Part shown: positions 1-64,000 of the stretch, piece by piece
Numbering within the stretch: the stretch's first letter is position 1
Layout: each line of letters opens with the position of its first letter
From: Flavimobilis soli
GTDB taxonomy: Bacteria > Actinomycetota > Actinomycetes > Actinomycetales > Cellulomonadaceae
DNA length: 64,000 bases
Assembly: GCF_002564025.1 (NCBI RefSeq)
Contig: NZ_PDJH01000001.1
Coordinates: forward strand, 930,001-994,000
Reading direction: 5' to 3'
The notes under the pieces: model-generated
What the model was told of the DNA's origin: nothing
Databases searched by the model: none
Seen by the model: the letters and a program-made list of their open reading frames with translations, nothing else
Translations under genes and position numbers: made by a program

Positions 1-1160
1 GGGCATGGCTCGTGCACGCCGCGACGGGCGTAGCGGAGGTCGACGAGCAGGTGTGCGACGACGCCGAGTGGCAGCGCGTCTGGGCCGTCCGGGCGTCGGA
101 CCGTGAGCGGTCGAGCGCGTGGACGCCCGCGGTCGCGCGCGTCGACGACGTGCTCGTCGCCGTGAACGCGGGCGGCGACCCGCGTCGCGCGGTCGCGCTG
201 CGCGACCACGTCGCGGCGGACCTGCGCGAGCTGGCGGGCCAGGAGCACGGGCGGGGCGGCGCCCCGCGCGAGCGTGACGCAGCCCCGCGCGAGGACGCGT
301 CGGCGCCCGGCCCCCGTGCTGACCTTCCGGACGAGACGACGCCGGACGCCGCGGCGCGCGGGACGGTCGCCCTCGTGGGCGGCGGCCCGGGTGACGAAGG
401 ACTGCTGACGGTCCGGGCACGCGAGCTGATCGCTCGCGCCGACGTCGTCGTGATCGACCGTCTCGCCCCGCAGGGCGTCCTGGCGGACCTCGCCCCGCAC
501 GTCGAGGTCGTCGACGTCGGCAAGTCCTCGGGCTTCCACCCGGTGCCACAGGACGAGATCAACGCGACGCTCGTGCGGCACGCTCTCGCAGGCAAGCACG
601 TCGTCCGGCTCAAGGGCGGCGACCCGTACGTCTTCGGGCGCGGCGGCGAGGAGCTCGACGCGTGCGTCGCGGCGGGCATCGAGGTCGAGGTGGTCCCTGG
701 CGTGACGAGCGCGATCTCCGTGCCCGCGGCAGCGGGCATCCCGCTGACGCACCGCAGCCTGTCTCGCGGCTTCACCGTGCTCACGGGCCATGCCGACGTC
801 GGGCGCGTGCCCGAGGCGCCCGACCACACGCTCGTCCTGCTCATGGGCGTGCGTCGGCTCGGCACGACGTGCGACGAGCTCGTCGCGCGCGGGCGCGCCG
901 CCGACACCCCGGTCGCGGTGATCGAGGACGGCTTCGGCCGGCGGCAGCGCACGACGGTCGGCACGCTGTCGACGATCGCCGAGCGCGCTGCCGCGGCAGA
1001 CGTGCAGCCGCCCGCGATCGCCGTCGTCGGCCGCGTCGTGACGCGTGCGCCCGAGTGGGCCGCGTGGGCGGGACGGCCCGACGTCGAAGGTGTTCCGACA
1101 GACGGATCGTCCCAGGTGCCTCAGGACCCGACGGCACCCGAGCAGGTCGCCGCGCGATGA
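1..1160 (+). CDS. cysG: Siroheme synthase / uroporphyrinogen-III C-methyltransferase, 5' part outside window
   Basis: The frame is open from base 3, so the 5' end lies outside the window; the GTG at 12 is probably internal. The first ~80 visible residues look like the end of the CysG N-terminal dehydrogenase/ferrochelatase domain (VNAGGDPRRA). A low-complexity linker follows, then a complete SAM-dependent methyltransferase domain with VGGGPGDEGLLT near the start, KGGDPYVFGRGGEE and VVPGVTSAISVPAAAGIPLT. In this family the enzyme methylates uroporphyrinogen III at C-2 and C-7 to precorrin-2, and the N-terminal domain oxidises and chelates iron to make siroheme for sulfite or nitrite reductases. 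The stop overlaps the next start (ATGA). The family is certain; whether the N-terminal domain is complete cannot be seen. Confidence 0.93.
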   Translation, partial: AWLVHAATGVAEVDEQVCDDAEWQRVWAVRASDRERSSAWTPAVARVDDVLVAVNAGGDPRRAVALRDHVAADLRELAGQEHGRGGAPRERDAAPREDASAPGPRADLPDETTPDAAARGTVALVGGGPGDEGLLTVRARELIARADVVVIDRLAPQGVLADLAPHVEVVDVGKSSGFHPVPQDEINATLVRHALAGKHVVRLKGGDPYVFGRGGEELDACVAAGIEVEVVPGVTSAISVPAAAGIPLTHRSLSRGFTVLTGHADVGRVPEAPDHTLVLLMGVRRLGTTCDELVARGRAADTPVAVIEDGFGRRQRTTVGTLSTIAERAAAADVQPPAIAVVGRVVTRAPEWAAWAGRPDVEGVPTDGSSQVPQDPTAPEQVAAR

Positions 1161-1408
1161 GCGAGGCTGCTGCGCCCTGGCGCTCGTGGGCGCCCGGGAC
1201 CCGCGTCATGGTGCGCCGCCGCATCGACGATCCCGAGCACCCCTACACGGACGTCCTCGGGGACGTCGTGACGAACGACGAGTCAGGGCTGCTCCTGCGG
1301 ACGCGCCGCGGCGACGTGCACGTCCCGGGTGACGCGATCGCGATCGGCAAGCCGATCCCGCCAGCGCCGGTGCGCAAGGCGCGACCTGCCCCACGGTCCG
1401 CCGACTGA
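1157..1408 (+). CDS. Small SH3-like domain protein (resembles N-terminal domain of Rv0428c-type acetyltransferases)
   Basis: 83 residues, starting at ATG 1157, which overlaps the cysG stop by four bases and so is probably translationally coupled. The sequence is a single small beta-type domain: WAPGTRVMVRRRI, an acidic turn, LGDVV, LLLRTRRGDVHVP and then a KPIPPAPVRK tail. This pattern resembles the SH3-like N-terminal domain of actinobacterial GNAT acetyltransferases of the Rv0428c type, but no acetyltransferase domain follows; the stop comes right after the tail. The recognition is from pattern memory only. Nothing in the sequence gives a substrate, and the link with siroheme synthesis is only positional. 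Confidence 0.7.
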   Translation: MSEAAAPWRSWAPGTRVMVRRRIDDPEHPYTDVLGDVVTNDESGLLLRTRRGDVHVPGDAIAIGKPIPPAPVRKARPAPRSAD

Positions 1409-1521
1409 GGACGTCTCCCCGCTGCAGGACGACCACGGCTCCGCGGGCCAGACCAGCGCCGCCAGGCGCCGCTAGGCTCGCGCCCCCGCCACGCGGGCGC
1501 CTTCGCGGGGAGCGGTGCTGC

Positions 1522-2532
1522 TCAGGCTGGCGCGTGCGTGACGCGCACCGACACGGTTGCCGTGTCGGCGCCGACGACGAGCCCCGTACGGGTCGCGTCG
1601 AGCAGCTCCTCACGCCAGCCGTCGCCGTCGAGCGTGACGGTCGCGGCCGGGTCCTCCGGCGCCGCGAGGCGCATGCTCGCGCGGACCTCCGCGGCGGCGT
1701 CGAAGAACTCGCCCACCGGCTCCCCCGCCTCGAGCGCGTCGGCGAGGGCGGTGAGGTCCGCGACCGCCCGACGCAGGACGGGCACGACCGCGGCCGCGTT
1801 GTCGACGACCATCGCCTCCGTGCGGCGCGGGTGCGTCCCCGCCACACGGGTGCCGTCGCGGAACGAGCCCGCGGCGAGAGCGAGCGCGAGGTCACGCACG
1901 TCGGCACCGCCGACGAGGCCCAGGAGGTCCGTCGCGAAGACGTGCGGGACGTGGCTCACGAGCGCGACCGCGGCGTCGTGCACCGCAGGCGTCGCGACGC
2001 GGACGACGCCACCGAGCGGTCCCGTGACCAGAGCGGCGACGCGCAGGAACGCGTCACGGTCCGTGTCAGGCTCGACGGTGAGCGCCCAGCGCGCCCCGTC
2101 GAGGATCCTCGCGTCCGACGCCTCGTAGCCCGCCTGTTCCGTGCCCGCCATCGGGTGAGCGCCGACGAAACGCGCCGACAGGCCCGCCCCACGGGCCGCG
2201 TCGGTGACCGCGACCTTGACGCTCCCTGCGTCCGTGACGACCGTCGCGCCGCGCACGTGCGCCGCGACCTCGCCGATCACGTCGGCCATCGCGCGCAGCG
2301 GCGGCGCGAGCAGCAGGACGTCCGGCTCCGCCGCGCACAGGGACGCGATCGACGCGTGGGGCACGACACCGTCGCGCTCCGCCGCCTCGAGCGCGGGAGC
2401 GCTCGGGTTCCAGGCGTGCACCTCGACGCCCTCGGCGACGAGCCGCCGCGCGACCGAGCCGCCGATGAGCCCGAGCGAGACGACGCCGACGCGCCGCACC
2501 GTCGCGCCGGTCACCGCAGCAGCCGTCACCAC
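1522..2532 (-). CDS. tyrA: Prephenate dehydrogenase
   Basis: 336 residues from GTG 2532. The N-terminal Rossmann fold is clear (VGVVSLGLIGGSVARRL, residues ~15-31), followed by the prephenate dehydrogenase body with VTDAGSVK and GAHPMAGTEQAGYEAS, both hallmarks of TyrA. It oxidatively decarboxylates prephenate to 4-hydroxyphenylpyruvate using NAD(P), the tyrosine branch after chorismate mutase. The start overlaps the end of pheA by seven bases, so the two branch enzymes are coupled. No C-terminal ACT domain is evident, so feedback control by tyrosine, if any, must act elsewhere. It is the last gene of the three-gene aromatic operon. Confidence 0.95.
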   Translation of the reverse strand: MVTAAAVTGATVRRVGVVSLGLIGGSVARRLVAEGVEVHAWNPSAPALEAAERDGVVPHASIASLCAAEPDVLLLAPPLRAMADVIGEVAAHVRGATVVTDAGSVKVAVTDAARGAGLSARFVGAHPMAGTEQAGYEASDARILDGARWALTVEPDTDRDAFLRVAALVTGPLGGVVRVATPAVHDAAVALVSHVPHVFATDLLGLVGGADVRDLALALAAGSFRDGTRVAGTHPRRTEAMVVDNAAAVVPVLRRAVADLTALADALEAGEPVGEFFDAAAEVRASMRLAAPEDPAATVTLDGDGWREELLDATRTGLVVGADTATVSVRVTHAPA

Positions 2533-3485
2533 AGCAGCCCCCGGGCTGCCTCGTCAGGGCTCGCCCCGCGCTGCACCGACGCGACCGGGACGCGCGAGTC
2601 GTCGAAGACGGCATCCGACGACGTCCGGTCCGGGAACACGCCAAGCGTCTTGAGAGAGTCGCCCGCCTCGAGGAGCTGCTCGAGCAGGGTGCGCACGTGC
2701 GGCTCCCACGGCGCACCGTCGAGCGTCACGACGAACACGTACGTCCCCTCCTGCGCCTTGAGCGGCCGCGTGATGAGGCTCGACATGTTGACGCCGCGCT
2801 CCCCGAACGCCGCCGTGATGCGGGCGAGGACGCCCGGGCCGGTCACATGTGGGGTGATCGCGAGCATCGTGCGCCACGAGCCCACCGCGCCCGCGCCGCG
2901 CGCGGCCGCGAGCTCGGCCTGTGCGACGTCGCGCCGCGTCAGGGCGAGGAACCGCGTGCGCCCGCCCGCGAAGTCCTGGACCGCGGTCGCGAGCGTCCGC
3001 AAGCCGTACAGGTCGCCGCACAGCGACGGTCCGAGCGCGACCTGGTGCGGCTCGACGTCGCGGCACGCCGCCGCGTTGGACGACGCCGGGACGGGCTTCA
3101 GCCCGCGCTCCGCGATCCACGCGGCGCACTGCGCGAGGCCGTGCGGGTGCGCGCAGACCTCGGTGAGCTCTGTCGCGTCCGGGTGGGTGAACGCGTCGAA
3201 CGAGATGTCGAGGGCGACCTCGTCGACCGCGACGACGTCGCGCGCCGCGACGATCGCGTCGAGCGACGGTACGACGTAGCCCTCGACGGAGCTCTCGATC
3301 GCGACGACGCCCGTGCTCGCGAAGCCCGACGCGACGGCGTCGTACACCTCCGTCACGGTCGCGAGCGGCTCGGGCGTGCCGCGCTCCCCGAGCGCGAGCG
3401 CCGCAGCGTGCGTGAACGTGCCCTCCGGGCCGAGGTACGCGAGTCGTGCAGGCCCCGGGGCCGCAGGCTCGGGGGCGCTGGTCAC
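2526..3485 (-). CDS. pheA: Prephenate dehydratase with C-terminal ACT domain
   Basis: 319 residues from GTG 3485, which forms a GTGA overlap with the upstream stop. The dehydratase domain runs to about residue 200: YLGPEGTFTHAAALAL at the start, IESSVEGYVVPSLDA in the middle (the family usually has IEN) and RTRFLAL with the catalytic Thr-Arg-Phe. An ACT domain follows (PGVLARITAAFGERGVNMSS, then a TYVFVVTLDG strand), which in this family binds phenylalanine. It converts prephenate to phenylpyruvate. The frame stays open far upstream, but that stretch is covered by the preceding gene and has no family similarity, so the GTG start is preferred. Confidence 0.95.
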   Translation of the reverse strand: MTSAPEPAAPGPARLAYLGPEGTFTHAAALALGERGTPEPLATVTEVYDAVASGFASTGVVAIESSVEGYVVPSLDAIVAARDVVAVDEVALDISFDAFTHPDATELTEVCAHPHGLAQCAAWIAERGLKPVPASSNAAACRDVEPHQVALGPSLCGDLYGLRTLATAVQDFAGGRTRFLALTRRDVAQAELAAARGAGAVGSWRTMLAITPHVTGPGVLARITAAFGERGVNMSSLITRPLKAQEGTYVFVVTLDGAPWEPHVRTLLEQLLEAGDSLKTLGVFPDRTSSDAVFDDSRVPVASVQRGASPDEAARGLLW

Positions 3486-4366
3486 AGCGGTCGCGCCCAG
3501 CGCGGCTCGACCGCGTCCGCGCCCGGGGCGAAGTCGCTGCCCGGCATGACCGCGAGCACGCGGTGCGCGACACCGTGGTCCTGGAGGGCCGTGCGCAGCC
3601 CGCGCAGCGCCTCGAAGCCGTCGCAGCGGAACGAGGCGAGGAAGAGGTGCGGGCCCGCGACCGACTGCTGCGACCGCAGGTGGTCGAGGTCGAATCCCGC
3701 GTCGGCGATCAGGCCGAGCGTCGACTGCAGCGAGCCCCGGTGGTCGTCGCGCGGGCCGAACGCGAGCCACACCTGCGCCGGCCCCGTGAAGTCGGCAGGC
3801 GTGGGGACCGGCTCGACGAGTCCGAACCACAGCGGCGGCAGCTCGGCGAGACGCTCGGAGCCCGGGACCTCGTGGAAGCCTGCGGGGACCAGGGCGCGCT
3901 CGGCGAGCGAACGCTCGACGACGAGCGAGCCCGCCTCGCCGGCGAGCGCGACGCGCTCGTCGAGAGGCGTGCGCGTCGGCACGAGGTGCGGGGTCGCGCC
4001 CATCGACCGCACGACGTGGCGGCAGTCGCGCATCGCGGCCTCGTCGACGACGACGTGGTCGGTGACGTCGGTCGCGCGGCTCACCCACACCCACTCGGGC
4101 TTCACGGCGACGGCGGCGGTCACGCGCAGGTCGGGCGCGGCCGCGAGGAGCGCACGCTCGAGACCGTGGTCGGGCTGCGTGGGGTGGCCGATGTGCATGA
4201 CGGCACGCAGGTCGTCGATGCGGGCGACCGTCGCGAGCGCGGTCGTCATCGACCCGAGGTCGAGGACGTCGCTCAGCTCGTCGCGGTTGTGCGGCACGTC
4301 CCAGCCTGCGAGCTGCGCCGCAGCCAGCACGTGGGCGGCCGACTCGCGTTCGCTACGTCCGAGCAT
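3482..4366 (-). CDS. PheA-like/ACT-domain protein, probably a non-catalytic prephenate dehydratase paralogue
   Basis: 294 residues from ATG 4366, with GGAGGA a few bases upstream. It is the first gene of the tyrA-pheA operon and overlaps pheA by four bases. The C-terminal ~90 residues read as an ACT domain (HRGSLQSTLGLIADAGFDLD, then HLFLASFRCDG). The middle follows the PheA layout: a Cys-containing helix with GATPHLVPTRT aligned to PheA GLKPVPASSN, and a VVERSLAERALV stretch aligned to the PheA segment before TRF. The catalytic TRF is absent (PPLWFGLV there), and so is the GPEGTFTH opening. I infer a degenerate dehydratase, perhaps an allosteric partner of PheA. It is not recognised as a chorismate mutase. 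Confidence 0.65.
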   Translation of the reverse strand: MLGRSERESAAHVLAAAQLAGWDVPHNRDELSDVLDLGSMTTALATVARIDDLRAVMHIGHPTQPDHGLERALLAAAPDLRVTAAVAVKPEWVWVSRATDVTDHVVVDEAAMRDCRHVVRSMGATPHLVPTRTPLDERVALAGEAGSLVVERSLAERALVPAGFHEVPGSERLAELPPLWFGLVEPVPTPADFTGPAQVWLAFGPRDDHRGSLQSTLGLIADAGFDLDHLRSQQSVAGPHLFLASFRCDGFEALRGLRTALQDHGVAHRVLAVMPGSDFAPGADAVEPRWARPL

Positions 4367-4414
4367 GAACGTCCTCCAGTTCGTGGGTCGCGCAGAGTCT
4401 AGCCGCGCCCGCCC

Positions 4415-6178
4415 TCAGTCCTTCTTCTTGTCCGACGGCGCCTTGCCGCACACGACGGCGTTCTGCGGGTTGTAGCGCCACGTGCGCGGCTCGTCCTTGA
4501 CGAGCTCACCCTCGAGGTACACCTTCCGCGTGACCGTCACGGTGAAGCCCGGGCTGCCGGCACCCTGCGCGATGCAGCCGGGTGCCGTCGAGTACTGCGT
4601 CTTCGGGTAGACGACGCCGCTGCGACCGGACGTCGTGGACTTCACCTCGTAGTACGGCGTGCTCCACGCGCGGACCGTGACCTTGCCGTCCTTGACGAAC
4701 GACTGCAGGAGGATCCCGTACGGGGTGTCGTTCTTGAACCGCATGTCGATCGACCCGACGTAGATCGTGGCCTCGCGCCCCTCGGGGTAGCGGGAGAAGT
4801 AGTACGAGTGCGGGCGGTGCTCGACATCCTCGATGCCGAGCAGGAAGCCCACGTTGTACGTCGTCGTCGCCATCTGCGACAGGCCGCCGCCGACGCCCTC
4901 GGTGAGCTGGCCGTTGTTGACGATGCCCGCGGCCCGGTAGCCGTTCTCGGCGGTGATCGGGGCGAGCGTCTCGGTCAGGGACCACGTCTCGCCGGGCAGG
5001 ACGAGCTGACCCGTGACGCGCTTCGCGCCGAGCTCGAGGTTGTGGATGCGCGCGGCCGTGCTCGCACCGAGCGGCGTCGAGAACTCCGCGACGACCTCCT
5101 TGACGCCGAGCGACTCGAGCTTCTCCTTGCTCTCCTTCGCGTCGACCGGGACGAGCTCGACCTTGGCGGTGCGGTCGCCGTTCGCCGTGCCGGCCGCGAG
5201 GACGGCGGTCGCGAGCGCGTCGCGGTCGAGGCCGAGGCCCGAGTCACCACCCTTGATGACCGGCTTGCCCTTCGAGAAGACGAACTTTGCGTCGGCCGCC
5301 TTCTTCTCGAGGTCGGTCGTCCGGTCGAGCACCGCCTCCGCGATCGCGTCCTTGTCGAGCTGGAGCTCGAGGTTGCCGTCGGCGGGGACGAAGCTCGCGG
5401 CGGACGCGAGCACCGAGATCGGCAGCTCGGCCTTCTGGTCGGCCACCTCGACGCGTACGGGCGCCGAGACGAGGGAACGGCCGAGCGCGAGGGCGGCGTC
5501 CGTCTCCTCCTGCGTGACCGTCGGCTCCTTGGTGACGACCGGCAGCGAGAGCGGCCCTTCGGCCGTGAGCCAGGAGGTCACGACGACCTCGCGCGCGGCG
5601 TCGACGTCGACCTCCGAGCCAGCCGTGGCCGGGGTCGCGGTGACCTGGCCGTCCGCGAAGACGACGGCCCCGTCGACGGGCTCGACGCGCAGCGCCTCGG
5701 CCGCTGCCGTGAGCTCGGCGTCGAGAGCGGCGTCGTCGACCGTGACGCGCGGGGTGACGTCGTCGCCTCCGACGAGGGTGTACCAGAGGTGCGCGGGCGC
5801 GAGGTCGAAGCCGACGAGGCCGTCGACCGTGCCGGCGGCGTCGAGCGCGAGGCCCGCGCTCTCCGGGTCGATCTCGGCCGTGAGGCCGCCAGCCTCGACG
5901 GCGATCGGCGAGGTCAGCCGGTCCGCGAGCCCCGCCTCGAGCGCGGCGGCGGCGTCGGTCGCGCTCTTGCCGCCGATCTGGACGCCGGCGACGGTCGTGC
6001 CGCGCGCGACCTTGTCGGCGACGGCCCACTGGCCCGCGACGTACAGGCCCACGAGCACGACGAGGCCGGTTCCCGTCCACGCGAGGACCTTGGGGGTACG
6101 GCTGCGGCGGGGTCCGTCCTGGTCGAAACCGTCCAGCGGGGACGCCTTCGACCCGGTCGTCTCGTCGCTCTTCGCCAT
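4415..6178 (-). CDS. VanW family cell-wall-associated membrane protein
   Basis: 587 residues from ATG 6178, with an in-frame GTG one codon upstream. A charged N-terminus precedes one membrane segment (LAWTGTGLVVLVGLYVAGQW, residues ~33-52), so most of the protein lies outside the membrane. Repeated alpha/beta units follow (VAGVQIGGKSATDAAAALEA and a second GDSGLGLDRDALATAVL) that resemble the peptidoglycan-binding PG_binding_4 domain of YoaR-like proteins. The VanW domain comes after (PGETWSLTETLAPIT, GGGLSQMATTTYN, HRPHSYYFSRYPEGREATIY). VanW proteins sit in glycopeptide-resistance clusters and elsewhere, and their biochemical role is not established. The lysine/aspartate tail is unremarkable. 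Confidence 0.85.
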   Translation of the reverse strand: MAKSDETTGSKASPLDGFDQDGPRRSRTPKVLAWTGTGLVVLVGLYVAGQWAVADKVARGTTVAGVQIGGKSATDAAAALEAGLADRLTSPIAVEAGGLTAEIDPESAGLALDAAGTVDGLVGFDLAPAHLWYTLVGGDDVTPRVTVDDAALDAELTAAAEALRVEPVDGAVVFADGQVTATPATAGSEVDVDAAREVVVTSWLTAEGPLSLPVVTKEPTVTQEETDAALALGRSLVSAPVRVEVADQKAELPISVLASAASFVPADGNLELQLDKDAIAEAVLDRTTDLEKKAADAKFVFSKGKPVIKGGDSGLGLDRDALATAVLAAGTANGDRTAKVELVPVDAKESKEKLESLGVKEVVAEFSTPLGASTAARIHNLELGAKRVTGQLVLPGETWSLTETLAPITAENGYRAAGIVNNGQLTEGVGGGLSQMATTTYNVGFLLGIEDVEHRPHSYYFSRYPEGREATIYVGSIDMRFKNDTPYGILLQSFVKDGKVTVRAWSTPYYEVKSTTSGRSGVVYPKTQYSTAPGCIAQGAGSPGFTVTVTRKVYLEGELVKDEPRTWRYNPQNAVVCGKAPSDKKKD

Positions 6179-6281
6179 CACACGTGCCCCACTATCTGCT
6201 CGAACGTCCGCGGCGTGGTTCCTGGCTCCCCGCAGGTACCGCTGGACGAGTTACATCGTACGGGCGCGGCGCCCCCGGACC

Positions 6282-6719
6282 TCACGCGTCCCGCTGTGCG
6301 TCTCGAACCCGCCACGGGACCTCCGCGAACCAGGACCGCGGTGCGAGCAGCGGTGCGAGAACGGCGACGAGACCGCCGTACACCCAGACGTACCCGACGA
6401 TCTCGGCCGGGACGAGGACGTCACCGCCCGGCCCGCCTGCCGACAGCACCTGGACGGCGATCAGCCACCCCGTACCCGCCGCGAGGTGCGACCCCACACC
6501 CGCCGTCGCCCGGGCGACGGTGCAGACGGCGACGAGCGTCACGAGGGCGGCGACGAGGCCCCACGGCTGGACGCTGCGGTGCGCGATCGTGCCCACGAGG
6601 CCGACCATCACGCCGAGCACGAAGCACACGGCCCACGCGACCCACGGCCACGACGTGAACGAGGCGACGGCCGGGGTCGCGGCGGTGGTCGGTTCGGGGC
6701 GCCTGGTCATGCTCGTCAC
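6282..6719 (-). CDS. Four-helix membrane protein, DUF6113-like, coupled to mshB
   Basis: 145 residues if started at GTG 6719, which makes a GTGA overlap with the mshB stop; ATG 6710 is the alternative. Four hydrophobic segments are visible: WVAWAVCFVLGVMVGLVGTI, GLVAALVTLVAVCTVARAT, LAAGTGWLIAVQVLSAG and IVGYVWVYGGLVAVLAPLL. The layout, including the ARATAG turn and the position just after mshB, matches a small membrane family that I recall as DUF6113 next to mshB in other actinobacteria. No catalytic motif is visible and the function is unknown. The overlap argues for co-expression with the mycothiol gene. Confidence 0.72.
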   Translation of the reverse strand: MTSMTRRPEPTTAATPAVASFTSWPWVAWAVCFVLGVMVGLVGTIAHRSVQPWGLVAALVTLVAVCTVARATAGVGSHLAAGTGWLIAVQVLSAGGPGGDVLVPAEIVGYVWVYGGLVAVLAPLLAPRSWFAEVPWRVRDAQRDA

Positions 6720-7672
6720 GCTACCGCGCGCACGCCGGGGACGGCTGCGGCCGTCAGGACCCGGCCGAGCGCAGCCCGGTCGCCCGCGAGGATCGCGTAC
6801 GTCTCGACGGCGGGGACCGCCGCGAGCACGTCGTTGCTGAGCGCGTACGCCCCGAGCACGGGGGCGCCGTCCGGCGCGAGCGTCACGGCCTTGACCTGCG
6901 TCGCGTGCGCGCGCAGCGCGCCGGTCACCCGGTCGACGACGTCGCGGACGTCGACCTCGAGTGCGACGGTTCGGTCGTCGCTCGCGACCGCGGGAAGGTC
7001 GGCGTCGGGGTCGGGTGCGACGAGCGCGGCACCTTCGGCGAGGTCGCGCGCCCACGGCTCGCTCGCGAGCGCGCGCCGCTGCGCGCGCAGCGCCTCGCTG
7101 GGGAACGACGGGCACACGAGGACCGGCGTGACGGCGCCGGCCTCGGCGAGGCGCGGGGCCGCGAGCTCGAGCGCGCGGACGGTGATCTCGTGGGCCCGCA
7201 CGTGGTCGGGGTGGCCGTAGCCGCCCCCGGCGTCGTACGTCACCACGACGGCGGGGCGCTGCTCGACGACGAGGGCGGCGAGGTGCGAAGCCGCCGTGTC
7301 GAGAGGGACGGAGACGAGGGCGCCGGACGGGACGTCGTCGGGCAGCCCGGCGGTGCCGACGACCCCACCGACCCACGACATGCCGGAGTCCTCGTACCGA
7401 GCCTGCTCCCCCGGTGCGAGCGCGTCGAGGAAGTGGTGCTCCTGCACGCCGAGCGCGTCGAGCGCCGCCGCGAGCTCCTGCTCGCGGTGCGCGGCGAGTG
7501 CCGGCCCGTCGCCCTCGAGGTGCGCGAGCTCGGCGCCGATGACCTCGCCGCGCTCTCCGCGCGTGCAGGTCACGAGAGTCACCTCGTGACCCGCGCGAGA
7601 CCACGCGGCCAGCAGCGCGCCGCTCGAGAGGGTCTCGTCGTCAGGGTGCGCGTGCACCGCGAGCAGCCGCAC
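6716..7672 (-). CDS. mshB: Mycothiol biosynthesis deacetylase MshB
   Basis: 318 residues from GTG 7672, preceded by AAGGAGG. It begins with the LmbE/PIG-L zinc motif AHPDDETLSSGA and continues with CTRGERGEVIG, and GGGYGHPDHVRAHEI later supplies the second metal-binding histidine. It removes acetyl from GlcNAc-inositol in the second step of mycothiol synthesis, the main low-molecular-weight thiol of actinobacteria. Length and motifs fit MshB better than the related conjugate amidase Mca (KGEVIG and the two-domain layout), but separating the two from sequence alone is not absolute. The downstream membrane gene overlaps its stop. Confidence 0.9.
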   Translation of the reverse strand: MRLLAVHAHPDDETLSSGALLAAWSRAGHEVTLVTCTRGERGEVIGAELAHLEGDGPALAAHREQELAAALDALGVQEHHFLDALAPGEQARYEDSGMSWVGGVVGTAGLPDDVPSGALVSVPLDTAASHLAALVVEQRPAVVVTYDAGGGYGHPDHVRAHEITVRALELAAPRLAEAGAVTPVLVCPSFPSEALRAQRRALASEPWARDLAEGAALVAPDPDADLPAVASDDRTVALEVDVRDVVDRVTGALRAHATQVKAVTLAPDGAPVLGAYALSNDVLAAVPAVETYAILAGDRAALGRVLTAAAVPGVRAVA

Positions 7673-7706
7673 GGTTCCTCCTTCAGCGCCTCGCGGCGCG
7701 TAGCAC

Positions 7707-7740
7707 GCGACCTCCGGCCCTGTGCAGGGCCGGAGGTCGC
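7707..7740 (-). terminator. Hairpin downstream of typA
   Basis: Arms gcgacctccggccct (7707-7721) and agggccggaggtcgc (7726-7740) pair perfectly over 15 bp around a GTGC loop. It lies about 30 bases after the typA stop and before mshB, so it fits a GC-rich terminator for typA. There is no clear U-tract. Confidence 0.75.
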
Positions 7741-7768
7741 ACGGGTGCCCGTCGTCGACGGGCGTCGA

Positions 7769-9691
7769 TCAGCTCTTCTTGGCGCGCGACGCCGCGCGAC
7801 CGCGCTCCGTCTGGTCGAGGATGACCTTGCGGATGCGCACGAACTCCGGGGTGACCTCGACGCACTCGTCCTCGCGGGCGAACTCGAGGGACTCCTCGAG
7901 CGTGAGGTGACGCGGCGGCACCAGGTTCTCGAAGTTGTCTGCGGTCGAGGACCGCATGTTCGTCAGCTTCTTCTCCTTGGTGATGTTGACGTCCATGTCC
8001 TCGTTGCGCGAGTTCTCGCCGACGATCATGCCCTCGTAGACCTCCTGCGTGGGGTCGACGAAGAAGGAGCCGCGCTCCTGCAGGTTGATCATCGCGAACG
8101 GCGTCACCTTGCCAGCGCGGTCGGCGACGAGCGAGCCCGTCACGCGGGTCTCGATCGGTCCGGCCCACGGCTCGTAGCCGTCGGCGAGCGAGGAGGCGAT
8201 GCCCGTGCCGCGCGTCTCCGTGAGGAAGCGCGTGCGGAAGCCGATGAGGCCGCGGGCGGGGACGACGAACTCCATGCGGACCCAGCCGGTCCCGTGGTTC
8301 GACATGGTCTCCATGCGGCCCTTGCGCTGCGCGAGGAGCTGCGTGACGGAGCCGAGGTACTCCTCGGGCACGTCGATCGTCATGCGCTCCATCGGCTCGC
8401 AGCGCTTGCCGTCGATCATCTTCGTGACGACCTGGGGCTTGCCGACGGTGAGCTCGAAGCCCTCGCGGCGCATCTGCTCGACGAGGATCGCGAGCGCGAG
8501 CTCGCCGCGCCCCTGGACCTCCCAGGCGTCCGGGCGCTCGGTCGGCAGGACGCGGAGCGACACGTTACCGATGAGCTCGTTGTCGAGGCGGTCCTTGACC
8601 TGGCGCGCGGTGACCTTGTGTCCCTTGCCGCCCTTGCCCGCGAGCGGGGACGTGTTGATACCGATCGTCATCGAGATGGCCGGGTCGTCGACCGTGATGA
8701 GCGGGAGCGGACGCGGGTCGTCCGGGTCGGTGAGCGTCTCACCGATCGTGATGTCGGCGATGCCCGCGACGGCGACGATGTCGCCAGGGCCAGCCTGCTC
8801 GGTCGGGACGCGGTCGAGCGCCTTCGTCTCGAGGAGCTCGGTGATGCGCACGTTCTGGATGGTGCCGTCGTGACGGGCCCACGCGACCGTCTGGCCCTTG
8901 CGGATCGTGCCGTTGAAGACGCGGAGCAGGGCGAGGCGGCCGAGGAACGGCGACGCGTCGAGGTTCGTGACGTGAGCCTGCAGCGGGGCGGTCTCGTCGT
9001 ACGTCGGCGCGGGGATCTTCTCGAGGATCGTGCGGAACAGGGGCTCGAGGCCCTCGCTGTCCGGGAGGGTGCCGTCGGCGGGCTGCTCGAGCGACGCGCG
9101 GCCAGCCTTGGCGGCGGCGTACACGACGGGCACGTCGAGGATCGCGTCCAGGTCGAGGTCCGGGACGTCCTCGTGGAGGTCGGACGCGAGGCCGAGCAGC
9201 AGGTCGGTCGACTCGGCGACGACCTCGGAGATGCGCGAGTCGGGACGGTCGACCTTGTTGACGACGATGATCACCGGGAGCTTCGCGGCGAGCGCCTTGC
9301 GCAGCACGAAGCGCGTCTGGGGCAGCGGCCCCTCGGACGCGTCGACGAGGAGCACGACGCCGTCGACCATCGACAGGCCGCGCTCGACCTCGCCACCGAA
9401 GTCGGCGTGGCCGGGGGTGTCGATGACGTTGATGGTGATGCCGTCAGGCTCGCCGAGCGCCGCCGCGGACGGACCGGTGTACCGGACCGCCGTGTTCTTG
9501 GCGAGGATCGTGATGCCCTTCTCACGCTCGAGGTCACCGGAGTCCATCGCGCGCTCGTCGACGTGGGCGTGGGCACCGAAAGCACCGGACTGGTGCAGCA
9601 TCGCGTCGACGAGGGTGGTCTTCCCGTGGTCGACGTGAGCCACGATGGCCACGTTGCGCAGGTCAGAGCGCACAGACATAGAGGTACTCAT
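7769..9691 (-). CDS. typA: Ribosome-associated GTPase TypA/BipA
   Basis: 640 residues from ATG 9691; an in-frame ATG at 9679 also starts the conserved part ([20 protein letters not shown]). The G1 motif [12 protein letters not shown], the G2/G3 region [14 protein letters not shown] and [12 protein letters not shown], and the G4 motif NKVDRPD are all present. EF-G-like domains III and V follow, then the BipA-specific C-terminal domain with [20 protein letters not shown]. In this family the GTPase binds 70S ribosomes and supports 50S assembly and stress adaptation, notably in the cold. No Shine-Dalgarno is visible close to either start. The gene stands alone between two hairpins. Confidence 0.96.
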
Positions 9692-9828
9692 TTCAGTGGA
9701 GGATGAGATCGCGTGCGTGCATCTCCGCTACGCAACGGTCCATCCTATCGCGAACGCAAGCCGATCTCCTGTGACGTCCGTGACGTGAGCGGCCGCTCCC
9801 CCGCGCCCCGAGACTGTCCGCAGACGGC

Positions 9829-9864
9829 GCGAGGCCCGGCGGACTCGTGTCCGCCGGGCCTCGC
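9829..9864 (-). terminator. Hairpin downstream of oppDF
   Basis: gcgaggcccggcggac (9829-9844), loop tcgt, gtccgccgggcctcgc (9849-9864): a perfect 16-bp stem located 23 bases after the stop of the ABC ATPase. It probably ends the opp operon transcript. Confidence 0.8.
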
Positions 9865-9887
9865 ACCTCCCTCGTCCGTGACGGGGA

Positions 9888-11870
9888 TCAGACCTCCGGG
9901 GCCTCCGGGCCGAGCTGCAGGCTCGCACCGGGGATGGCACCGAGCAGCTCCCGGGTGTACTCCTCGCGGGGCGAGTCGAACACCTCGTCCGTCGTGGCGT
10001 GCTCGATGATGCGCCCCTGCTTCATGACGCAGACCTCGTCGGCGATCTGCCGCACGACGGCGAGGTCGTGCGTGATGAACAGGTAGCTCAGGCCGAGCTC
10101 GCTCTGCAGGTCGTTGAGCAGCTCGAGGATCTGCGCCTGGACGAGCACGTCGAGAGCGGAGACGGCCTCGTCGCACACGACGACCTCAGGCTGCAGGGCG
10201 AGCGCACGCGCGATCGCGATGCGCTGGCGCTGACCGCCGGAGAGCTCGTTCGGGAAGCGACGCATCGTCGACTGCGGAAGCGCGACGAGGTCGAGCAGCT
10301 CGCGGACGCGGGCCTCGCGCTCCTTGGCCGTGCCGACCTTGTGGACCCGCAGCGGCTCCTCGATCGTGCGGTAGATCGAGTACATCGGGTCGAGCGAACC
10401 GTAGGGGTTCTGGAAGATCGGCTGCACGCGGCGGCGGAAGGCGAAGAGCTCCTTGCGGCCGAGCGTCGACATGTCGACGCCGTCGAAGATGATCTTGCCC
10501 TCGGTCGGCTCGAGCAGGTTGAGCACCATGTTCGCGACCGTGGACTTGCCCGAGCCGGACTCGCCGACGAGCGCGACCGTGGTCCCGCGCTTGAGCGAGA
10601 ACGACACGTCGTCGACGGCCTTGAAGTCGCGCGCCCCCTTGGCGGCACCACGGATGTGGAACACCTTGGTGAGGTTCTGCGCGATCACGACGTCGTCGCG
10701 CTCCTGGGAGACGCCGTCGCCACCGGTCTGCGCGAGCAGCTCCTTGACCTCGACGCCGGCAGCCTTGGCGCTCTGGATGCGGCGCGACGCGAGCGACGGG
10801 GCCGCCGCGACGAGGCGCTTCGTGTACGCGTGCTGCGGGTTCGCGAGGATCTCGCGGGACGGGCCCGACTCGACCACGCGACCGCGGTACATGACGACGA
10901 GGTGCTCGGCGCGCTCGGCGGCGAGGCCCAGGTCGTGCGTGATGAACAGGACCGCCGTGCCGAGCTCCGAGGTCAGACGACCCAGGTGGTCGAGGATCTT
11001 GCGCTGCACCGTCACGTCGAGCGCCGACGTCGGCTCGTCCGCGATGAGCAGCTTCGGGCGTGCGGCGAGGCCGATCGCGATGAGGGCGCGCTGGCGCATG
11101 CCGCCCGAGAACTCGTGCGGGTACTGCCGGGCGCGACGCTCGGCGTCGGGCAGGCCGGCCTCGGCGAGCAGACCGGCGACGCGGTCCTTGCTCGTCGCGA
11201 CCGACGTGAGGCCCTCGACGGCCGTCGGGGCCGACGGCATGCCGAGGCTCTCGAGCACGACGACGGCCTCGAGGCGCGTCGTCGAACCGGTCACGAGGCG
11301 GGACTCCGCCTCGGCGAGGACGGCGTCACGCTCGGCCTCGGGGCGCGAGGCGAGCTCCTCCTGGAGGAGCGAGATGAGCGTGCGCTTGGCGTCGTGGCTC
11401 AGCAGCAGGTCGCCGCCGGCGAGCTGCGGGGTCTCCCCCTCGGCGAGGCCGAGCGCGAGCTTGCGCTGGGTGCCGCGGGAGACGTCGATGCCGTTCGCGC
11501 GCAGGCCCTCCTTGACCTGGAACCCGATCGACCATACCGGGTTCAGGTTGGACATCGGGTCCTGCGGGACGAGGCCGATCGACCTGCCGCGCAGGGCGAC
11601 GATCTCGCGCTTGGAGGCCTTGGTGACGTCGACGCCGTCGAACATGATCGACCCACCGGTGACCTTGCCGGTGCCGGGGAGCAGGTCGATGATCGCGTGC
11701 GCGGTCGTCGACTTGCCGGAGCCGGACTCGCCCACGATCGCGACCGACTGGCCAGGGTAGATCGTCAGGTCGGCGCTCTTGACGGCGTGGACGGGGCCAC
11801 CGCGCGTCTGGAAGTCGATGCTGAGGTCGCGGATCTCGAGGAGCGGCTTGGCCGCTGTCGTGTCGTTCAT
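9888..11870 (-). CDS. Fused oligopeptide ABC transporter ATPase (OppD-OppF in one chain) with an extra helical insert
   Basis: 660 residues from ATG 11870, overlapping oppC by four bases. Two ABC ATPase halves are present. The first has GESGSGKSTT (residues ~47-56), the Q-loop VPQDPMSNLNPV, SGGMRQRALIAIGLA and LLIADEPTSALD. The second has GESGSGKSTVANMVL, FQNPYGSLDPM, SGGQRQRIAIARAL and VCDEAVSALD. It energises peptide import with the OppBC pair upstream. Residues ~131-228 of the first half form an unusual insert, rich in Ala/Glu/Leu and probably helical, between the Q-loop region and the signature motif. Normal OppD has only about 15-20 residues there. Both nucleotide sites keep their catalytic motifs; the Walker B glutamates are present. 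Confidence 0.93.
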   Translation of the reverse strand: MNDTTAAKPLLEIRDLSIDFQTRGGPVHAVKSADLTIYPGQSVAIVGESGSGKSTTAHAIIDLLPGTGKVTGGSIMFDGVDVTKASKREIVALRGRSIGLVPQDPMSNLNPVWSIGFQVKEGLRANGIDVSRGTQRKLALGLAEGETPQLAGGDLLLSHDAKRTLISLLQEELASRPEAERDAVLAEAESRLVTGSTTRLEAVVVLESLGMPSAPTAVEGLTSVATSKDRVAGLLAEAGLPDAERRARQYPHEFSGGMRQRALIAIGLAARPKLLIADEPTSALDVTVQRKILDHLGRLTSELGTAVLFITHDLGLAAERAEHLVVMYRGRVVESGPSREILANPQHAYTKRLVAAAPSLASRRIQSAKAAGVEVKELLAQTGGDGVSQERDDVVIAQNLTKVFHIRGAAKGARDFKAVDDVSFSLKRGTTVALVGESGSGKSTVANMVLNLLEPTEGKIIFDGVDMSTLGRKELFAFRRRVQPIFQNPYGSLDPMYSIYRTIEEPLRVHKVGTAKEREARVRELLDLVALPQSTMRRFPNELSGGQRQRIAIARALALQPEVVVCDEAVSALDVLVQAQILELLNDLQSELGLSYLFITHDLAVVRQIADEVCVMKQGRIIEHATTDEVFDSPREEYTRELLGAIPGASLQLGPEAPEV

Positions 11871-12823
11871 CGCTTGCGCGCCTTCGGGTCGAGGGCGTCG
11901 CGCACGACGTCGCCCATCATGATGAAGCTCAGGACCGTGAGAGCCAGCGCGGCCGACGGGTAGAACAGGATCATCGGCTGCGTGCGCAGCGAGACCTGAG
12001 CCTTGGAGATCTCAGCGCCCCAGGACAGCACCGAGCCCGGGAGGCCGAGGCCGAGGAAGGACAGCGTGGCCTCGGCGACGATGAACGTGCCGAGCGAGAC
12101 GGTCGCGACGACGACGACGGGGGCGAGCGCGTTCGGCACGACGTGGCGGACCAGCGTCATCCACCTCGACACCCCGAGCGACTTCGCGGCGGTGATGAAG
12201 TCGTTGTTCTTCACGCTCATGACGGCACCGCGCGTGATGCGGGCGACCTGTGGCCACCCGAACACGGCCAGCACCGCGATGACGCGCCAGACGCCACCAC
12301 CGGTGAAGACCTGGCCGACGACGATCGCGGCCAGCACGAGCGGGATCGCGAAGAAGATGTCCGTGAGGCGGGCGAGCAGCGAGTCGAGCCAGCCGCCGTA
12401 GAAGCCGGCGAGGGCGCCGACGATGCCGCCGAGGAGGACGACCGCGATGGTCGTGACGATGCCGACCGTGACGGAGGCACGCGCGCCGAAGATGACGCGG
12501 GCGTAGACGTCGCAGCCCTGGCGGTCGAAGCCGAACGGGTGACCGGGCTCGGGGTTGGCGAGCGACTTCGACAGGACGCAGTACGTCGGGTCGTTCTTGG
12601 TGAAGATGCCCGGGAGGAAGGCGACGACGGCCACGAGCAGGATCAGGAAGGCCGAGACCCAGAAGAGCGGACGACGACGGAGGTCGTTCCAGGCGTCGCG
12701 CCACAGGCTCGACGGCGCCTCGGTCTCGTCGACCTTGTCGACGACCGCGAGGGGGGTCAGCGCGGCGTCAGCGACGAAGTGGCCCTGACCCGGACGCGGA
12801 GAGATGGTGTTCTGCTCAGGCAT
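11867..12823 (-). CDS. Oligopeptide/dipeptide ABC transporter permease, OppC type
   Basis: 318 residues from ATG 12823. The N-terminal cytosolic stretch WRDAWNDLRRRPLFWVSAFL and first membrane segment are typical of OppC/DppC, and the periplasmic loop carries HPFGFDRQGCDVYARVIFGA (family HWLGTDDLGRDV..). The binding-protein-dependent transport domain follows, with GWPQVARITRGAVMSVKNNDFITAA and the EAA-loop region LGVSRWMTLVRHVVPNALAP. About six membrane segments are seen. It pairs with the upstream OppB and overlaps it by eight bases. Confidence 0.94.
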   Translation of the reverse strand: MPEQNTISPRPGQGHFVADAALTPLAVVDKVDETEAPSSLWRDAWNDLRRRPLFWVSAFLILLVAVVAFLPGIFTKNDPTYCVLSKSLANPEPGHPFGFDRQGCDVYARVIFGARASVTVGIVTTIAVVLLGGIVGALAGFYGGWLDSLLARLTDIFFAIPLVLAAIVVGQVFTGGGVWRVIAVLAVFGWPQVARITRGAVMSVKNNDFITAAKSLGVSRWMTLVRHVVPNALAPVVVVATVSLGTFIVAEATLSFLGLGLPGSVLSWGAEISKAQVSLRTQPMILFYPSAALALTVLSFIMMGDVVRDALDPKARKR

Positions 12824-13742
12824 ATCGGATCCTCGGGTCCAGGACCGCGTACAGCAGGTCCACGATCAGGTTGCCCACGATGTAGACGATCACGAGGATC
12901 GTCACGAAGCTGACGACGGTGGACGGGTCGCCCTTGATGATGGCGGCGTAGAGCGTGCCACCCACGCCGTGGATGTTGAAGATGCTCTCCGTCACGATCG
13001 CACCGCCCATGAGCGCGCCGAGGTCCGCGCCGAGGTAGGTCACCACGGGGATCAGGGAGTTGCGCAGGACGTGGACGTTGACGACGCGGCCGCGGGACAG
13101 ACCCTTGGCGGTCGCGGTGCGGACGTGGTCCGCGGTGAGGTTCTCGGCGACCGACGTGCGCGTCAGGCGCAGCACGTAGGCGAAGGACACGGCGCCGAGC
13201 ACGATCGCAGGCATCAGCAGCGCCTTGACCGAGTGGTCCGCGCCGACCGTGGCGGGCAGGAGCTGCCACTGCACACCGACGAAGAACTGGAGCAGGAAGC
13301 CGATGACGAACGTCGGCGCAGCGATCACGACGAGGCTGACGACGAGGAGCGTGCCGTCGAAGAACTTGCCCTTGCGCAGACCGGCGTAGAGACCGAACAG
13401 CACGCCGAAGACCGTCTCGATCACGAGCGCCATGAGCGCCAGCTTGAGCGTCACGGGGTACGCGCTGGCGATGACCTCCATGACGGGCTGACCGGAGAAG
13501 GACTTGCCGAAGTCCAGCGTGAAGATGCCCTTGAGGAAGAGCAGGTACTGCACGATGAACGGCTGGTCGAGGTTGTACTGCGCCCTGATCTGGTCGGCGA
13601 CGGCGGGAGAAAGACCGCGGTCACCACCCATCGCGGCGACGGGGTCGCCGGGCATCGCGAAGACCATCGCGTAGATGAGCAGCGTCGCGCCCAGGAACAC
13701 AGGGATGAGCTGCAGCAGTCTTCGTCCGAGATATCGGACCAT
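12816..13742 (-). CDS. Oligopeptide/dipeptide ABC transporter permease, OppB type
   Basis: 308 residues from ATG 13742, chosen because GGAAGGAAAG lies just upstream and MVRYLGRRLLQLIPVFLGAT is the usual OppB beginning; the frame stays open 57 bases further upstream without family similarity. Six membrane segments are visible. The periplasmic loop has FAMPGDPVAAMGG, and the EAA region reads VRTATAKGLSRGRVVNVHVLR. It forms the translocation pore with OppC. It lies downstream of the oppA gene after a 221-bp gap that holds two hairpins, so it may be expressed at a lower level than oppA. Confidence 0.93.
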   Translation of the reverse strand: MVRYLGRRLLQLIPVFLGATLLIYAMVFAMPGDPVAAMGGDRGLSPAVADQIRAQYNLDQPFIVQYLLFLKGIFTLDFGKSFSGQPVMEVIASAYPVTLKLALMALVIETVFGVLFGLYAGLRKGKFFDGTLLVVSLVVIAAPTFVIGFLLQFFVGVQWQLLPATVGADHSVKALLMPAIVLGAVSFAYVLRLTRTSVAENLTADHVRTATAKGLSRGRVVNVHVLRNSLIPVVTYLGADLGALMGGAIVTESIFNIHGVGGTLYAAIIKGDPSTVVSFVTILVIVYIVGNLIVDLLYAVLDPRIRYA

Positions 13743-13865
13743 CGGTCTTTCCTTCCACACTTGCCGTGTCGCGCCGTCGGATCGACCTAGATCCGCCACA
13801 CGACTCTAGTAGACGCACGAACCTCGAGTCGTCGACGCGTGAGTGCGCGCGTCGGGGCACGACGG

Positions 13866-13943
13866 TGGGGTGAGGGACTCGGTCCCCCACCCCACGTCGT
13901 CATGCCAAGGTCGGTCGGGCCGGCATGCCGGCCCGACCGACCT
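13866..13943 (-). terminator. Two strong hairpins between oppA and oppB
   Basis: The hairpin at 13908-13943 is a 36-base perfect palindrome (aggtcggtcgggccggca and its complement, no spare loop). Next to it, 13866-13894 folds as a 13-bp stem with one mismatch and a TCG loop. They follow the oppA stop on the minus strand. In peptide-importer operons such structures often protect the binding-protein mRNA or attenuate read-through, leaving the binding protein in excess; that role is inferred here. The rest of the gap, 13743-13865, shows nothing else. Confidence 0.65.
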
Positions 13944-13963
13944 GAGATGTCACCGGAGGGTGA

Positions 13964-15583
13964 TCACCACGTGCTGATGGCGTCAGCCTGAGCCCACAGC
14001 TCCTTGGCCTTCTCCGGGTTGTAGTCGAGAACCTCGGAGCCCTTGAGCGAGTCGTTCCAGCCCGCGATGACCGGGGACGTGAAGTCCTTGGCCGGGGTGC
14101 GGGTGCCCTGGAAGATCGCGTCGGTGATCGCCGTGCGGTCGATCGCCATGGAGATCGCCTGGCGGCGGAGGATGCCCTCCTCGCCCGAGAAGTGCTCAAG
14201 CTTCTCGGGGATGGTGAAGGACTGGAACACGGCCGAGGCCTGGTTCACGGAACGACCGTTGAGGTCGGTCTCGAACGTCGCGAACGCGCTGTCCGGGACG
14301 GCGTCGAGGACGTCGAGGTTGTTCGCGAGGAGGTCCGTGTAGGCGGTGTCCTGCGACGTGTAGAACACGAAGCGGATGCCCTTGTTGGCCGCGGTGCGCG
14401 GGCCGTCGTAGTCGGGGTTGGGCACGAGGTCGATCGACGTGTCGTGCTTCCAGCTGCCCTCCTTGACGATGTACGGGCCGTTGGCGATCGGGGCCTGGCC
14501 GTAGGCCTCCATGTCCTCGAACGCGACGGACGGCAGCGGCATGAACGCCGTGTAGCCCAGGCGCAGCGGGAAGTCAGCCTCAGGCTGCGCCAGCTTCACC
14601 GTGAAGGTGTGGTCGTCGACGATGTCGAGCGCGAGCTCGGAGTCCTCGTCGTACGAGAAGCCCTCGATGGACTCGAAGAAGTAGGAGCTCAGCTGAGCGT
14701 TGCTCAGGAGGGCGCCGTAGTTCCACGCGTCGACGAACGACTTCGCGGTGACCTCTTCGCCGTTCTGGAACTTGTGGCCCGGCTTGATCTTGATCGTCCA
14801 GAGCTGCGAGTCCTCGGACTCGATCGACTCGGCGAGCTCGTTCTGGGGGGAGCCGTCAGCCTTGTAGGACACGAGACCCTGGAAGATCTGGTCCATGATG
14901 CGGCCGCCGCCGGTCTCGTTCGTCATGCCCGGGACGAGCGGGTTCGCCGGCTCGGAGCCGTTGGCGATGACGATGCCGTCGCCGCCGTCCTTCTTGACGG
15001 CCGAGTAGATCGGCTGCGAGTTCCAGCCGAACTCGACGTCCGAGACGTTCTCGGAGTAGCCACCCGTGACGTTGGAGTACCACAGCGGGATGACGGGCAG
15101 GTCGGTGAAGAGCTGCTCCTGCGCCTGGTCGAAGAAGCCGTTGGCCTCCTCGACGGAGCCCGCGGTGAGGCCCTGGCGAAGCAGGTTGTCGAAGTTCTCG
15201 TTCGAGTAGTCGCCGTCGTTCGAGCCGGCGCCCGTGCCGTAGAGCGGGCCGAGGAAGTTGTACAGCGACGGGTAGTCCGCCTGCCATCCGGTGCGGAACG
15301 CGCCGGTCATCTTCCGGTCCTGGACGTCCTGGCGCAGCTCGGCGAACGTCGCGTACGGCTGGCCCTCGGCCTGGATGCCGAGGGTGTTCTTGATCGAGTT
15401 GGCGACCGCGTCGACCCAAGCCTGGTGGCCACCGTCGCCGTTGTAGGCGATGGTGAACTTGTTGCTCGAGGTGCTGGCCGGGGCCGAGCTGCTGGTGTCG
15501 TTGCTCTCACCGCTGCACGCGGTCAGGGCGAGCGCACCGATGGCCGTCAGGGCCACCGCGGCGTGCATCCGCTTGTTCTTCAA
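13964..15583 (-). CDS. Oligopeptide-binding lipoprotein of the SBP_bac_5 family, apparently circularly permuted
   Basis: 539 residues from TTG 15583, chosen because AGGAGG stands four bases upstream and gives MKNKRM then a lipoprotein signal with lipobox LTAC (Cys23). After a Ser/Thr linker, residues 43-198 (FTIAYNGDGGHQAWVDAVAN to WNSQPIYSAVKK) are what is normally the C-terminal third of such proteins. Only then comes the normal N-terminal part (ANPLVPGMTNETGGG.., residue 199 on), running through the usual middle (RRQAISMAIDRTAI, TPAKDFTSPV) to LWAQADAISTW and the stop, exactly where the FTIAYN strand should follow. The order is thus C-part then N-part in one open frame. It should be the external receptor of the opp importer downstream. 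The family is certain; the permutation rests on my recall of family order. Confidence 0.9.
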   Translation of the reverse strand: MKNKRMHAAVALTAIGALALTACSGESNDTSSSAPASTSSNKFTIAYNGDGGHQAWVDAVANSIKNTLGIQAEGQPYATFAELRQDVQDRKMTGAFRTGWQADYPSLYNFLGPLYGTGAGSNDGDYSNENFDNLLRQGLTAGSVEEANGFFDQAQEQLFTDLPVIPLWYSNVTGGYSENVSDVEFGWNSQPIYSAVKKDGGDGIVIANGSEPANPLVPGMTNETGGGRIMDQIFQGLVSYKADGSPQNELAESIESEDSQLWTIKIKPGHKFQNGEEVTAKSFVDAWNYGALLSNAQLSSYFFESIEGFSYDEDSELALDIVDDHTFTVKLAQPEADFPLRLGYTAFMPLPSVAFEDMEAYGQAPIANGPYIVKEGSWKHDTSIDLVPNPDYDGPRTAANKGIRFVFYTSQDTAYTDLLANNLDVLDAVPDSAFATFETDLNGRSVNQASAVFQSFTIPEKLEHFSGEEGILRRQAISMAIDRTAITDAIFQGTRTPAKDFTSPVIAGWNDSLKGSEVLDYNPEKAKELWAQADAISTW

Positions 15584-16059
15584 TGTTCCTCCTCGTGGGG
15601 GTGGACCCCCGCGGGCTTGACGCTCGAGCGCCTCGGCACCGACAGCCATCGGTGCAGCCTGGGGGCATCCACGTACAGAACCAACTGTGGTTCTTGGAGA
15701 CCGTACACAGCAAATCCGCTGATTAGGGGTCTCGGGGAGCGTTCCGCGAGGCAATCGTTACCGTTCCGGGATATGTGGTTCTAGCCCACGCGACGCAGAC
15801 TCGGATGCGGCGCACAGCGCTGACCTGGGAGGACGCGGCCGTGTCCCACATGCTGGTCCAAGACATATCGCCTGATAGCAATTCCACCGGGAGACCTGGG
15901 TCACATTCGGGATCCCGCGCTCGGAAAAGCCCAGGATGTGATCTTCACGATCTCAGGCAACGGACTGTTAAGTTCATGTAACAGTTGCGGCCAGCAACGC
16001 TCAACACACCGTCACGGCCCTCTGACCAGGCCTGGCACCACCGCACCCCGGGGGAGCAC
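15584..16059. promoter_or_regulatory. Intergenic region between oppA and a divergent oxidoreductase gene, with two inverted repeats
   Basis: 476 bases without a gene, noticeably more AT-rich than the surroundings. Two inverted repeats stand out: agaacca-actg-tggttct at 15677-15694, in the oppA leader, and actgtta-agttcatg-taacagt at 15964-15985, about 75 bases ahead of the oxidoreductase start. Both look like sites for dimeric regulators. I could not match them to a named regulator family and no regulator gene is adjacent. Promoters for both flanking genes must lie here but no convincing -35/-10 pair was found. Confidence 0.5.
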
Positions 16060-16674
16060 GTGAAGATCTGCATCATCGGCGGTTCCCAGGGAACCGGCGC
16101 CCGGCTCGCCGCACTGGCCACCGCCGCCGCCCACGACGTCGTCGTGCTGTCGCGGCGCGGCGCGGCTCCCGAGGGCGCCACCGCTCTGACAGGCAGCGCC
16201 ACGGACCTCGGCCCCGTCACCCAGGCCGTCACTGGCGCCGACGCCGTCATCGTCACGGTCGGCGGCGCGAAGGGCGTGCACCACCAGCGCACCGCCGTCA
16301 CCCGCACGGTCGTCGAGGCGATGCGCGCATCCGGCGTCCGCCGTCTGCTCGTGCAGTCCTCGCTCGGTGCGGGCGGCTCCGCCGTCCAGCTTCCCCGCGC
16401 GATGCGCGGGATCACGATGCTCGCGCTCGCGAAGCCGCTCGCCGACCACGACGAGCAGGAAGCCACGGTCACCGCCTCAGGTCTCGACTGGACGATCGTT
16501 CGGCCGAGCGGCCTGACCGACAAGCCCGCGACCGGCACCTGGACCGCGCTCGAGGTCGGGCAGCCCGGAACGCTGCGCGGCACGATCCCGCGAGGCGACC
16601 TCGCAGCGTTCATGCTCGAGCTACTCACCGACGACGCCGCGGTCGGCAAGGCGTTCGGCGTCAGCTCGCGCTGA
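16060..16674 (+). CDS. NAD(P)H-binding atypical short-chain dehydrogenase/reductase
   Basis: 204 residues from GTG 16060, with GGGGAG just before it; the frame is open upstream to 15985 but the Rossmann motif starts right at this GTG (KICIIGGSQGTGARLAALA). Further features are VVLSRRG after the second strand, VIVTVGGAKGVHHQ, LLVQSSLGAGGS and DWTIVRPSGLTD, all as in NAD(P)H-binding (PF13460-type) epimerase-like proteins. The active-site Tyr-x-x-x-Lys of classical SDRs is absent, as usual in this group. The substrate is unknown. Ten bases separate it from the hydrolase gene that follows, so the two probably form one transcript. Confidence 0.85.
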   Translation: MKICIIGGSQGTGARLAALATAAAHDVVVLSRRGAAPEGATALTGSATDLGPVTQAVTGADAVIVTVGGAKGVHHQRTAVTRTVVEAMRASGVRRLLVQSSLGAGGSAVQLPRAMRGITMLALAKPLADHDEQEATVTASGLDWTIVRPSGLTDKPATGTWTALEVGQPGTLRGTIPRGDLAAFMLELLTDDAAVGKAFGVSSR

Positions 16675-16683
16675 GGAGTACGT

Positions 16684-17331
16684 ATGAACATCGACGTCCC
16701 CACCGACCTCGGCCCCGGCCGCCTCGTCGTCAGTCCGGCGGCCAGCGCCCGGGCGGTGCTCTGGCTCGGTCACGGCGCCGGCGGCGGCATCGACGCGCTC
16801 GACCTCGCGGCGCTCGCCGACGCGCTGCCCGCCTGCGGTGTCACGGTCGTCCGCTACGAGCAGCCGTGGCGCGTCGCGGGGCGGAAGGTCGCGCCGCGTC
16901 CCGCGGCGCTCGACGTCGGCTGGCTCGCCGCCGCACCGCACGTCGCGGAGATCGCGGGCGGACGCCCGCTCGTCGTCGGCGGCCGCAGCGCCGGGGCGCG
17001 CGTCGCGTGCCGGACCGCGGAGAGCGTCGGGGCGGCCGGCGTCGTCTGCCTCGCCTTCCCGTTACACCCGCCGGGCAAGCCCGAGCGGATGCGCACCGAC
17101 GAGCTGCTCCTACCGGCTCTCCCCCGCCTCGTGCTCCAGGGCGAGCGCGACACGTTCGGCAGCCCCGACGAGGTGCGCACCGCGATCGCGGACGCCGTCG
17201 GCGTCCGCGTCGCCGCAGTCCCAGGCGCGGACCACTCGATGAAGGTGCTCAAGTCCTCCCCCGTCGACGCGACCGCCGTCGCGCAGCTCGTCGTCGACGA
17301 GGTCCGGGAGTTCGTCGAGTCGCTCGTCTGA
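16684..17331 (+). CDS. Alpha/beta hydrolase family protein (KANL3/Tex30-like)
   Basis: 215 residues from ATG 16684, preceded by GAGGAG. Recognisable elements are LGHGAGGGIDALDL near the start, the nucleophile elbow VVGGRSAGARVA, a FPLHPPGKPERMRTDELL stretch, LQGERDTFGSPDE with the acid, and GADHSMKV with the catalytic histidine. This arrangement matches the KANL3/Tex30-like hydrolase family, whose bacterial members are uncharacterised. It lies directly after the NAD(P)H-binding gene and is probably co-transcribed. No signal peptide is present, so it is cytosolic. Confidence 0.85.
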   Translation: MNIDVPTDLGPGRLVVSPAASARAVLWLGHGAGGGIDALDLAALADALPACGVTVVRYEQPWRVAGRKVAPRPAALDVGWLAAAPHVAEIAGGRPLVVGGRSAGARVACRTAESVGAAGVVCLAFPLHPPGKPERMRTDELLLPALPRLVLQGERDTFGSPDEVRTAIADAVGVRVAAVPGADHSMKVLKSSPVDATAVAQLVVDEVREFVESLV

Positions 17332-17353
17332 ACGCACTCCACAAAGAGAACGA

Positions 17354-17402
17354 CGACGCCCGCCCCGGACGCTCACGGAAGTGAGGTCGGAGGCGGGCGT
17401 CG
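17354..17402. terminator. Shared hairpin between convergent genes
   Basis: cgacgcccgcc (17354-17364) pairs with ggcgggcgtcg (17392-17402) across a 27-base loop that itself contains a gctcac/gtgag helix. It stands between the hydrolase stop and the MFS fragment stop, so it could serve both strands. Confidence 0.5.
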
Positions 17403-17419
17403 GCGTCTCGGTGCTGCCG

Positions 17420-18075
17420 TCAGTCGGCGGCAGGCGCCTCGGCGGGTGCGGTGGGCGCGACGTCGTCGTGCTCGTTGCGGGCCGGCAGGCCGACCGGCGC
17501 GAGGAGGCCGACGAGCAGGAAGCCCGCAGCGCCGAACGTCGTGACGCGCGCGGCGGCGACCATCGCGTGCTCGGCCGTGGTCTGCACGGCCTCGCTCGCG
17601 CCGGGCATCTGCGACAGGCTCGGGATCGCGGCGCCCGCGGAACCCTTGACCACGGCGACGAGCTCCTGCTGCGCCTGCGCCGGGAGGCCGTCGACCTTCT
17701 CGAGGTTCGACGTCGTCGCGCTCGCGAGCGTCGTCACGAGGAAGGTGCCGAGGACGGCGACGCCGAGCGCGGCGCCGAGCTGGCGGACCGTGCTCTGGAA
17801 GCCGGAGGCCTGGCCGCTCTCGGCGACCGGGACGTCGATCATGATGACGTTCGTGAGCTGCGCGGCCGCGAGGCCCACGCCGACGCCGTAGAGGAACAGC
17901 CATGCGCCGAGCACCCAGGCGCTCGCCGTGCCGGAGATGCTGACGGCGAGGCCCGCGACGGCGATGACCTCGAGGAGGAGGCCGATGCGGACGATCGTGC
18001 GGCCGCTCATGCGGCGCGCCATCTGCGCGGTGCCGCCCGAGATGACGAAGGTGCCGATCGCGAGCCACAGCACGA
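17420..18075 (-). pseudogene. C-terminal fragment of a DHA2-type MFS transporter
   Basis: Reading from about 18,075, the fragment begins inside a membrane helix (LWLAIGTFVISGGTAQMARR) and continues through RTIVRIGLLLEVIAVAGLAV, GAWLFLYGVGVGLAAAQLTN, the family motif ESGQASGFQSTVRQLGAALG and the last helix. This is the end of a 14-helix drug/proton antiporter of the EmrB/QacA group. About two thirds of the protein, including all N-terminal motifs, is missing. The only near start is GTG 18073, with no Shine-Dalgarno. The missing 5' end coincides to within a few bases with the missing 5' end of the divergent VOC gene, which points to one deletion. Probably non-functional. Confidence 0.85.
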
Positions 18076-18435
18076 GCGAAGGCCCTCGACTCCTACACGC
18101 AGAAGCTCGGGTTCGTCCTGAAGCTCGACGTCCCCATGGGCGAGTACCGGTGGCTGACCGTCACCAACCCGACGGACCCTGACGGCGTCCAGCTGCTGCT
18201 CGAGCCCGACCAGCACCCCGCCGCGAAGACGTTCAAGGCGGCGCTCGTCGAGGACGGCCTGCCCTTCACGCAGCTCGCGGTCGACGACATCGACGCTGAG
18301 GTCGCACGCCTCAAGGGCCTCGGCGTCACGTTCACGCAGGACGTGACCGACTACGGGACGGTCGTCGTCGCCGTCTTCGACGACACGTGCGGCAACCTCA
18401 TCCAGCTCGCAATGGCGAAGGACGCCGCCGCATGA
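18076..18435 (+). pseudogene. VOC-family (glyoxalase-like) protein lacking its N-terminus
   Basis: From 18,076 the frame reads AKALDSYTQKLGFVLKLDVP, then MGEYRWLTVTNP and EGV-type GVQLLLEPD, and ends with a second half containing DIDAEVARLKGLGV and VFDDTCGNLIQL. These are the two beta-alpha-beta-beta-beta halves of a vicinal oxygen chelate protein; close relatives begin about 15-20 residues earlier with a histidine-bearing first strand, which is missing here. The first internal ATG is at 18136. The deletion boundary coincides with the end of the divergent MFS fragment. A shortened product from ATG 18136 cannot be excluded but would lack the first metal ligand. Confidence 0.8.
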
Positions 18436-18442
18436 GCGTCAC

Positions 18443-18462
18443 ACGTTGAAGCGGAACTCCAC
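18443..18462 (-). repeat. Displaced copy of the ychF 3' end (direct repeat, left)
   Basis: acgttgaagcggaactccac at 18443-18462 matches 19612-19631 at 19 of 20 bases. Read on the minus strand it encodes VEFRFNV followed by TGA, which is exactly the YchF C-terminus. Nothing else of ychF precedes it. The two copies flank the higB-higA-nucleotidyltransferase block in direct orientation, as attachment-site repeats do when an element enters the 3' end of a gene. Confidence 0.8.
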
Positions 18463-18512
18463 CGAGTTCCGGCACGGAGAACCACCTTCGGTCGAGTCGC
18501 GTCGACAGTCAC

Positions 18513-19007
18513 TCATCCTCTGCCACTGCCCAGGTTCCGGAGCAGGTCGAGATCGTGATGGTCCTCAGGTCGGAGCTCGTATCCCGACCTCAGCTCCATG
18601 AGCCTCGCCGCAGACGCGACGACCACGGGACAGCCTCGAATCATCCCCACGGCACGATCGCGCGCGCGATGAGCAAAGGTATCGTCCCCGAAGCCTCTCT
18701 GGACACCGTCACCGGCTGCATCCAGCTCCATCGGGTGGATGTCCACGGCCCGATCATCCGATCGCAGCTCCACACGGATCGGCCGCCAGTCCTCGACGAC
18801 CTCATACCCGCGGCCGGACAGCCACTCGATGAGGGGGTCGACCTCTGTCGCGTCAACGAAGAGATCCAGGTCGCCGTGCGTTCTGGACTGGGATCCGAGG
18901 AGGGCATCAACAGCCCAGCCGCCGTTCACCTGGTAGACGACAGAGCGCTTGTCGAGCCAGTCAATGACGCGGACGACCTCGTCGGCGTCCATTCCCCCGA
19001 ACTTCAC
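18513..19007 (-). CDS. Nucleotidyltransferase of the aminoglycoside/lincosamide adenylyltransferase type
   Basis: 164 residues from GTG 19007, which overlaps the higA stop (GTGA). The nucleotidyltransferase signature is clear: NGGWAVDALLG, then HGDLDLFVD with the metal-binding aspartates, and a later VDIHPME that supplies the third acidic residue. This pattern is shared with ANT(2'')- and Lnu-type enzymes (PF10706-like), which adenylate aminoglycosides or lincosamides; many relatives are untested and the substrate cannot be told from sequence. The overlap with an antitoxin gene is unusual. Base composition is less GC-biased than its neighbours, which agrees with acquisition by transfer together with higBA. 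Confidence 0.8.
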   Translation of the reverse strand: MKFGGMDADEVVRVIDWLDKRSVVYQVNGGWAVDALLGSQSRTHGDLDLFVDATEVDPLIEWLSGRGYEVVEDWRPIRVELRSDDRAVDIHPMELDAAGDGVQRGFGDDTFAHRARDRAVGMIRGCPVVVASAARLMELRSGYELRPEDHHDLDLLRNLGSGRG

Positions 19008-19306
19008 GCGACCTGCAGGGGCGTGATCGACGCGATCTGCTCGCCCGCGAGGTCCTCCGCACGGTCCAGCTCGTAGTGGCTCTGCAGGTTGATCCAGAAC
19101 TCCGCCGACGTGCCGAAGTACTTCGCGAGCCGCAGCGCGGTGTCCGCCGTGATGCCTCGCTTGCCGTGCACGATCTCGTTGATCCGTCGGGGCGGCACCC
19201 CGATCGAGACGGCGAGCTTGTTCTGTGTGATGCCGAAGCCCTCGATGAAGTCCTCCATGAGGACCTCACCTGGGTGGATCGGCTCGATCTTGTCAGTGGT
19301 AGTCAA
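19004..19306 (-). CDS. higA: HigA-type antitoxin, helix-turn-helix
   Basis: 100 residues from TTG 19306, which lies inside the end of higB; GGAGG is placed nine bases upstream and IEPIHPGEVLMEDFIEGF is the usual HigA/VapI beginning. The helix-turn-helix follows: ITQNKLAVSIGVPPRRINEI, then GKRGITADTALRLAKYFGT and AEFWINLQSHYEL, all typical of the HigA family. It should neutralise HigB and repress the operon by binding the promoter region. The 14-base overlap with the toxin gene and the GTGA overlap with the following gene make a tight three-gene unit. Confidence 0.93.
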   Translation of the reverse strand: MTTTDKIEPIHPGEVLMEDFIEGFGITQNKLAVSIGVPPRRINEIVHGKRGITADTALRLAKYFGTSAEFWINLQSHYELDRAEDLAGEQIASITPLQVA

Positions 19307-19574
19307 CGATCTGCACCTCCTCCGGTCCGGCGTCGGTCCACACGAAGCAGATACGCCACTGGTCGTTGATCCTGATGCTGTGCTGTCCCACCCGATCACC
19401 CTTGAGGGCCTCGAGCCGGTTGCCGGGTGGGACGCGGAGGTCCTCGAGAGACTCCGCGGACCCCACCTGACGCAGCTTGCGCAGTGCGACGCGATGGATC
19501 CTCGGATCGATGGATCGCACGCGCTCACGACGCCACAGCCGTTCGGTCGCCTTGTCGCCGAACGATCTGATCAT
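19293..19574 (-). CDS. higB: HigB-type toxin, RelE superfamily mRNA interferase
   Basis: 93 residues from ATG 19574. It has the HigB pattern: IRSFGDKATERLWRRE at the start, ALRKLRQVGSAESLEDL in the middle, then GNRLEALKGDRVGQHSIRIN, DQWRICFVWTD and a terminal VQIVDYH. In this family the toxin cleaves mRNA on the ribosome and is held inactive by HigA. Toxin-before-antitoxin order is characteristic of higBA. The leader is only about 30 bases long, AT-rich, with ATAACG repeated at 19586 and 19602, possible antitoxin binding sites. No ribosome-binding site is evident. Confidence 0.93.
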   Translation of the reverse strand: MIRSFGDKATERLWRRERVRSIDPRIHRVALRKLRQVGSAESLEDLRVPPGNRLEALKGDRVGQHSIRINDQWRICFVWTDAGPEEVQIVDYH

Positions 19575-19607
19575 GGAGTCAGTCTATAACGGGATCCGTC
19601 AATAACG

Positions 19608-19611
<4 letters not shown>
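19575..19611 (-). promoter_or_regulatory. Putative higBA promoter/operator
   Basis: The 35-base gap between higB and ychF is strikingly AT-rich for this genome (ctataacgggatccgtcaataacg). ATAACG occurs twice in direct orientation, 16 bases apart, and TATAGA on the minus strand ends eight bases before the higB ATG, so it may be the -10 element of a nearly leaderless message. The -35 element is unclear. Confidence 0.4.
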
Positions 19612-20693
<1,082 letters not shown>

Positions 20694-20717
20694 GGTCGTC
20701 AAGTCTAGAGTGCATCG

Positions 20718-22097
20718 GTGACCACCGATCCCTCCTCCCCCGACCAGACCTCCCCGACCGCCGGCTCGCGCGTGCTCGTCGTCGGCATGGTCGCGCTCAT
20801 CACGGTGGGTGCGTTCGAGGCGCTCGCCGTCTCGACGGCGATGCCGACGATCGCGAAGGCGCTCGACGGGCTCGGCCTGTACGCGGCGGCGTTCTCGCTC
20901 ACGCTCGCGACGTCCGTCGTCGGGATGGTCGTCTCAGGTGCCCTCGCCGACCGCACGCGCCCCGTGCAGCCGCTGCTCATCGGCGTCGGCTCCTTCGCGC
21001 TCGGCCTGCTCGCCGCGGGCCTCGCGACGAGCATGACCGTCCTGCTCGTCGGCCGCGCCCTGCAGGGCCTCGGGTCCGGGATGTTCGTCGTCGCGCTGTA
21101 CGTGATCGTCGCGCGCGCCTTCCCGGCCGAGCAGCGCGCCAAGGTGCTCGCCGCGTTCTCCGCGGCGTGGGTGGTCCCGTCGCTCGTCGGCCCCATGATC
21201 GCGGGGTTCATCGTGCAGACCTTCGGGTGGCGCTGGGTGTTCCTCGCCGTCGTCGTCATCGCCGTGCCCGCCGCGATCATCATCGTGACGACGACGTGGC
21301 GCGTCCCCGCGCCCGACGCGGCGGCCGACGGCGGCGCGACCGGACCGCTGCCGTGGCGCCGGTTCGGCCTCGCGACGCTCGCAGGTGCGGGCGTCGCCGC
21401 GATGTCCCTCGGCGCCGCGACCGACGGGGCCGAGCGCATCGCGCTCGTCGCGGGTGGCGCCGCCCTGGCCACCGCGGCCGGAGCGCCGCTCCTGCCACGC
21501 GGGACGTTCCGCGCGGCCCGAGGCCTGCCGACCGTCGTCGCCCTGCGCGGCATCGTCGCGGCCGCGTTCTTCGCGTCCGAGGTGTTCCTGCCCCTGATCC
21601 TGCAGACGGAGCGCCACATGACGCCCGCGAGCGCCGGCACGATCCTCACGGTCGGCGCCGTGACGTGGGCGACCGGCTCCGCCGTGCGCGGCCGCAGCCA
21701 CTGGTCGCCGACGACGTACCTGCGGCTCGGCTCGTCGCTCATCGCGGTCGCGATCGTCGCAGTCGCGACGCTCACCCTCCCCGCCTCCCCGACCGCGATC
21801 GCGTGGGTCGGCTGGGCGTGCGGCGGCTTCGGGATCGGCATGATCTACCCGACGCTCGCCGTCCTCGTGTTCGACCTCTCCGAGCCGCACGAGCAGGGCT
21901 CGAACACGTCCGCGCTGCAGGTGTCGGACGCGCTCATGAGCGCGTTCGTCCTCGCCCTCTCGGGCACCGCCGTGACTGCGCTCGTCGCGCAGGTGGGCGT
22001 CGGCGGGTACGCCGTCGGCTTCGGGGCGACGCTCCTGCTCGCGCTGCTCGCCGTCGCCATCTCGCCGCGCGTCGTGCGCGCGCCTGCGGCGCGCTGA
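20718..22097 (+). CDS. MFS transporter, 14-helix drug/proton antiporter type
   Basis: 459 residues from GTG 20718, divergent from ychF. About 14 hydrophobic segments are visible. The helix-1 region GAFEALAVSTAMPTIAKAL resembles motif D1 of DHA transporters, and GRALQGLGSGMFVVALYVI with RAFPAEQRAKVLAAFSAAW covers the motif B and C regions. A GSNTSALQVSDALMSAF stretch near the end matches the family's GxxxS region. It probably exports a small molecule by proton exchange. The substrate cannot be assigned. No adjacent regulator was seen. Confidence 0.85.
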   Translation: MTTDPSSPDQTSPTAGSRVLVVGMVALITVGAFEALAVSTAMPTIAKALDGLGLYAAAFSLTLATSVVGMVVSGALADRTRPVQPLLIGVGSFALGLLAAGLATSMTVLLVGRALQGLGSGMFVVALYVIVARAFPAEQRAKVLAAFSAAWVVPSLVGPMIAGFIVQTFGWRWVFLAVVVIAVPAAIIIVTTTWRVPAPDAAADGGATGPLPWRRFGLATLAGAGVAAMSLGAATDGAERIALVAGGAALATAAGAPLLPRGTFRAARGLPTVVALRGIVAAAFFASEVFLPLILQTERHMTPASAGTILTVGAVTWATGSAVRGRSHWSPTTYLRLGSSLIAVAIVAVATLTLPASPTAIAWVGWACGGFGIGMIYPTLAVLVFDLSEPHEQGSNTSALQVSDALMSAFVLALSGTAVTALVAQVGVGGYAVGFGATLLLALLAVAISPRVVRAPAAR

Positions 22098-22134
22098 TCG
22101 GCGGCGGGCTGCCCCGTCCCGCAGGCCCGTGGTG

Positions 22135-23697
22135 TCAACCGACCATCCGCAGGCGCTGCATGAGCTCGGGCACGCCCGCGTCGTAGAGCCTCGCGCCGAG
22201 GCGCAGGCCGACCGCCGCGACGACCGCGCCGAGCGCAGGGCCGACGACGACGAGGGCCCAGCCTGCGACGTCGCCCCCGCGCATCGCGAGCACCGCGAGC
22301 ACGACGAGCGGCGCCACCAGCACGAGGAGCACGGCCCACGCGGCCCCCTGGACGACGAGGTTCGCCGTCGCCGAGCCCTGCGGCGTCGAGAGCGGGCCGT
22401 CCCCCGGCCGCGGCACCGCGAAGACGAAGCGCGCCGAGATGACGCTCGACAGCCCCGCCGACGTGCCGAACACGCCGAGCGACAGGCCCAGGACCTCGGC
22501 GAGGAAGTCCCAGCGGCCCGTGACTGCCGCGGCAGCGAAGGCGCTCGCGACGATGATGGGCAGCCCGACGACGCACAGCGCGAGGAACCGCCCGAGGCGG
22601 TCGTCCCGTCCCCGCACGCCGCACGCGACGTGCAGCCAGAACGCGGTGTTGTCGTACGCGACGTCGGCGGCGATCGACCAGCCGAGCGTGAACGCGACGA
22701 CGGGCGTCACGCCCAGCAGGATCGCGGTGTGCGAGCCGTTGGTGAGGAAGTACAGGGCGACGGCGACGACCGGCAGCACGGTGAGGTTGCCGACGTACCG
22801 CACGTCGCGCACCCAGTACGTCAGGCAGCGGGCAGCGACGGCCCACGCGGGCGACGTCGGGACCTTCGCGAAGACGCCGAGGCCGTGCGTACGCTTCGCC
22901 CCCACCTCGTCCGACAAGGGTGAGACGAGCACACGCTCGACACCGCGCGCCCACACGACGACGAGCACGACCGTCGTCGCGACCGCGACGGCGAGGTGGG
23001 CGCCGGCCCGCCCCCACTCCTCGTGGGCGACCGCGACCGGCACCGCCCACGCCGCACCGGGCGGCGTCCACGACACGACCTCGACGATGCGCGGCACGAG
23101 GTCCGCGCCCTCGCGCAGCGCCCGGCCCAGGTTGAGGACGACGGGCCCCGCGACGGCGACGGGGACGAGCACCATGAGCCCTGCCGCCTCGCGGAAGCGA
23201 CGCGTGCGCATGAGCGGCGCGAGGAGCGTCGTCGTGGCGCGCGAACCGACGACGCACTGCGCGACGATCAACGGCGCCACCACGAGGCCGGCAACGGTAG
23301 GACCACGCTCCGCCCAGAGGAGGGGCAGCGTGGTCACGAGGGCGACCGCCGCGAGCCCCGGCACGCCGACGAGCGCGGCCAGCCCCATACCGACGAGGAG
23401 ACGCCGCCGGTCGGTGCCGAACGTCGCGAAGCGCGGTGGCGCGAGGCTCGAGTCGACGCCGAACGCCATGAGCGGAAGCACCCACCAGCCGAGCACGAGG
23501 ACCGCGCCGACGAGCACGCCGGTCGACTCGAACAGCTCGTCGGAGACGCGTCGCGTGAAGCCGACGGCGCCGAGCGTGACGAGCACGACGACCACCGCGT
23601 TGAGGAGGGCGAGGAGCGTCCCGAGCGCGAACCAGACGCTGCGGCGCAGCGAGTTGGCGTAGAGCTGCAGACGCAGCCTCAGGACGTGCGCAACCAC
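22135..23697 (-). CDS. ABC-2 type exporter permease
   Basis: 520 residues from GTG 23697, overlapping the ATPase gene by 19 bases. About twelve hydrophobic segments are present, in two sets. The N-terminus LRLRLQLYANSLRRSVWFAL is an amphipathic lead-in to helix 1, and a later VRDVRYVGNLTVLPVVAVAL starts the second half. The organisation fits large ABC-2 permeases where both halves are in one chain. It would form an exporter with the ATPase just upstream. There are no substrate clues; the neighbours are not biosynthetic. Confidence 0.85.
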   Translation of the reverse strand: MVAHVLRLRLQLYANSLRRSVWFALGTLLALLNAVVVVLVTLGAVGFTRRVSDELFESTGVLVGAVLVLGWWVLPLMAFGVDSSLAPPRFATFGTDRRRLLVGMGLAALVGVPGLAAVALVTTLPLLWAERGPTVAGLVVAPLIVAQCVVGSRATTTLLAPLMRTRRFREAAGLMVLVPVAVAGPVVLNLGRALREGADLVPRIVEVVSWTPPGAAWAVPVAVAHEEWGRAGAHLAVAVATTVVLVVVWARGVERVLVSPLSDEVGAKRTHGLGVFAKVPTSPAWAVAARCLTYWVRDVRYVGNLTVLPVVAVALYFLTNGSHTAILLGVTPVVAFTLGWSIAADVAYDNTAFWLHVACGVRGRDDRLGRFLALCVVGLPIIVASAFAAAAVTGRWDFLAEVLGLSLGVFGTSAGLSSVISARFVFAVPRPGDGPLSTPQGSATANLVVQGAAWAVLLVLVAPLVVLAVLAMRGGDVAGWALVVVGPALGAVVAAVGLRLGARLYDAGVPELMQRLRMVG

Positions 23698-24458
23698 TCC
23701 AGCCCCTGCCCCTCGCGGCGTCCGCCGACGAGCTCGACGAACGTCTCGTCGAGGCTGCGTCCACCGCGCACCTCGTCGACCGTGCCCGCAGCGAGGACCT
23801 GGCCACCCGCGATGATCGCGACGTGATCGCACATGCGCTGCACGAGGTCCATGACGTGCGACGACACGACGACGGTGCCGCCGCCGTCGACGTAGTGACC
23901 GAGGATCTGGATGATGTTCGTCGCCGAGACGGGGTCGACGGCCTCGAACGGCTCGTCGAGGACCATCACGCGCGGCGCGTGGACCATGGCTGTCGCGAGC
24001 GCGATCTTCTTCGTCATTCCGGCCGAGTAGTCGATCACGAGGGTGCCTGACTCGCGCCGCAGGTCGAGCGCGTCGAGCAGCTCGGCCGTGCGCGCCGCGA
24101 CCGTCTCGCGGTCCATGCCGCGCAGGAGGCCCGCGTACATGACCATCTGCTCGCCGGTCAGGCGATCGAAGAGCCGCATGCCGTCGGGCAGGACGCCGAG
24201 GGTGCGCTTGGCTGCGTCCGGGTCGCGCCACAGGTCGAGGCCCTGGACGTGGACGCTGCCAGCGTCCGGGCGCAGCAGGCCCGTCGCCATCGAGAGGGTC
24301 GTCGTCTTGCCGGCGCCGTTCGGCCCGACGAGGCCGTAGAACGAGCCGGCGGGCACGGTCAGGTCGATGCCCGCGACGGCGACCTTCTCGCCGAAGCGCT
24401 TCCACAACCCGCGCAGGGCGAGCGCCGGGGCGCCCTGGGCGGTGGAGGACGTCGACAT
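23679..24458 (-). CDS. ABC exporter ATP-binding protein
   Basis: 259 residues from ATG 24458, divergent from rmuC. Walker A GPNGAGKTTTLSM, Q-loop LPDGMRLFDRLTGEQ (the usual Gln is replaced by Asp-Gly, a feature seen in some CcmA-like ATPases), the degenerate signature YSAGMTKKIALA, Walker B VMVLDEPFEAVD and the H-loop VSSHVMDLV are all visible. It drives the ABC-2 permease downstream, whose start it overlaps. The signature SAGM instead of SGGQ is a common variant in ABC-2 systems. Confidence 0.92.
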   Translation of the reverse strand: MSTSSTAQGAPALALRGLWKRFGEKVAVAGIDLTVPAGSFYGLVGPNGAGKTTTLSMATGLLRPDAGSVHVQGLDLWRDPDAAKRTLGVLPDGMRLFDRLTGEQMVMYAGLLRGMDRETVAARTAELLDALDLRRESGTLVIDYSAGMTKKIALATAMVHAPRVMVLDEPFEAVDPVSATNIIQILGHYVDGGGTVVVSSHVMDLVQRMCDHVAIIAGGQVLAAGTVDEVRGGRSLDETFVELVGGRREGQGLEWLRTS

Positions 24459-24528
24459 GTCAAGAGCGTACGGGACCTGCTGCTTCCTGGCTGGGACGAG
24501 TGTCAGAGCCCTCTGCGAGGGTGACGCC

Positions 24529-25899
24529 ATGGACATGAGCCCGACCGCTCTCGCGGTCTCGATCGTCGCCCTCGCGCTCGCCTTCGCCGCGGGCTACCTG
24601 CTCGCGGGTGCCCGTCGCAGCGGCGACGAGCGCCACGCCGCTCTGCGCGCCGAGCGCCTCGCCGCGGAGCTCGAGGCGGAGCGCCGCGCCGCTGCGCAGC
24701 GCGAGGAGATCCTCGCGCACGAGCGCCAGCAAGCCGCGGTGCAGTTCCGCGACCTCGCTGCCGAGGCGCTCGCGACGAGCTCGGAGCGGCTGCTCGAGCT
24801 CACCGAGCAGCGGGTCCGCACGACGCAGGTCGCCGGGCAGGCCGACATGGAGCGACGGGAGGCGGCCGTGCGCGCGCTCGTCGACCCCCTCGCGACGACG
24901 CTCGAGCAGCTCAAGTCCCAGGTCGCCGACGCTGAACGGGCGCGGCTCGCCGGGACGTCGACGCTCACCGAGCAGGTGCGCGCGATGCGCGAGTCCTCGG
25001 AGCTGCTGCGTGCCGAGACGAGCCGTCTCGTGACCGCGCTGCGGTCCGCACAGGTGCGCGGGCGCTGGGGCGAGACGCAGCTGCGGCGGGTCGTCGAGAG
25101 CGCGGGGATGCTCGCGCGCGTCGACTTCGTCGAGCAGTCGAGCGTGCGCACGGACGACGGTCTGCTGCGACCCGACATGGTCGTGCGCCTCGCGGGCGGC
25201 AAGAACGTCGTCGTCGACGCCAAGGTGCCGTTCAACGCATACCTCGAGGCCTCCGAGACGGACGACCCGGCGGTGCGCGCCGAGCGCCTCGCCGCGCACG
25301 CCCGCGCCGTGCGCCGCCACGTCGACGACCTCTCGAGCAAGCGCTACTGGGAGCGGCTCGCGCCGTCCCCCGAGTTCGTCGTGCTGTTCGTCCCCGCCGA
25401 CCCGTTCCTCCACGCCGCGCTCGAGGCGGACCCGGGGCTCGTGGAGCACGCGTTCGACCGCAACGTCGTCGTCGCGACCCCCATGACGTTGCTCGCGCTG
25501 CTGCGCACGGTCGCGTACGCCTGGCGCCAGGAGACTCTCGCCGACAACGCCCAGCAGGTGCTGTCCCTCGGCAAGGAGCTGCACGGCAGGCTCGCGACGC
25601 TCTCGGGGCACCTCGGCAAGCTCGGCCGCGCGATCGAGAGCAGCGCAGCCGCCTACAACCAGACGATCGGCTCCCTCGAGACCCGCGTCCTCGTCTCGGC
25701 GCGACGGTTCCAGTCGCTCGGCGTCGTGGACGGCGAGCTCGAGGGCCCCGCCCCCGTCGACCCGCGCCTGTCGACCGTGAGCGCTCCTGAGCTCGTGGCC
25801 GCGCAGCGAGATGACGCCATGCAGCGAGATGACGCCATGCAGCGAGACGGCGCCACACGGTTCCCCGACCTCGGCGAGAGAGTCCGTAGCCTGGGCTGA
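24529..25899 (+). CDS. rmuC: DNA recombination protein RmuC
   Basis: 456 residues from ATG 24529; ATG 24535 is also possible. One N-terminal membrane helix (LAVSIVALALAFAAGYLLAG) is followed by a long Ala/Glu/Arg coiled coil (residues ~30-180). The RmuC core comes next: RGRWGETQLRRVVESAGML, LRPDMVVRLAGGKNVVVDAK, VPFNAYLEA and FVPADPFLHAALEADP with EHAFDRNVVVATPMTLLALL. RmuC limits inversions at short repeats; the core resembles restriction-endonuclease-like folds (D..K of VVVDAKVP). Near the C-terminus the DNA contains an 18-bp tandem repeat that adds QRDDAM twice. Confidence 0.94.
   Translation: MDMSPTALAVSIVALALAFAAGYLLAGARRSGDERHAALRAERLAAELEAERRAAAQREEILAHERQQAAVQFRDLAAEALATSSERLLELTEQRVRTTQVAGQADMERREAAVRALVDPLATTLEQLKSQVADAERARLAGTSTLTEQVRAMRESSELLRAETSRLVTALRSAQVRGRWGETQLRRVVESAGMLARVDFVEQSSVRTDDGLLRPDMVVRLAGGKNVVVDAKVPFNAYLEASETDDPAVRAERLAAHARAVRRHVDDLSSKRYWERLAPSPEFVVLFVPADPFLHAALEADPGLVEHAFDRNVVVATPMTLLALLRTVAYAWRQETLADNAQQVLSLGKELHGRLATLSGHLGKLGRAIESSAAAYNQTIGSLETRVLVSARRFQSLGVVDGELEGPAPVDPRLSTVSAPELVAAQRDDAMQRDDAMQRDGATRFPDLGERVRSLG
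25803..25855 (+). repeat. 18-bp tandem repeat in the rmuC C-terminus
   Basis: The unit gcagcgagatgacgccat occurs twice without change (25803-25820 and 25821-25838) and then a third time in degraded form. As the length is a multiple of three it stays in frame and encodes repeated MQRDDA units in the variable tail. Confidence 0.85.
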
Positions 25900-25933
25900 G
25901 CGGCGCTCGGCCGCCCCGAGACGTGGAGGACAG

Positions 25934-26839
25934 ATGGGCGAGCAGCAGTACCCGACGATCGAGTCGACGGTCGGCTCCACTCCCCTGGTCCGCCTGCAAC
26001 GCCTCGCCGAGGACGCCGCGCCCGGCACCGTCGTCCTCGCGAAGCTCGAGGGCAACAACCCCGCCGGGTCCGTCAAGGACCGGCCCGCGCTGTCGATGAT
26101 CGCCCGCGCCGAGGAGCGCGGCGACATCCGCCCCGGCGACACCCTCATCGAAGCCACGAGCGGCAACACCGGCATCGCCCTCGCCATGGCCGCAGCGATC
26201 AAGGGCTACCGCCTGATCCTCGTCATGCCCGAGGACCTCTCCGTCGAGCGCGCCCGGACCATGCGCGCCTATGGCGCCGAGCTCGTCCTCACCGCCCGCG
26301 AGCGCGGCATGGAGCACTCTCGTGACGTCGCCGCCGCCATGGTCGCCGCGGGCGAGGGCATCGTCCTCGACCAGTTCGCGAACCCCGACAACCCGGCCGC
26401 CCACGAGGCCGGCACCGGCCCCGAGCTCTGGCAGCAGACGAGCGGACGCATCACCCACCTCGTGTCGTCCATGGGCACGACCGGGACGATCACCGGCACG
26501 GGCCGCTACCTCAAGTCCCGGTCCGAGGACGTGCGCGTCGTCGGCGTGCAGCCCGAGGAAGGCGCCCGCATCCCCGGCATCCGCGCCTGGCCGCAGGAGT
26601 ACCTCCCGCGCGTCTACGACCCGAGCGTCGTCGACGAGCTGCGGTACGTCAGCCAGGGCGACGCGGAGGACACGATGCGGGCGCTCGCCCGCCGCGAGGG
26701 CATCTTCGCGGGTGTCTCCTCCGGCGGCGCGGCCGCCGTCGCGCTCCGCCTCGCCCGCGAGACGCCGGACGCGACGATCGTCTTCATCGTCGCCGACCGC
26801 GGCGACCGCTACCTGTCCACCGGCGTCTTCCCGGACTGA
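25934..26839 (+). CDS. cysM: Cysteine synthase B type enzyme
   Basis: 301 residues from ATG 25934, with GGAGGA upstream. It is a PLP-dependent beta-family synthase: STVGSTPLVRLQRL, the lysine that binds PLP in NNPAGSVKDRPALSMI, the phosphate-binding loop ATSGNTGIALAMAAA and the substrate loop MGTTGTITGTGRYLK. The C-terminal GVSSGGAAAVAL is also typical. CysM uses O-acetylserine (or O-phosphoserine in actinobacteria) with a sulfur donor. The short C-terminus and NPAGSVKDRPA favour CysM over CysK. The gene follows rmuC after 34 bases. The siroheme synthase at the window start belongs to sulfur assimilation, but is not adjacent. Confidence 0.93.
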   Translation: MGEQQYPTIESTVGSTPLVRLQRLAEDAAPGTVVLAKLEGNNPAGSVKDRPALSMIARAEERGDIRPGDTLIEATSGNTGIALAMAAAIKGYRLILVMPEDLSVERARTMRAYGAELVLTARERGMEHSRDVAAAMVAAGEGIVLDQFANPDNPAAHEAGTGPELWQQTSGRITHLVSSMGTTGTITGTGRYLKSRSEDVRVVGVQPEEGARIPGIRAWPQEYLPRVYDPSVVDELRYVSQGDAEDTMRALARREGIFAGVSSGGAAAVALRLARETPDATIVFIVADRGDRYLSTGVFPD

Positions 26840-26842
26840 GGC

Positions 26843-26873
26843 AGCCCGCCCGGTCTCGTCCGGCCGGGCGGCT
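26843..26873 (+). terminator. GC hairpin after cysM
   Basis: agcccgcccgg pairs with ccgggcggct over 10 bp with one bulged C, and a second GC-rich inverted repeat (caccgcccgggca / ggcccggcggtg) lies about 10 bases further on. They sit between the convergent cysM and ispH genes and could end either transcript. Confidence 0.6.
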
Positions 26874-26950
26874 CAGCGCTCCACCGCCCGGGCACGGCCC
26901 GGCGGTGCGGCGTTGCACCGCCCGCGTCAGGCCCGGTGGCTCGGCGCCGG

Positions 26951-28051
26951 CTACGCCGGGTCGAACGGCAGGGAACGGCGCCCGCCACGGGCGGGACGCG
27001 AGGGGCTCTGCCCCGAGTCCTTGAGCGCGGCACGAAGCTCGCGCGGCAGCGAGAACATCAGGTCCTCGGTCGCGGTGCGCACCTCGGACACGTCCACGAA
27101 CCCGCGCTCGGCGAGGTGCGCGAGGACGTCCTGGACGAGGATCTCGGGCACCGACGCACCCGACGTCACGCCGACCGTCGCGACGCCGTCGAACCACGCA
27201 GGGTCGATCTCCTTCGCGTAGTCGACGAGGTACGCCGCGCGGGCCCCGTACTCCTTCGCGACCTCGACGAGACGCACCGAGTTCGAGGAGTTCCGGGAAC
27301 CGACCACGATCACGAGGTCGCACTCGGGCGCGAGCTTCTTGACCGCCACCTGACGGTTCTGCGTCGCGTAGCAGATGTCGTCGCTCGGCGGGTCCTGCAG
27401 CGTCGGGAAGCGCTCGCGCAGCCGCCGCACCGTCTCCATCGTCTCGTCGACCGACAAGGTCGTCTGGGAGATCCATACGACCTTGTCAGGGTCCCGCACC
27501 GTGACACGGTCCACCTCGTCAGGCGAGTTGACGACCTGCACGTGGTCGGGCGCCTCGCCCGCCGTGCCCTCGACCTCCTCGTGGCCCTCGTGGCCGATCA
27601 GCAGGATGTCGTAGTCGTCCGCCGCGAACCGCACGGCCTCGCGATGCACCTTGGTCACGAGCGGGCACGTCGCGTCGATCGTCTCGAGCGACCGCGCAGC
27701 GGCAGCCGCGTGGACCGCCGGTGAGACCCCGTGCGCCGAGAACACGACCCGCGCCCCCTCAGGGACCTCGTCCGTCTCGTCGACGAAGATCGCGCCGCGC
27801 TCGGAGAGCGTCTCGACGACGTACTTGTTGTGCACGATCTCCTTGCGGACGTACACCGGCGCGCCGTAGTGCTCGATCGCCTGCTCGACGGCGACGACCG
27901 CCCGGTCGACGCCCGCGCAGTAGCCGCGCGGGGCAGCGAGCAGGACGCGCTTCGCGGCTGTCGTGTCGCGGCGGTCGGCCGCGGTGTCGTCGCGGCGGTG
28001 GCGCCCCACGGCGGGGCTGCCGGAGGGCCGGGGCGCGAGGGTCTCGGTCAC
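26951..28051 (-). CDS. ispH: 4-hydroxy-3-methylbut-2-enyl diphosphate reductase
   Basis: 366 residues from GTG 28051. After a variable arginine-rich N-terminus comes [16 protein letters not shown] with the first iron-sulfur cysteine, [37 protein letters not shown] with the second cysteine, CYATQNRQ with the third and [16 protein letters not shown]. These are the full ligands and active-site set of IspH (LytB), the last step of the MEP pathway, which makes IPP and DMAPP using a [4Fe-4S] cluster. The gene diverges from xseA with an 84-base intergenic gap. Confidence 0.97.
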
Positions 28052-28135
28052 CTGGCAAGTCTAGGTGACCGCCCTCCGCCGCGACCGGCGGGGACGTGGA
28101 GAGCCTGTGTCACCCGCGTGGTCGATGATGGGGGC

Positions 28136-29395
28136 GTGACCGACGCTCCTCCCCCCACGTCCGCGGGCCCTGGCAGCCCTCTGCCTGCGCGCGCCCTCGA
28201 CACGACCGCGGAGCGTCCGTGGCCCGTCCGGCTGCTGTCCGCGAAGATCGCGGACTACATCGACAAGATGTCGCCCGTGTGGATCGAGGGGCAGGTCGTC
28301 CAGCTCAACCGCCGTCCCGGTGCGGGCATGGCGTTCCTGACGCTGCGCGACACGGACGCGGACGTGTCGCTGCCCGTCGCGATGTACGCCAAGGTCCTCG
28401 CGGGGCAGACGACGCCGCTCGCGGAGGGCGCGCACGTCGTCGTGCACGCGAAGCCGACCTTCTGGAAGGGCCGCGGCTCGTTCCAGATGCAGGCCGACGA
28501 GGTGCGCGCGCTCGGTCTCGGCGACCTGCTCGCCCGGATCGAGCACCTCAAGTCGATCCTCGCCGCGGAAGGCCTGTTCGCAGCCGAGCGCAAGCGTCCC
28601 CTGCCGTTCCTGCCGCGCGTCGTCGGGCTCGTGTGCGGCCGCGAGTCGAAGGCGGAGCACGACGTCGTGGTCAACGCGCGCGCCCGCTGGCCCGAGGTGC
28701 GGTTCGAGATCCGTGAGGTCGCGGTGCAGGGCACCGCGGCCGTCCCGCAGGTGAGCGCCGCGATCGCCGAGCTCGACGCGCGTGAGGATGTCGAGGTGAT
28801 CGTCGTCGCGCGTGGCGGCGGCGCCGTCGAGGACCTCCTGCCGTTCTCGAACGAGACGCTCGTGCGCGCCGCGGCGGCGTGCCGCACGCCGCTCGTCTCG
28901 GCGATCGGCCACGAGACGGACTCGCCCCTGCTCGACCTCGTCGCGGACTTCCGCGCGTCGACCCCGACCGACGCCGCGAAGCGCATCGTGCCCGACGTCG
29001 CGGAGGAGCGGCTGCGGCTCCGACAGGCGCGCGAGCGGATGCAGCGGGCCGTCCGCGGGCGTCTCGACCGCGAGCAGCACGGCCTCGACGCGATCCGCTC
29101 ACGCCCCGTGCTCGCGGAGCCAGGCTCGATGATCGAGCGCCGCTCGGACGACGTCGAGCAGCTCGCGCGGCACGGCCGCAGCGCGTTCTCCGCGGCACTC
29201 TTGCGCGCGGGCGCCGAGGTCGACCGGCTGCGCGCGCAGGTCCGTGCGCTGTCCCCCGCGTCCGTGCTCGAGCGCGGCTACGCCGTCGTGCAGGTCGCCG
29301 ACGGGAGCGTGCTGCGCGACGCCGCCCAGGTCGCGTCGGGTGACGCGCTGCGCGTCCGCCTCACCGACGGTGAGGTCGCCGCGACCGTCGACTGA
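28136..29395 (+). CDS. xseA: Exodeoxyribonuclease VII large subunit
   Basis: 419 residues from GTG 28136. The N-terminal OB-fold starts after [20 protein letters not shown], with [18 protein letters not shown] and the FLTLRD strand. The catalytic domain has [17 protein letters not shown], the [17 protein letters not shown] motif and [20 protein letters not shown], then the long coiled coil that binds XseB subunits, and ends with [14 protein letters not shown]. The enzyme degrades single-stranded DNA in mismatch and damage repair. xseB follows after 169 bases. The longer open frame upstream of 28136 runs across the ispH promoter and is not coding. Confidence 0.96.
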
Positions 29396-29564
29396 CCGAA
29401 CGGCGGCCCGGGCCCGGCAGCCCGCGTGCCGCCGCGCCCGAAGGCGCGCCGTTGTCAGACCGCGCGCATCGTTGAGCGACGCAGCCGGTCTGACAGGTGG
29501 CGAGGCGAGCGGGCCAGGCCACGGGACGGACGGCCCGCAGCGTGTCGGTCGACTTGGCTACGGT

Positions 29565-29822
29565 ATGTCCGTGACCACACCCCAGCCGCAGCTGCCCGAC
29601 GTCGACTCCCTGAGCTACGAGGAGGCGCGCGACGAGCTCGTCCAGGTCGTCGCCCGGCTCGAGGCCGGCGGCGAGCCGCTCGAGGCGAGCCTCGCGCTCT
29701 GGGAGCGCGGCGAGGCGCTCGCCGCCCGCTGCCAGACGTGGCTCGACGGCGCACGCGAGCGTCTCGAGGCCGCGCAGAAGCGCGCTTCCGGCGCGGCGAC
29801 CGAGCAGGAGGACGAGGACTGA
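29565..29822 (+). CDS. xseB: Exodeoxyribonuclease VII small subunit
   Basis: 85 residues from ATG 29565. It has the XseB pattern [20 protein letters not shown] and [20 protein letters not shown], then [16 protein letters not shown] and an acidic tail. The subunit wraps around the XseA coiled coil. The stop overlaps the ATG of the sugar kinase (TGATG). The 169-base gap upstream, 29396-29564, carries GC-rich repeats but no further gene. Confidence 0.95.
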
Positions 29823-30769
29823 TGGCCCCGAAGACAGCTCCCGGTGGTGCAGACGCACCCGCCCAGGTCCTTGTCGTCGGCGAGGCGCTCATCGACGTCG
29901 TGCACCGTCAGGACGGCACGGTCGACGAGCACCCGGGCGGAAGCCCTGCGAACGTCGCGATCACGCTCGGCCGCCTCGGCCGCGACGTGCAGCTCCTCGC
30001 CTGGATCGGCGAGGACGCGTACGGCTCGATGATCCGCCGCTGGCTGGGCGCGTCCGGCGTCTCCCTCGCTCCGGGCGCCACGGGTGCCGCGCAGACCTCG
30101 ATCGCGACCGCGCAGCTCGACGCGAAGGGCGCCGCGACCTACGACTTCGAGATCGAGTGGCGCATGCCGCACGACGTCGAGGTGCCGCAAAGCACCGTCG
30201 CGATCCACTCCGGCTCGATCGCCGCGACCCTCGCCCCCGGCGGCGACGACGTCCTCGCGCTCATGCGCCGCTTCCAGCCGAACGTGACCATCACGTACGA
30301 CCCGAACGTCCGCCCGACCCTCATGGGCATGCCGCTCACCGCGGCGCCACGCATCGAGGAGCTCGTCATGCTGGCCGACGTCGTCAAGGTCTCCGACGAG
30401 GACCTCGCCTGGCTCTACCCGCACCGCAGCCCCGATGTGAGCGCCGGGCTGTGGCAGAAGCGCCAGGGCGGCATCGTCGTCATGACGCGCGGCGGTGAGG
30501 GCGCTGTCGCCTGGTACCCGGGAGGCACGGTCGAGGTGGCCGCTCCTCCGACGGAGGTCGCCGACACGGTCGGTGCCGGCGACTCGTTCATGGGTGCGCT
30601 CATCGACGGCCTGTGGTCCGCCGACCTGCTCGGCGGTGCACGCCGCGCCGCGCTCAGGGCGGTCGACGCGGCCACTCTCACGGCGGTGCTCGAGCGCTGC
30701 ACGAAGGTCGCCGCGATCACCGTGTCCCGCCCGGGAGCCAACCCGCCGCGGCTCGACGAGCTCGACTGA
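29822..30769 (+). CDS. PfkB-family carbohydrate kinase (fructokinase-like)
   Basis: 315 residues from ATG 29822, overlapping xseB by one base. The start LVVGEALIDVVHRQDG, the sugar-binding HPGGSPANVAITLGRLG, and the ATP/anion-hole motif DTVGAGDSFMGALIDGLW with the catalytic Asp are as in ribokinase-type enzymes. The single-domain length fits fructokinase and related kinases. The exact sugar cannot be assigned. Its coupling to the exonuclease genes is positional only. Confidence 0.88.
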   Translation: MAPKTAPGGADAPAQVLVVGEALIDVVHRQDGTVDEHPGGSPANVAITLGRLGRDVQLLAWIGEDAYGSMIRRWLGASGVSLAPGATGAAQTSIATAQLDAKGAATYDFEIEWRMPHDVEVPQSTVAIHSGSIAATLAPGGDDVLALMRRFQPNVTITYDPNVRPTLMGMPLTAAPRIEELVMLADVVKVSDEDLAWLYPHRSPDVSAGLWQKRQGGIVVMTRGGEGAVAWYPGGTVEVAAPPTEVADTVGAGDSFMGALIDGLWSADLLGGARRAALRAVDAATLTAVLERCTKVAAITVSRPGANPPRLDELD

Positions 30770-30836
30770 GGCACACGTCGCGGCGGCACGGCTGGAATGT
30801 GGACGCGCGCTGCGAGACCGACGGACGCGACGCATG

Positions 30837-31529
30837 ATGTCCACCATGAGCAACCGCATCGACGGCACGGCCGCATCCTCCTCCGTGACCGGCCCGATCT
30901 CGACCCCCGCCGAGGCATGGGCTGCGCTCCGGGACGGCAACCAGCGCTTCGTCCGGGACGAGATGGCGCACCCCTCGCAGGGCGCCGGCAGGCGGCAGGA
31001 GCTCGCCGTCGCGCAGAACCCGTTCGCCGTGATCTTCGGGTGCTCCGACTCACGTGTCGCCGCCGAGATCATCTTCGACCAGGGGCTCGGCGACACGTTC
31101 GTCGTGCGGACGGCCGGGCACGTCCTCGACACGACCGTCATCGGCTCGATCGAGTACGGGATCGGTGTGCTCGACTCGCGCCTCGTCGTCGTGCTCGCCC
31201 ACGACTCGTGCGGCGCCGTCGCGGCGGCAGCCCACACCCTCGCGACGGGCGAGCAGGCCACGGGATTCGTCCGCGCGGTCGTCGACCGGGTCATCCCGTC
31301 GATCGTCAACGTCACGAGCCGCGGCGAGGACGTGCGCGACGAGAACATGCTCCGTCGCGAGCACGTCCGTCACACCGTCGACCAGCTCTACGGGTACTCC
31401 GCGGCGATCCGAGCGGCGGTCGACGACGGCTACGTCGCGATCGTCGGCGTCGAGTACACGCTCGCGGACGGTCGCGCGACGCTCCTCGAGGTCAAGGGCG
31501 ACGTCGGCGAGAAGCCGGTCGCCGCCTGA
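30837..31529 (+). CDS. Beta-class carbonic anhydrase
   Basis: 230 residues from ATG 30837; ATGs at 30834 and 30846 are in frame too and no strong Shine-Dalgarno decides. The zinc site is complete: CSDSR (Cys, Asp-Arg dyad) in [20 protein letters not shown], and [13 protein letters not shown] with the His and Cys ligands. The core [20 protein letters not shown] is also typical of beta-CA. It interconverts CO2 and bicarbonate and may feed bicarbonate to PEP carboxylase, encoded 12 kb away. It lies between the kinase and fumC with its own spacing, so it may have its own promoter. Confidence 0.93.
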
Positions 31530-31618
31530 CACCACCACCCGGCGTGACCCAGGTCACACCCGATCCCTGTCGTGCCGTCACGGCGCACACACGGCCCGCG
31601 GTGCGGCACGATGGGACC

Positions 31619-33046
31619 ATGACTGACAACGCCGTCGGCAGCACGCCGAACTCGCAAGAATTCCGCATCGAGCACGACACGATGGGCGAGGTGCGCGTGC
31701 CTGCCGCCGCGCTCTACCGCGCCCAGACCCAGCGCGCCGTCGAGAACTTCCCGATCTCCGGCTCGCGCCTCGAGCGCGGGCACATCGAGGCCCTCGCCCG
31801 CGTCAAGAAGGCCGCCGCCCGCGCGAACGCTGAGCTGGGCGTCCTCGACCAGGACGTCGCCGACGCGATCGTCGCGGCCGCCGACGCCGTCGCCTCGGGA
31901 GAGCACGACGACCACTTCCCCGTGGACGTCTACCAGACCGGCTCGGGCACGTCGTCGAACATGAACACCAACGAGGTCCTCGCGACGCTCGCGAGCCGCT
32001 CGCTCGGCCGCGAGGTCCACCCGAACGACCACGTCAACGCGTCGCAGTCGTCGAACGACGTCTTTCCGACGTCGGTGCACGTCGCCGCGACCGCGGGCGT
32101 CGTCCGCGACCTGATCCCCGCTCTCGAGCACCTCGCCGACGCGCTCGGCGCGAAGGCCGAGGAGTTCGCGACCGTCGTGAAGTCCGGCCGCACGCACCTC
32201 ATGGACGCGACCCCGGTCACGCTCGGCCAGGAGTTCGGCGGCTACGCCGCCGCCGTCCGCTACGGCGTCGAGCGCCTGCAGTCAGCGCTCCCCCGCGCGG
32301 CCGAGGTCCCGCTCGGCGGCACCGCCGTCGGGACCGGCATCAACACGCCCGCAGGCTTCCCGCAGCGGGTCATCGAGCTGCTCGTCGAGGACACGGCCCT
32401 GCCGCTGACCGAGGCGCGCGACCACTTCGAGGCGCAGTCCTCGCGCGACGGCCTCGTCGAGCTGTCCGGCGCCCTGCGCACGATCGCCGTGTCGCTCACG
32501 AAGATCTGCAACGACCTGCGCTGGATGGGCTCCGGCCCCAACACGGGCCTCGGCGAGATCTTCATCCCGGACCTCCAGCCGGGCTCGTCGATCATGCCGG
32601 GCAAGGTCAACCCGGTCGTCCCCGAGGCGGTCCTCATGGTCGCCGCGCGCGTCGTCGGCAACGACGCGACCGTCGCGTGGGCGGGCGCGAGCGGCTCGTT
32701 CGAGCTCAACGTCCAGATCCCCGTGATCGCCTCGGCCGTGCTCGAGTCGATCCGTCTGCTGTCGACGTCGTCGCGCGTCCTCGCCGACCGCACCGTCGCG
32801 GGCATCACCGCGAACGTCGAGCGCGCCCGCGCGCTCGCCGAGTCCTCGCCGTCGATCGTCACGCCGCTCAACCGCGTGATCGGCTACGAGGCCGCTGCCA
32901 AGGTCGCGAAGCACTCGGTGAAGAAGGGCATCACCGTCCGCGAGGCGGTCGTCGAGCTCGGCTTCGTCGATCGTGGCGACGTCACCGAGGAGCAGCTCGA
33001 CAGCGCTCTCGACGTGCTGTCGATGACGCGCCCGCCGCAGGCCTGA
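31619..33046 (+). CDS. fumC: Fumarate hydratase class II
   Basis: 475 residues from ATG 31619. It belongs to the aspartase/fumarase superfamily: [20 protein letters not shown] at the start, [54 protein letters not shown] and the signature [16 protein letters not shown]. It hydrates fumarate to malate in the TCA cycle without iron, and all substrate-binding motifs are there. A perfect 19-bp hairpin terminates the gene. Confidence 0.97.
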
Positions 33047-33052
33047 CGCCTA

Positions 33053-33093
33053 CGAGAGAGGGCCCGTCGGCGATGCCGACGGGCCCTCTCTCG
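33053..33093. terminator. Strong bidirectional hairpin after fumC
   Basis: cgagagagggcccgtcggc (33053-33071), loop GAT, gccgacgggccctctctcg (33075-33093): a perfect 19-bp stem between the convergent fumC and MFS genes. The arms are complementary in both directions, so it could end both transcripts. Confidence 0.9.
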
Positions 33094-33112
33094 TGTCTCT
33101 GGCGCCGAGAAC

Positions 33113-34762
33113 TCAGCGCGGCGAGCGGCTCATGAGGAGGCTCGCGAGGAGGCCCGTCACGAGCACGGCGACCGTGAGCAGGAGCGTCTGGGAGACGGCG
33201 GTGCTGAAACCGGCGTGGACCGCCGTGAGCGCGGCCTCGCGCACCTGCTCCACGAGGTCGGCCGGTACGGACTCGGGCAGGGTGAGCCCGCTCGCGCCGC
33301 CGCCGGAGAACGCGGAGCCGTTCGACGACGCGAACGCCTCGACGAACGGTGCTCGCGCCTCCTCGGGGAGCTGTGCCGCGACGTCGGCCGCCGCCGCGGG
33401 CACCTCGACACCGAGGCGGGACGTGAGCATCGCGACGATCGCCGCAGAGCCGAGGACGCCGCCGACCTGACGGTTCATGTTGAACGCGCCCGCGCCGGCG
33501 CCCGCGGTCGAGCGGTCGAGGCCCGAGGTCGCGAGGTTGGCCAGCGGAGAGAACAGCAGGCCCGTGCCGATGCCGAAGACCGTCATCGGCGGGAAGAACT
33601 GCCACATCGACGCGTCCGGCGAGACCACGAGCGTGAGCCAGAAGACCGAGCCCGCGAGGAACGTGAAGCCGCTAGCGACGACCCACTTGCCGGGGATGCG
33701 GTCCGAGAGCCGCCCCGCGAACGGCGCGACGACGCCGGACACGAGCGAGCCGGGCAGGTTCACCATCGCCGCCATGAGCGGGGACAAGCCGAGGACCTGC
33801 TGCAGGATCAGCGTGAGCGGGAAGAAGATGCCGATCATCGCGAACGACGAGACAGCGCCTGCGACGTTGGCAAGGGTGAAGTTGCGGTGCGTGAAGAGCG
33901 TGAGGGGCAGGAGCGCGTCGGCGCCCCGGCGCTTCTGCCACAGCAGGAACGCGCCCGTGACGAGCACGCCGAGCCCGATCATCCGCCAGACGGTGATCGG
34001 GCCGACGACCTGGCCCCACTCGAAGGTCTCCCCCTCCTGGAGCCCGAAGATCAGGAGGAACAGGCCGACGACGGAGAGCACGACGCCGGGCAGGTCGAGG
34101 CTGCGGGTGTGCGTCTCGAGGCGGGGCAGGCGCGTGACGGCGAGCCACAGGGCGACGGCGCCGATCGGGACGTTGACGAAGAAGATCCACTCCCAGCCGA
34201 TCGTCTCGACGAAGATGCCGCCGAGCACGGGGCCGGCGATCGTCGCGACGCCGGCGGTCGCGCCCCACAGGCCGAGCGCTGCGCCGCGGCGCGCTGGCGG
34301 GAAGACGCGCGTGATCATGGCCATCGTCTGCGGCGTCATGAGGGCGGACCCGATGCCCTGGACGGCCCTCGCGACGATGAGCGTCTCGACGGACCCGGCG
34401 AGGCCGCACGCGATCGAGGAGAGGGTGAAGACCACGAGACCGGAGACGAACATCGTCTTCGCTCCGTAGCGGTCGCCGAGCCGTCCCGTGACGAGCAGGA
34501 GCACGGCGAACGTGAGGAGGTAGGCGCTGTTGACCCAGCCGACCGCCGTGAGCGAGGTCTGGAAGGTCGCGACGAGGGTCGGGACGGCGATGTTGACGAT
34601 GGTCGTGTCGACCATGATGACGAAGAAGCCCAGGCAGAGCGGCGGCAGGATGCTCCACGGGCTGCGCCCGCCGAGGTCGACGAGAGGGGCGTCAGCAGCC
34701 CGCCCAGGGCTCGTGGCGGAGGCCGTCGGGGCGGACGGCTCGTGCGTGGGTTCGCTGGTCAC
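33113..34762 (-). CDS. MFS drug transporter, EmrB/QacA family (DHA2)
   Basis: 549 residues from GTG 34762; an open frame upstream has no family similarity. Motif D1 is seen at the first helix (GFFVIMVDTTIVNIAVPTL), then LLLVTGRLGDRYGAKTMF (motif A), ARAVQGIGSALMTPQTMAMI (motif B) and GPVLGGIFVETIGWEWIFFV (motif C). About 14 helices in total, with a large last loop near SSNGSAFSGGGASG. Proton-coupled export of hydrophobic drugs or metabolites is the family's role; the substrate is unknown. No TetR or MarR gene lies next to it. Confidence 0.92.
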   Translation of the reverse strand: MTSEPTHEPSAPTASATSPGRAADAPLVDLGGRSPWSILPPLCLGFFVIMVDTTIVNIAVPTLVATFQTSLTAVGWVNSAYLLTFAVLLLVTGRLGDRYGAKTMFVSGLVVFTLSSIACGLAGSVETLIVARAVQGIGSALMTPQTMAMITRVFPPARRGAALGLWGATAGVATIAGPVLGGIFVETIGWEWIFFVNVPIGAVALWLAVTRLPRLETHTRSLDLPGVVLSVVGLFLLIFGLQEGETFEWGQVVGPITVWRMIGLGVLVTGAFLLWQKRRGADALLPLTLFTHRNFTLANVAGAVSSFAMIGIFFPLTLILQQVLGLSPLMAAMVNLPGSLVSGVVAPFAGRLSDRIPGKWVVASGFTFLAGSVFWLTLVVSPDASMWQFFPPMTVFGIGTGLLFSPLANLATSGLDRSTAGAGAGAFNMNRQVGGVLGSAAIVAMLTSRLGVEVPAAAADVAAQLPEEARAPFVEAFASSNGSAFSGGGASGLTLPESVPADLVEQVREAALTAVHAGFSTAVSQTLLLTVAVLVTGLLASLLMSRSPR

Positions 34763-34913
34763 GCCCCACGTTAAGCACGCCACGTCATCAACCCCAACTG
34801 GAGCAGCGGGGGTGTCCGCCCGCCCCGCCGATCTTCGGGCACGTGAGCGGGCACGACCCATCGCCGAAGCCAATCCCGCATAGCGGACGAAAGCGGCTGA
34901 GTCGTGGACACCG

Positions 34914-34927
34914 TGAGAGCGCTCTCA
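34914..34927. promoter_or_regulatory. LacI-type operator-like palindrome
   Basis: TGAGAGCGCTCTCA is a 14-base perfect palindrome centred on CGCG-type GCGC, 14 bases upstream of the start codon of the following gene. It closely resembles the CelR/CebR boxes of actinobacterial LacI-family regulators of cello-oligosaccharide use (TGGGAGCGCTCCCA). The position between promoter and start fits repression. No LacI-type regulator gene is in the window. Confidence 0.6.
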
Positions 34928-34941
34928 TACCGTCCCGCTCC

Positions 34942-35550
34942 ATGACGACCCAGACCCTGGCCACCCGGCCGTCCGACCCCTCGATCCCCTACCCCGCCCT
35001 CCACCACGACGGCGACCACACCTGGAAGCCCGAGTCGCGGATCGGCGGCATCGCCGTCGGCGCGCTCTTGTCGGTCGCCTTCATCGGCGCGAGCATCTGG
35101 CTCCAGCTCATCTCCGACGTCCAGTACGAGATCACGTTCAACAAGATCGTCACGATCCCGGCGGTCGCCTTCACCGGCGTCGGTGCGGTCGTCAGCCTCA
35201 TCGTGCTCGCGGCAGCCTTCCGCCCGCACGCCCCCTGGTTCCAGGACTGGTCCTACCTCGAGGTCCTCGAGGAGCAGGACGGCCTGCGCATCTTCGCCGG
35301 CCGCCTCGGCAAGGACCACGAGGGCGTCCTCGTGCGCAGCGGCGAGTCCGTGCAGATCGCCGGCAGCCGCGGCGAGGAGCTGGACGAGGCCGAGCTCACC
35401 GTCAAGGCCCCGGCCGGCTCGCTGACGGTCGACGTCGACGTCTTCCTCAGCACGATCGACGCCAAGCCCCTCGCGGCAGCCGCGGAGCGCTACGGCATCA
35501 CGCTCGTCTACACGGGCGTCGCCACCGAGATCCCCGCTGCCACAGCCTGA
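34942..35550 (+). CDS. Orphan two-helix membrane protein with C-terminal domain
   Basis: 202 residues from ATG 34942. Two membrane segments are seen, IGGIAVGALLSVAFIGASIW (residues ~34-53) and ITFNKIVTIPAVAFTGVGAVVSLIVLAAAF in pieces. They are followed by ~110 residues that look soluble and beta-rich (WSYLEVLEEQDGLRIFAGRL, GVLVRSGESVQIAGSRG, DVFLSTIDAKPLAAAAE). I do not recognise the family. The LacI-type palindrome immediately upstream suggests carbohydrate-responsive expression. The N-terminus has no signal peptide cleavage site. A strong 16-bp hairpin follows. Confidence 0.65.
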   Translation: MTTQTLATRPSDPSIPYPALHHDGDHTWKPESRIGGIAVGALLSVAFIGASIWLQLISDVQYEITFNKIVTIPAVAFTGVGAVVSLIVLAAAFRPHAPWFQDWSYLEVLEEQDGLRIFAGRLGKDHEGVLVRSGESVQIAGSRGEELDEAELTVKAPAGSLTVDVDVFLSTIDAKPLAAAAERYGITLVYTGVATEIPAATA

Positions 35551-35564
35551 CCACCACCGGACGA

Positions 35565-35599
35565 CGAAGGGCGCCCCGACCTGGTCGGGGCGCCCTTCG
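35565..35599. terminator. Hairpin between orphan membrane gene and TM2 gene
   Basis: cgaagggcgccccgac (35565-35580), loop ctg, gtcggggcgcccttcg (35584-35599): perfect 16-bp stem just after the membrane-protein stop. The two neighbouring genes converge on it. Confidence 0.85.
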
Positions 35600-35649
35600 T
35601 CAGACTCCTGAGCGTGCGGCCAGACGGCCGCCACGCTCAGCGGCGGGGT

Positions 35650-35892
35650 TCAGCTCCAGCGCGTGAGGACGTTGCCGTCCTTGTCCGAGAACTTGCCGAC
35701 GAGCATGAGGATCAGATCGACGATCGTCCAGATGCCGAAGCCACCGACAGTCAGGATCATCAGCACGGCCGTGCCGATCTTGCCGACGTAGAAGCGGTGC
35801 GCACCGAGGAAGCCGAAGAAGAAGGCGAGGAGGAAGGCAGGCAGGAGGAGCTTCTCGCTCGACGCGGCCGCACCCTGGTAAGGAGCAGTCAT
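35650..35892 (-). CDS. TM2 domain-containing small membrane protein
   Basis: 80 residues from ATG 35892, preceded by an AAAGG-type site. The TM2 pattern is clear: LLPAFLLAFFFGFLGAHRFY with the conserved Gly-x-x-Gly-x-His-x-Phe-Tyr, VGKIGTAVLMILTVGGFGIW and TIVDLILMLVGKF, giving two helices joined by a short loop. TM2 proteins are widespread; their function in bacteria is not established. Confidence 0.9.
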   Translation of the reverse strand: MTAPYQGAAASSEKLLLPAFLLAFFFGFLGAHRFYVGKIGTAVLMILTVGGFGIWTIVDLILMLVGKFSDKDGNVLTRWS

Positions 35893-36214
35893 GGGAGTGC
35901 CTTTCGGTAGGGGCCGCGACGCGGTCCGGTCGCGGTGTGCCGAGTGACCGGCTGCGAAAGGCTAGCGAAACCGACCTCGCGGAGCGGCCCCTTTCCGCAC
36001 CCGACGCCACGATTCACCCGGGAACCGACGTTGCGGGGCGCATCACATGGGTGGATACCCCTAGACCCTGTCCATCAGCTGGACCAGCCTCGCTGGTCAC
36101 AGCGGTAAGCACCTCACGAAGGCGAAGTCCTCCCGGACCCTCAAGGTCCGCTGAGCGCAGAGCCCGCGCAGACGATGGCCCGCCGCCCATCGGGGCGGCG
36201 GGCCGTCGCGTGAT
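35893..36214. other. Intergenic region with a stack of hairpins, no gene seen
   Basis: 322 bases without a convincing gene. Several hairpins follow one another on the plus strand: accagc-ctc-like gctggt at 36083-36097, cggacc/ggtccg at 36134-36150, and a strong ggcccgccgccc/gggcggcgggcc at 36177-36204 (12-bp stem). The last lies ten bases after the PhoH-like stop on the minus strand and is probably its terminator. The others may be part of an untranslated structured transcript. A small open frame here (36093-36154) has no start codon. Confidence 0.45.
36177..36204 (-). terminator. Hairpin after the PIN-PhoH gene
   Basis: ggcccgccgccc (36177-36188), loop atcg, gggcggcgggcc (36193-36204), perfect 12-bp stem, ten bases beyond the minus-strand stop at 36215. 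Confidence 0.75.
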
Positions 36215-37606
36215 TCAGAGGTCGATGCCTTCGAGGATCTCGGTGACGAGCGCCGCGACGGGCGACCGCTCCGACCGGTTGAGGGTCACGTGCGCGAACA
36301 GCGGGTGGCCCTTGAGCTTCTCGATGACGGCGGCGACGCCGTCGTGCCGCCCGACGCGCAGGTTGTCGCGCTGCGCGACGTCGTGAGTGAGGACGACGCG
36401 GGAGTTCTGGCCGATGCGCGACAGCACCGTGAGCAGGACGCCCCGCTCGAGGGACTGCGCCTCGTCGACGATGACGAACGCGTCGTGCAGCGAGCGGCCG
36501 CGGATGTGCGTGAGCGGCAGCACCTCGAGCATGTCGCGCGCCATGACCTCCTCGACGACCTCGCGCGCGACGACCGCGCCGAGCGTGTCGAACACGGCCT
36601 CCGCCCAGGGGTTCATCTTCTCGGCCTCGGTGCCGGGCAGGTAGCCGAGCTCCTGCCCCCCGACCGCGTAGAGCGGGCGGAACACCATGATCTTGCGGTG
36701 CTGGCGCCGCTCGAGGACCGCTTCGAGACCTGCGCACAGGGCGAGCGCCGACTTGCCCGTGCCTGCACGCCCACCGAGCGACACGATGCCGACGGACTCG
36801 TCCATGAGGAGGTCGATCGCGACGCGCTGCTCGGCGCTGCGCCCGCGGATCCCGAAGACCTCCTGGTCGCCACGCACGAGCTGGACGTGCTTGTCGGCGG
36901 TGACGCGGCCGAGGGCGGAGCCGCGCGGCGAGTGCATGACGACGCCGGTGTTGACCACGAGGTGCTCGGGCTGGCTCACCGAGGTGAGGTCGAGGTCGGC
37001 GAGCTGGACGGACTCGGCCTCCCAGAGGGCGGCCATCTGGTCGGCGTCGACGTCGATCTCCGCCATGCCCGTCCAGCCCGTGTCGAGGACGAGCTCGTGG
37101 CGGTACTCCTCGGCGGTCAGGCCGACGGCAGACGCCTTGACGCGCATCGGCAGGTCCTTGGAGACGACGGTGACGTCGTGGCCCTCGGCGCCGAGGTTCG
37201 CGGCGACGGCGAGGATACGCGAGTCGTTGTCGCCGAGGCGGAAGCCTGCGGGGAGCACCTCGGGCGAGACGTGGTTGAGCTCGACGCGGAGCGTCCCGCC
37301 GAGGTCGCCGACGGGGATCGGAGCGTCGAGCCCGCCGTGCTCGACGCGCAGCTCGTCGAGCAGGCGCAGGGCGCTGCGCGCGAAGTAGCCGAGCTCGGGG
37401 TGGTGCCGTTTCGCCTCGAGCTCGGTGATGACGACGATCGGCAGGACGACGTCGTGCTCGGCGAAGCGCAGCACGGCGCGCGGGTCGGAGAGGAGGACGG
37501 ACGTGTCGACGACGAACGTGCGGCGCGCGTCACCGGGCGGCGGTGCCCCTGTCGCCTCGCGCGGTGCGCGTCGTACGGTCGGGGGTCGCGTGCTCGGATC
37601 GGTCAT
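36215..37606 (-). CDS. PIN-PhoH fusion protein (PhoH2), RNA helicase/ribonuclease
   Basis: 463 residues from ATG 37606. The N-terminal ~150 residues are a PIN ribonuclease domain: [20 protein letters not shown] with the first acidic residue, [36 protein letters not shown] and [13 protein letters not shown]. The C-terminal half is the PhoH ATPase: [20 protein letters not shown] (Walker A), [37 protein letters not shown] (Walker B) and [20 protein letters not shown]. In mycobacteria the related PhoH2 is a sequence-specific RNA helicase and RNase. The gene stands alone, divergent from the amidase gene. Confidence 0.92.
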
Positions 37607-37754
37607 GGCCGGCTCCCGTGGTGCGGGACGACGGTGTGTCGTCCGTCACAGGACAAACTACGCCCGTGTGATTCATCTGGCGAGGGCGCCACGTAACCAT
37701 CAGGTGAACTCTGCGCCGTTCCCCCGCCGCGACCCGCTCACTAGGCTCGACGAC

Positions 37755-39188
37755 ATGGCAGAGCTGCACGACCTCACCGCCCTCGAGCTCGCCGCGGAGA
37801 TCCGCGACGGCGAGACCTCCCCCACCGACGTCGTGCGGCACGCGCTCGACCGCGCCGAGCGGCTCGGGCCGCAGGTCGGGGCGTACGTGACCCTCGCACC
37901 CGAGCGCGCGCTCGCGGAGGCCCGCGAGGCCGAGGCGCTCCTGCGCGCCGCGACCGACGTCGACGCGCTGCCTCCCCTGCTCGGCGTGCCGTGCCCGGTC
38001 AAGGACCTCAACGCCGTCGCGGGCGTCCCGATGTCCGCGGGCTCGCGCGCGCTCGACGGCTACGTCCCCGAGCACGACGACGGGATCGTCACCCTCCTCA
38101 ACCAGGCGGGCACGATCATGCTCGGCAAGACGACGACGCCCGAGCTCGGCCTGCCCTGCTACACCGAGCCCGACGGTCAGGACCCTGCCCGCACGCCGTG
38201 GGACCTCACGCGGTCGGCTGGCGGCTCGTCAGGCGGGGCTGCGGCCGCGGTCGCGGCGCGGCTCGTGCCGGTCGCGCAGGGCAGCGACGGGGGCGGTTCG
38301 ATCCGCATCCCCGCGAGCGCGTGCGGGCTCGTGGGGCTCAAGCCGAGCCGCGGACGGATCAGCCCGGGTCCGTACGGCCTCGACGGCGCGGGGCTTGCGA
38401 CGCTCGGCTTCCTCACGCGCGACGTGCGGGACACGGCGGCCCTGCTGGACGTGGCGGCGCGGCCGTGGCCGGGTGACACGTTCGAGCTTCCGCCGGCGGC
38501 TCAGCCGTTCCTCGAGGCGGCGCGCCGCCCGCCGGGGCGGCTGCGCGTCGGCGTGCTGACGACGCCGGTGATCGCCGAGGGTGCGCCCGTGCACCCCGCG
38601 TGCGTCGCGGCGGTCGCGGCGGTCGAGACGGAGCTGGTCGAGCTCGGCCACGACGTGTCCGAGGCACCCGTGCCGTTCCCGGCCGAGCGCTGGGACGCGT
38701 TCCGGGCGCTGTGGTCGGTCATGGCCCTCCAGGCTCCCGTGCCGCCCGAGCGGGAGGACCTGCTCGTCCCGCTCACCCGCTGGCTGCGCGAGCAGGGTCG
38801 CGCGGTGTCCGGCCTCGACTACGCGCAGGCGGTGTCGGCGGTGCAGGCGCTCACGCGCGAGATCGCGCGGACCTGGGCCGGCTTCGACGTCATCGTGTCA
38901 CCGACCTTCGCCCAGCTTCCCGCGCCGCTCGGCTCGCTGCGCGACGACGCAGACCCGGGGGGCGACTTCGCGGCGCAGACCCGCTTCACGCCGTGGACGA
39001 GCGTGTGGAACCTGTCGGGCCGTCCGGCGATCTCCCTGCCGGTGACGGTCTGGGACGACGACGGCACCCAGCTCCCGGTCGGTGTCATGCTCGGCGCCCG
39101 GTTCGGGCGCGAGGACGTGCTGCTCGGGCTCGCGGGAGCCCTCGAGGAGATCTTCGGCTGGCGGGACAGGCGGCCGCCGGTCGCGTGA
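37755..39188 (+). CDS. Amidase of the amidase-signature family
   Basis: 477 residues from ATG 37755. The Ser-cisSer-Lys triad is visible: GVPCPVKDLNAVAGVPMSAG with the lysine, TRSAGGSSGGAAAAVAARLV with the first two serines, and AQGSDGGGSIRIPASACGLV following. The C-terminal NLSGRPAISLPVTV is also standard. Such enzymes hydrolyse carboxylic amides; the related GatA is always next to gatB or gatC, which are absent here, so this is more likely a general amidase (AmiC-like). Substrate unknown. Confidence 0.88.
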   Translation: MAELHDLTALELAAEIRDGETSPTDVVRHALDRAERLGPQVGAYVTLAPERALAEAREAEALLRAATDVDALPPLLGVPCPVKDLNAVAGVPMSAGSRALDGYVPEHDDGIVTLLNQAGTIMLGKTTTPELGLPCYTEPDGQDPARTPWDLTRSAGGSSGGAAAAVAARLVPVAQGSDGGGSIRIPASACGLVGLKPSRGRISPGPYGLDGAGLATLGFLTRDVRDTAALLDVAARPWPGDTFELPPAAQPFLEAARRPPGRLRVGVLTTPVIAEGAPVHPACVAAVAAVETELVELGHDVSEAPVPFPAERWDAFRALWSVMALQAPVPPEREDLLVPLTRWLREQGRAVSGLDYAQAVSAVQALTREIARTWAGFDVIVSPTFAQLPAPLGSLRDDADPGGDFAAQTRFTPWTSVWNLSGRPAISLPVTVWDDDGTQLPVGVMLGARFGREDVLLGLAGALEEIFGWRDRRPPVA

Positions 39189-39231
39189 GGGCGACGGCGG
39201 GAGCGCGAGCAGGTCGGACGCTTCCCGACGC

Positions 39232-39732
39232 TCAGGCGCCGGCGGTCTGCTGGACGTGCGCGACGATCGAGCGCGCCCACTCGCGCACCGCGTCCATGTC
39301 GCGGCGGTCGCCCTGCTTGCCGCGGGCCGCGGCGATGATCGCGCGCTCGGCGAAGTTGAGGACGTTGAGGTCGAGACGCCCGGAGAAGTGCCGGTGCGCG
39401 ACGGCGCCGGACGCGATCATCCGCTCGTGCGTCTCCGCGGGTCGGTTCGAGCCCTTCGCGGGGGCGTCGGCGAGCCCGGACGAGAAGAGCCAGACGGTCT
39501 TGGTCTGCAGCTCGGCGGTCAGGCGTTCGACGAGCTCGCGCGCCTCGGGGAGCCAGCGGCCGGTGTAGATCGCGGACCCGACGATCACGACGTCGTACTC
39601 CGCGACCGAGGTGACGTCCTCCGGGACGATGAGGTCGCACTCGATGCCGTGCTCCCGGATGGTGTCGGCGACGACCTCGCCGATCTCCAGAGTCGCGTTG
39701 TGGCGGGACGCCACAGTCACGAGTGCCCTCAT
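39232..39732 (-). CDS. Flavodoxin-domain protein (HemG-like)
   Basis: 166 residues from ATG 39732, with GAGGAG seven bases upstream. It starts MRALVTVASRHNATLEIGEV, the FMN phosphate-binding loop of flavodoxin-like proteins, and continues with DVVIVGSAIYTGRWLPEAREL and VWLFSSGLADAP. A helical tail with GDRRDMDAVREWARSIVAHV follows. It resembles flavodoxin-type proteins sometimes annotated as HemG protoporphyrinogen oxidase-like. An upstream in-frame extension lacks homology and was left out. Confidence 0.85.
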   Translation of the reverse strand: MRALVTVASRHNATLEIGEVVADTIREHGIECDLIVPEDVTSVAEYDVVIVGSAIYTGRWLPEARELVERLTAELQTKTVWLFSSGLADAPAKGSNRPAETHERMIASGAVAHRHFSGRLDLNVLNFAERAIIAAARGKQGDRRDMDAVREWARSIVAHVQQTAGA

Positions 39733-39904
39733 TGGTTTCTCCTCACAGATGCCGAATGGATACGACCCCTCGCATTCCGTATCCATCCTCACCGCGCGGC
39801 ACGTCGGCTTTGTGGGCCGTATGTCCCGACGCACAGTGACGTCGGTCGCGTCGGGAACGCCCACCCGCTGGCGGCCTCACCCGCCCACCCTCCCGAGCAC
39901 GTCG

Positions 39905-40669
39905 TCACAGGTCGAGCTTGCGACCCCCGGTGGAGCTGCGCGGCTGCCCAGGGCGAGGTGGCGGCGTGGGCATCCAGCGCGTCGGCTCAGGCTCGACGTC
40001 AGGGACTCCGTCGAACGGCACGCCCCCGGGCGGGCCGGGCCGGGTCGGCGGCAAGGGCTCGAGGACACGCCGGGACGCGGCGGGGTCGACCGGCGGGGCC
40101 GGACGGGGCGGTGGCGGCGCCTGCGGCACAGGCGCCACCTGGCCGGCGGGCTCCTCGGTCCCCGTGTAGACCTGCGGGAACGACGCCGCGAGACGCGGGT
40201 CGTACCCGTCGGGCACGGCCGACGTCGGCAGGTGCGACGTCGGGAACCTTGACGCCTGCCCCGGCCGAGCGCCGCGCGCCTGCGCCGCCGCGATCATGCT
40301 GACCTCGACGCCGACCTCGCGCCGTGCGATCCGCTCGAGCCTGCGCTGGTTCATCGCCCACGCATGGACGACCGACGTGACCCGGAGGATCCAGATGATC
40401 GACGACACGGCGATCTCGTCGGCGGTGCCGAAGAAGAGCCCCGCCCCGCCGAGGGTCCCGCCGCCGACGGCGACGAGGCCCCAGACCCACGCCCAGAGCT
40501 CGTAGCGCCCCTTGTCACCGTCGTCGTCAAGGTTGGCGCGCATCCAGAACCAGACGAACGTGAGGGTCCCGAGCGACAGCAACGGTACGAGCAGGAGCCA
40601 GCTCTTCGGGCGCGTCCAGGACGTGTCGGCGAGCCGCTGCTCGACGGTGCGGACGTGGTGCGGGTACAT
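39905..40669 (-). CDS. Proline-rich membrane protein coupled to the AAA ATPase gene
   Basis: 254 residues from ATG 40669, overlapping the AAA gene stop (ATGA). Three to four hydrophobic segments are visible (WLLLVPLLSLGTLTFVWFWM, LWAWVWGLVAVGGGTLGGAG, EIAVSSIIWILRVTSVVHAW), then an RRLERIARREVGVEVSMIAAA helix and a long disordered, proline-rich tail (residues ~140-254). The four-base overlap says the two products are made together; the tail may be a docking surface for the ATPase. I do not recognise the family. Confidence 0.75.
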   Translation of the reverse strand: MYPHHVRTVEQRLADTSWTRPKSWLLLVPLLSLGTLTFVWFWMRANLDDDGDKGRYELWAWVWGLVAVGGGTLGGAGLFFGTADEIAVSSIIWILRVTSVVHAWAMNQRRLERIARREVGVEVSMIAAAQARGARPGQASRFPTSHLPTSAVPDGYDPRLAASFPQVYTGTEEPAGQVAPVPQAPPPPRPAPPVDPAASRRVLEPLPPTRPGPPGGVPFDGVPDVEPEPTRWMPTPPPRPGQPRSSTGGRKLDL

Positions 40670-42306
40670 CAGAACACGACCTTCCGGCCGCCGCCGTCAG
40701 GGCCTGCGTCGAGGGGCGAGATGCCGTGCGGGCCGATCGGCGCGAGCGGCTCGTCGGAGACGGTCGCAGCGACCGCGCGGCTCGCAGCCCACTCGCGGAT
40801 CGTGGCGACCTGCTCGGCCTGGGTCACGGACAGCGGCACGGTCGACACGACTGCTCGCTGGAGGTCCTCGACGCGCAGCGCACGGCGTTCCGCGAACGCG
40901 TCGAAGCACGCCGCGACGACGGCCTGCTCGATCTCGGCACCCGAGAACCCGTCCGTGCCCGCGGCCAGGTCGGCGACGAGCTGTTCGGTGAGCGCGAGCT
41001 CGCCACCGAGCGCCTCGCCCTCGCGCAGCCGCTTGCCGAGGTGGAGGGACCAGATCGTGCGGCGTTCGGAGTCCGTCGGCAGGTCGACGAAGAAGATCTC
41101 GTCGAAGCGGCCCTTGCGGAGCAGCTCGGGCGGCAGCGCGTCGATCTTGTTGGCCGTCGCGATGACGAACACCGAGGAGCTCTTCTCCTGCATCCAGGTG
41201 AGGAACGTGCCGAAGACGCGCTGGCTCGTGCCGGAGTCCCCGCTCTGCGCGCTCGACGCCGAGCCGAAGCCCTTCTCGATCTCGTCGATCCACAGGATCG
41301 ACGGCGCGACCGCCTCGGCGAGGCGCAGCGACGCGCGCATGTTGAGCTCGGAGGACCCGACGAGGCCGGAGAAGATCTTGCCGACGTCGAGCCGCAGGAG
41401 CGGCAGGCCCCACAGGCTCGACATGCACTTGGCGGTCAGCGACTTGCCGCAGCCGGGCACGCCCGTGATGAGCACGCCCTTGGGCGGGGAGATCCCCCAG
41501 CGGGCCGCGTCCGGGAGCCACGAGCCGTTGCGCTTCGCGAGCCAGCGCTTGAGGTTCTCGAGGCCGCCGACGTCGTCGATCGAGCCCGCCGGGGGCACGA
41601 ACTCGAGGAGCGCGGACTTGCGGATCGTCTGGCGCTTCTCGTCGATCACGCGGTCGATGTCGGTGACGTCGAGGACGCGGTCGCCCGCGATCGCGCGTGC
41701 GAACGCGTTCTCGGCCTCCCAGCGGGTCAGGCCGCGGGCAGCGTGGACGAGCCGCACCTTGTCCTCGGGCGTGAGCCGGTTCTGGATGCCCGCGGCGTTG
41801 GCCTCGATGATCGCGTCGAGGACCTCCTCGATCTCGTCCGTGTCGGGCAGCGGGAGGTCGACGACGGACACGACCTTCTCGAGGTCCGGCGGCAGGTCGA
41901 GCGCCGGCGACACGATGACGAGCGTGTGCGGCACGTCGCCGACCTTGAACGCGGCGGCGACGTCGAGGATCGCGCGGACGAGGATCGCGTCGGGCGTCTG
42001 GCCGTCCGAGCCGAGGAAGTGGTGCAGGTCCTGGAAGACGAAGATCGTCGGGCGCGTCATCGCAGCGGCGGCGGCGAGCGCCGCCTCGGCGACCTGCGGA
42101 CGGCCCGGGTCGCCCGGGTAGTGCAGGCCCCGGCTGACGGAGTAGCACATGACCTGGCGCGCGCTGCGGAGGGCGGTCGGGTCGGTCGCGATCGACTGGA
42201 CGGCGCCGATCACGCGCTCCGCCTCGTGCGTCTCGACCACGAGCACGGGGTGCCGTGCGCGGATCAGGTCGACGAGCGTGTCCCTGAAGCCGGCGGTGCT
42301 GCCCAT
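40669..42306 (-). CDS. Ycf46-like AAA+ ATPase
   Basis: 545 residues from ATG 42306, with GAGGAGGGG upstream. An N-terminal degenerate AAA-like region (STAGFRDTLVDLIRARHPVL, VFQDLHHFLG) precedes one full AAA+ module. Here are Walker A GVPGCGKSLTAKC, Walker B SILWIDEIEKGFG, sensor 1 FVIATANKIDALPPELLRKG and the arginine finger region GRFDEIFFVDLP, followed by the small helical lid (GTDGFSGAEIEQAVVAACFD). The layout, with SSELNMRASLRLAEAVAPS, matches Ycf46-type ATPases found in plastids and many bacteria; their role is little known. Coupled to the membrane gene downstream. Confidence 0.9.
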   Translation of the reverse strand: MGSTAGFRDTLVDLIRARHPVLVVETHEAERVIGAVQSIATDPTALRSARQVMCYSVSRGLHYPGDPGRPQVAEAALAAAAAMTRPTIFVFQDLHHFLGSDGQTPDAILVRAILDVAAAFKVGDVPHTLVIVSPALDLPPDLEKVVSVVDLPLPDTDEIEEVLDAIIEANAAGIQNRLTPEDKVRLVHAARGLTRWEAENAFARAIAGDRVLDVTDIDRVIDEKRQTIRKSALLEFVPPAGSIDDVGGLENLKRWLAKRNGSWLPDAARWGISPPKGVLITGVPGCGKSLTAKCMSSLWGLPLLRLDVGKIFSGLVGSSELNMRASLRLAEAVAPSILWIDEIEKGFGSASSAQSGDSGTSQRVFGTFLTWMQEKSSSVFVIATANKIDALPPELLRKGRFDEIFFVDLPTDSERRTIWSLHLGKRLREGEALGGELALTEQLVADLAAGTDGFSGAEIEQAVVAACFDAFAERRALRVEDLQRAVVSTVPLSVTQAEQVATIREWAASRAVAATVSDEPLAPIGPHGISPLDAGPDGGGRKVVF

Positions 42307-42444
42307 CCCCTGTCCCCTCCTCGCGGTGCGAGTCCCCTCCCGCACGCGTGCTGCGGGCCGCGCGTGCGGCGGCCGTCGTCAGCGCAGTCACGGTACCGCA
42401 GCGCGCAGCCGTGACGACAGCGCTCCCGGCGGTAGGTTGGCACC

Positions 42445-42897
42445 ATGGCCACGCTCTTCACCAAGATCATCGACGGCGAGATCCCGGGGCGGTTCGTGTG
42501 GGCGGACGACCGTGCCGTCGTCTTCGCGACGATCGCGCCGATCACCGCCGGTCACGTCCTCGTCGTGCCGCGCGCGGAGGTCGCGGCGTTCACGGACGCC
42601 GACGACGACCTGCTCGCGCACCTCGTGCGTGTCGCCAAGGTCGTGGGCAGCGCGCAGAAGACGGCGTTCGGCGCGCCGCGCGCCGCCCTCCTCGTCGCCG
42701 GGTTCGAGGTCCCGCACCTGCACGTGCACGTCCTGCCCGCGTGGGGAGAGGCCGAGCTGTCGTTCGCGAACGCGCGTCCCGACACCCCGGGCGAGGAGCT
42801 CGACGCCGCGGCTGAGCGGCTGCGGGCGGCGCTGCGGGAGGCCGGCGAGGGTGCGCACGTCCCGGCGTCGCTCTCCTCGCTCGAGCCGAACGGCTGA
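42445..42897 (+). CDS. HIT-family hydrolase/transferase
   Basis: 150 residues from ATG 42445. It has the HIT motif with histidines in HLHVHVLPAWGEAELSF and the FTKIIDGEIPGRFVWADDRA opening typical of HIT-like hydrolases (Hint family), plus APITAGHVLVVPRAEV. These enzymes hydrolyse nucleoside phosphoramidates and related compounds. The gene lies just upstream of ppc with 49 bases between. Confidence 0.93.
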   Translation: MATLFTKIIDGEIPGRFVWADDRAVVFATIAPITAGHVLVVPRAEVAAFTDADDDLLAHLVRVAKVVGSAQKTAFGAPRAALLVAGFEVPHLHVHVLPAWGEAELSFANARPDTPGEELDAAAERLRAALREAGEGAHVPASLSSLEPNG

Positions 42898-42946
42898 CAT
42901 TCGGACAGTCAGGTGCGAGCCGGGACGAAGAACTACAGTCATCCAC

Positions 42947-45622
42947 GTGAGTGACAAGGAAAATGCCCCGGCCCCGACCGAAGACCGTCGCCACGCACGC
43001 CACGAGCTCCCAGACGAGCTGCGTGCGGACGTCCGCCTCCTCGGCGGGCTGCTGGGCCAGGTCCTGACCGAGTCCGTCGGCCCTGACCTGCTCGAGGACG
43101 TCGAGAAGCTGCGCTCCCTGACGATCGCGGCGTACAGCGACCCGTCGCCGGACGCGATCCAGGCCGCTGCCGACCTCATCGAGACCTTCTCGCTCGAGCG
43201 TGCCGAAGAGGTCGCCCGCGCGTTCCTCTGCTACTTCCACCTCGTCAACCTCGCCGAGGAGCACCACCGTGTCCGCGTGCTGCGCCGCCGCGAGGCCGAG
43301 GGCGCCACGCACAGCGACTCGCTCGAGCACGCCGTCGCGCAGCTGCGCGACGAGATCGGCGACGAGGAGACGGCCCGCCGCATCCAGGGGCTCGAGTTCC
43401 GCCCCGTCCTCACCGCGCACCCGACCGAGGCCCGTCGGCGTGCGGTCGCCGCCGCGATCCGCCGCATCACCGAGCTGCTCGCCGCGCGCGACGCCGTCGA
43501 CCTCGGCGGCATCACGCTCGCGGACAACACCCGCCGTCTGACCGCGGAGATCGACGCGCTGTGGCGCACGTCCCCGCTGCGCTCGTCGAAGCCGTCGCCG
43601 CTCGACGAGGTCCGCACCGCGATGTCGACGTTCGACCAGACTCTCTTCGAGGTGTTCCCCGAGGTCTACCGCCGCTTCGACCAGCTCCTCACGGGCGAGG
43701 ACGCCGGCCGCGTCGCGCCCGTCGTGCCGCCGTTCGTGCGCCTCGGCACGTGGATCGGCGCCGACCGCGACGGCAACCCCAACGTCACCGCGACCATCAC
43801 GCGCCAGGCCGCGGCGATCGCGAACGAGCACGTGCTCATCGCGCTCGAGCAGGTCGCGACCCGCCTCGGCCGCTCGCTGACCCTCGACGCGGACACGACT
43901 CCCCCGTCGGCCGAGCTCGAGAAGCTGTGGAAGGCGCAGCAGGTCCTCGCCGAGGACCTCACCAAGGAGATCGCGCTGCGCTCGCCCAACGAGCCGTACC
44001 GCCGCGTCCTCCTCGTCATCGCCCGCCGCATCGCGGCGACGCTGAGCCGCAACGCGGACCTCGCGTATGTCAAGGCCGAGGACCTCCTCGCCGACCTGCT
44101 CGTCGTGCAGGGCTCGCTCGTCGAGGCCGGCGCCCCGCGCGCCGCGTACGCCGAGCTGCAGCAGCTCATCTGGCAGGTGCAGACGTTCGGCTTCCACCTC
44201 GCCGAGCACGAGATCCGCCAGCACTCGCAGGTCCACCGCGAGACCCTCGCGGAGATCGCGGAGAAGGGCGCCGACGGCGACCTGTCCGACCGCAGCCGCG
44301 AGGTGCTCGACGTCTTCCGCGCGATCGCCGCGATCCAGAAGCGTTACGGCGTCCCCGCGGCACGCCGCTACATCGTGTCGTTCACGACGAGCGCCGAGGA
44401 CCTCGCCAACGTCTACGAGCTCGCGCGCCACGCGCTCGGCGCCGACGCCGAGCTGCCCGTGCTCGATGTCATCCCCCTGTTCGAGACGTTCGCGGACCTC
44501 GAGGCGAGCGTCGACGTGCTCGACGAGACGATCAAGCAGCCCGCCGTGCGCGAGCGGCTCGCCGCGACCGGCCGCCGGCTCGAGGTCATGCTCGGCTACT
44601 CCGACTCGTCGAAGGACGTCGGGCCCGTCTCGGCGACGCTCGCCCTCTACGACGCGCAGAGCCGCATCGCCCAGTGGGCGAGGCGCAACGACATCACGCT
44701 GACGCTGTTCCACGGCCGTGGCGGCGCGCTCGGTCGCGGTGGCGGCCCCGCGAACCGCGCGATCCTCGCGCAGCCCCCGCACTCGGTCGACGGACGCTTC
44801 AAGCTCACCGAGCAGGGCGAGGTCATCGCGGCCCGCTACGGTCACCCGGTGATCGCGGCCCGCCACATCGACCAGGTCGCGGCCGCGACGCTGCTCGCGT
44901 CCGCCCCGAGCATCGAGGAGCGCAACGCGGGCGCCGCCGAGAAGTTCAAGGACATGGCGGCCACGATGGACGCCGCGTCGCGCGAGCGGTTCTTCGCCCT
45001 CGTGAAGTCGCCCGGCTTCCCGCGGTGGTTCGCCCAGGTGACCCCGCAGGACGAGGTCGGCCTCCTGCCGCTCGGCTCGCGCCCCGCCAAGCGCGGCCTG
45101 TCGATGAACTCCCTCGACGACCTCCGCGCGATCCCGTGGGTCTTCGCGTGGACGCAGGCGCGCATCAACCTCACCGGCTGGTTCGGTCTCGGCACCGCGC
45201 TCCAGGCGATCGGCGACCCGGAGAAGCTCCAGCAGGCGTACCGCGAGTGGCCGCTCTTCGCGACGATGATCGACAACGTCGAGATGTCGCTCGCGAAGAC
45301 GGACGAGCGCATCGCTCGCCGCTACCTCGCCCTCGGCGACCGTGAGGACCTCTCCGGGCTCGTGCTCGACGAGATGCGCCTGACGATCGAGTGGGTCCTG
45401 GCGACGACGGGCCGCTCCCGGATGCTCGCGGACATGCGCGTCCTCGGCCGAGCCGTGCAGATGCGCAGCCCGTACGTCGACGCGCTGTCGCTCATCCAGG
45501 TGCGCGCCCTGCGGGTGCTGCGTCTCGACGACACGCGCCCCGAGGAGGAGGTGGCCCGCATCAAGCGGCTCCTCCTGATCACGATGAACGGTGTCGCAGC
45601 AGGGCTGCAGAACACCGGCTGA
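42947..45622 (+). CDS. ppc: Phosphoenolpyruvate carboxylase
   Basis: 891 residues from GTG 42947. All key PEPC elements are present: RPVLTAHPTEARRRAV with the catalytic His, LGTWIGADRDGNPNVT, MLGYSDSSKDVGPVSA, the catalytic FHGRGGALGRGGGPAN loop and the C-terminal RSPYVDALSLIQVRALRVLR. It carboxylates PEP with bicarbonate to oxaloacetate, replenishing the TCA cycle, and is tetrameric with effector sites for aspartate and acetyl-CoA in bacteria. The final residues NTG conserved in the family are present. No regulatory N-terminal serine typical of plants is expected. The start was chosen at the beginning of conserved similarity. Confidence 0.97.
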   Translation: MSDKENAPAPTEDRRHARHELPDELRADVRLLGGLLGQVLTESVGPDLLEDVEKLRSLTIAAYSDPSPDAIQAAADLIETFSLERAEEVARAFLCYFHLVNLAEEHHRVRVLRRREAEGATHSDSLEHAVAQLRDEIGDEETARRIQGLEFRPVLTAHPTEARRRAVAAAIRRITELLAARDAVDLGGITLADNTRRLTAEIDALWRTSPLRSSKPSPLDEVRTAMSTFDQTLFEVFPEVYRRFDQLLTGEDAGRVAPVVPPFVRLGTWIGADRDGNPNVTATITRQAAAIANEHVLIALEQVATRLGRSLTLDADTTPPSAELEKLWKAQQVLAEDLTKEIALRSPNEPYRRVLLVIARRIAATLSRNADLAYVKAEDLLADLLVVQGSLVEAGAPRAAYAELQQLIWQVQTFGFHLAEHEIRQHSQVHRETLAEIAEKGADGDLSDRSREVLDVFRAIAAIQKRYGVPAARRYIVSFTTSAEDLANVYELARHALGADAELPVLDVIPLFETFADLEASVDVLDETIKQPAVRERLAATGRRLEVMLGYSDSSKDVGPVSATLALYDAQSRIAQWARRNDITLTLFHGRGGALGRGGGPANRAILAQPPHSVDGRFKLTEQGEVIAARYGHPVIAARHIDQVAAATLLASAPSIEERNAGAAEKFKDMAATMDAASRERFFALVKSPGFPRWFAQVTPQDEVGLLPLGSRPAKRGLSMNSLDDLRAIPWVFAWTQARINLTGWFGLGTALQAIGDPEKLQQAYREWPLFATMIDNVEMSLAKTDERIARRYLALGDREDLSGLVLDEMRLTIEWVLATTGRSRMLADMRVLGRAVQMRSPYVDALSLIQVRALRVLRLDDTRPEEEVARIKRLLLITMNGVAAGLQNTG

Positions 45623-45664
45623 CACAGCGCGCCGGGCGCGCTCCCGGCAGGAAGAAGCAACAAC

Positions 45665-46969
45665 ATGAGCCGGGACCACGACGACGTGATCGACCGGGTG
45701 ACGTGGCGTGCCGTCGTCATCTGGTCGATCGCCGTGCTCGCCTACGCGATCGCGGTGCTCGCCCGTAGCTCTCTGTCCGCGACCGGCGTCGAGGCAGCAC
45801 TGCGCTTCGAGACGTCGGCCTCGGCGCTGTCGATGTTCGCGGTGCTGCAGCTCGCTGTGTACGCGGGCATGCAGATCCCTGCGGGGATCTTCCTCGACCG
45901 CTACGGCGCCCGCATCGCGATCACGCTCGGCTGCGCCCTCATCGCAGGCGGGCAGGTCGCGATGGCGTTCGCGTCGTCCGTCCCCGAGGCGGTCGGCGCG
46001 CGCATCCTCGTGGGCGGCGGCGACTCGTTCGTGTTCATCTCGGTGATCCGGCTCGTGCCCGCGTGGTTCCCGCCGCGCGCCGTCCCGCTGACCACGCAGC
46101 TCACCGGGATGTTCGGCCAGCTCGGCCAGCTCGGCAGCCTCGTGCCGTTCGTCGCGCTGCTCGAGGCGCGGGGCTGGCCGACGGCGTTCGTCACGGCCGG
46201 TTCGCTCGCGGCGCTCATCGCGGCGCTCGTCGCGATCGTCGTGCGCGACGGCCGTGCACGCGTCGTCGTCGACCTTCCCGAGGAGCCCGAGCCCGCCCCT
46301 GCCGAGCGTGACGTCGCCGCGGTGCGCCCGCCGACGATGCTCGAGACGTGGCGGGACCCCGGCACGCGCGCAGGGTTCTGGGCGCACTTCGTCGCGCCGT
46401 TCCCGGCGTACGCGTTCGTCCTGCTGTGGGGCTCGGTCTACATGACGCGCGCCGAGGGCCTGAGCTCGGACGCCTCGCTCGGCGTCCTCAACTTCTACGT
46501 CGTCGCGTGCCTCGTCATGGGACCGCTCCTCGGCGTGCTCGCGGGGCGCTTCCCGCGCCGCAGGCTCGTGCTCGTCCTGACCGTCGTCGGAGCGCAGGTC
46601 CTCGCGTGGGTCCTCGTGCTCGCGTGGCCCGGCGCGACGCCTGTCCCCGCGCTGCTCGTCCTCGCGACGACGATGGGCGCGGCCGGACCGGGCTCTCTCG
46701 TGGGCTTCGACTACGCGCGCGAGACCAACCCCTTGCGCACGCTCGGCCTGTCGACCGGCATGGTCAACACGGGCGGCTTCATCTCGACGCTCACGACCAT
46801 GCTGCTCGTCGGCGTCGCGCTCGACCTCCTCGGCGAGGGCACGCCCGACCTCATCACCGACCGTGGCTTCACGCTGGCCTGGCTCACGCTCGTGCCGCTG
46901 TGGGCGCTCGGCGTCACGATGCTCGTGCGCGCCGACGGCCGCCTGCGCCGTGCGCGGGCGGCCGCCTGA
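45665..46969 (+). CDS. MFS transporter, 12-helix type
   Basis: 434 residues from ATG 45665, 42 bases after ppc. Twelve hydrophobic segments are seen in two groups of six, with a central charged loop around DLPEEPEPAPAERD. Helix 2-3 reads AVYAGMQIPAGIFLDRYGAR, the motif A region. GMFGQLGQLGSLVPFVALLE fills helix 5. The NTGGFISTLTTMLLVGVALD stretch is in the second half. This resembles the actinobacterial MFS group close to nitrate/sugar-phosphate (OPA-like) transporters. The substrate is not identifiable. Confidence 0.85.
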   Translation: MSRDHDDVIDRVTWRAVVIWSIAVLAYAIAVLARSSLSATGVEAALRFETSASALSMFAVLQLAVYAGMQIPAGIFLDRYGARIAITLGCALIAGGQVAMAFASSVPEAVGARILVGGGDSFVFISVIRLVPAWFPPRAVPLTTQLTGMFGQLGQLGSLVPFVALLEARGWPTAFVTAGSLAALIAALVAIVVRDGRARVVVDLPEEPEPAPAERDVAAVRPPTMLETWRDPGTRAGFWAHFVAPFPAYAFVLLWGSVYMTRAEGLSSDASLGVLNFYVVACLVMGPLLGVLAGRFPRRRLVLVLTVVGAQVLAWVLVLAWPGATPVPALLVLATTMGAAGPGSLVGFDYARETNPLRTLGLSTGMVNTGGFISTLTTMLLVGVALDLLGEGTPDLITDRGFTLAWLTLVPLWALGVTMLVRADGRLRRARAAA

Positions 46970-46981
46970 CCTCGGTCCGCG

Positions 46982-47515
46982 TCAGCGCAGGTCCTCTGCG
47001 TGCCCCACGCGACCGTGCGCGCGCGTCTGCGCGATCACCAGGCGCAGCCCCTCGACGACGAGAGCGTGGTCGTCCATCTGGGGCAGGCCGGAGACCGTCA
47101 CCGTGCCGACCATGCCCACGCTCTGCACGAGCACGGGGAACGAGCCGCCGTGCGCCGCGTAGGCCGTCTCGTCGAACCACGGGTCGTCCTCGATGCGGCG
47201 GCCCTTCAGCCGGGGGCGCAGGCCCACGAGGAGCGACGGCTCGGCGTAGCGCAGGACCGTGGCGGTCTTGCGGCGGATCCAGTCGGCGTTGTCGCGGGTC
47301 GCGCCGGGCATGGCGACGTGGAACAGGGTGTGGTCCCCGCGCGAGACGTCGATCGCGACGGGCAGCTCGCGCTCCTCGGCGAGCCGCACGAGCGTGAGCC
47401 CGAGCCTTCGGGCGTCGTCCGCCGTGAACGAGGCCAGGTGCAGCTCGGACATCTCCGCCTCGATCTGCGAGATCGTCGCGGCGATCTCCTCGGGCCCCTT
47501 CGGGTAGTCGGTCAT
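46982..47515 (-). CDS. UPF0303 family (HbpS/GlcG-like) protein
   Basis: 177 residues from ATG 47515, preceded by GAGGAG; an open frame upstream belongs to no recognisable protein. Features are LVRLAEERELPVAIDVSRGD, HTLFHVAMPGATRDNADWIR and YAAHGGSFPVLVQSVGMVGT, then VTVSGLPQMDDHALVVEGL. It belongs to the UPF0303 / DUF336-like heme-degrading domain group, related to the extracellular heme-binding HbpS. No signal peptide is present here. The gene lies downstream of the Gfo/Idh gene (44 bases), possibly co-transcribed. Confidence 0.85.
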   Translation of the reverse strand: MTDYPKGPEEIAATISQIEAEMSELHLASFTADDARRLGLTLVRLAEERELPVAIDVSRGDHTLFHVAMPGATRDNADWIRRKTATVLRYAEPSLLVGLRPRLKGRRIEDDPWFDETAYAAHGGSFPVLVQSVGMVGTVTVSGLPQMDDHALVVEGLRLVIAQTRAHGRVGHAEDLR

Positions 47516-47558
47516 GGTCACTCCTCGGGTCGAACCTGCGGTGGAACGCGCTGACGGG

Positions 47559-48647
47559 TCACGAGGCTGCGACGGCAAGCACCTCCCCCTGCCGGGCGGA
47601 GCGGCGCGCGGTCTCGAGCACGTCGAGGACAGCGGCCGCGTCGGTCACGCTCACGGGCGCGGGCGCTCCCTCGTGGAAGGCGCGGGCCACGCCCGCGTAG
47701 TACGCGGGGTAGTCCCCCGCGAGCACGGGCCGGGTCGAGCGCTCGGGGCCCGCGACGACGTCGGCGGTCGCGGGCGTCTCGGCGACGCCCCACAGGGAGC
47801 CGTCGTCCGCGAGGCCGTCGCCGACCGGGTAGCGGCCGGCACGCAACGCGTCCTCCTGCGGGTCGAGCCCCCACGTGACGATCGCGGCGTTCGAGCCGAC
47901 GACGCGGAACCGCGGGTTCTCGTGGGCGGCGACCGCGCTCATCCAGAGGTGCGAGCGCACGCCGCCGACGTGCGTGAGAGCGACGAACGAGTCGTCGTCG
48001 GCCTCGACACCCTCCCGGCGGACGTCGCACTCGGCGTACACGCTCGCGACGGGGCCGAAGAGCTGGACCGCCTGGTCGACGAGGTGCGCGCCGAGGTCCC
48101 ACAGCAGGCCGCCCGCCATCTCGGGCGCGGCGGACTCGCGCCAGCCGCCTGTCGCGACGGGGCTCCACCGCTCGAAGCGGGACTCGAAGCGTCGCACGTC
48201 GCCGAGCAGGCCGGACGAGACGGCGTCGCGCACGGTGAGGAAGTCGCCGTCCCAGCGGCGGTTCTGGAAGACCGTGAGCAGCAGCCCGCGGGACCGGGCG
48301 AGCGCGTCGAGCTCGCGGGCCGCGCGCGCGTCGGGCGCGACGGGCTTGTCGACGACGACCGCGAGGTCGCGCTCGAGCGCGGCACGCGCGAGCGGCACGT
48401 GCGAGTCGTTGGGCGTCGCGACGACGACGAGGTCGAGCCCGAGGGTCCACAGCTCGTCGACCGCGGCGACGACCGTCGCGCCCGGGTAGCGCGCCGACGC
48501 GGCGGCTGCCCGGTCCGCGCGCCCGGTGACGATCGCGCTGAGCTCGAGGCCTGGTGTCGAGGCGATGAGCGGCGCGTGGAACGCCTCCCCCGCGAGCCCG
48601 TACCCGATGAGGCCTACCCGTGCGTCCTTGCGTGCCACGTCGTCCAT
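47559..48647 (-). CDS. Gfo/Idh/MocA-family oxidoreductase
   Basis: 362 residues from ATG 48647. The N-terminal Rossmann fold reads VGLIGYGLAGEAFHAPLIAS, followed by VVVATPNDSHVPLARAALER and VVVDKPVAPDARAARELD, in which the lysine of the DKP motif is the usual catalytic or binding residue. The C-terminal beta-sheet domain includes GGLLWDLGAHLVDQAVQLFG with the conserved catalytic histidine region. It is a dinucleotide-dependent oxidoreductase of sugars, inositols or related compounds; the specific substrate cannot be told. Confidence 0.93.
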   Translation of the reverse strand: MDDVARKDARVGLIGYGLAGEAFHAPLIASTPGLELSAIVTGRADRAAAASARYPGATVVAAVDELWTLGLDLVVVATPNDSHVPLARAALERDLAVVVDKPVAPDARAARELDALARSRGLLLTVFQNRRWDGDFLTVRDAVSSGLLGDVRRFESRFERWSPVATGGWRESAAPEMAGGLLWDLGAHLVDQAVQLFGPVASVYAECDVRREGVEADDDSFVALTHVGGVRSHLWMSAVAAHENPRFRVVGSNAAIVTWGLDPQEDALRAGRYPVGDGLADDGSLWGVAETPATADVVAGPERSTRPVLAGDYPAYYAGVARAFHEGAPAPVSVTDAAAVLDVLETARRSARQGEVLAVAAS

Positions 48648-48750
48648 GCCGTGCTTGTCCTCCGTCGTCGTCGTCCGGTGTCACCTCCATCTTCGCCCAC
48701 GTGAGGGCTCCGGATCCATCCGCACGGCCGGACGGTCGTAGGCTCGTCAC

Positions 48751-49164
48751 GTGCCTCGCTCCTCCCTCCTGCGCCCTTCTCGCGCACGCGCCCGCGTCGC
48801 GGCCGCGCTCGGTGCGCTGCTCCTCGCCGTGACCGCCGCGTGCGGCCCCGACGCCCCGCCCGAGCCGGCGGCGCCGTACACCGCGGCCGACGGCAGCTAC
48901 CACGTGCCCGTCCTCATGGCGGACATGCGCTTCGAGCCGTCGACGATCGTCGTGCCGGAGGGTGCGCACCTCGTCGTGGAGCTCGAGAACACCGACGGCA
49001 TGCCGCACGACCTCGTCCTGCCCGACGGCGCCACGTCGGGCCTGCTGTCGCGCGGGCAGAAGGCGACCGTCGACGTCGGGACGGTGACGGAGGCTCTCGA
49101 GGGCTGGTGCTCGGTCCAAGGGCACCGCGCCGCAGGGATGGTGCTCGGCATCAGCGTCGGCTGA
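48751..49164 (+). CDS. Cupredoxin-domain lipoprotein
   Basis: 137 residues from GTG 48751. A signal peptide with lipobox VTAAC gives a lipid-anchored extracellular protein. The domain has the cupredoxin layout: FEPSTIVVPEGAHLVVELEN, the first copper ligand in MPHDLVLP and the cluster GWCSVQGHRAAGM with Cys, His and Met in the type 1 copper arrangement. It probably carries electrons at the cell surface, like the plastocyanin-like domain of copper nitrite reductases. No oxidase lies next to it. Confidence 0.85.
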   Translation: MPRSSLLRPSRARARVAAALGALLLAVTAACGPDAPPEPAAPYTAADGSYHVPVLMADMRFEPSTIVVPEGAHLVVELENTDGMPHDLVLPDGATSGLLSRGQKATVDVGTVTEALEGWCSVQGHRAAGMVLGISVG

Positions 49165-49285
49165 CGCGCCCGCGGGCGCCTTCGGTGATCTACGTCACGA
49201 TGAGGGGACCATCGGCCCGCGGAATGCCGACCCGCGACCGCAAGACTGGCGTGCAGGAACAGTCGCCGGACGCGGGAGGAGAACC

Positions 49286-50281
49286 GTGCAGGAGGTCCTG
49301 GTCGTGGGTGCCACGGGCACGCTCGGCTACCACGCGACCCTCGAGCTCCACCGGCGCGGGTACGCCGTCACGGGCCTCGCCCTGCCGGAGCCGGGCGCCG
49401 CGCACCTCCTCCCCGCGGGCGTCGAGCTCGTCCTCGAGGACCTCAACGCCATGTCCGACGGCGAGCTCGCGAACCTGCTCGTCGGCAAGCACGCGGTCGT
49501 GTACGCGGCCGGCTTCGACGACCGCGTCGTCCCGGACAGCCCCGCCGCGCACTTCTTCTACGAGGTCAACGTCCGGCCGGTGCAGCGCGTCGTCCGCGTC
49601 GCGCGTGCCACGCGCGTCGCACGCTTCGTCCTGTTCGGCTCGCACACGGTCGAGTGGGGCGAGATGTGGCCCGAGCTGGGCTTCCGCACGCGCAACGGCT
49701 ACCCTCGCACGCGCTTCGTCCAGGAGGAGGTCGCGGTGCTCGAGGGCGAGGGCGCGATGACCGTCTCGGTCCTGCGCCTGCCCTACGTTTTCGGCACGAC
49801 GCCGGGCCGCACCTCGCTGTGGCAGGTGTTCGTCGACCGTGTCGCGGCGCAGAAGGGCGACGTCGTCGTGCAGGGCGGCTCGACGTCGTCCGTGACCGTG
49901 CGCCAGGTCGCGCAGGCGACGGTCGGCGCGATCGAGCGAGGCGTCCACGGCGGACGCTACGCGATCAACGGCTACGACCTGTCGTACGCCGAGCTGCACC
50001 GCGTCATCTGCCGCGAGCTCGGGCGCTCGCCGGGCGACGTCGTCGTCGCGCCGCTCGAGCCGCAGCTCGCGAGCATGGAGCGTTACGACAGCGCTACCGC
50101 CTCGATGGGCAAGGAGCACGGCATCCACATGGCCGACGCGGTGCGGTTCCAGGACCGGTACGCGTGCACCCCGACGCGCCTGACGCAGGACGTCCTCGGC
50201 TACGAGGACGACGACGTGCCCGCCGCGATGACCGAGACCATCCGCGAGTGCGTCGCGCGGCACGCCGCGCGACGCACCTGA
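49286..50281 (+). CDS. NAD-dependent epimerase/dehydratase family protein
   Basis: 331 residues from GTG 49286, with GGAGGAGAACC just upstream. It has an extended-SDR Rossmann start VLVVGATGTLGYHATLELHR, then VVYAAGFDDRVVPDSP and ARFVLFGSHTVEWGEM. The classical YxxxK may be YPRTRFVQEE, where Lys is replaced by Arg, so the catalytic dyad seems incomplete. RLPYVFGTTPGRTSLWQVFV follows. Substrate unknown. The replaced lysine suggests a non-classical member. Confidence 0.85.
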   Translation: MQEVLVVGATGTLGYHATLELHRRGYAVTGLALPEPGAAHLLPAGVELVLEDLNAMSDGELANLLVGKHAVVYAAGFDDRVVPDSPAAHFFYEVNVRPVQRVVRVARATRVARFVLFGSHTVEWGEMWPELGFRTRNGYPRTRFVQEEVAVLEGEGAMTVSVLRLPYVFGTTPGRTSLWQVFVDRVAAQKGDVVVQGGSTSSVTVRQVAQATVGAIERGVHGGRYAINGYDLSYAELHRVICRELGRSPGDVVVAPLEPQLASMERYDSATASMGKEHGIHMADAVRFQDRYACTPTRLTQDVLGYEDDDVPAAMTETIRECVARHAARRT

Positions 50282-50294
50282 CCGCCCGACCACC

Positions 50295-50540
50295 TCACGA
50301 CGCGAACGGGCACCCCGCGCACGCGATCGCCGCGAGCGACGACGACGCCGTCGGGCACGAGCCGCACCCGCCCCCGACCGCCTGGCTGGGCGTGACCACC
50401 AGGCCCAACCTGCGAGCGAGGTCGAGCGCCGCGTCGACCGCCCCCGAGTCCACACCCAGGTCCGCGGCGATCCGCCTCGACGTCGCTCCCTCCCCCGCCC
50501 GCGCCACCACGTCGGCGACGAAACCCTGACCGTGCCTCAC
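50295..50540 (-). CDS. FeoC-like winged-helix protein with a C-terminal cysteine cluster
   Basis: 81 residues from GTG 50540, in a GTGA overlap with the feoB stop. The N-terminal part (VRHGQGFVADVVARAGEGAT, then SRRIAADLGVDSGAVDAALD) looks like a short winged helix, as in FeoC and LysM-like transcription cofactors. Cysteines cluster at the end (GGGCGSCPTASSSLAAIAC, then CPFAS): C-x2-C and C-x2-C, which could bind an iron-sulfur cluster or iron. It should work with FeoB. Recognised from position, length and motif. Confidence 0.75.
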   Translation of the reverse strand: MRHGQGFVADVVARAGEGATSRRIAADLGVDSGAVDAALDLARRLGLVVTPSQAVGGGCGSCPTASSSLAAIACAGCPFAS

Positions 50541-52516
50541 CACCACAGTCTCCCGACCTGGAACACCGCGACGGCGAGGAACCACGCCGTGACGAGCTGG
50601 ATCGCGACCGCGACCGCCGTGCGGCGCGCGCCCAGCAGGCGGGCCTGCTCAGCGACAGTCGCGAGGCACGGCGTGTACGTCAGCACGAAGACGAGGAACG
50701 CGATCGCGGCGACACCGCCGTGGCCACCGGAGCTCTCGTCGAAGGACGCCCGCAGGCGCTCCGCGAGGCTCCCGCCGTCCGCCGGGTCCTGCGGCTCGTC
50801 GACCGCGAACGACTGTGCGAACGCCCCGACGACGACCTCCTTCGCGACGAAGCCCGTCGCGAGCGCCGCCGTCGCGTGCCAGTCGCCGAAGCCGGCCGGC
50901 CCGAACACCGGCGCTGCGGCCTGCGCCGCCCAGCCGTACGCGCTGTCCCCCACCGGGACGTCCGCGACCTGGTGCTCGCCCGTGACCGGGACGGCCTGCA
51001 GGAGCCACACGACCGTGAGGGTCAGGACGATGATCGTCCCCGCCTTGCGCACGAACGCCTCGACCCGCTTGCCCGCGGACAGCAGGAGCGCCCGCAGGCG
51101 CGGCCGCTGGTAGGCGGGCAGCGCGATCACGAGCGGCTCGCGGCCGAGGTCCCGGAAGACCGTGCGGCGCAGCACGAGGCCCACCACGACGACCATGAGC
51201 ACCGACACGACGTACATCGCGAGCACGACCGTGCCTGCATGGTCGGGGAAGAACGCCCCCGCGAGAAGCACGTACACGGTCAGCCGCGCCGCGCACGACG
51301 TGTACGGCACGAGGAACGCCGTGAGCGTGCGCTGCCGGGCGTCCGGGAGCGTGCGGGTCGCGGCGAGCGCCGACAGGTTGCACCCGAACCCGACGACGAG
51401 CGGCAGCACCGCACGGCCGTCGAGACCGATCGCGCGCATCACACGGTCGGCGACGAACGCGGCCCGGGCGAGGTAGCCTGAGTCCTCGAGCAGCGCGACG
51501 CCGACGAACATCATCCCCATGAGCGGCGCGAACGACAGGACCGTGCCGAGGCCCGCGACGAGGCCGTCGACGACGAGACCCTCGAGCCATGCCGGGCCTG
51601 GCATCACGTCGGCGAGGAGCCCTGCGAACCAGCCGCCCACCGCACGGTCGACGAGGCCCATGAGGGGCGCGGCGACCGACGTCGCGACCTGGAACGCGAG
51701 CCACATGACCACGAGCAGGACGGGCAGGCCGACCCACGGCTGCAGGAGCCACCGGTCGACGCGGTCGGTGACGCTCGGGCGGGCCGTCTCCGGGACGCCG
51801 ACGACCGCACGCTGCACCTCGTCGACCCAGGCGAAGAGCACGTCGGCGTGCGCGAGCTCGGCCTCGAGCGAGACCGGCTGCCGGGGCTCGGCGTGGTTGG
51901 GGGCCGTGCGCGCGACGAGCGCCGCGAGGGACGTGGTGCTCGACGTATCCGTCGGGCCGTCGGTGGCCGCGCCGTCGAGCACGCGTCGCACCTCGCGGGC
52001 GAGCGCCTCTCCTCCGCGTCCGCGGCGCGGGTCGATCGCGACGACTGGCACGCCCAACGTCTCCGCGAGCGCGTCGGCGGGGACGGGCGCGCCTGCGCGC
52101 GCGGCGACGTCGTTCATCGTCACGGCCACGACGACCGGCACGCGTCGCTCCGCGACCTGAGCGAGCAGGTACAGCGAGCGTGGCAGGGCGGACGCGTCGA
52201 CAAGCACGACGACGACGTCGGCACGGTCGGGCCCGACGTCGGCGACGGCGGCCGCGGTGACCTCCTCATCGGGCGACCGCGCGAGGAGCGAGTAGGTACC
52301 GGGCAGGTCGGTCAGCCGCACCGGGCGGTCCTCGGCGCTCCACGTGCCGCGACGCAACTCGACTGTCGTGCCGGGGGCGTTCATGACGTGCTGACGTGCA
52401 CCGGTGAGGAGGTTGAAGAGCGTCGACTTGCCGACGTTCGGGTTACCGACGAGGAGGACCGTCGGGAGGTCGAGGGTCCGCGCCTGCGGCGCTCCCGCTG
52501 GCTCGTGGCAGGTCAT
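50537..52516 (-). CDS. feoB: Ferrous iron transporter B
   Basis: 659 residues. The G domain has GNPNVGKSTLFNLLTGARQH, NAPGTTVELRRG, LTDLPGTYSLLARSPDEEV and the G4-like TMNDVA. The membrane part with two gate motifs follows: GFGCNLSALAATRTLPDARQ with the first conserved cysteine and SCAARLTVYVLLAGAFFP (gate 2). It imports Fe2+, driven or gated by GTP. It is 100 residues shorter than E. coli FeoB. It starts one base after feoA ends (feoA stop at 52516) and is coupled to feoC. Confidence 0.96.
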   Translation of the reverse strand: MTCHEPAGAPQARTLDLPTVLLVGNPNVGKSTLFNLLTGARQHVMNAPGTTVELRRGTWSAEDRPVRLTDLPGTYSLLARSPDEEVTAAAVADVGPDRADVVVVLVDASALPRSLYLLAQVAERRVPVVVAVTMNDVAARAGAPVPADALAETLGVPVVAIDPRRGRGGEALAREVRRVLDGAATDGPTDTSSTTSLAALVARTAPNHAEPRQPVSLEAELAHADVLFAWVDEVQRAVVGVPETARPSVTDRVDRWLLQPWVGLPVLLVVMWLAFQVATSVAAPLMGLVDRAVGGWFAGLLADVMPGPAWLEGLVVDGLVAGLGTVLSFAPLMGMMFVGVALLEDSGYLARAAFVADRVMRAIGLDGRAVLPLVVGFGCNLSALAATRTLPDARQRTLTAFLVPYTSCAARLTVYVLLAGAFFPDHAGTVVLAMYVVSVLMVVVVGLVLRRTVFRDLGREPLVIALPAYQRPRLRALLLSAGKRVEAFVRKAGTIIVLTLTVVWLLQAVPVTGEHQVADVPVGDSAYGWAAQAAAPVFGPAGFGDWHATAALATGFVAKEVVVGAFAQSFAVDEPQDPADGGSLAERLRASFDESSGGHGGVAAIAFLVFVLTYTPCLATVAEQARLLGARRTAVAVAIQLVTAWFLAVAVFQVGRLWW

Positions 52517-52788
52517 CAGGCCTCGGCGGGGAGGTGCACGCGGATCGCGCGGACGGTGGGCCCGTCGACGCCGAGCCGCATGCCGGTCATCGCACCGCGC
52601 GATGCGCTCGCTCCCGGGGTGCCCAGCGCGAGCACGCGACCGCCGAAGGCGGCCCGGTTGAGCACGCGGACCGTCGCGCCCGGACGCAGCCCGAGCTCGC
52701 CCAGCCGGAAGGTCACGTCGGCGTCCGCGCCGACGTCGACCGAGGCGATGCGCGCCGTCGCTCCGACGGGAAGGTCCACGAGGTCCAT
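52516..52788 (-). CDS. feoA: Ferrous iron transport protein A
   Basis: 90 residues from ATG 52788. It is a small SH3-like protein: DLPVGATARIASVDVGADAD at the beginning, FRLGELGLRPGATVRVLNRA and VLALGTPGASASRG later, the RLxxLGLxPG motif of FeoA. It is needed for FeoB activity. The start lies 18 bases downstream of a DtxR/IdeR-type box, so the feoABC operon is probably iron-repressed. Confidence 0.93.
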   Translation of the reverse strand: MDLVDLPVGATARIASVDVGADADVTFRLGELGLRPGATVRVLNRAAFGGRVLALGTPGASASRGAMTGMRLGVDGPTVRAIRVHLPAEA

Positions 52789-52805
52789 GCGCCGAACGTA
52801 ACGCT

Positions 52806-52822
52806 GAGGTAAGCCTTACCTC
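52806..52822. promoter_or_regulatory. DtxR/IdeR-type iron box upstream of feoA
   Basis: GAGGTAAGCCTTACCTC is a 17-base perfect palindrome around a central C, close to the DtxR/IdeR consensus TTAGGTTAGCCTAACCTAA. It ends 18 bases before the feoA ATG, at promoter position. Iron-loaded DtxR family repressors would shut the operon when iron is plentiful. Confidence 0.8.
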
Positions 52823-52843
52823 CTGGGACTCAAGTCCCGGGTG

Positions 52844-53467
52844 CTACTCGAAGCGCGACGGGTCCCCCGCGCCCACCCGCGCCACAACCGGGTCGCCGTC
52901 CGAGAAGTCGACGACCGTCGTCGGCTCGGTGCCGCACTCCTCACCGTCGTCGATGATCGCGTCGAGCACCATGTCGAGCTCGTCCTTGATCCGCCACCCC
53001 TCGGTCATCGGCGTCTCCTCGCCCGGGAGGATGAGCGTCGAGCTCAGGATCGGCTCGCCGAGCGCGCTCAGCAGCGCACGCACGACCGGGTGGCTCGGGA
53101 TGCGCACGCCCACGGTCTTCTTGCGCGGGTGCGCGAGACGGCGCGGCACCTCCTTCGTCGCCGGGAGGATGAACGTGTACGGGCCGGGGGTCGCTGCCTT
53201 GACCGCGCGGAACGCCCGGTTGTCCACGTGGACGAACTGCCCGAGCTGCGCGAAGTCCGCGCACACGAGGGTGAAGTGATGGTCCGGGCCGAGGCCACGG
53301 ATCTTGCGGATCCGGTCGGCACCGGCATGGTTGCCGATGCGGGAACCGAGCGCGTAGCAGGAGTCAGTCGGGTACGCGATCACGGCGTCGTCCTGGAGGA
53401 GCGCGACGACCTGCGCGATCGACCGCGCCTGCGGGTCACGGGGATGCACGTCGAAGTAGCGGGCCAT
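52844..53467 (-). CDS. YciO/YrdC/Sua5-family protein (threonylcarbamoyl-AMP synthase-like)
   Basis: 207 residues from ATG 53467. The YrdC fold is seen in VVALLQDDAVIAYPTDSCYA, KIRGLGPDHHFTLVCADF, and GPYTFILPATKEVPRRL with the KxR(x)2SxN-like region VGVRIPSHPVVRALLSALGE. The opening YPTDSCYALG and missing C-terminal Sua5 domain fit YciO. TsaC/Sua5 makes threonylcarbamoyl-AMP for tRNA t6A; YciO is a close relative with weaker activity. This copy may therefore not be the essential tRNA enzyme. Confidence 0.87.
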   Translation of the reverse strand: MARYFDVHPRDPQARSIAQVVALLQDDAVIAYPTDSCYALGSRIGNHAGADRIRKIRGLGPDHHFTLVCADFAQLGQFVHVDNRAFRAVKAATPGPYTFILPATKEVPRRLAHPRKKTVGVRIPSHPVVRALLSALGEPILSSTLILPGEETPMTEGWRIKDELDMVLDAIIDDGEECGTEPTTVVDFSDGDPVVARVGAGDPSRFE

Positions 53468-53594
53468 GATTCAGCGTAGCCCTGGGCCTCGGCTCCCCGC
53501 ACCGCCGCCAGACCGCGCCCGCCACCCGCTCCGCTGCGGCAGCGCGGGTCGTCCGACCCGCGCGCCCTGCTCGCCGGGGCGAGACACTGGACGC

Positions 53595-56462
<2,868 letters not shown>

Positions 56463-56505
56463 GCCAGAGCGCCGTCCGCGTCAGCCGCACCTGCGCTACC
56501 GCGCG

Positions 56506-57768
56506 TCAGCCGCGCAGGCGCGCGACCGTGTCCGCGAGGACGTCGTGGAACGTCGGGAAGGTCTTCTTGACGCACGCCGGGTCGTCGAGCGTGATGCCGT
56601 CGACCTTGAGCCCCGCGATCGAGAACGCCATGGCGATGCGGTGGTCGCGGAACGTCTCGACGTGCACCGGCTGGTACGTGCCCGGGTGGATCTCGATCCA
56701 GTCGTGGCCCGTCTCGACGTGGATGCCGGCGCGCCGCAGGTTCGAGGCGCACGCCTCGAGGCGGTCGCACTCCTTGACGCGCGTGTTGTAGACGTCCTCG
56801 ATGCGCACGGGTCCGTCGGCGAAGGGCGCGATCGCGGCGAGGGTGGGCATCGTGTCGGAGATGTCGCGCATGTTGACGGTGAGGCCCCGCAGGGTCCCGG
56901 TGCCCGTGACGGTCGTCGCGGTCTCGGTCTTCTCGACGCGCGCGCCCATCTGCTCGAGCACGTCGACGAACGCGAGGTCGCCCTGGAGGGCTCCCGCGCC
57001 GAGGTGCGGCACGGTGATGCTCTCACCGAGCAGGGCGGCGGCCGCGAAGAAGTAGCTGGCGGACGACGCGTCCGGCTCGATCGCGTACTCGCGTGCGACG
57101 TACGGCTGCGGACGGACGCGGTACGTGCGCCCGTCGACCTCGACGTCGACCCCGAAGGCCCGCATCATCTCGGTCGTGATGCGCACGTACGGGACGGACA
57201 CGAGGTCGGTGACCTCGATCGTCATGCCGTCTCGCGCGAGCGGCGCGACGAGCAGGAGGGCCGTGAGGAACTGCGACGACGTGCCGGCGTCGAGCGTGAC
57301 CGTGCCGCCGGGCAGGGCGCCCGTGCCGGTGACGGTCACGGGGTGGTGGTCGGGCTCACCGGGGAACTCGAGCCGTGCGCCCAGGTCGGCGAGCGCGTCC
57401 GTCAGGGGCGCCATCGGGCGGCGTCGCATCTGGTCGGACGCGTCGAAGCGGAAGGTCCCGGAGCCGGTCGTCGCGAGGGCGGGCAGGAAGCGCGCGGTCG
57501 TCGCGCCGTCGCGGCAGAACACCGACACGTCGTCGACCTGCGGGCCGGTCGCCGAGCCGTGGATCGTCCACACGCTGCTCGTCACGTCACCGGTCGTGCG
57601 GGTCCCCTGCTCGACGACGTACCCGAGGGCGCGCAAGCCCTCGACGAACGCCTCGGTGTCGTCGGAGAGCAGGGGGTCGACCAGCGTGGTCTGGCCGCCC
57701 GCGGCGGCTGCGAGGAGCAGGGCGCGCGCGGTGATGGACTTGGAGCCGGGGATCTGGACGTGGACCAC
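56506..57768 (-). CDS. aroA: 3-phosphoshikimate 1-carboxyvinyltransferase (EPSP synthase), glyphosate-site variant
   Basis: 420 residues from GTG 57768. The EPSPS fold is clear: IPGSKSITARALLLAA, RRRPMAPLTDALADLG, DAGTSSQFLTALLLVAPLAR, EYAIEPDASSASYFFAAAAL, MRDISDTMPTLAAIAPFADG with catalytic Asp, and NTRVKECDRLEACASNLR with catalytic Glu. It joins shikimate-3-phosphate and PEP. The residue that aligns with E. coli Gly96 is Ala89 (CRDGATTARF instead of GNAGTAMRP) and the next Pro is Phe, the exchange known from glyphosate-insensitive class II enzymes. No other shikimate gene is adjacent. Confidence 0.93.
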   Translation of the reverse strand: MVHVQIPGSKSITARALLLAAAAGGQTTLVDPLLSDDTEAFVEGLRALGYVVEQGTRTTGDVTSSVWTIHGSATGPQVDDVSVFCRDGATTARFLPALATTGSGTFRFDASDQMRRRPMAPLTDALADLGARLEFPGEPDHHPVTVTGTGALPGGTVTLDAGTSSQFLTALLLVAPLARDGMTIEVTDLVSVPYVRITTEMMRAFGVDVEVDGRTYRVRPQPYVAREYAIEPDASSASYFFAAAALLGESITVPHLGAGALQGDLAFVDVLEQMGARVEKTETATTVTGTGTLRGLTVNMRDISDTMPTLAAIAPFADGPVRIEDVYNTRVKECDRLEACASNLRRAGIHVETGHDWIEIHPGTYQPVHVETFRDHRIAMAFSIAGLKVDGITLDDPACVKKTFPTFHDVLADTVARLRG

Positions 57769-57825
57769 GCCTGGGATGGTAGCCGAGGCCGTCCGAGCCG
57801 CCGGGAACCGTCCGACGGGCGGCCC

Positions 57826-58445
57826 TCAGGCCTGCGTGAAGCCCGCGCGGGTCATCTCGCCCCACTCGGACTCCTTGCGGCGCAGCGCCCGGAGCACCCC
57901 GACCGCGCGCCACCACGAGTGCACGAAGTGGAACCAGAACGGCTCCGCGACCGCCGCCCACAGCAGGGCCGCGACGTCGCGCGTGCGCGGGTACCGCGCG
58001 AACGACACCTCCTCGACGAGCATCGCGGCGAGGGAGCCGAGCGTCGCGAGGAGCACGGACGCTCCGACGTACATCCACAGGAGCGACCACGGCAGGGTGC
58101 CCGTCACGAGCCCGAGCGCCACGACCGCGATGCCCAGCAGCTCGACGAAGGGACCGATCAGCTCGAAGAGCACGAAGTACGGCATCGTGATGACGCCGAG
58201 GACCCCGTACCTCGGGCGTCCGATCATCTGCCGGTACTTCCACAGCAGCTCGCCGAGCCCCTGCGACCAGCGCTCGCGCTGCCGGCGCAGCACCTTGGTC
58301 GTGCCGGGCACCTCTGTCCAGCAGACAGGCTCAGGGCTGAACACGACACGGAACGGCTCGCCGCGGTCCCGCATCATCCGGTGCAGCCCTACGACGAGGT
58401 CGGCGTCCTCCGCGAGCGACGTCGCGTCGAGGCCGCCCAGCCTCC
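57826..58445 (-). pseudogene. C-terminal part of a membrane-bound family 2 glycosyltransferase
   Basis: From about 58,445 the frame gives GGLDATSLAEDADLVVGLHR, then the acceptor motif QRERWSQGLGELLWKYRQ and several membrane helices (FELIGPFVELLGIAVVALGL, WSLLWMYVGASVLLATLGSL). ED-x and QxxRW are the last two motifs of processive GT2 enzymes such as N-glycosyltransferases; the N-terminal catalytic half with the DxD motif is missing. Upstream the frame runs into the hydrolase gene in a different register with no similarity, and no good start codon exists. It is a remnant, not an active enzyme. Confidence 0.82.
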
Positions 58446-58469
58446 GGGGTCTGAGGCGAGGCGCGGGCG

Positions 58470-59171
58470 TCAGGTCGCGTCGACCGCCTCGACGACGAGC
58501 CGCGCGAGGTCGTGCGGTCGTGTCATCTGCGGCCAGTGCCCGGTGGGCAGGTCGACGTACTGGACGTCCCTCATGCGCGCGAGCTCCGCGACGGCCGGGT
58601 GACCGTGCGCGACGAGGCCGAGGAGCATCGAGCTCGGGAACTCGCACGCGACGATCGTCGTGGGCACGTCGAAGCGGCGCTCGTCGCGGAGCACCTGCGG
58701 GTCCTGCGCGACGCCGCGCGGCTGCGGGATCGCTCGGGCGCGGAAGTCGGCGCGGAGCTGGTCGTCGAGGTCGACGAGGTCCTCGTCGTCGAACAGGTCC
58801 CACGGCGGGAGGGGGACGTCGTCACCGACGGCGGGCAGCTGGTCGTTGATCGCGTCACCGTCGCCGAGCGGGCCGGCGTCGACGTGGATGACGCGCGCCA
58901 CGGCGTGGGGACGCGCGTCGGCGGCGGCGTGCGCGATGGCGCTGCCGCCCGAGTGGCCGACGAGCACGACTGGCTGCCCCGCGGCGTCGATCTCCTGGAC
59001 GACGGCGGCGACGTGGTCGGCGAGGCCGATGCCGCTGCGGTCGGCATCGACCGACTCGAGCCCGGGCAGGGTCAGGGAGCGAGCGACGTGACCGGCGTTC
59101 TCGAGCGCCTCGGTGACGACGGACCAGGAGCTCGCGTCGAGCCAGAAGCCAGGGATGAGGATGACGTGCAT
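58470..59171 (-). CDS. Alpha/beta hydrolase family protein
   Basis: 233 residues from ATG 59171. VILIPGFWLDASSWSVVTEA holds the oxyanion region, LVGHSGGSAIAHAAADARPH the nucleophile, and LPTGHWPQMTRPHDLARLVV the catalytic histidine. It resembles EstC/MenH-type hydrolases (PF12697). Substrate unknown. It ends 25 bases before the glycosyltransferase remnant begins. The 3' end of this gene looks intact (VVEAVDAT), so the deletion hit the neighbour. Confidence 0.87.
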   Translation of the reverse strand: MHVILIPGFWLDASSWSVVTEALENAGHVARSLTLPGLESVDADRSGIGLADHVAAVVQEIDAAGQPVVLVGHSGGSAIAHAAADARPHAVARVIHVDAGPLGDGDAINDQLPAVGDDVPLPPWDLFDDEDLVDLDDQLRADFRARAIPQPRGVAQDPQVLRDERRFDVPTTIVACEFPSSMLLGLVAHGHPAVAELARMRDVQYVDLPTGHWPQMTRPHDLARLVVEAVDAT

Positions 59172-59224
59172 GGGTCGACGCTAGCCGTTGCGCATCGCGG
59201 AGGCACAGAGTGCCCCAGAATGCC

Positions 59225-59257
59225 GAAGGGCCTGTGATCGGTGATCACAGGCCCTTC
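59225..59257 (-). terminator. Hairpin after the first initiator tRNA
   Basis: gaagggcctgtgatc (59225-59239), loop ggt, gatcacaggcccttc (59243-59257): a perfect 15-bp stem, six bases beyond the tRNA 3' end in the minus-strand direction. Confidence 0.85.
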
Positions 59258-59262
59258 TCTCG

Positions 59263-59336
59263 TAGCGGGGGCAGGATTTGAACCTGCGACCTCTGGGTTA
59301 TGAGCCCAGCGAGCTACCGAGCTGCTCCACCCCGCG
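59263..59336 (-). tRNA. Initiator tRNA-fMet (CAT), copy 1
   Basis: 74 bases without CCA. Reading the minus strand: CGCGGGG acceptor arm, TGGAGCAG, D-loop, anticodon stem with three G-C pairs around CTCATAA, T-arm GCAGGTTCAAATCCTGC. The three GC pairs and the unpaired first position (C1 opposite U72) are initiator features, so this is fMet, not elongator Met. The CCA end is not encoded. An identical copy lies 154 bases away. Confidence 0.95.
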
Positions 59337-59440
59337 TCGGTAACCACCACCCTACGTGGTTCCTGGGCGAACACCAACCTGAATGCGGTGTCAGCCCCCT
59401 CACACCCTGTCTCCGGTCGATCGCACGCGCCAGAAACAGC

Positions 59441-59468
59441 TGTGGCCCCCACGAATGTAGGGGCCACA
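59441..59468 (-). terminator. Hairpin after the second initiator tRNA
   Basis: tgtggcccc (59441-59449) pairs with ggggccaca (59460-59468) across a ten-base loop, beyond the 3' end of tRNA copy 2. Confidence 0.7.
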
Positions 59469-59490
59469 GGCGGAGTCTCGACTCCGTTCG

Positions 59491-59564
59491 TAGCGGGGGC
59501 AGGATTTGAACCTGCGACCTCTGGGTTATGAGCCCAGCGAGCTACCGAGCTGCTCCACCCCGCG
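59491..59564 (-). tRNA. Initiator tRNA-fMet (CAT), copy 2
   Basis: The sequence is identical over 74 bases to copy 1 at 59263-59336, as are a few flanking bases on both sides, so this is a tandem duplication. Each copy has its own hairpin and possibly its own transcript. Confidence 0.95.
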
Positions 59565-59605
59565 TCGGTCCTTCAACTGTACGGAACTACGCGCCAGCAA
59601 CCAAA

Positions 59606-59638
59606 TCGGCGGCCCGGGAGGTGCTCCCGAGCCGCCGA
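59606..59638 (-). terminator. Hairpin after the UPF0182 gene
   Basis: tcggcggcccgggag (59606-59620) and ctcccgagccgccga (59624-59638) form a 15-bp stem with one mismatch and a GTG loop, 23 bases after the gene's stop on the minus strand. Confidence 0.75.
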
Positions 59639-59660
59639 CCTGGTTGCTTCACCGGGAGCG

Positions 59661-62600
59661 TCAGTCCAACGCACCCTCAGCCTCGAGCGCCTTCTGCAGC
59701 GCCTCGTTGAGGCGCTTCTGCGCCTCGCCGTACTTCGCGAAGTCGCCCTCGCTGAGCGCGGCCTCGCTGTCCTTCATCGCCTGGCTCGCCGCCTGCAGAG
59801 CGGCGTCGAGCTGCTCGCGCGGGGTGCCCGCCGCGGGCGGCGTGGTGGGCGTCGTCGGCTGCGTGGGCGTCGCCGTCGGGGTGTCCGTCGGTGTGGGCGT
59901 CTCCGTCGCGGGCGGCGTCTCGTCGTCCGTCGGCGGGACCGGGGCGGTCGGCACGTCCGTGTCGATCACCTGGTCGTCGAGGTCGACGCCCGAGTCACCG
60001 CTGAACACCTGGTCGAGCGCCTCGCCGAGCGTGTCGGCGTAGCCGACCTTGTCGCCGAACGACACGAGGACCTTGCGCAGGAGCGGGAGCTTCGTGCCGC
60101 CGGACGACTGGACGTACACCGGCTGCACGTAGAGCAGGCCGCCACCGACCGGCACCGTGAGCAGGTTGCCGTTGATGACCGTCGAGTTACCGCTCTTGAG
60201 GATGTTGAGCTGCTCCGAGATGGTCGGGTCGGAGTTGAACGTGTTCTGCACCTGCCCGGGCGCGGGCACGGTCGAGTCCTTCGGCAGGGTCAGCAGCCGG
60301 AGCTTGCCGTAGCCCTCGGCAGGCTTGCCCGCCTGGTCCCCCGCCTCCGAGTCGACCGCGAGGTAGCCCGTGAGGATCTGCCTGTCGGAGTTACCGCCCG
60401 GGATGAACGTGGACATGAGCGAGAACGCCGGCGACGTCTGGTCGGGCATCTGAAGCGACAGGTAATAGGGCGGCTGCAGCGCGGCGCTCGTCGTGCCCGT
60501 AGCGGTCGGCTCGACCGGGTTCTTCCAGAGGTCCTGCCCCGAGAAGAACACCGCCGGGGACGTCACGTGGTACGCGGCGAGCAGTGAGCGCTGCACCTTG
60601 AACAGGCCCTCCGGGTACCGGATGTGGCTCATCAGATCGCCGGAGATCTCCTCGAGCGGCGTGACCGCCGCAGGGAAGATCTTCGACCACGCCTTGAGGA
60701 TCGGGTCCTCGGCGTCCCACGCGTACAGCGTCACGGTGCCGTCGTACGCGTCGACGGTCGCCTTGACCGAGTTGCGGATGTAGTTGACGCGCTTCGGGGC
60801 GAGCTGTGCGACCGCGGAACGTGCGGTCAGCGAGTCGTTCGTCGCATCGTCGAGCGAGGCAGACGCCGAGTACGGGTAGTTGTTCGTCGTCGTGTAGCCG
60901 TCGACGATCCACTTGACCCGCCCGTCGACGACAGCCGGGTACACGCGGCCGTCGAGAGTCAGGTACGGCGCGACCTTCTGCACGCGCGTGCGCGGGTCAC
61001 GGTCGTAGATGATCTGCGACGCCTCGTTGACGCGGTCCGAGAAGAGGATCTGCTCCTCGCCGAACTTGATCGAGTACAGCACCTTGTTCATGAAGGAGCC
61101 GACCGACGGGCCGATCGCGACCTCGTGCGTCGGGAACGTCGTCAGCACCTGGCCGCTCGCCGTGTCCGGGTAGTCGAGCTCCCACGGCTCCGTACCCTCG
61201 GGCGCACCGACGATCGAGTAGTCGGGCGACATCTGACCGAAGTAGATGCGCGGCTCGTACTCGTCGAGCTCACCGACGGACGGGATGCCGCCCTCGAAGA
61301 AGCTCGGCTGACCGTCCGACGTCGTCGAGTTGCCGAACGCCGCCGCGACGCCGTAGCCGTGCGTGTAGACGAGATGGTCGTTGACCCAGTTCCGCTGGTC
61401 CGCGCCGACACCCGCGAGGTTCAGCTCGCGCACCGCGATCACGGTGTCGCGCTTCTCGCCGTCGATGTCGTACCGGTCGACCGAGAGCGTGTCAGCGAAG
61501 TCGTAGTACTGCTTGTTCTGCTGGAGCTGCTTGAACGACGGGCTGACGATCGACGGGTCGAGCAGACGGATCGACGCCGTCGTCTCGGAGTCCTCGCGCA
61601 GCGCGCCCGCGGTCGCGGTCGTCTTCGCGTCGTACTCCTGCTCGTCGACGTCGTCGATGCCGAACGCCTGGCGCGTCGCGTCGATGTTGCGCTGGATGTA
61701 CTCGGCCTCGAGCTCCTGCGCGTTCGGCTGCACCTGGAACCGCTCGACGATCGCGGGGTAGATCCCGCCGATCGCGAGGGCGGAGACGACCATGAGACCG
61801 ACGCCGATCGCGGGGATGCGCCAGTTGCCGCGGATCGCGGTGAGGACGAAGAGGACGGCGACGAGCACCGCGACCCCGGCGAGGATCGCCTTGGCGGGAA
61901 CGACCGAGTTGATGTCCGCGTATCCGGCGCCGGCGAAGCGCTCGCCCTGCGTCGTGAGCAGCGCATAGCGGTCGAGCCAGTAGTTGGCCGCGAGCAGCAG
62001 CATGAACACCGCGGCGAGCACGGAGAGCTGGACGCGTGCGGCGCCCGTCGCCCGCGACTCCCCCGGCGCGACCGCGCCGGCGCGCAGACCGCCGTAGAGG
62101 TAGTGCATCGCGAGCGACGCGACGAGCGAGACGATCAGCACCGCCATGAGCAGCGACACGAAGAACCGCAGCGCCGGGAGCGTGAAGACGAAGAAGGAGA
62201 GGTCGATGCCCCACTGCGGGTCCGCGACACCGAACGACTCGCCGTTGAGCCACAGGAGGATGTCCTCCCAGCGCGCCGCAGCGGCGAGTCCCGCGAACAC
62301 GCCGAGCACGGCGGGCAGGGCGACCATGACGAGCTTGCGCAGCGGCTCGATCGCCTCGCGGTACTGGTCCAGCGTCGCCTGCTCAGGGGTCGACGGCGCA
62401 TAGACGGGCCGGTTGCGGAACGCAAGGTTCAGGTTGAGCCCCACGACCAGGGACATGATGAGGAATCCGACCGCGAACAGCGCGGCCTTGGCACCCCACT
62501 GGGTCCAGATCACCTTCGCGAAGCCGAGCTGGTCGAACCACAGCACCTCGGTCCAGAAGTTGGCAGCGAGGAGCACGAGGACGACGACGGCCGCCAGGAC

Positions 62601-62684
62601 GGCGACGGTGACGCCGAGCGGGCTCACCTTCCGGCGCTCGTCGCTCGTGCGACGCACCGGTCGAGGAGGGTTGGCAAAAGACAC
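59661..62684 (-). CDS. UPF0182 family large membrane protein
   Basis: 1007 residues from ATG 62684. Seven membrane segments fill the first ~340 residues (VTVAVLAAVVVLVLLAANFW first), with the conserved WFDQLGFAKVIWTQWGAK and NYWLDRYALLTTQGERFAGA. The large extracellular part has NWVNDHLVYTHGYGVAAAFG, PRIYFGQMSPDYSIVGAP and FRYPEGLFK-like HIRYPEGLFKVQRSLLAAYH. The end is a disordered Pro/Thr tail and a short helix. The family is found in actinobacteria and others; its function is not known. It is co-located with PPA1309 and YlbL, which suggests an envelope role. Confidence 0.93.
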   Translation of the reverse strand: MSFANPPRPVRRTSDERRKVSPLGVTVAVLAAVVVLVLLAANFWTEVLWFDQLGFAKVIWTQWGAKAALFAVGFLIMSLVVGLNLNLAFRNRPVYAPSTPEQATLDQYREAIEPLRKLVMVALPAVLGVFAGLAAAARWEDILLWLNGESFGVADPQWGIDLSFFVFTLPALRFFVSLLMAVLIVSLVASLAMHYLYGGLRAGAVAPGESRATGAARVQLSVLAAVFMLLLAANYWLDRYALLTTQGERFAGAGYADINSVVPAKAILAGVAVLVAVLFVLTAIRGNWRIPAIGVGLMVVSALAIGGIYPAIVERFQVQPNAQELEAEYIQRNIDATRQAFGIDDVDEQEYDAKTTATAGALREDSETTASIRLLDPSIVSPSFKQLQQNKQYYDFADTLSVDRYDIDGEKRDTVIAVRELNLAGVGADQRNWVNDHLVYTHGYGVAAAFGNSTTSDGQPSFFEGGIPSVGELDEYEPRIYFGQMSPDYSIVGAPEGTEPWELDYPDTASGQVLTTFPTHEVAIGPSVGSFMNKVLYSIKFGEEQILFSDRVNEASQIIYDRDPRTRVQKVAPYLTLDGRVYPAVVDGRVKWIVDGYTTTNNYPYSASASLDDATNDSLTARSAVAQLAPKRVNYIRNSVKATVDAYDGTVTLYAWDAEDPILKAWSKIFPAAVTPLEEISGDLMSHIRYPEGLFKVQRSLLAAYHVTSPAVFFSGQDLWKNPVEPTATGTTSAALQPPYYLSLQMPDQTSPAFSLMSTFIPGGNSDRQILTGYLAVDSEAGDQAGKPAEGYGKLRLLTLPKDSTVPAPGQVQNTFNSDPTISEQLNILKSGNSTVINGNLLTVPVGGGLLYVQPVYVQSSGGTKLPLLRKVLVSFGDKVGYADTLGEALDQVFSGDSGVDLDDQVIDTDVPTAPVPPTDDETPPATETPTPTDTPTATPTQPTTPTTPPAAGTPREQLDAALQAASQAMKDSEAALSEGDFAKYGEAQKRLNEALQKALEAEGALD

Positions 62685-62814
62685 GGGGTTCTACCTCTGG
62701 TCGGGAACGGTTCCTTCTCGCCCAACGTACGGCACCGACATGCGGTTCCACCGGTCGGGAACCGATCCTGTGGCCCTCGTCAACGGCGCCGTGGGCCTCT
62801 GGGAGAATCGAGCC

Positions 62815-63375
62815 ATGACGAACGAGAACGAGCGCACCTACACGCTCGAGGAGCTGACCCTCGCGAACACGGTGCAGGAGATCGAGACGCACGTCGCGCA
62901 GGGCGGCTGGGACGGCCCGACGCGCGTCTTCGCGATCATCCGTACCAAGGAGGCGCTCGCGACGACGCCCGAGCTCGCGACCCAGATGCCCGAGCTCCTC
63001 GTCCAGCTCGAGGCGAACGAGCTGAGCATGCTGTCGATCGAGCAGGAGGACCTGCCCGAGACGGGCACGCTCGAGGAGCTGCTCGGGTCCCTGACGTGGC
63101 CGTCGACCGTCCACGGCGCGGGGATCGTCGTCGAGCGGGTCATGGTCCCGCCGGAGGCCGAGGCGCAGATGCCCGCCGACCCGGACGAGGCCCTCGCGTT
63201 CCTGCAGGAGCACCCGCAGCGCGAGGACGTGCGCCTCGCCGTCGGCGTGCTGCGCGACGGCCCGTCGTGGTGCGCGATCCGCACCCGCAAGCACGACGAC
63301 GCGTCGAAGGTCGCGACGGGTCCGGACCTCGTGCCGGGGCTCGTGGCAGGGCTGCGCGCGACGCTCGAGGACTAG
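62815..63375 (+). CDS. PPA1309 family protein
   Basis: 186 residues from ATG 62815. Distinguishing stretches are YTLEELTLANTVQEIETHVA, GGWDGPTRVFAIIRTKEALA, LTWPSTVHGAGIVVERVMVP and EALAFLQEHPQREDVRLAVG, followed by RDGPSWCAIRTRKHDDASKV. These recall the PPA1309 family of unknown function seen next to UPF0182 genes. No signal peptide, so cytosolic. It is divergent from the UPF0182 gene, with 130 bases between. Confidence 0.88.
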   Translation: MTNENERTYTLEELTLANTVQEIETHVAQGGWDGPTRVFAIIRTKEALATTPELATQMPELLVQLEANELSMLSIEQEDLPETGTLEELLGSLTWPSTVHGAGIVVERVMVPPEAEAQMPADPDEALAFLQEHPQREDVRLAVGVLRDGPSWCAIRTRKHDDASKVATGPDLVPGLVAGLRATLED

Positions 63376-63430
63376 CGGCCCGTCGCGACCCAGCACCGTC
63401 TGGCGGGGCGCCGACCGCGCGACGCGCGAC

Positions 63431-64000
63431 TCAGGAGCAGCCGGGGACCTCCGCTCCGCGGCCCTCGCCGATCGCGACGACGGCGTCGTACGCCTCCTCG
63501 AGCGTCTCGACGGAGGCCACGGTCATGCCGTCGGGGACGTTCCCGACGACCTCCCCGCAGTTCCCGCGCGGGGCGAGGAACCAGGTCGCGCCCTCGTCCC
63601 GGGCGCCGCGCATCTTGTAGGTGATGCCGCCGATCTCGCCGACGTCGCCGGCGATCGTCTCGAGCGTGCCCGTGCCCGCGATGACCTGCCCGCCGGCCTC
63701 GTCCTCGGGCGTGAGCAGGTCCATGATCCCGAGCGCGAACATCATGCCGGCGCTCGGGCCGCCGACGTCGTCGATGTGGACGGTGACGGGGAACGGCATG
63801 TCGAAGTCGATCTCGAGGCTCACGCCGAGGTAGGCGCGGTCGTCGCCTCCGTGGGGCGACGCGGAGGTCTCGACCGCGAGGTCCAGCGGCTCGCCGTCGC
63901 GCAGCACCCCGACCGTGACCTCGTCCCCCGGGGTCTTGGTGTCCATGAGCGACGACAGGTGGTCGAAGTCCGTGAGACCGATCCCGTCGAGAGACGTCAC
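63431..64000 (-). CDS. YlbL-type PDZ/Lon-like serine protease, 5' part outside window
   Basis: The frame is open to the window edge, so the N-terminal membrane anchor and start are not visible. The visible part begins inside a PDZ domain (TPGDEVTVGVLRDGEPLDLA), then the Lon-type proteolytic domain with the nucleophile GGPSAGMMFALG and the lysine in GDVGEIGGITYKMRGARDEG. The Ser/Lys dyad is intact. In the family it is membrane-anchored with the protease outside. The terminal CS near the stop is unremarkable. UPF0182, PPA1309 and YlbL are neighbours in many actinobacteria. Confidence 0.92.
   Translation of the reverse strand: MTSLDGIGLTDFDHLSSLMDTKTPGDEVTVGVLRDGEPLDLAVETSASPHGGDDRAYLGVSLEIDFDMPFPVTVHIDDVGGPSAGMMFALGIMDLLTPEDEAGGQVIAGTGTLETIAGDVGEIGGITYKMRGARDEGATWFLAPRGNCGEVVGNVPDGMTVASVETLEEAYDAVVAIGEGRGAEVPGCS

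Follow-up and report, generated by a model that had tools for sequence, protein, structure and literature searches.

Circular permutation of an OppA/DppA-type lipoprotein in actinobacterial opp operons, with evidence from trees for its repeated origin

An oppA/dppA-type lipoprotein gene of Flavimobilis soli encodes a mature domain in which the two canonical parts have changed places behind an intact signal peptide. The gene is located in the window, that is, the whole stretch of 64,000 nucleotides that was analysed. We consider it probable (roughly 84%) that its product is a working lipid-anchored peptide receptor of an OppABC-DF importer with a circularly permuted mature domain, and that this arrangement was re-made several times.

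The gene (13964..15583, minus strand, as are all features of the operon given below) encodes 539 residues and runs, with its frame open throughout, from a TTG start at 15581-15583, preceded by GAGGAGGA, to a TGA stop at 13964-13966. Residues 1-23 (15515..15583) read as a signal peptide with a lipobox (LTAC, Cys23), of which Leu20 and Cys23 are invariant across the permuted proteins of the A2 alignment (n=27); judged by these features, the window protein is a secreted lipoprotein with a lipobox cysteine. A Ser/Thr-rich linker of 19 residues follows (residues 24-42; 15458..15514), delimited by the sequence and a structure model in which residues up to 37 have low confidence. Segment B (residues 43-198; 14990..15457) represents the canonical C-terminal part and segment C (residues 199-539; 13967..14989) the canonical N-terminal part. 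According to the sequence and its homologues, the new join lies at 14975..14989, where the old C-terminus (..AVKK) meets the old mature N-terminus (DGGDG-IVIANG). Segment C ends in ..AISTW; canonical proteins reach FTIAYN from there through a loop that typically counts 3 residues.

The sequence-only reading had proposed that the mature part is circularly permuted with the signal kept. This is borne out by profile, homologue and solved-structure alignments, and the segment boundaries given there were correct. Aligned separately with the SBP_bac_5 profile (length 368), residues 43-198 match positions 292-367 and residues 199-539 match positions 2-276. Likewise, the whole 539-residue protein matches in two stretches of reversed order and gives no single collinear match. 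The window protein scores 202.1 bits against this profile (Pfam gathering threshold 32.4), and SBP_bac_5 is the sole Pfam family matched at E values up to 1. Since the segment order is reversed (B then C), we call the protein a permuted offshoot rather than a standard SBP_bac_5 member, the order in the profile being the usual one in the family and not a formal requirement. Membership of the Type Ic / Cluster Bc group (TpMglB-2-like) was considered and rejected, no Type I sugar-binding homology being found among the Pfam matches with E up to 1. The scores against the NCBIfam equivalogs NF011684 and NF043070 (OppA or DppA) are 98.9 bits (cut-off 947) and 62.1 bits (cut-off 1005), below both cut-offs, as are those of the canonical relative P0090 (96.4 and 56.4 bits), so that these models assign no exact class of peptide substrate to the window protein.

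Canonical relatives are built in the order signal-C-B, as exemplified by P0090 with one collinear SBP_bac_5 match (2-366). In the canonical proteins P0186 and P0190, about 55-60 unmatched residues separate two matches to segment C, probably an insertion inside this segment. The closest solved protein, DppA of Mycobacterium tuberculosis (Rv3666c; PDB 6E3D, 7JLS, 8WD9; cluster C), shares about half of the residues of segment C, is collinear with the window protein within B and within C, and has the same ligand-site Asp, but has the canonical order. Of its 517 chain positions, 9-357 correspond to C and 361-514 to B, so that the canonical partner has, where the new ends of the window protein lie, a loop of 3 residues (positions 358-360 of the 8WD9 chain). 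The typical form of this canonical link is ISPW-[SDET]G[TSE]-FTIAYN, and a few links are longer; the window protein stops at the W of the link, and its segment B begins just upstream of FTIAYN.

By gene content and profiles, the operon further comprises an oppB-type permease gene (12816..13799), an oppC-type permease gene (11867..12823) and a gene encoding a fused oppDF-type ATPase with two ABC_tran stretches (9888..11870). In the window, the permuted gene stands where oppA belongs in oppABC-DF, and this holds for 12 of the 13 permuted loci tested and for genome G1205 (locus L222). The exception, locus L199 of genome G463, carries a divergent permuted oppA and no close oppB, oppC or full oppDF within 17 kb. 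Between oppA and oppB of the window lies a long palindrome (13896-13950, minus strand) whose transcript folds at −40.3 kcal/mol versus −19.1 for shuffled sequences (z −6.6). No T run was seen at this palindrome, which may determine how much receptor mRNA is present relative to permease mRNA. A promoter and terminator scan returned no promoter and two terminator-like sites on the plus strand, with 1.2 expected by chance. At locus L198 of genome G039, seven tandem canonical oppA-type copies are situated directly upstream of oppB-oppC-oppDF, the last copy being cut by the locus end; arrays of this kind could feed rearrangements.

The permuted order, described in the sequence-only reading from this one gene, is present in many independent genomes and named assemblies. 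It was found for 26 of 120 proteins in the first protein search list, the other 94 being canonical, and for 38 of the 239 proteins classified in all three protein searches (8 of 247 were unclassifiable). Homologues with the same order as the window protein occur in Sanguibacter hominis (92% identity) and Sanguibacter suarezii (83%), and other named permuted sources include Sanguibacter antarcticus, Microbacterium suaedae, M. halotolerans and M. halophytorum. The named records are annotated as ordinary ABC-transporter or oligopeptide substrate-binding proteins, an annotation that conceals the permuted order. The genome searches, followed by a check of the segment order, yielded 38 genomes with the permuted gene, S. 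suarezii being an additional one: four in family f1 (the source genome, G005, G024 and G020; G005 is the S. hominis locus, judged by coordinates), 27 in family f3, all from its genus g43, four in f19 (G103, G666, G725, G614), two in f20 (G275, G171) and one in f45 (G1205). The permuted gene was detected in 5/59 relatives, 11/396 genomes from the order, 27/213 of family f3, 4/398 of family f19 and 3/394 from the class, rates that were read from match ranges, depend on the chosen E-value limits and come from overlapping genome draws. The permuted oppA shows apparent frameshifts at 3 of the 27 g43 loci (L117/L137 in G181, L136 in G422, L148 in G440), reflecting either decay or sequencing errors. 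In two proteins, P0164 and P0165, the signal and segment B are near-identical to those of P0158 while C resembles other g43-type proteins; they are either real mosaics or chimeric metagenome contigs.

Trees were built after B and C of all sequences had been joined in one common order. They place the permuted state in five to six separate lineages and thereby indicate, at the level of sequence, that the swap arose repeatedly and not once, a recurrence that is absent from the sequence-only reading. Five changes of order are needed in the 115-row oppA tree. The same number is needed in a careful tree of 91 rows (24 of the 115, long-branched or redundant, were removed by hand), in which one change suffices in 0% of 200 bootstrap trees and the support-starred branches alone force only 3 changes. 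A single clade of all 25 permuted rows costs 165.9 log units and is rejected (p-AU 2.9e-11), as is the union of Sanguibacter-type and Microbacterium-type proteins in one clade (p-AU 2.1e-5). The permuted Microbacterium proteins are sisters of the canonical P0090 (100/98). With more lineages included (117 rows), 6 changes are needed, at least 4 of which are forced. Trees of the separate segments, for which 32 of the 117 rows were removed by hand on the same grounds, require 8 changes for B and 6 for C. Moreover, a tree of OppB, OppC and OppDF from 33 loci needs 6 changes, at least 5 of them forced, and one change is enough in 0% of its bootstrap trees. Among canonical sequences, the g43 lineage is closest to G046 in the oppA trees and to Corynebacterium marambiense in the operon tree, and its exact placement is therefore unsure. 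Canonical forms are also present in the genus of the window itself (G002, G003); as these genes and operons fall in a distant clade, they show no recent change within that genus.

Close pairs of canonical and permuted genes are found in two genera. Within genus g248, the permuted order is that of the one-contig genome G1205, and the other fetched loci are canonical (9/9). G1205 is 71% identical to its closest canonical congener in B and 68% in C (congener range 54-71 and 55-68%), compared with 60% in both segments to the best other permuted protein; given the overlap of the congener range in C with this 60%, the signal rests on the closest congeners. In the operon tree, G1205 is nested among canonical congeners (100/96). 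Within genus g161, G614 is permuted with the cut in a different loop: the front part of B begins AFRTGW, and at the rear end the initial third of B runs as far as RTEVND and is followed by a short tail. Its congener G691 is canonical and is its sister in the 117-row tree. The alternative cut of G614 is known from one 50-contig genome only.

Some features of the permuted proteins are what a single origin would produce too and count against recurrence: the same short loop is cut in five of six lineages, at the identical residue in the Sanguibacter type and f20, and the short DG-type joins are similar among lineages (for instance TK-ADG-S/T-x-V). They would fit one ancient permutation that reached resident opp operons by horizontal transfer and had both its segments overwritten later through gene conversion with local canonical genes, in which case the several origins seen in the trees would be apparent only. 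In some alignment windows, the permuted Microbacterium proteins are indeed equally close to permuted Sanguibacter and canonical Microbacteriaceae proteins (0.68 and 0.68 in the last C window; 0.66-0.74 and 0.67-0.75 in C windows 200-240), but in the others they are on average closer to canonical Microbacteriaceae than to permuted Sanguibacter. Furthermore, B alone (p 4.3e-4) and C alone (p 3.3e-5) each reject a single permuted clade, the four nearest rows to each of the six permuted lineages are all canonical in both segment trees, and the operon tree scatters the permuted loci too. G614, whose nearest row is its canonical congener, is cut elsewhere, and the C-terminal end residues differ among most lineages (Sanguibacter-type and f20 proteins stop at ..W, those of Microbacterium at ..WE, those of g43 at ..F or ..Y and that of G1205 at ..WNG, while that of G614 carries a tail after ..RTEVND). 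Taken with these observations, transfer followed by conversion seems unlikely. The tandem array of seven oppA copies in the relative G039 might bring to mind an assembly artefact, the refuting case named in the sequence-only reading, with a chimeric order produced when tandem or repeated oppA genes were collapsed. This is scarcely credible, however, in view of a source genome that consists of a single contig with one permuted copy (its only two other matches have 28 and 22% identity), of the identical order found in named assemblies made independently and in dozens of genomes and proteins, and of the purifying selection on the gene.

This selection is read from dN/dS values of 0.21-0.30 for the three pairs among the window, S. 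hominis and S. suarezii, by which the permuted gene is under purifying selection; the value for the window versus G024, 0.54, is less clear than those within Sanguibacter. Together with the G463 locus, 1 of 13, that has no oppB, oppC or oppDF neighbours and with the frameshifts in three g43 loci, the latter value might suggest that the protein is made but has lost its transport function or changed its role. We regard such a loss or change as very unlikely, because the gene lies in the operon and has no other close oppA beside it in the source genome, because dN/dS is low within Sanguibacter, and because Arg97 and Asp103 are retained in 35/35 permuted rows. Asp103 corresponds, as worked out from alignments, to the ligand-site Asp of M. 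tuberculosis DppA (D445). We thus continue to favour a working receptor that was permuted repeatedly, which would fold into the usual two-lobed shape and bind peptides like canonical DppA. An AF2 model based on 76 alignment rows (mean depth 39 rows in B and 75 in C) has a pLDDT of 85.0 and a pTM of 0.82, and in blocks of ten residues around the new join the pLDDT is 91-93; a first model with 27 rows was weaker (70.8 and 0.71). In comparisons of the model with solved structures, sequential structure aligners covered segment C only. Canonical binding proteins enclose the ligand by bringing their two lobes together, and they dock on the permease; the scoop of E. coli DppB contacts both lobes of DppA (PMC12136057). 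Joining the old ends and cutting the loop should leave lobe closure and permease docking intact. Going by the domain limits of OppA, the cut would lie in lobe II, in which case the lipid tether would shift from lobe I to lobe II.

In the window protein, a short linker connects the old C-terminus with the old mature N-terminus and the chain is cut in a short loop, with signal and lipobox still in front and the gene in its normal oppA slot. Since the signal cannot be displaced from the front, duplication plus a new start codon would be insufficient here. Either a signal-B-C-B form would have arisen by duplication and been trimmed, or B would have moved forward; G614 would fit a signal-B-C-B form trimmed at a different place. 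Recurrence would follow if a short loop and the old termini next to it can be re-cut and few cut sites are tolerated; the small number of such sites would also best explain why five of six lineages share one loop. A tandem duplication whose outer parts were lost, as put forward in the sequence-only reading, may have been the route; its intermediates were not found among the long relatives examined or in the flanks. A tandem query of 1039 residues returned 90 proteins. Four of the 90 were permuted proteins of the ordinary kind. Of those that matched B and C, none had B-C-B or C-B-C-B order, and the odd ones had a broken frame, an extension or an insert. A search for remnants of B or C in 600 bases upstream and 400 downstream of eight permuted genes gave matches at chance level only (best E 0.067). 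Routes to a permutation given in PMC3320104 are duplication, fission-fusion and cut-and-paste.

Natural circular permutations are usually viewed as ancient one-off events of which the individual steps can no longer be traced. Permutations are documented, along with partly duplicated intermediates, in an unrelated family, the DNA methyltransferases (PMC3320104, whose reference list includes Jeltsch 1999 and Bujnicki 2002). These are cytoplasmic enzymes that have no export signal at the front to preserve. Among open-licence literature, as far as titles and the beginnings of abstracts tell, no report of circular permutation in the SBP_bac_5 family was found, and the sole natural permuted ABC-importer binding protein found there in print is TpMglB-2 (Tp0684) of Treponema pallidum. 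In the available text of PMC4990184, this lipid-anchored protein, termed 'Type Ic / Cluster Bc', keeps ligand binding and conformational change, and a related Gram-positive clade is described. It differs from the present family in having a sugar-binding Type I fold with the permuted strands in the N lobe, and its permuted part is poorly conserved in sequence and, in the opinion of its authors, possibly derived from another gene; a repeated origin, unlike here, is not described in that text.

One gene at one operon position is thus permuted in several lineages, with both forms within single genera (G1205, G614 and their congeners). Such pairs are close enough to study by what steps a permutation comes about, whether its intermediates are functional and how selection acts afterwards, and the permuted receptors bear on the docking of binding protein and permease when the membrane tether moves. 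If the repeated origin is true, the gene would be a natural replicate experiment on the origin and retention of permutations.
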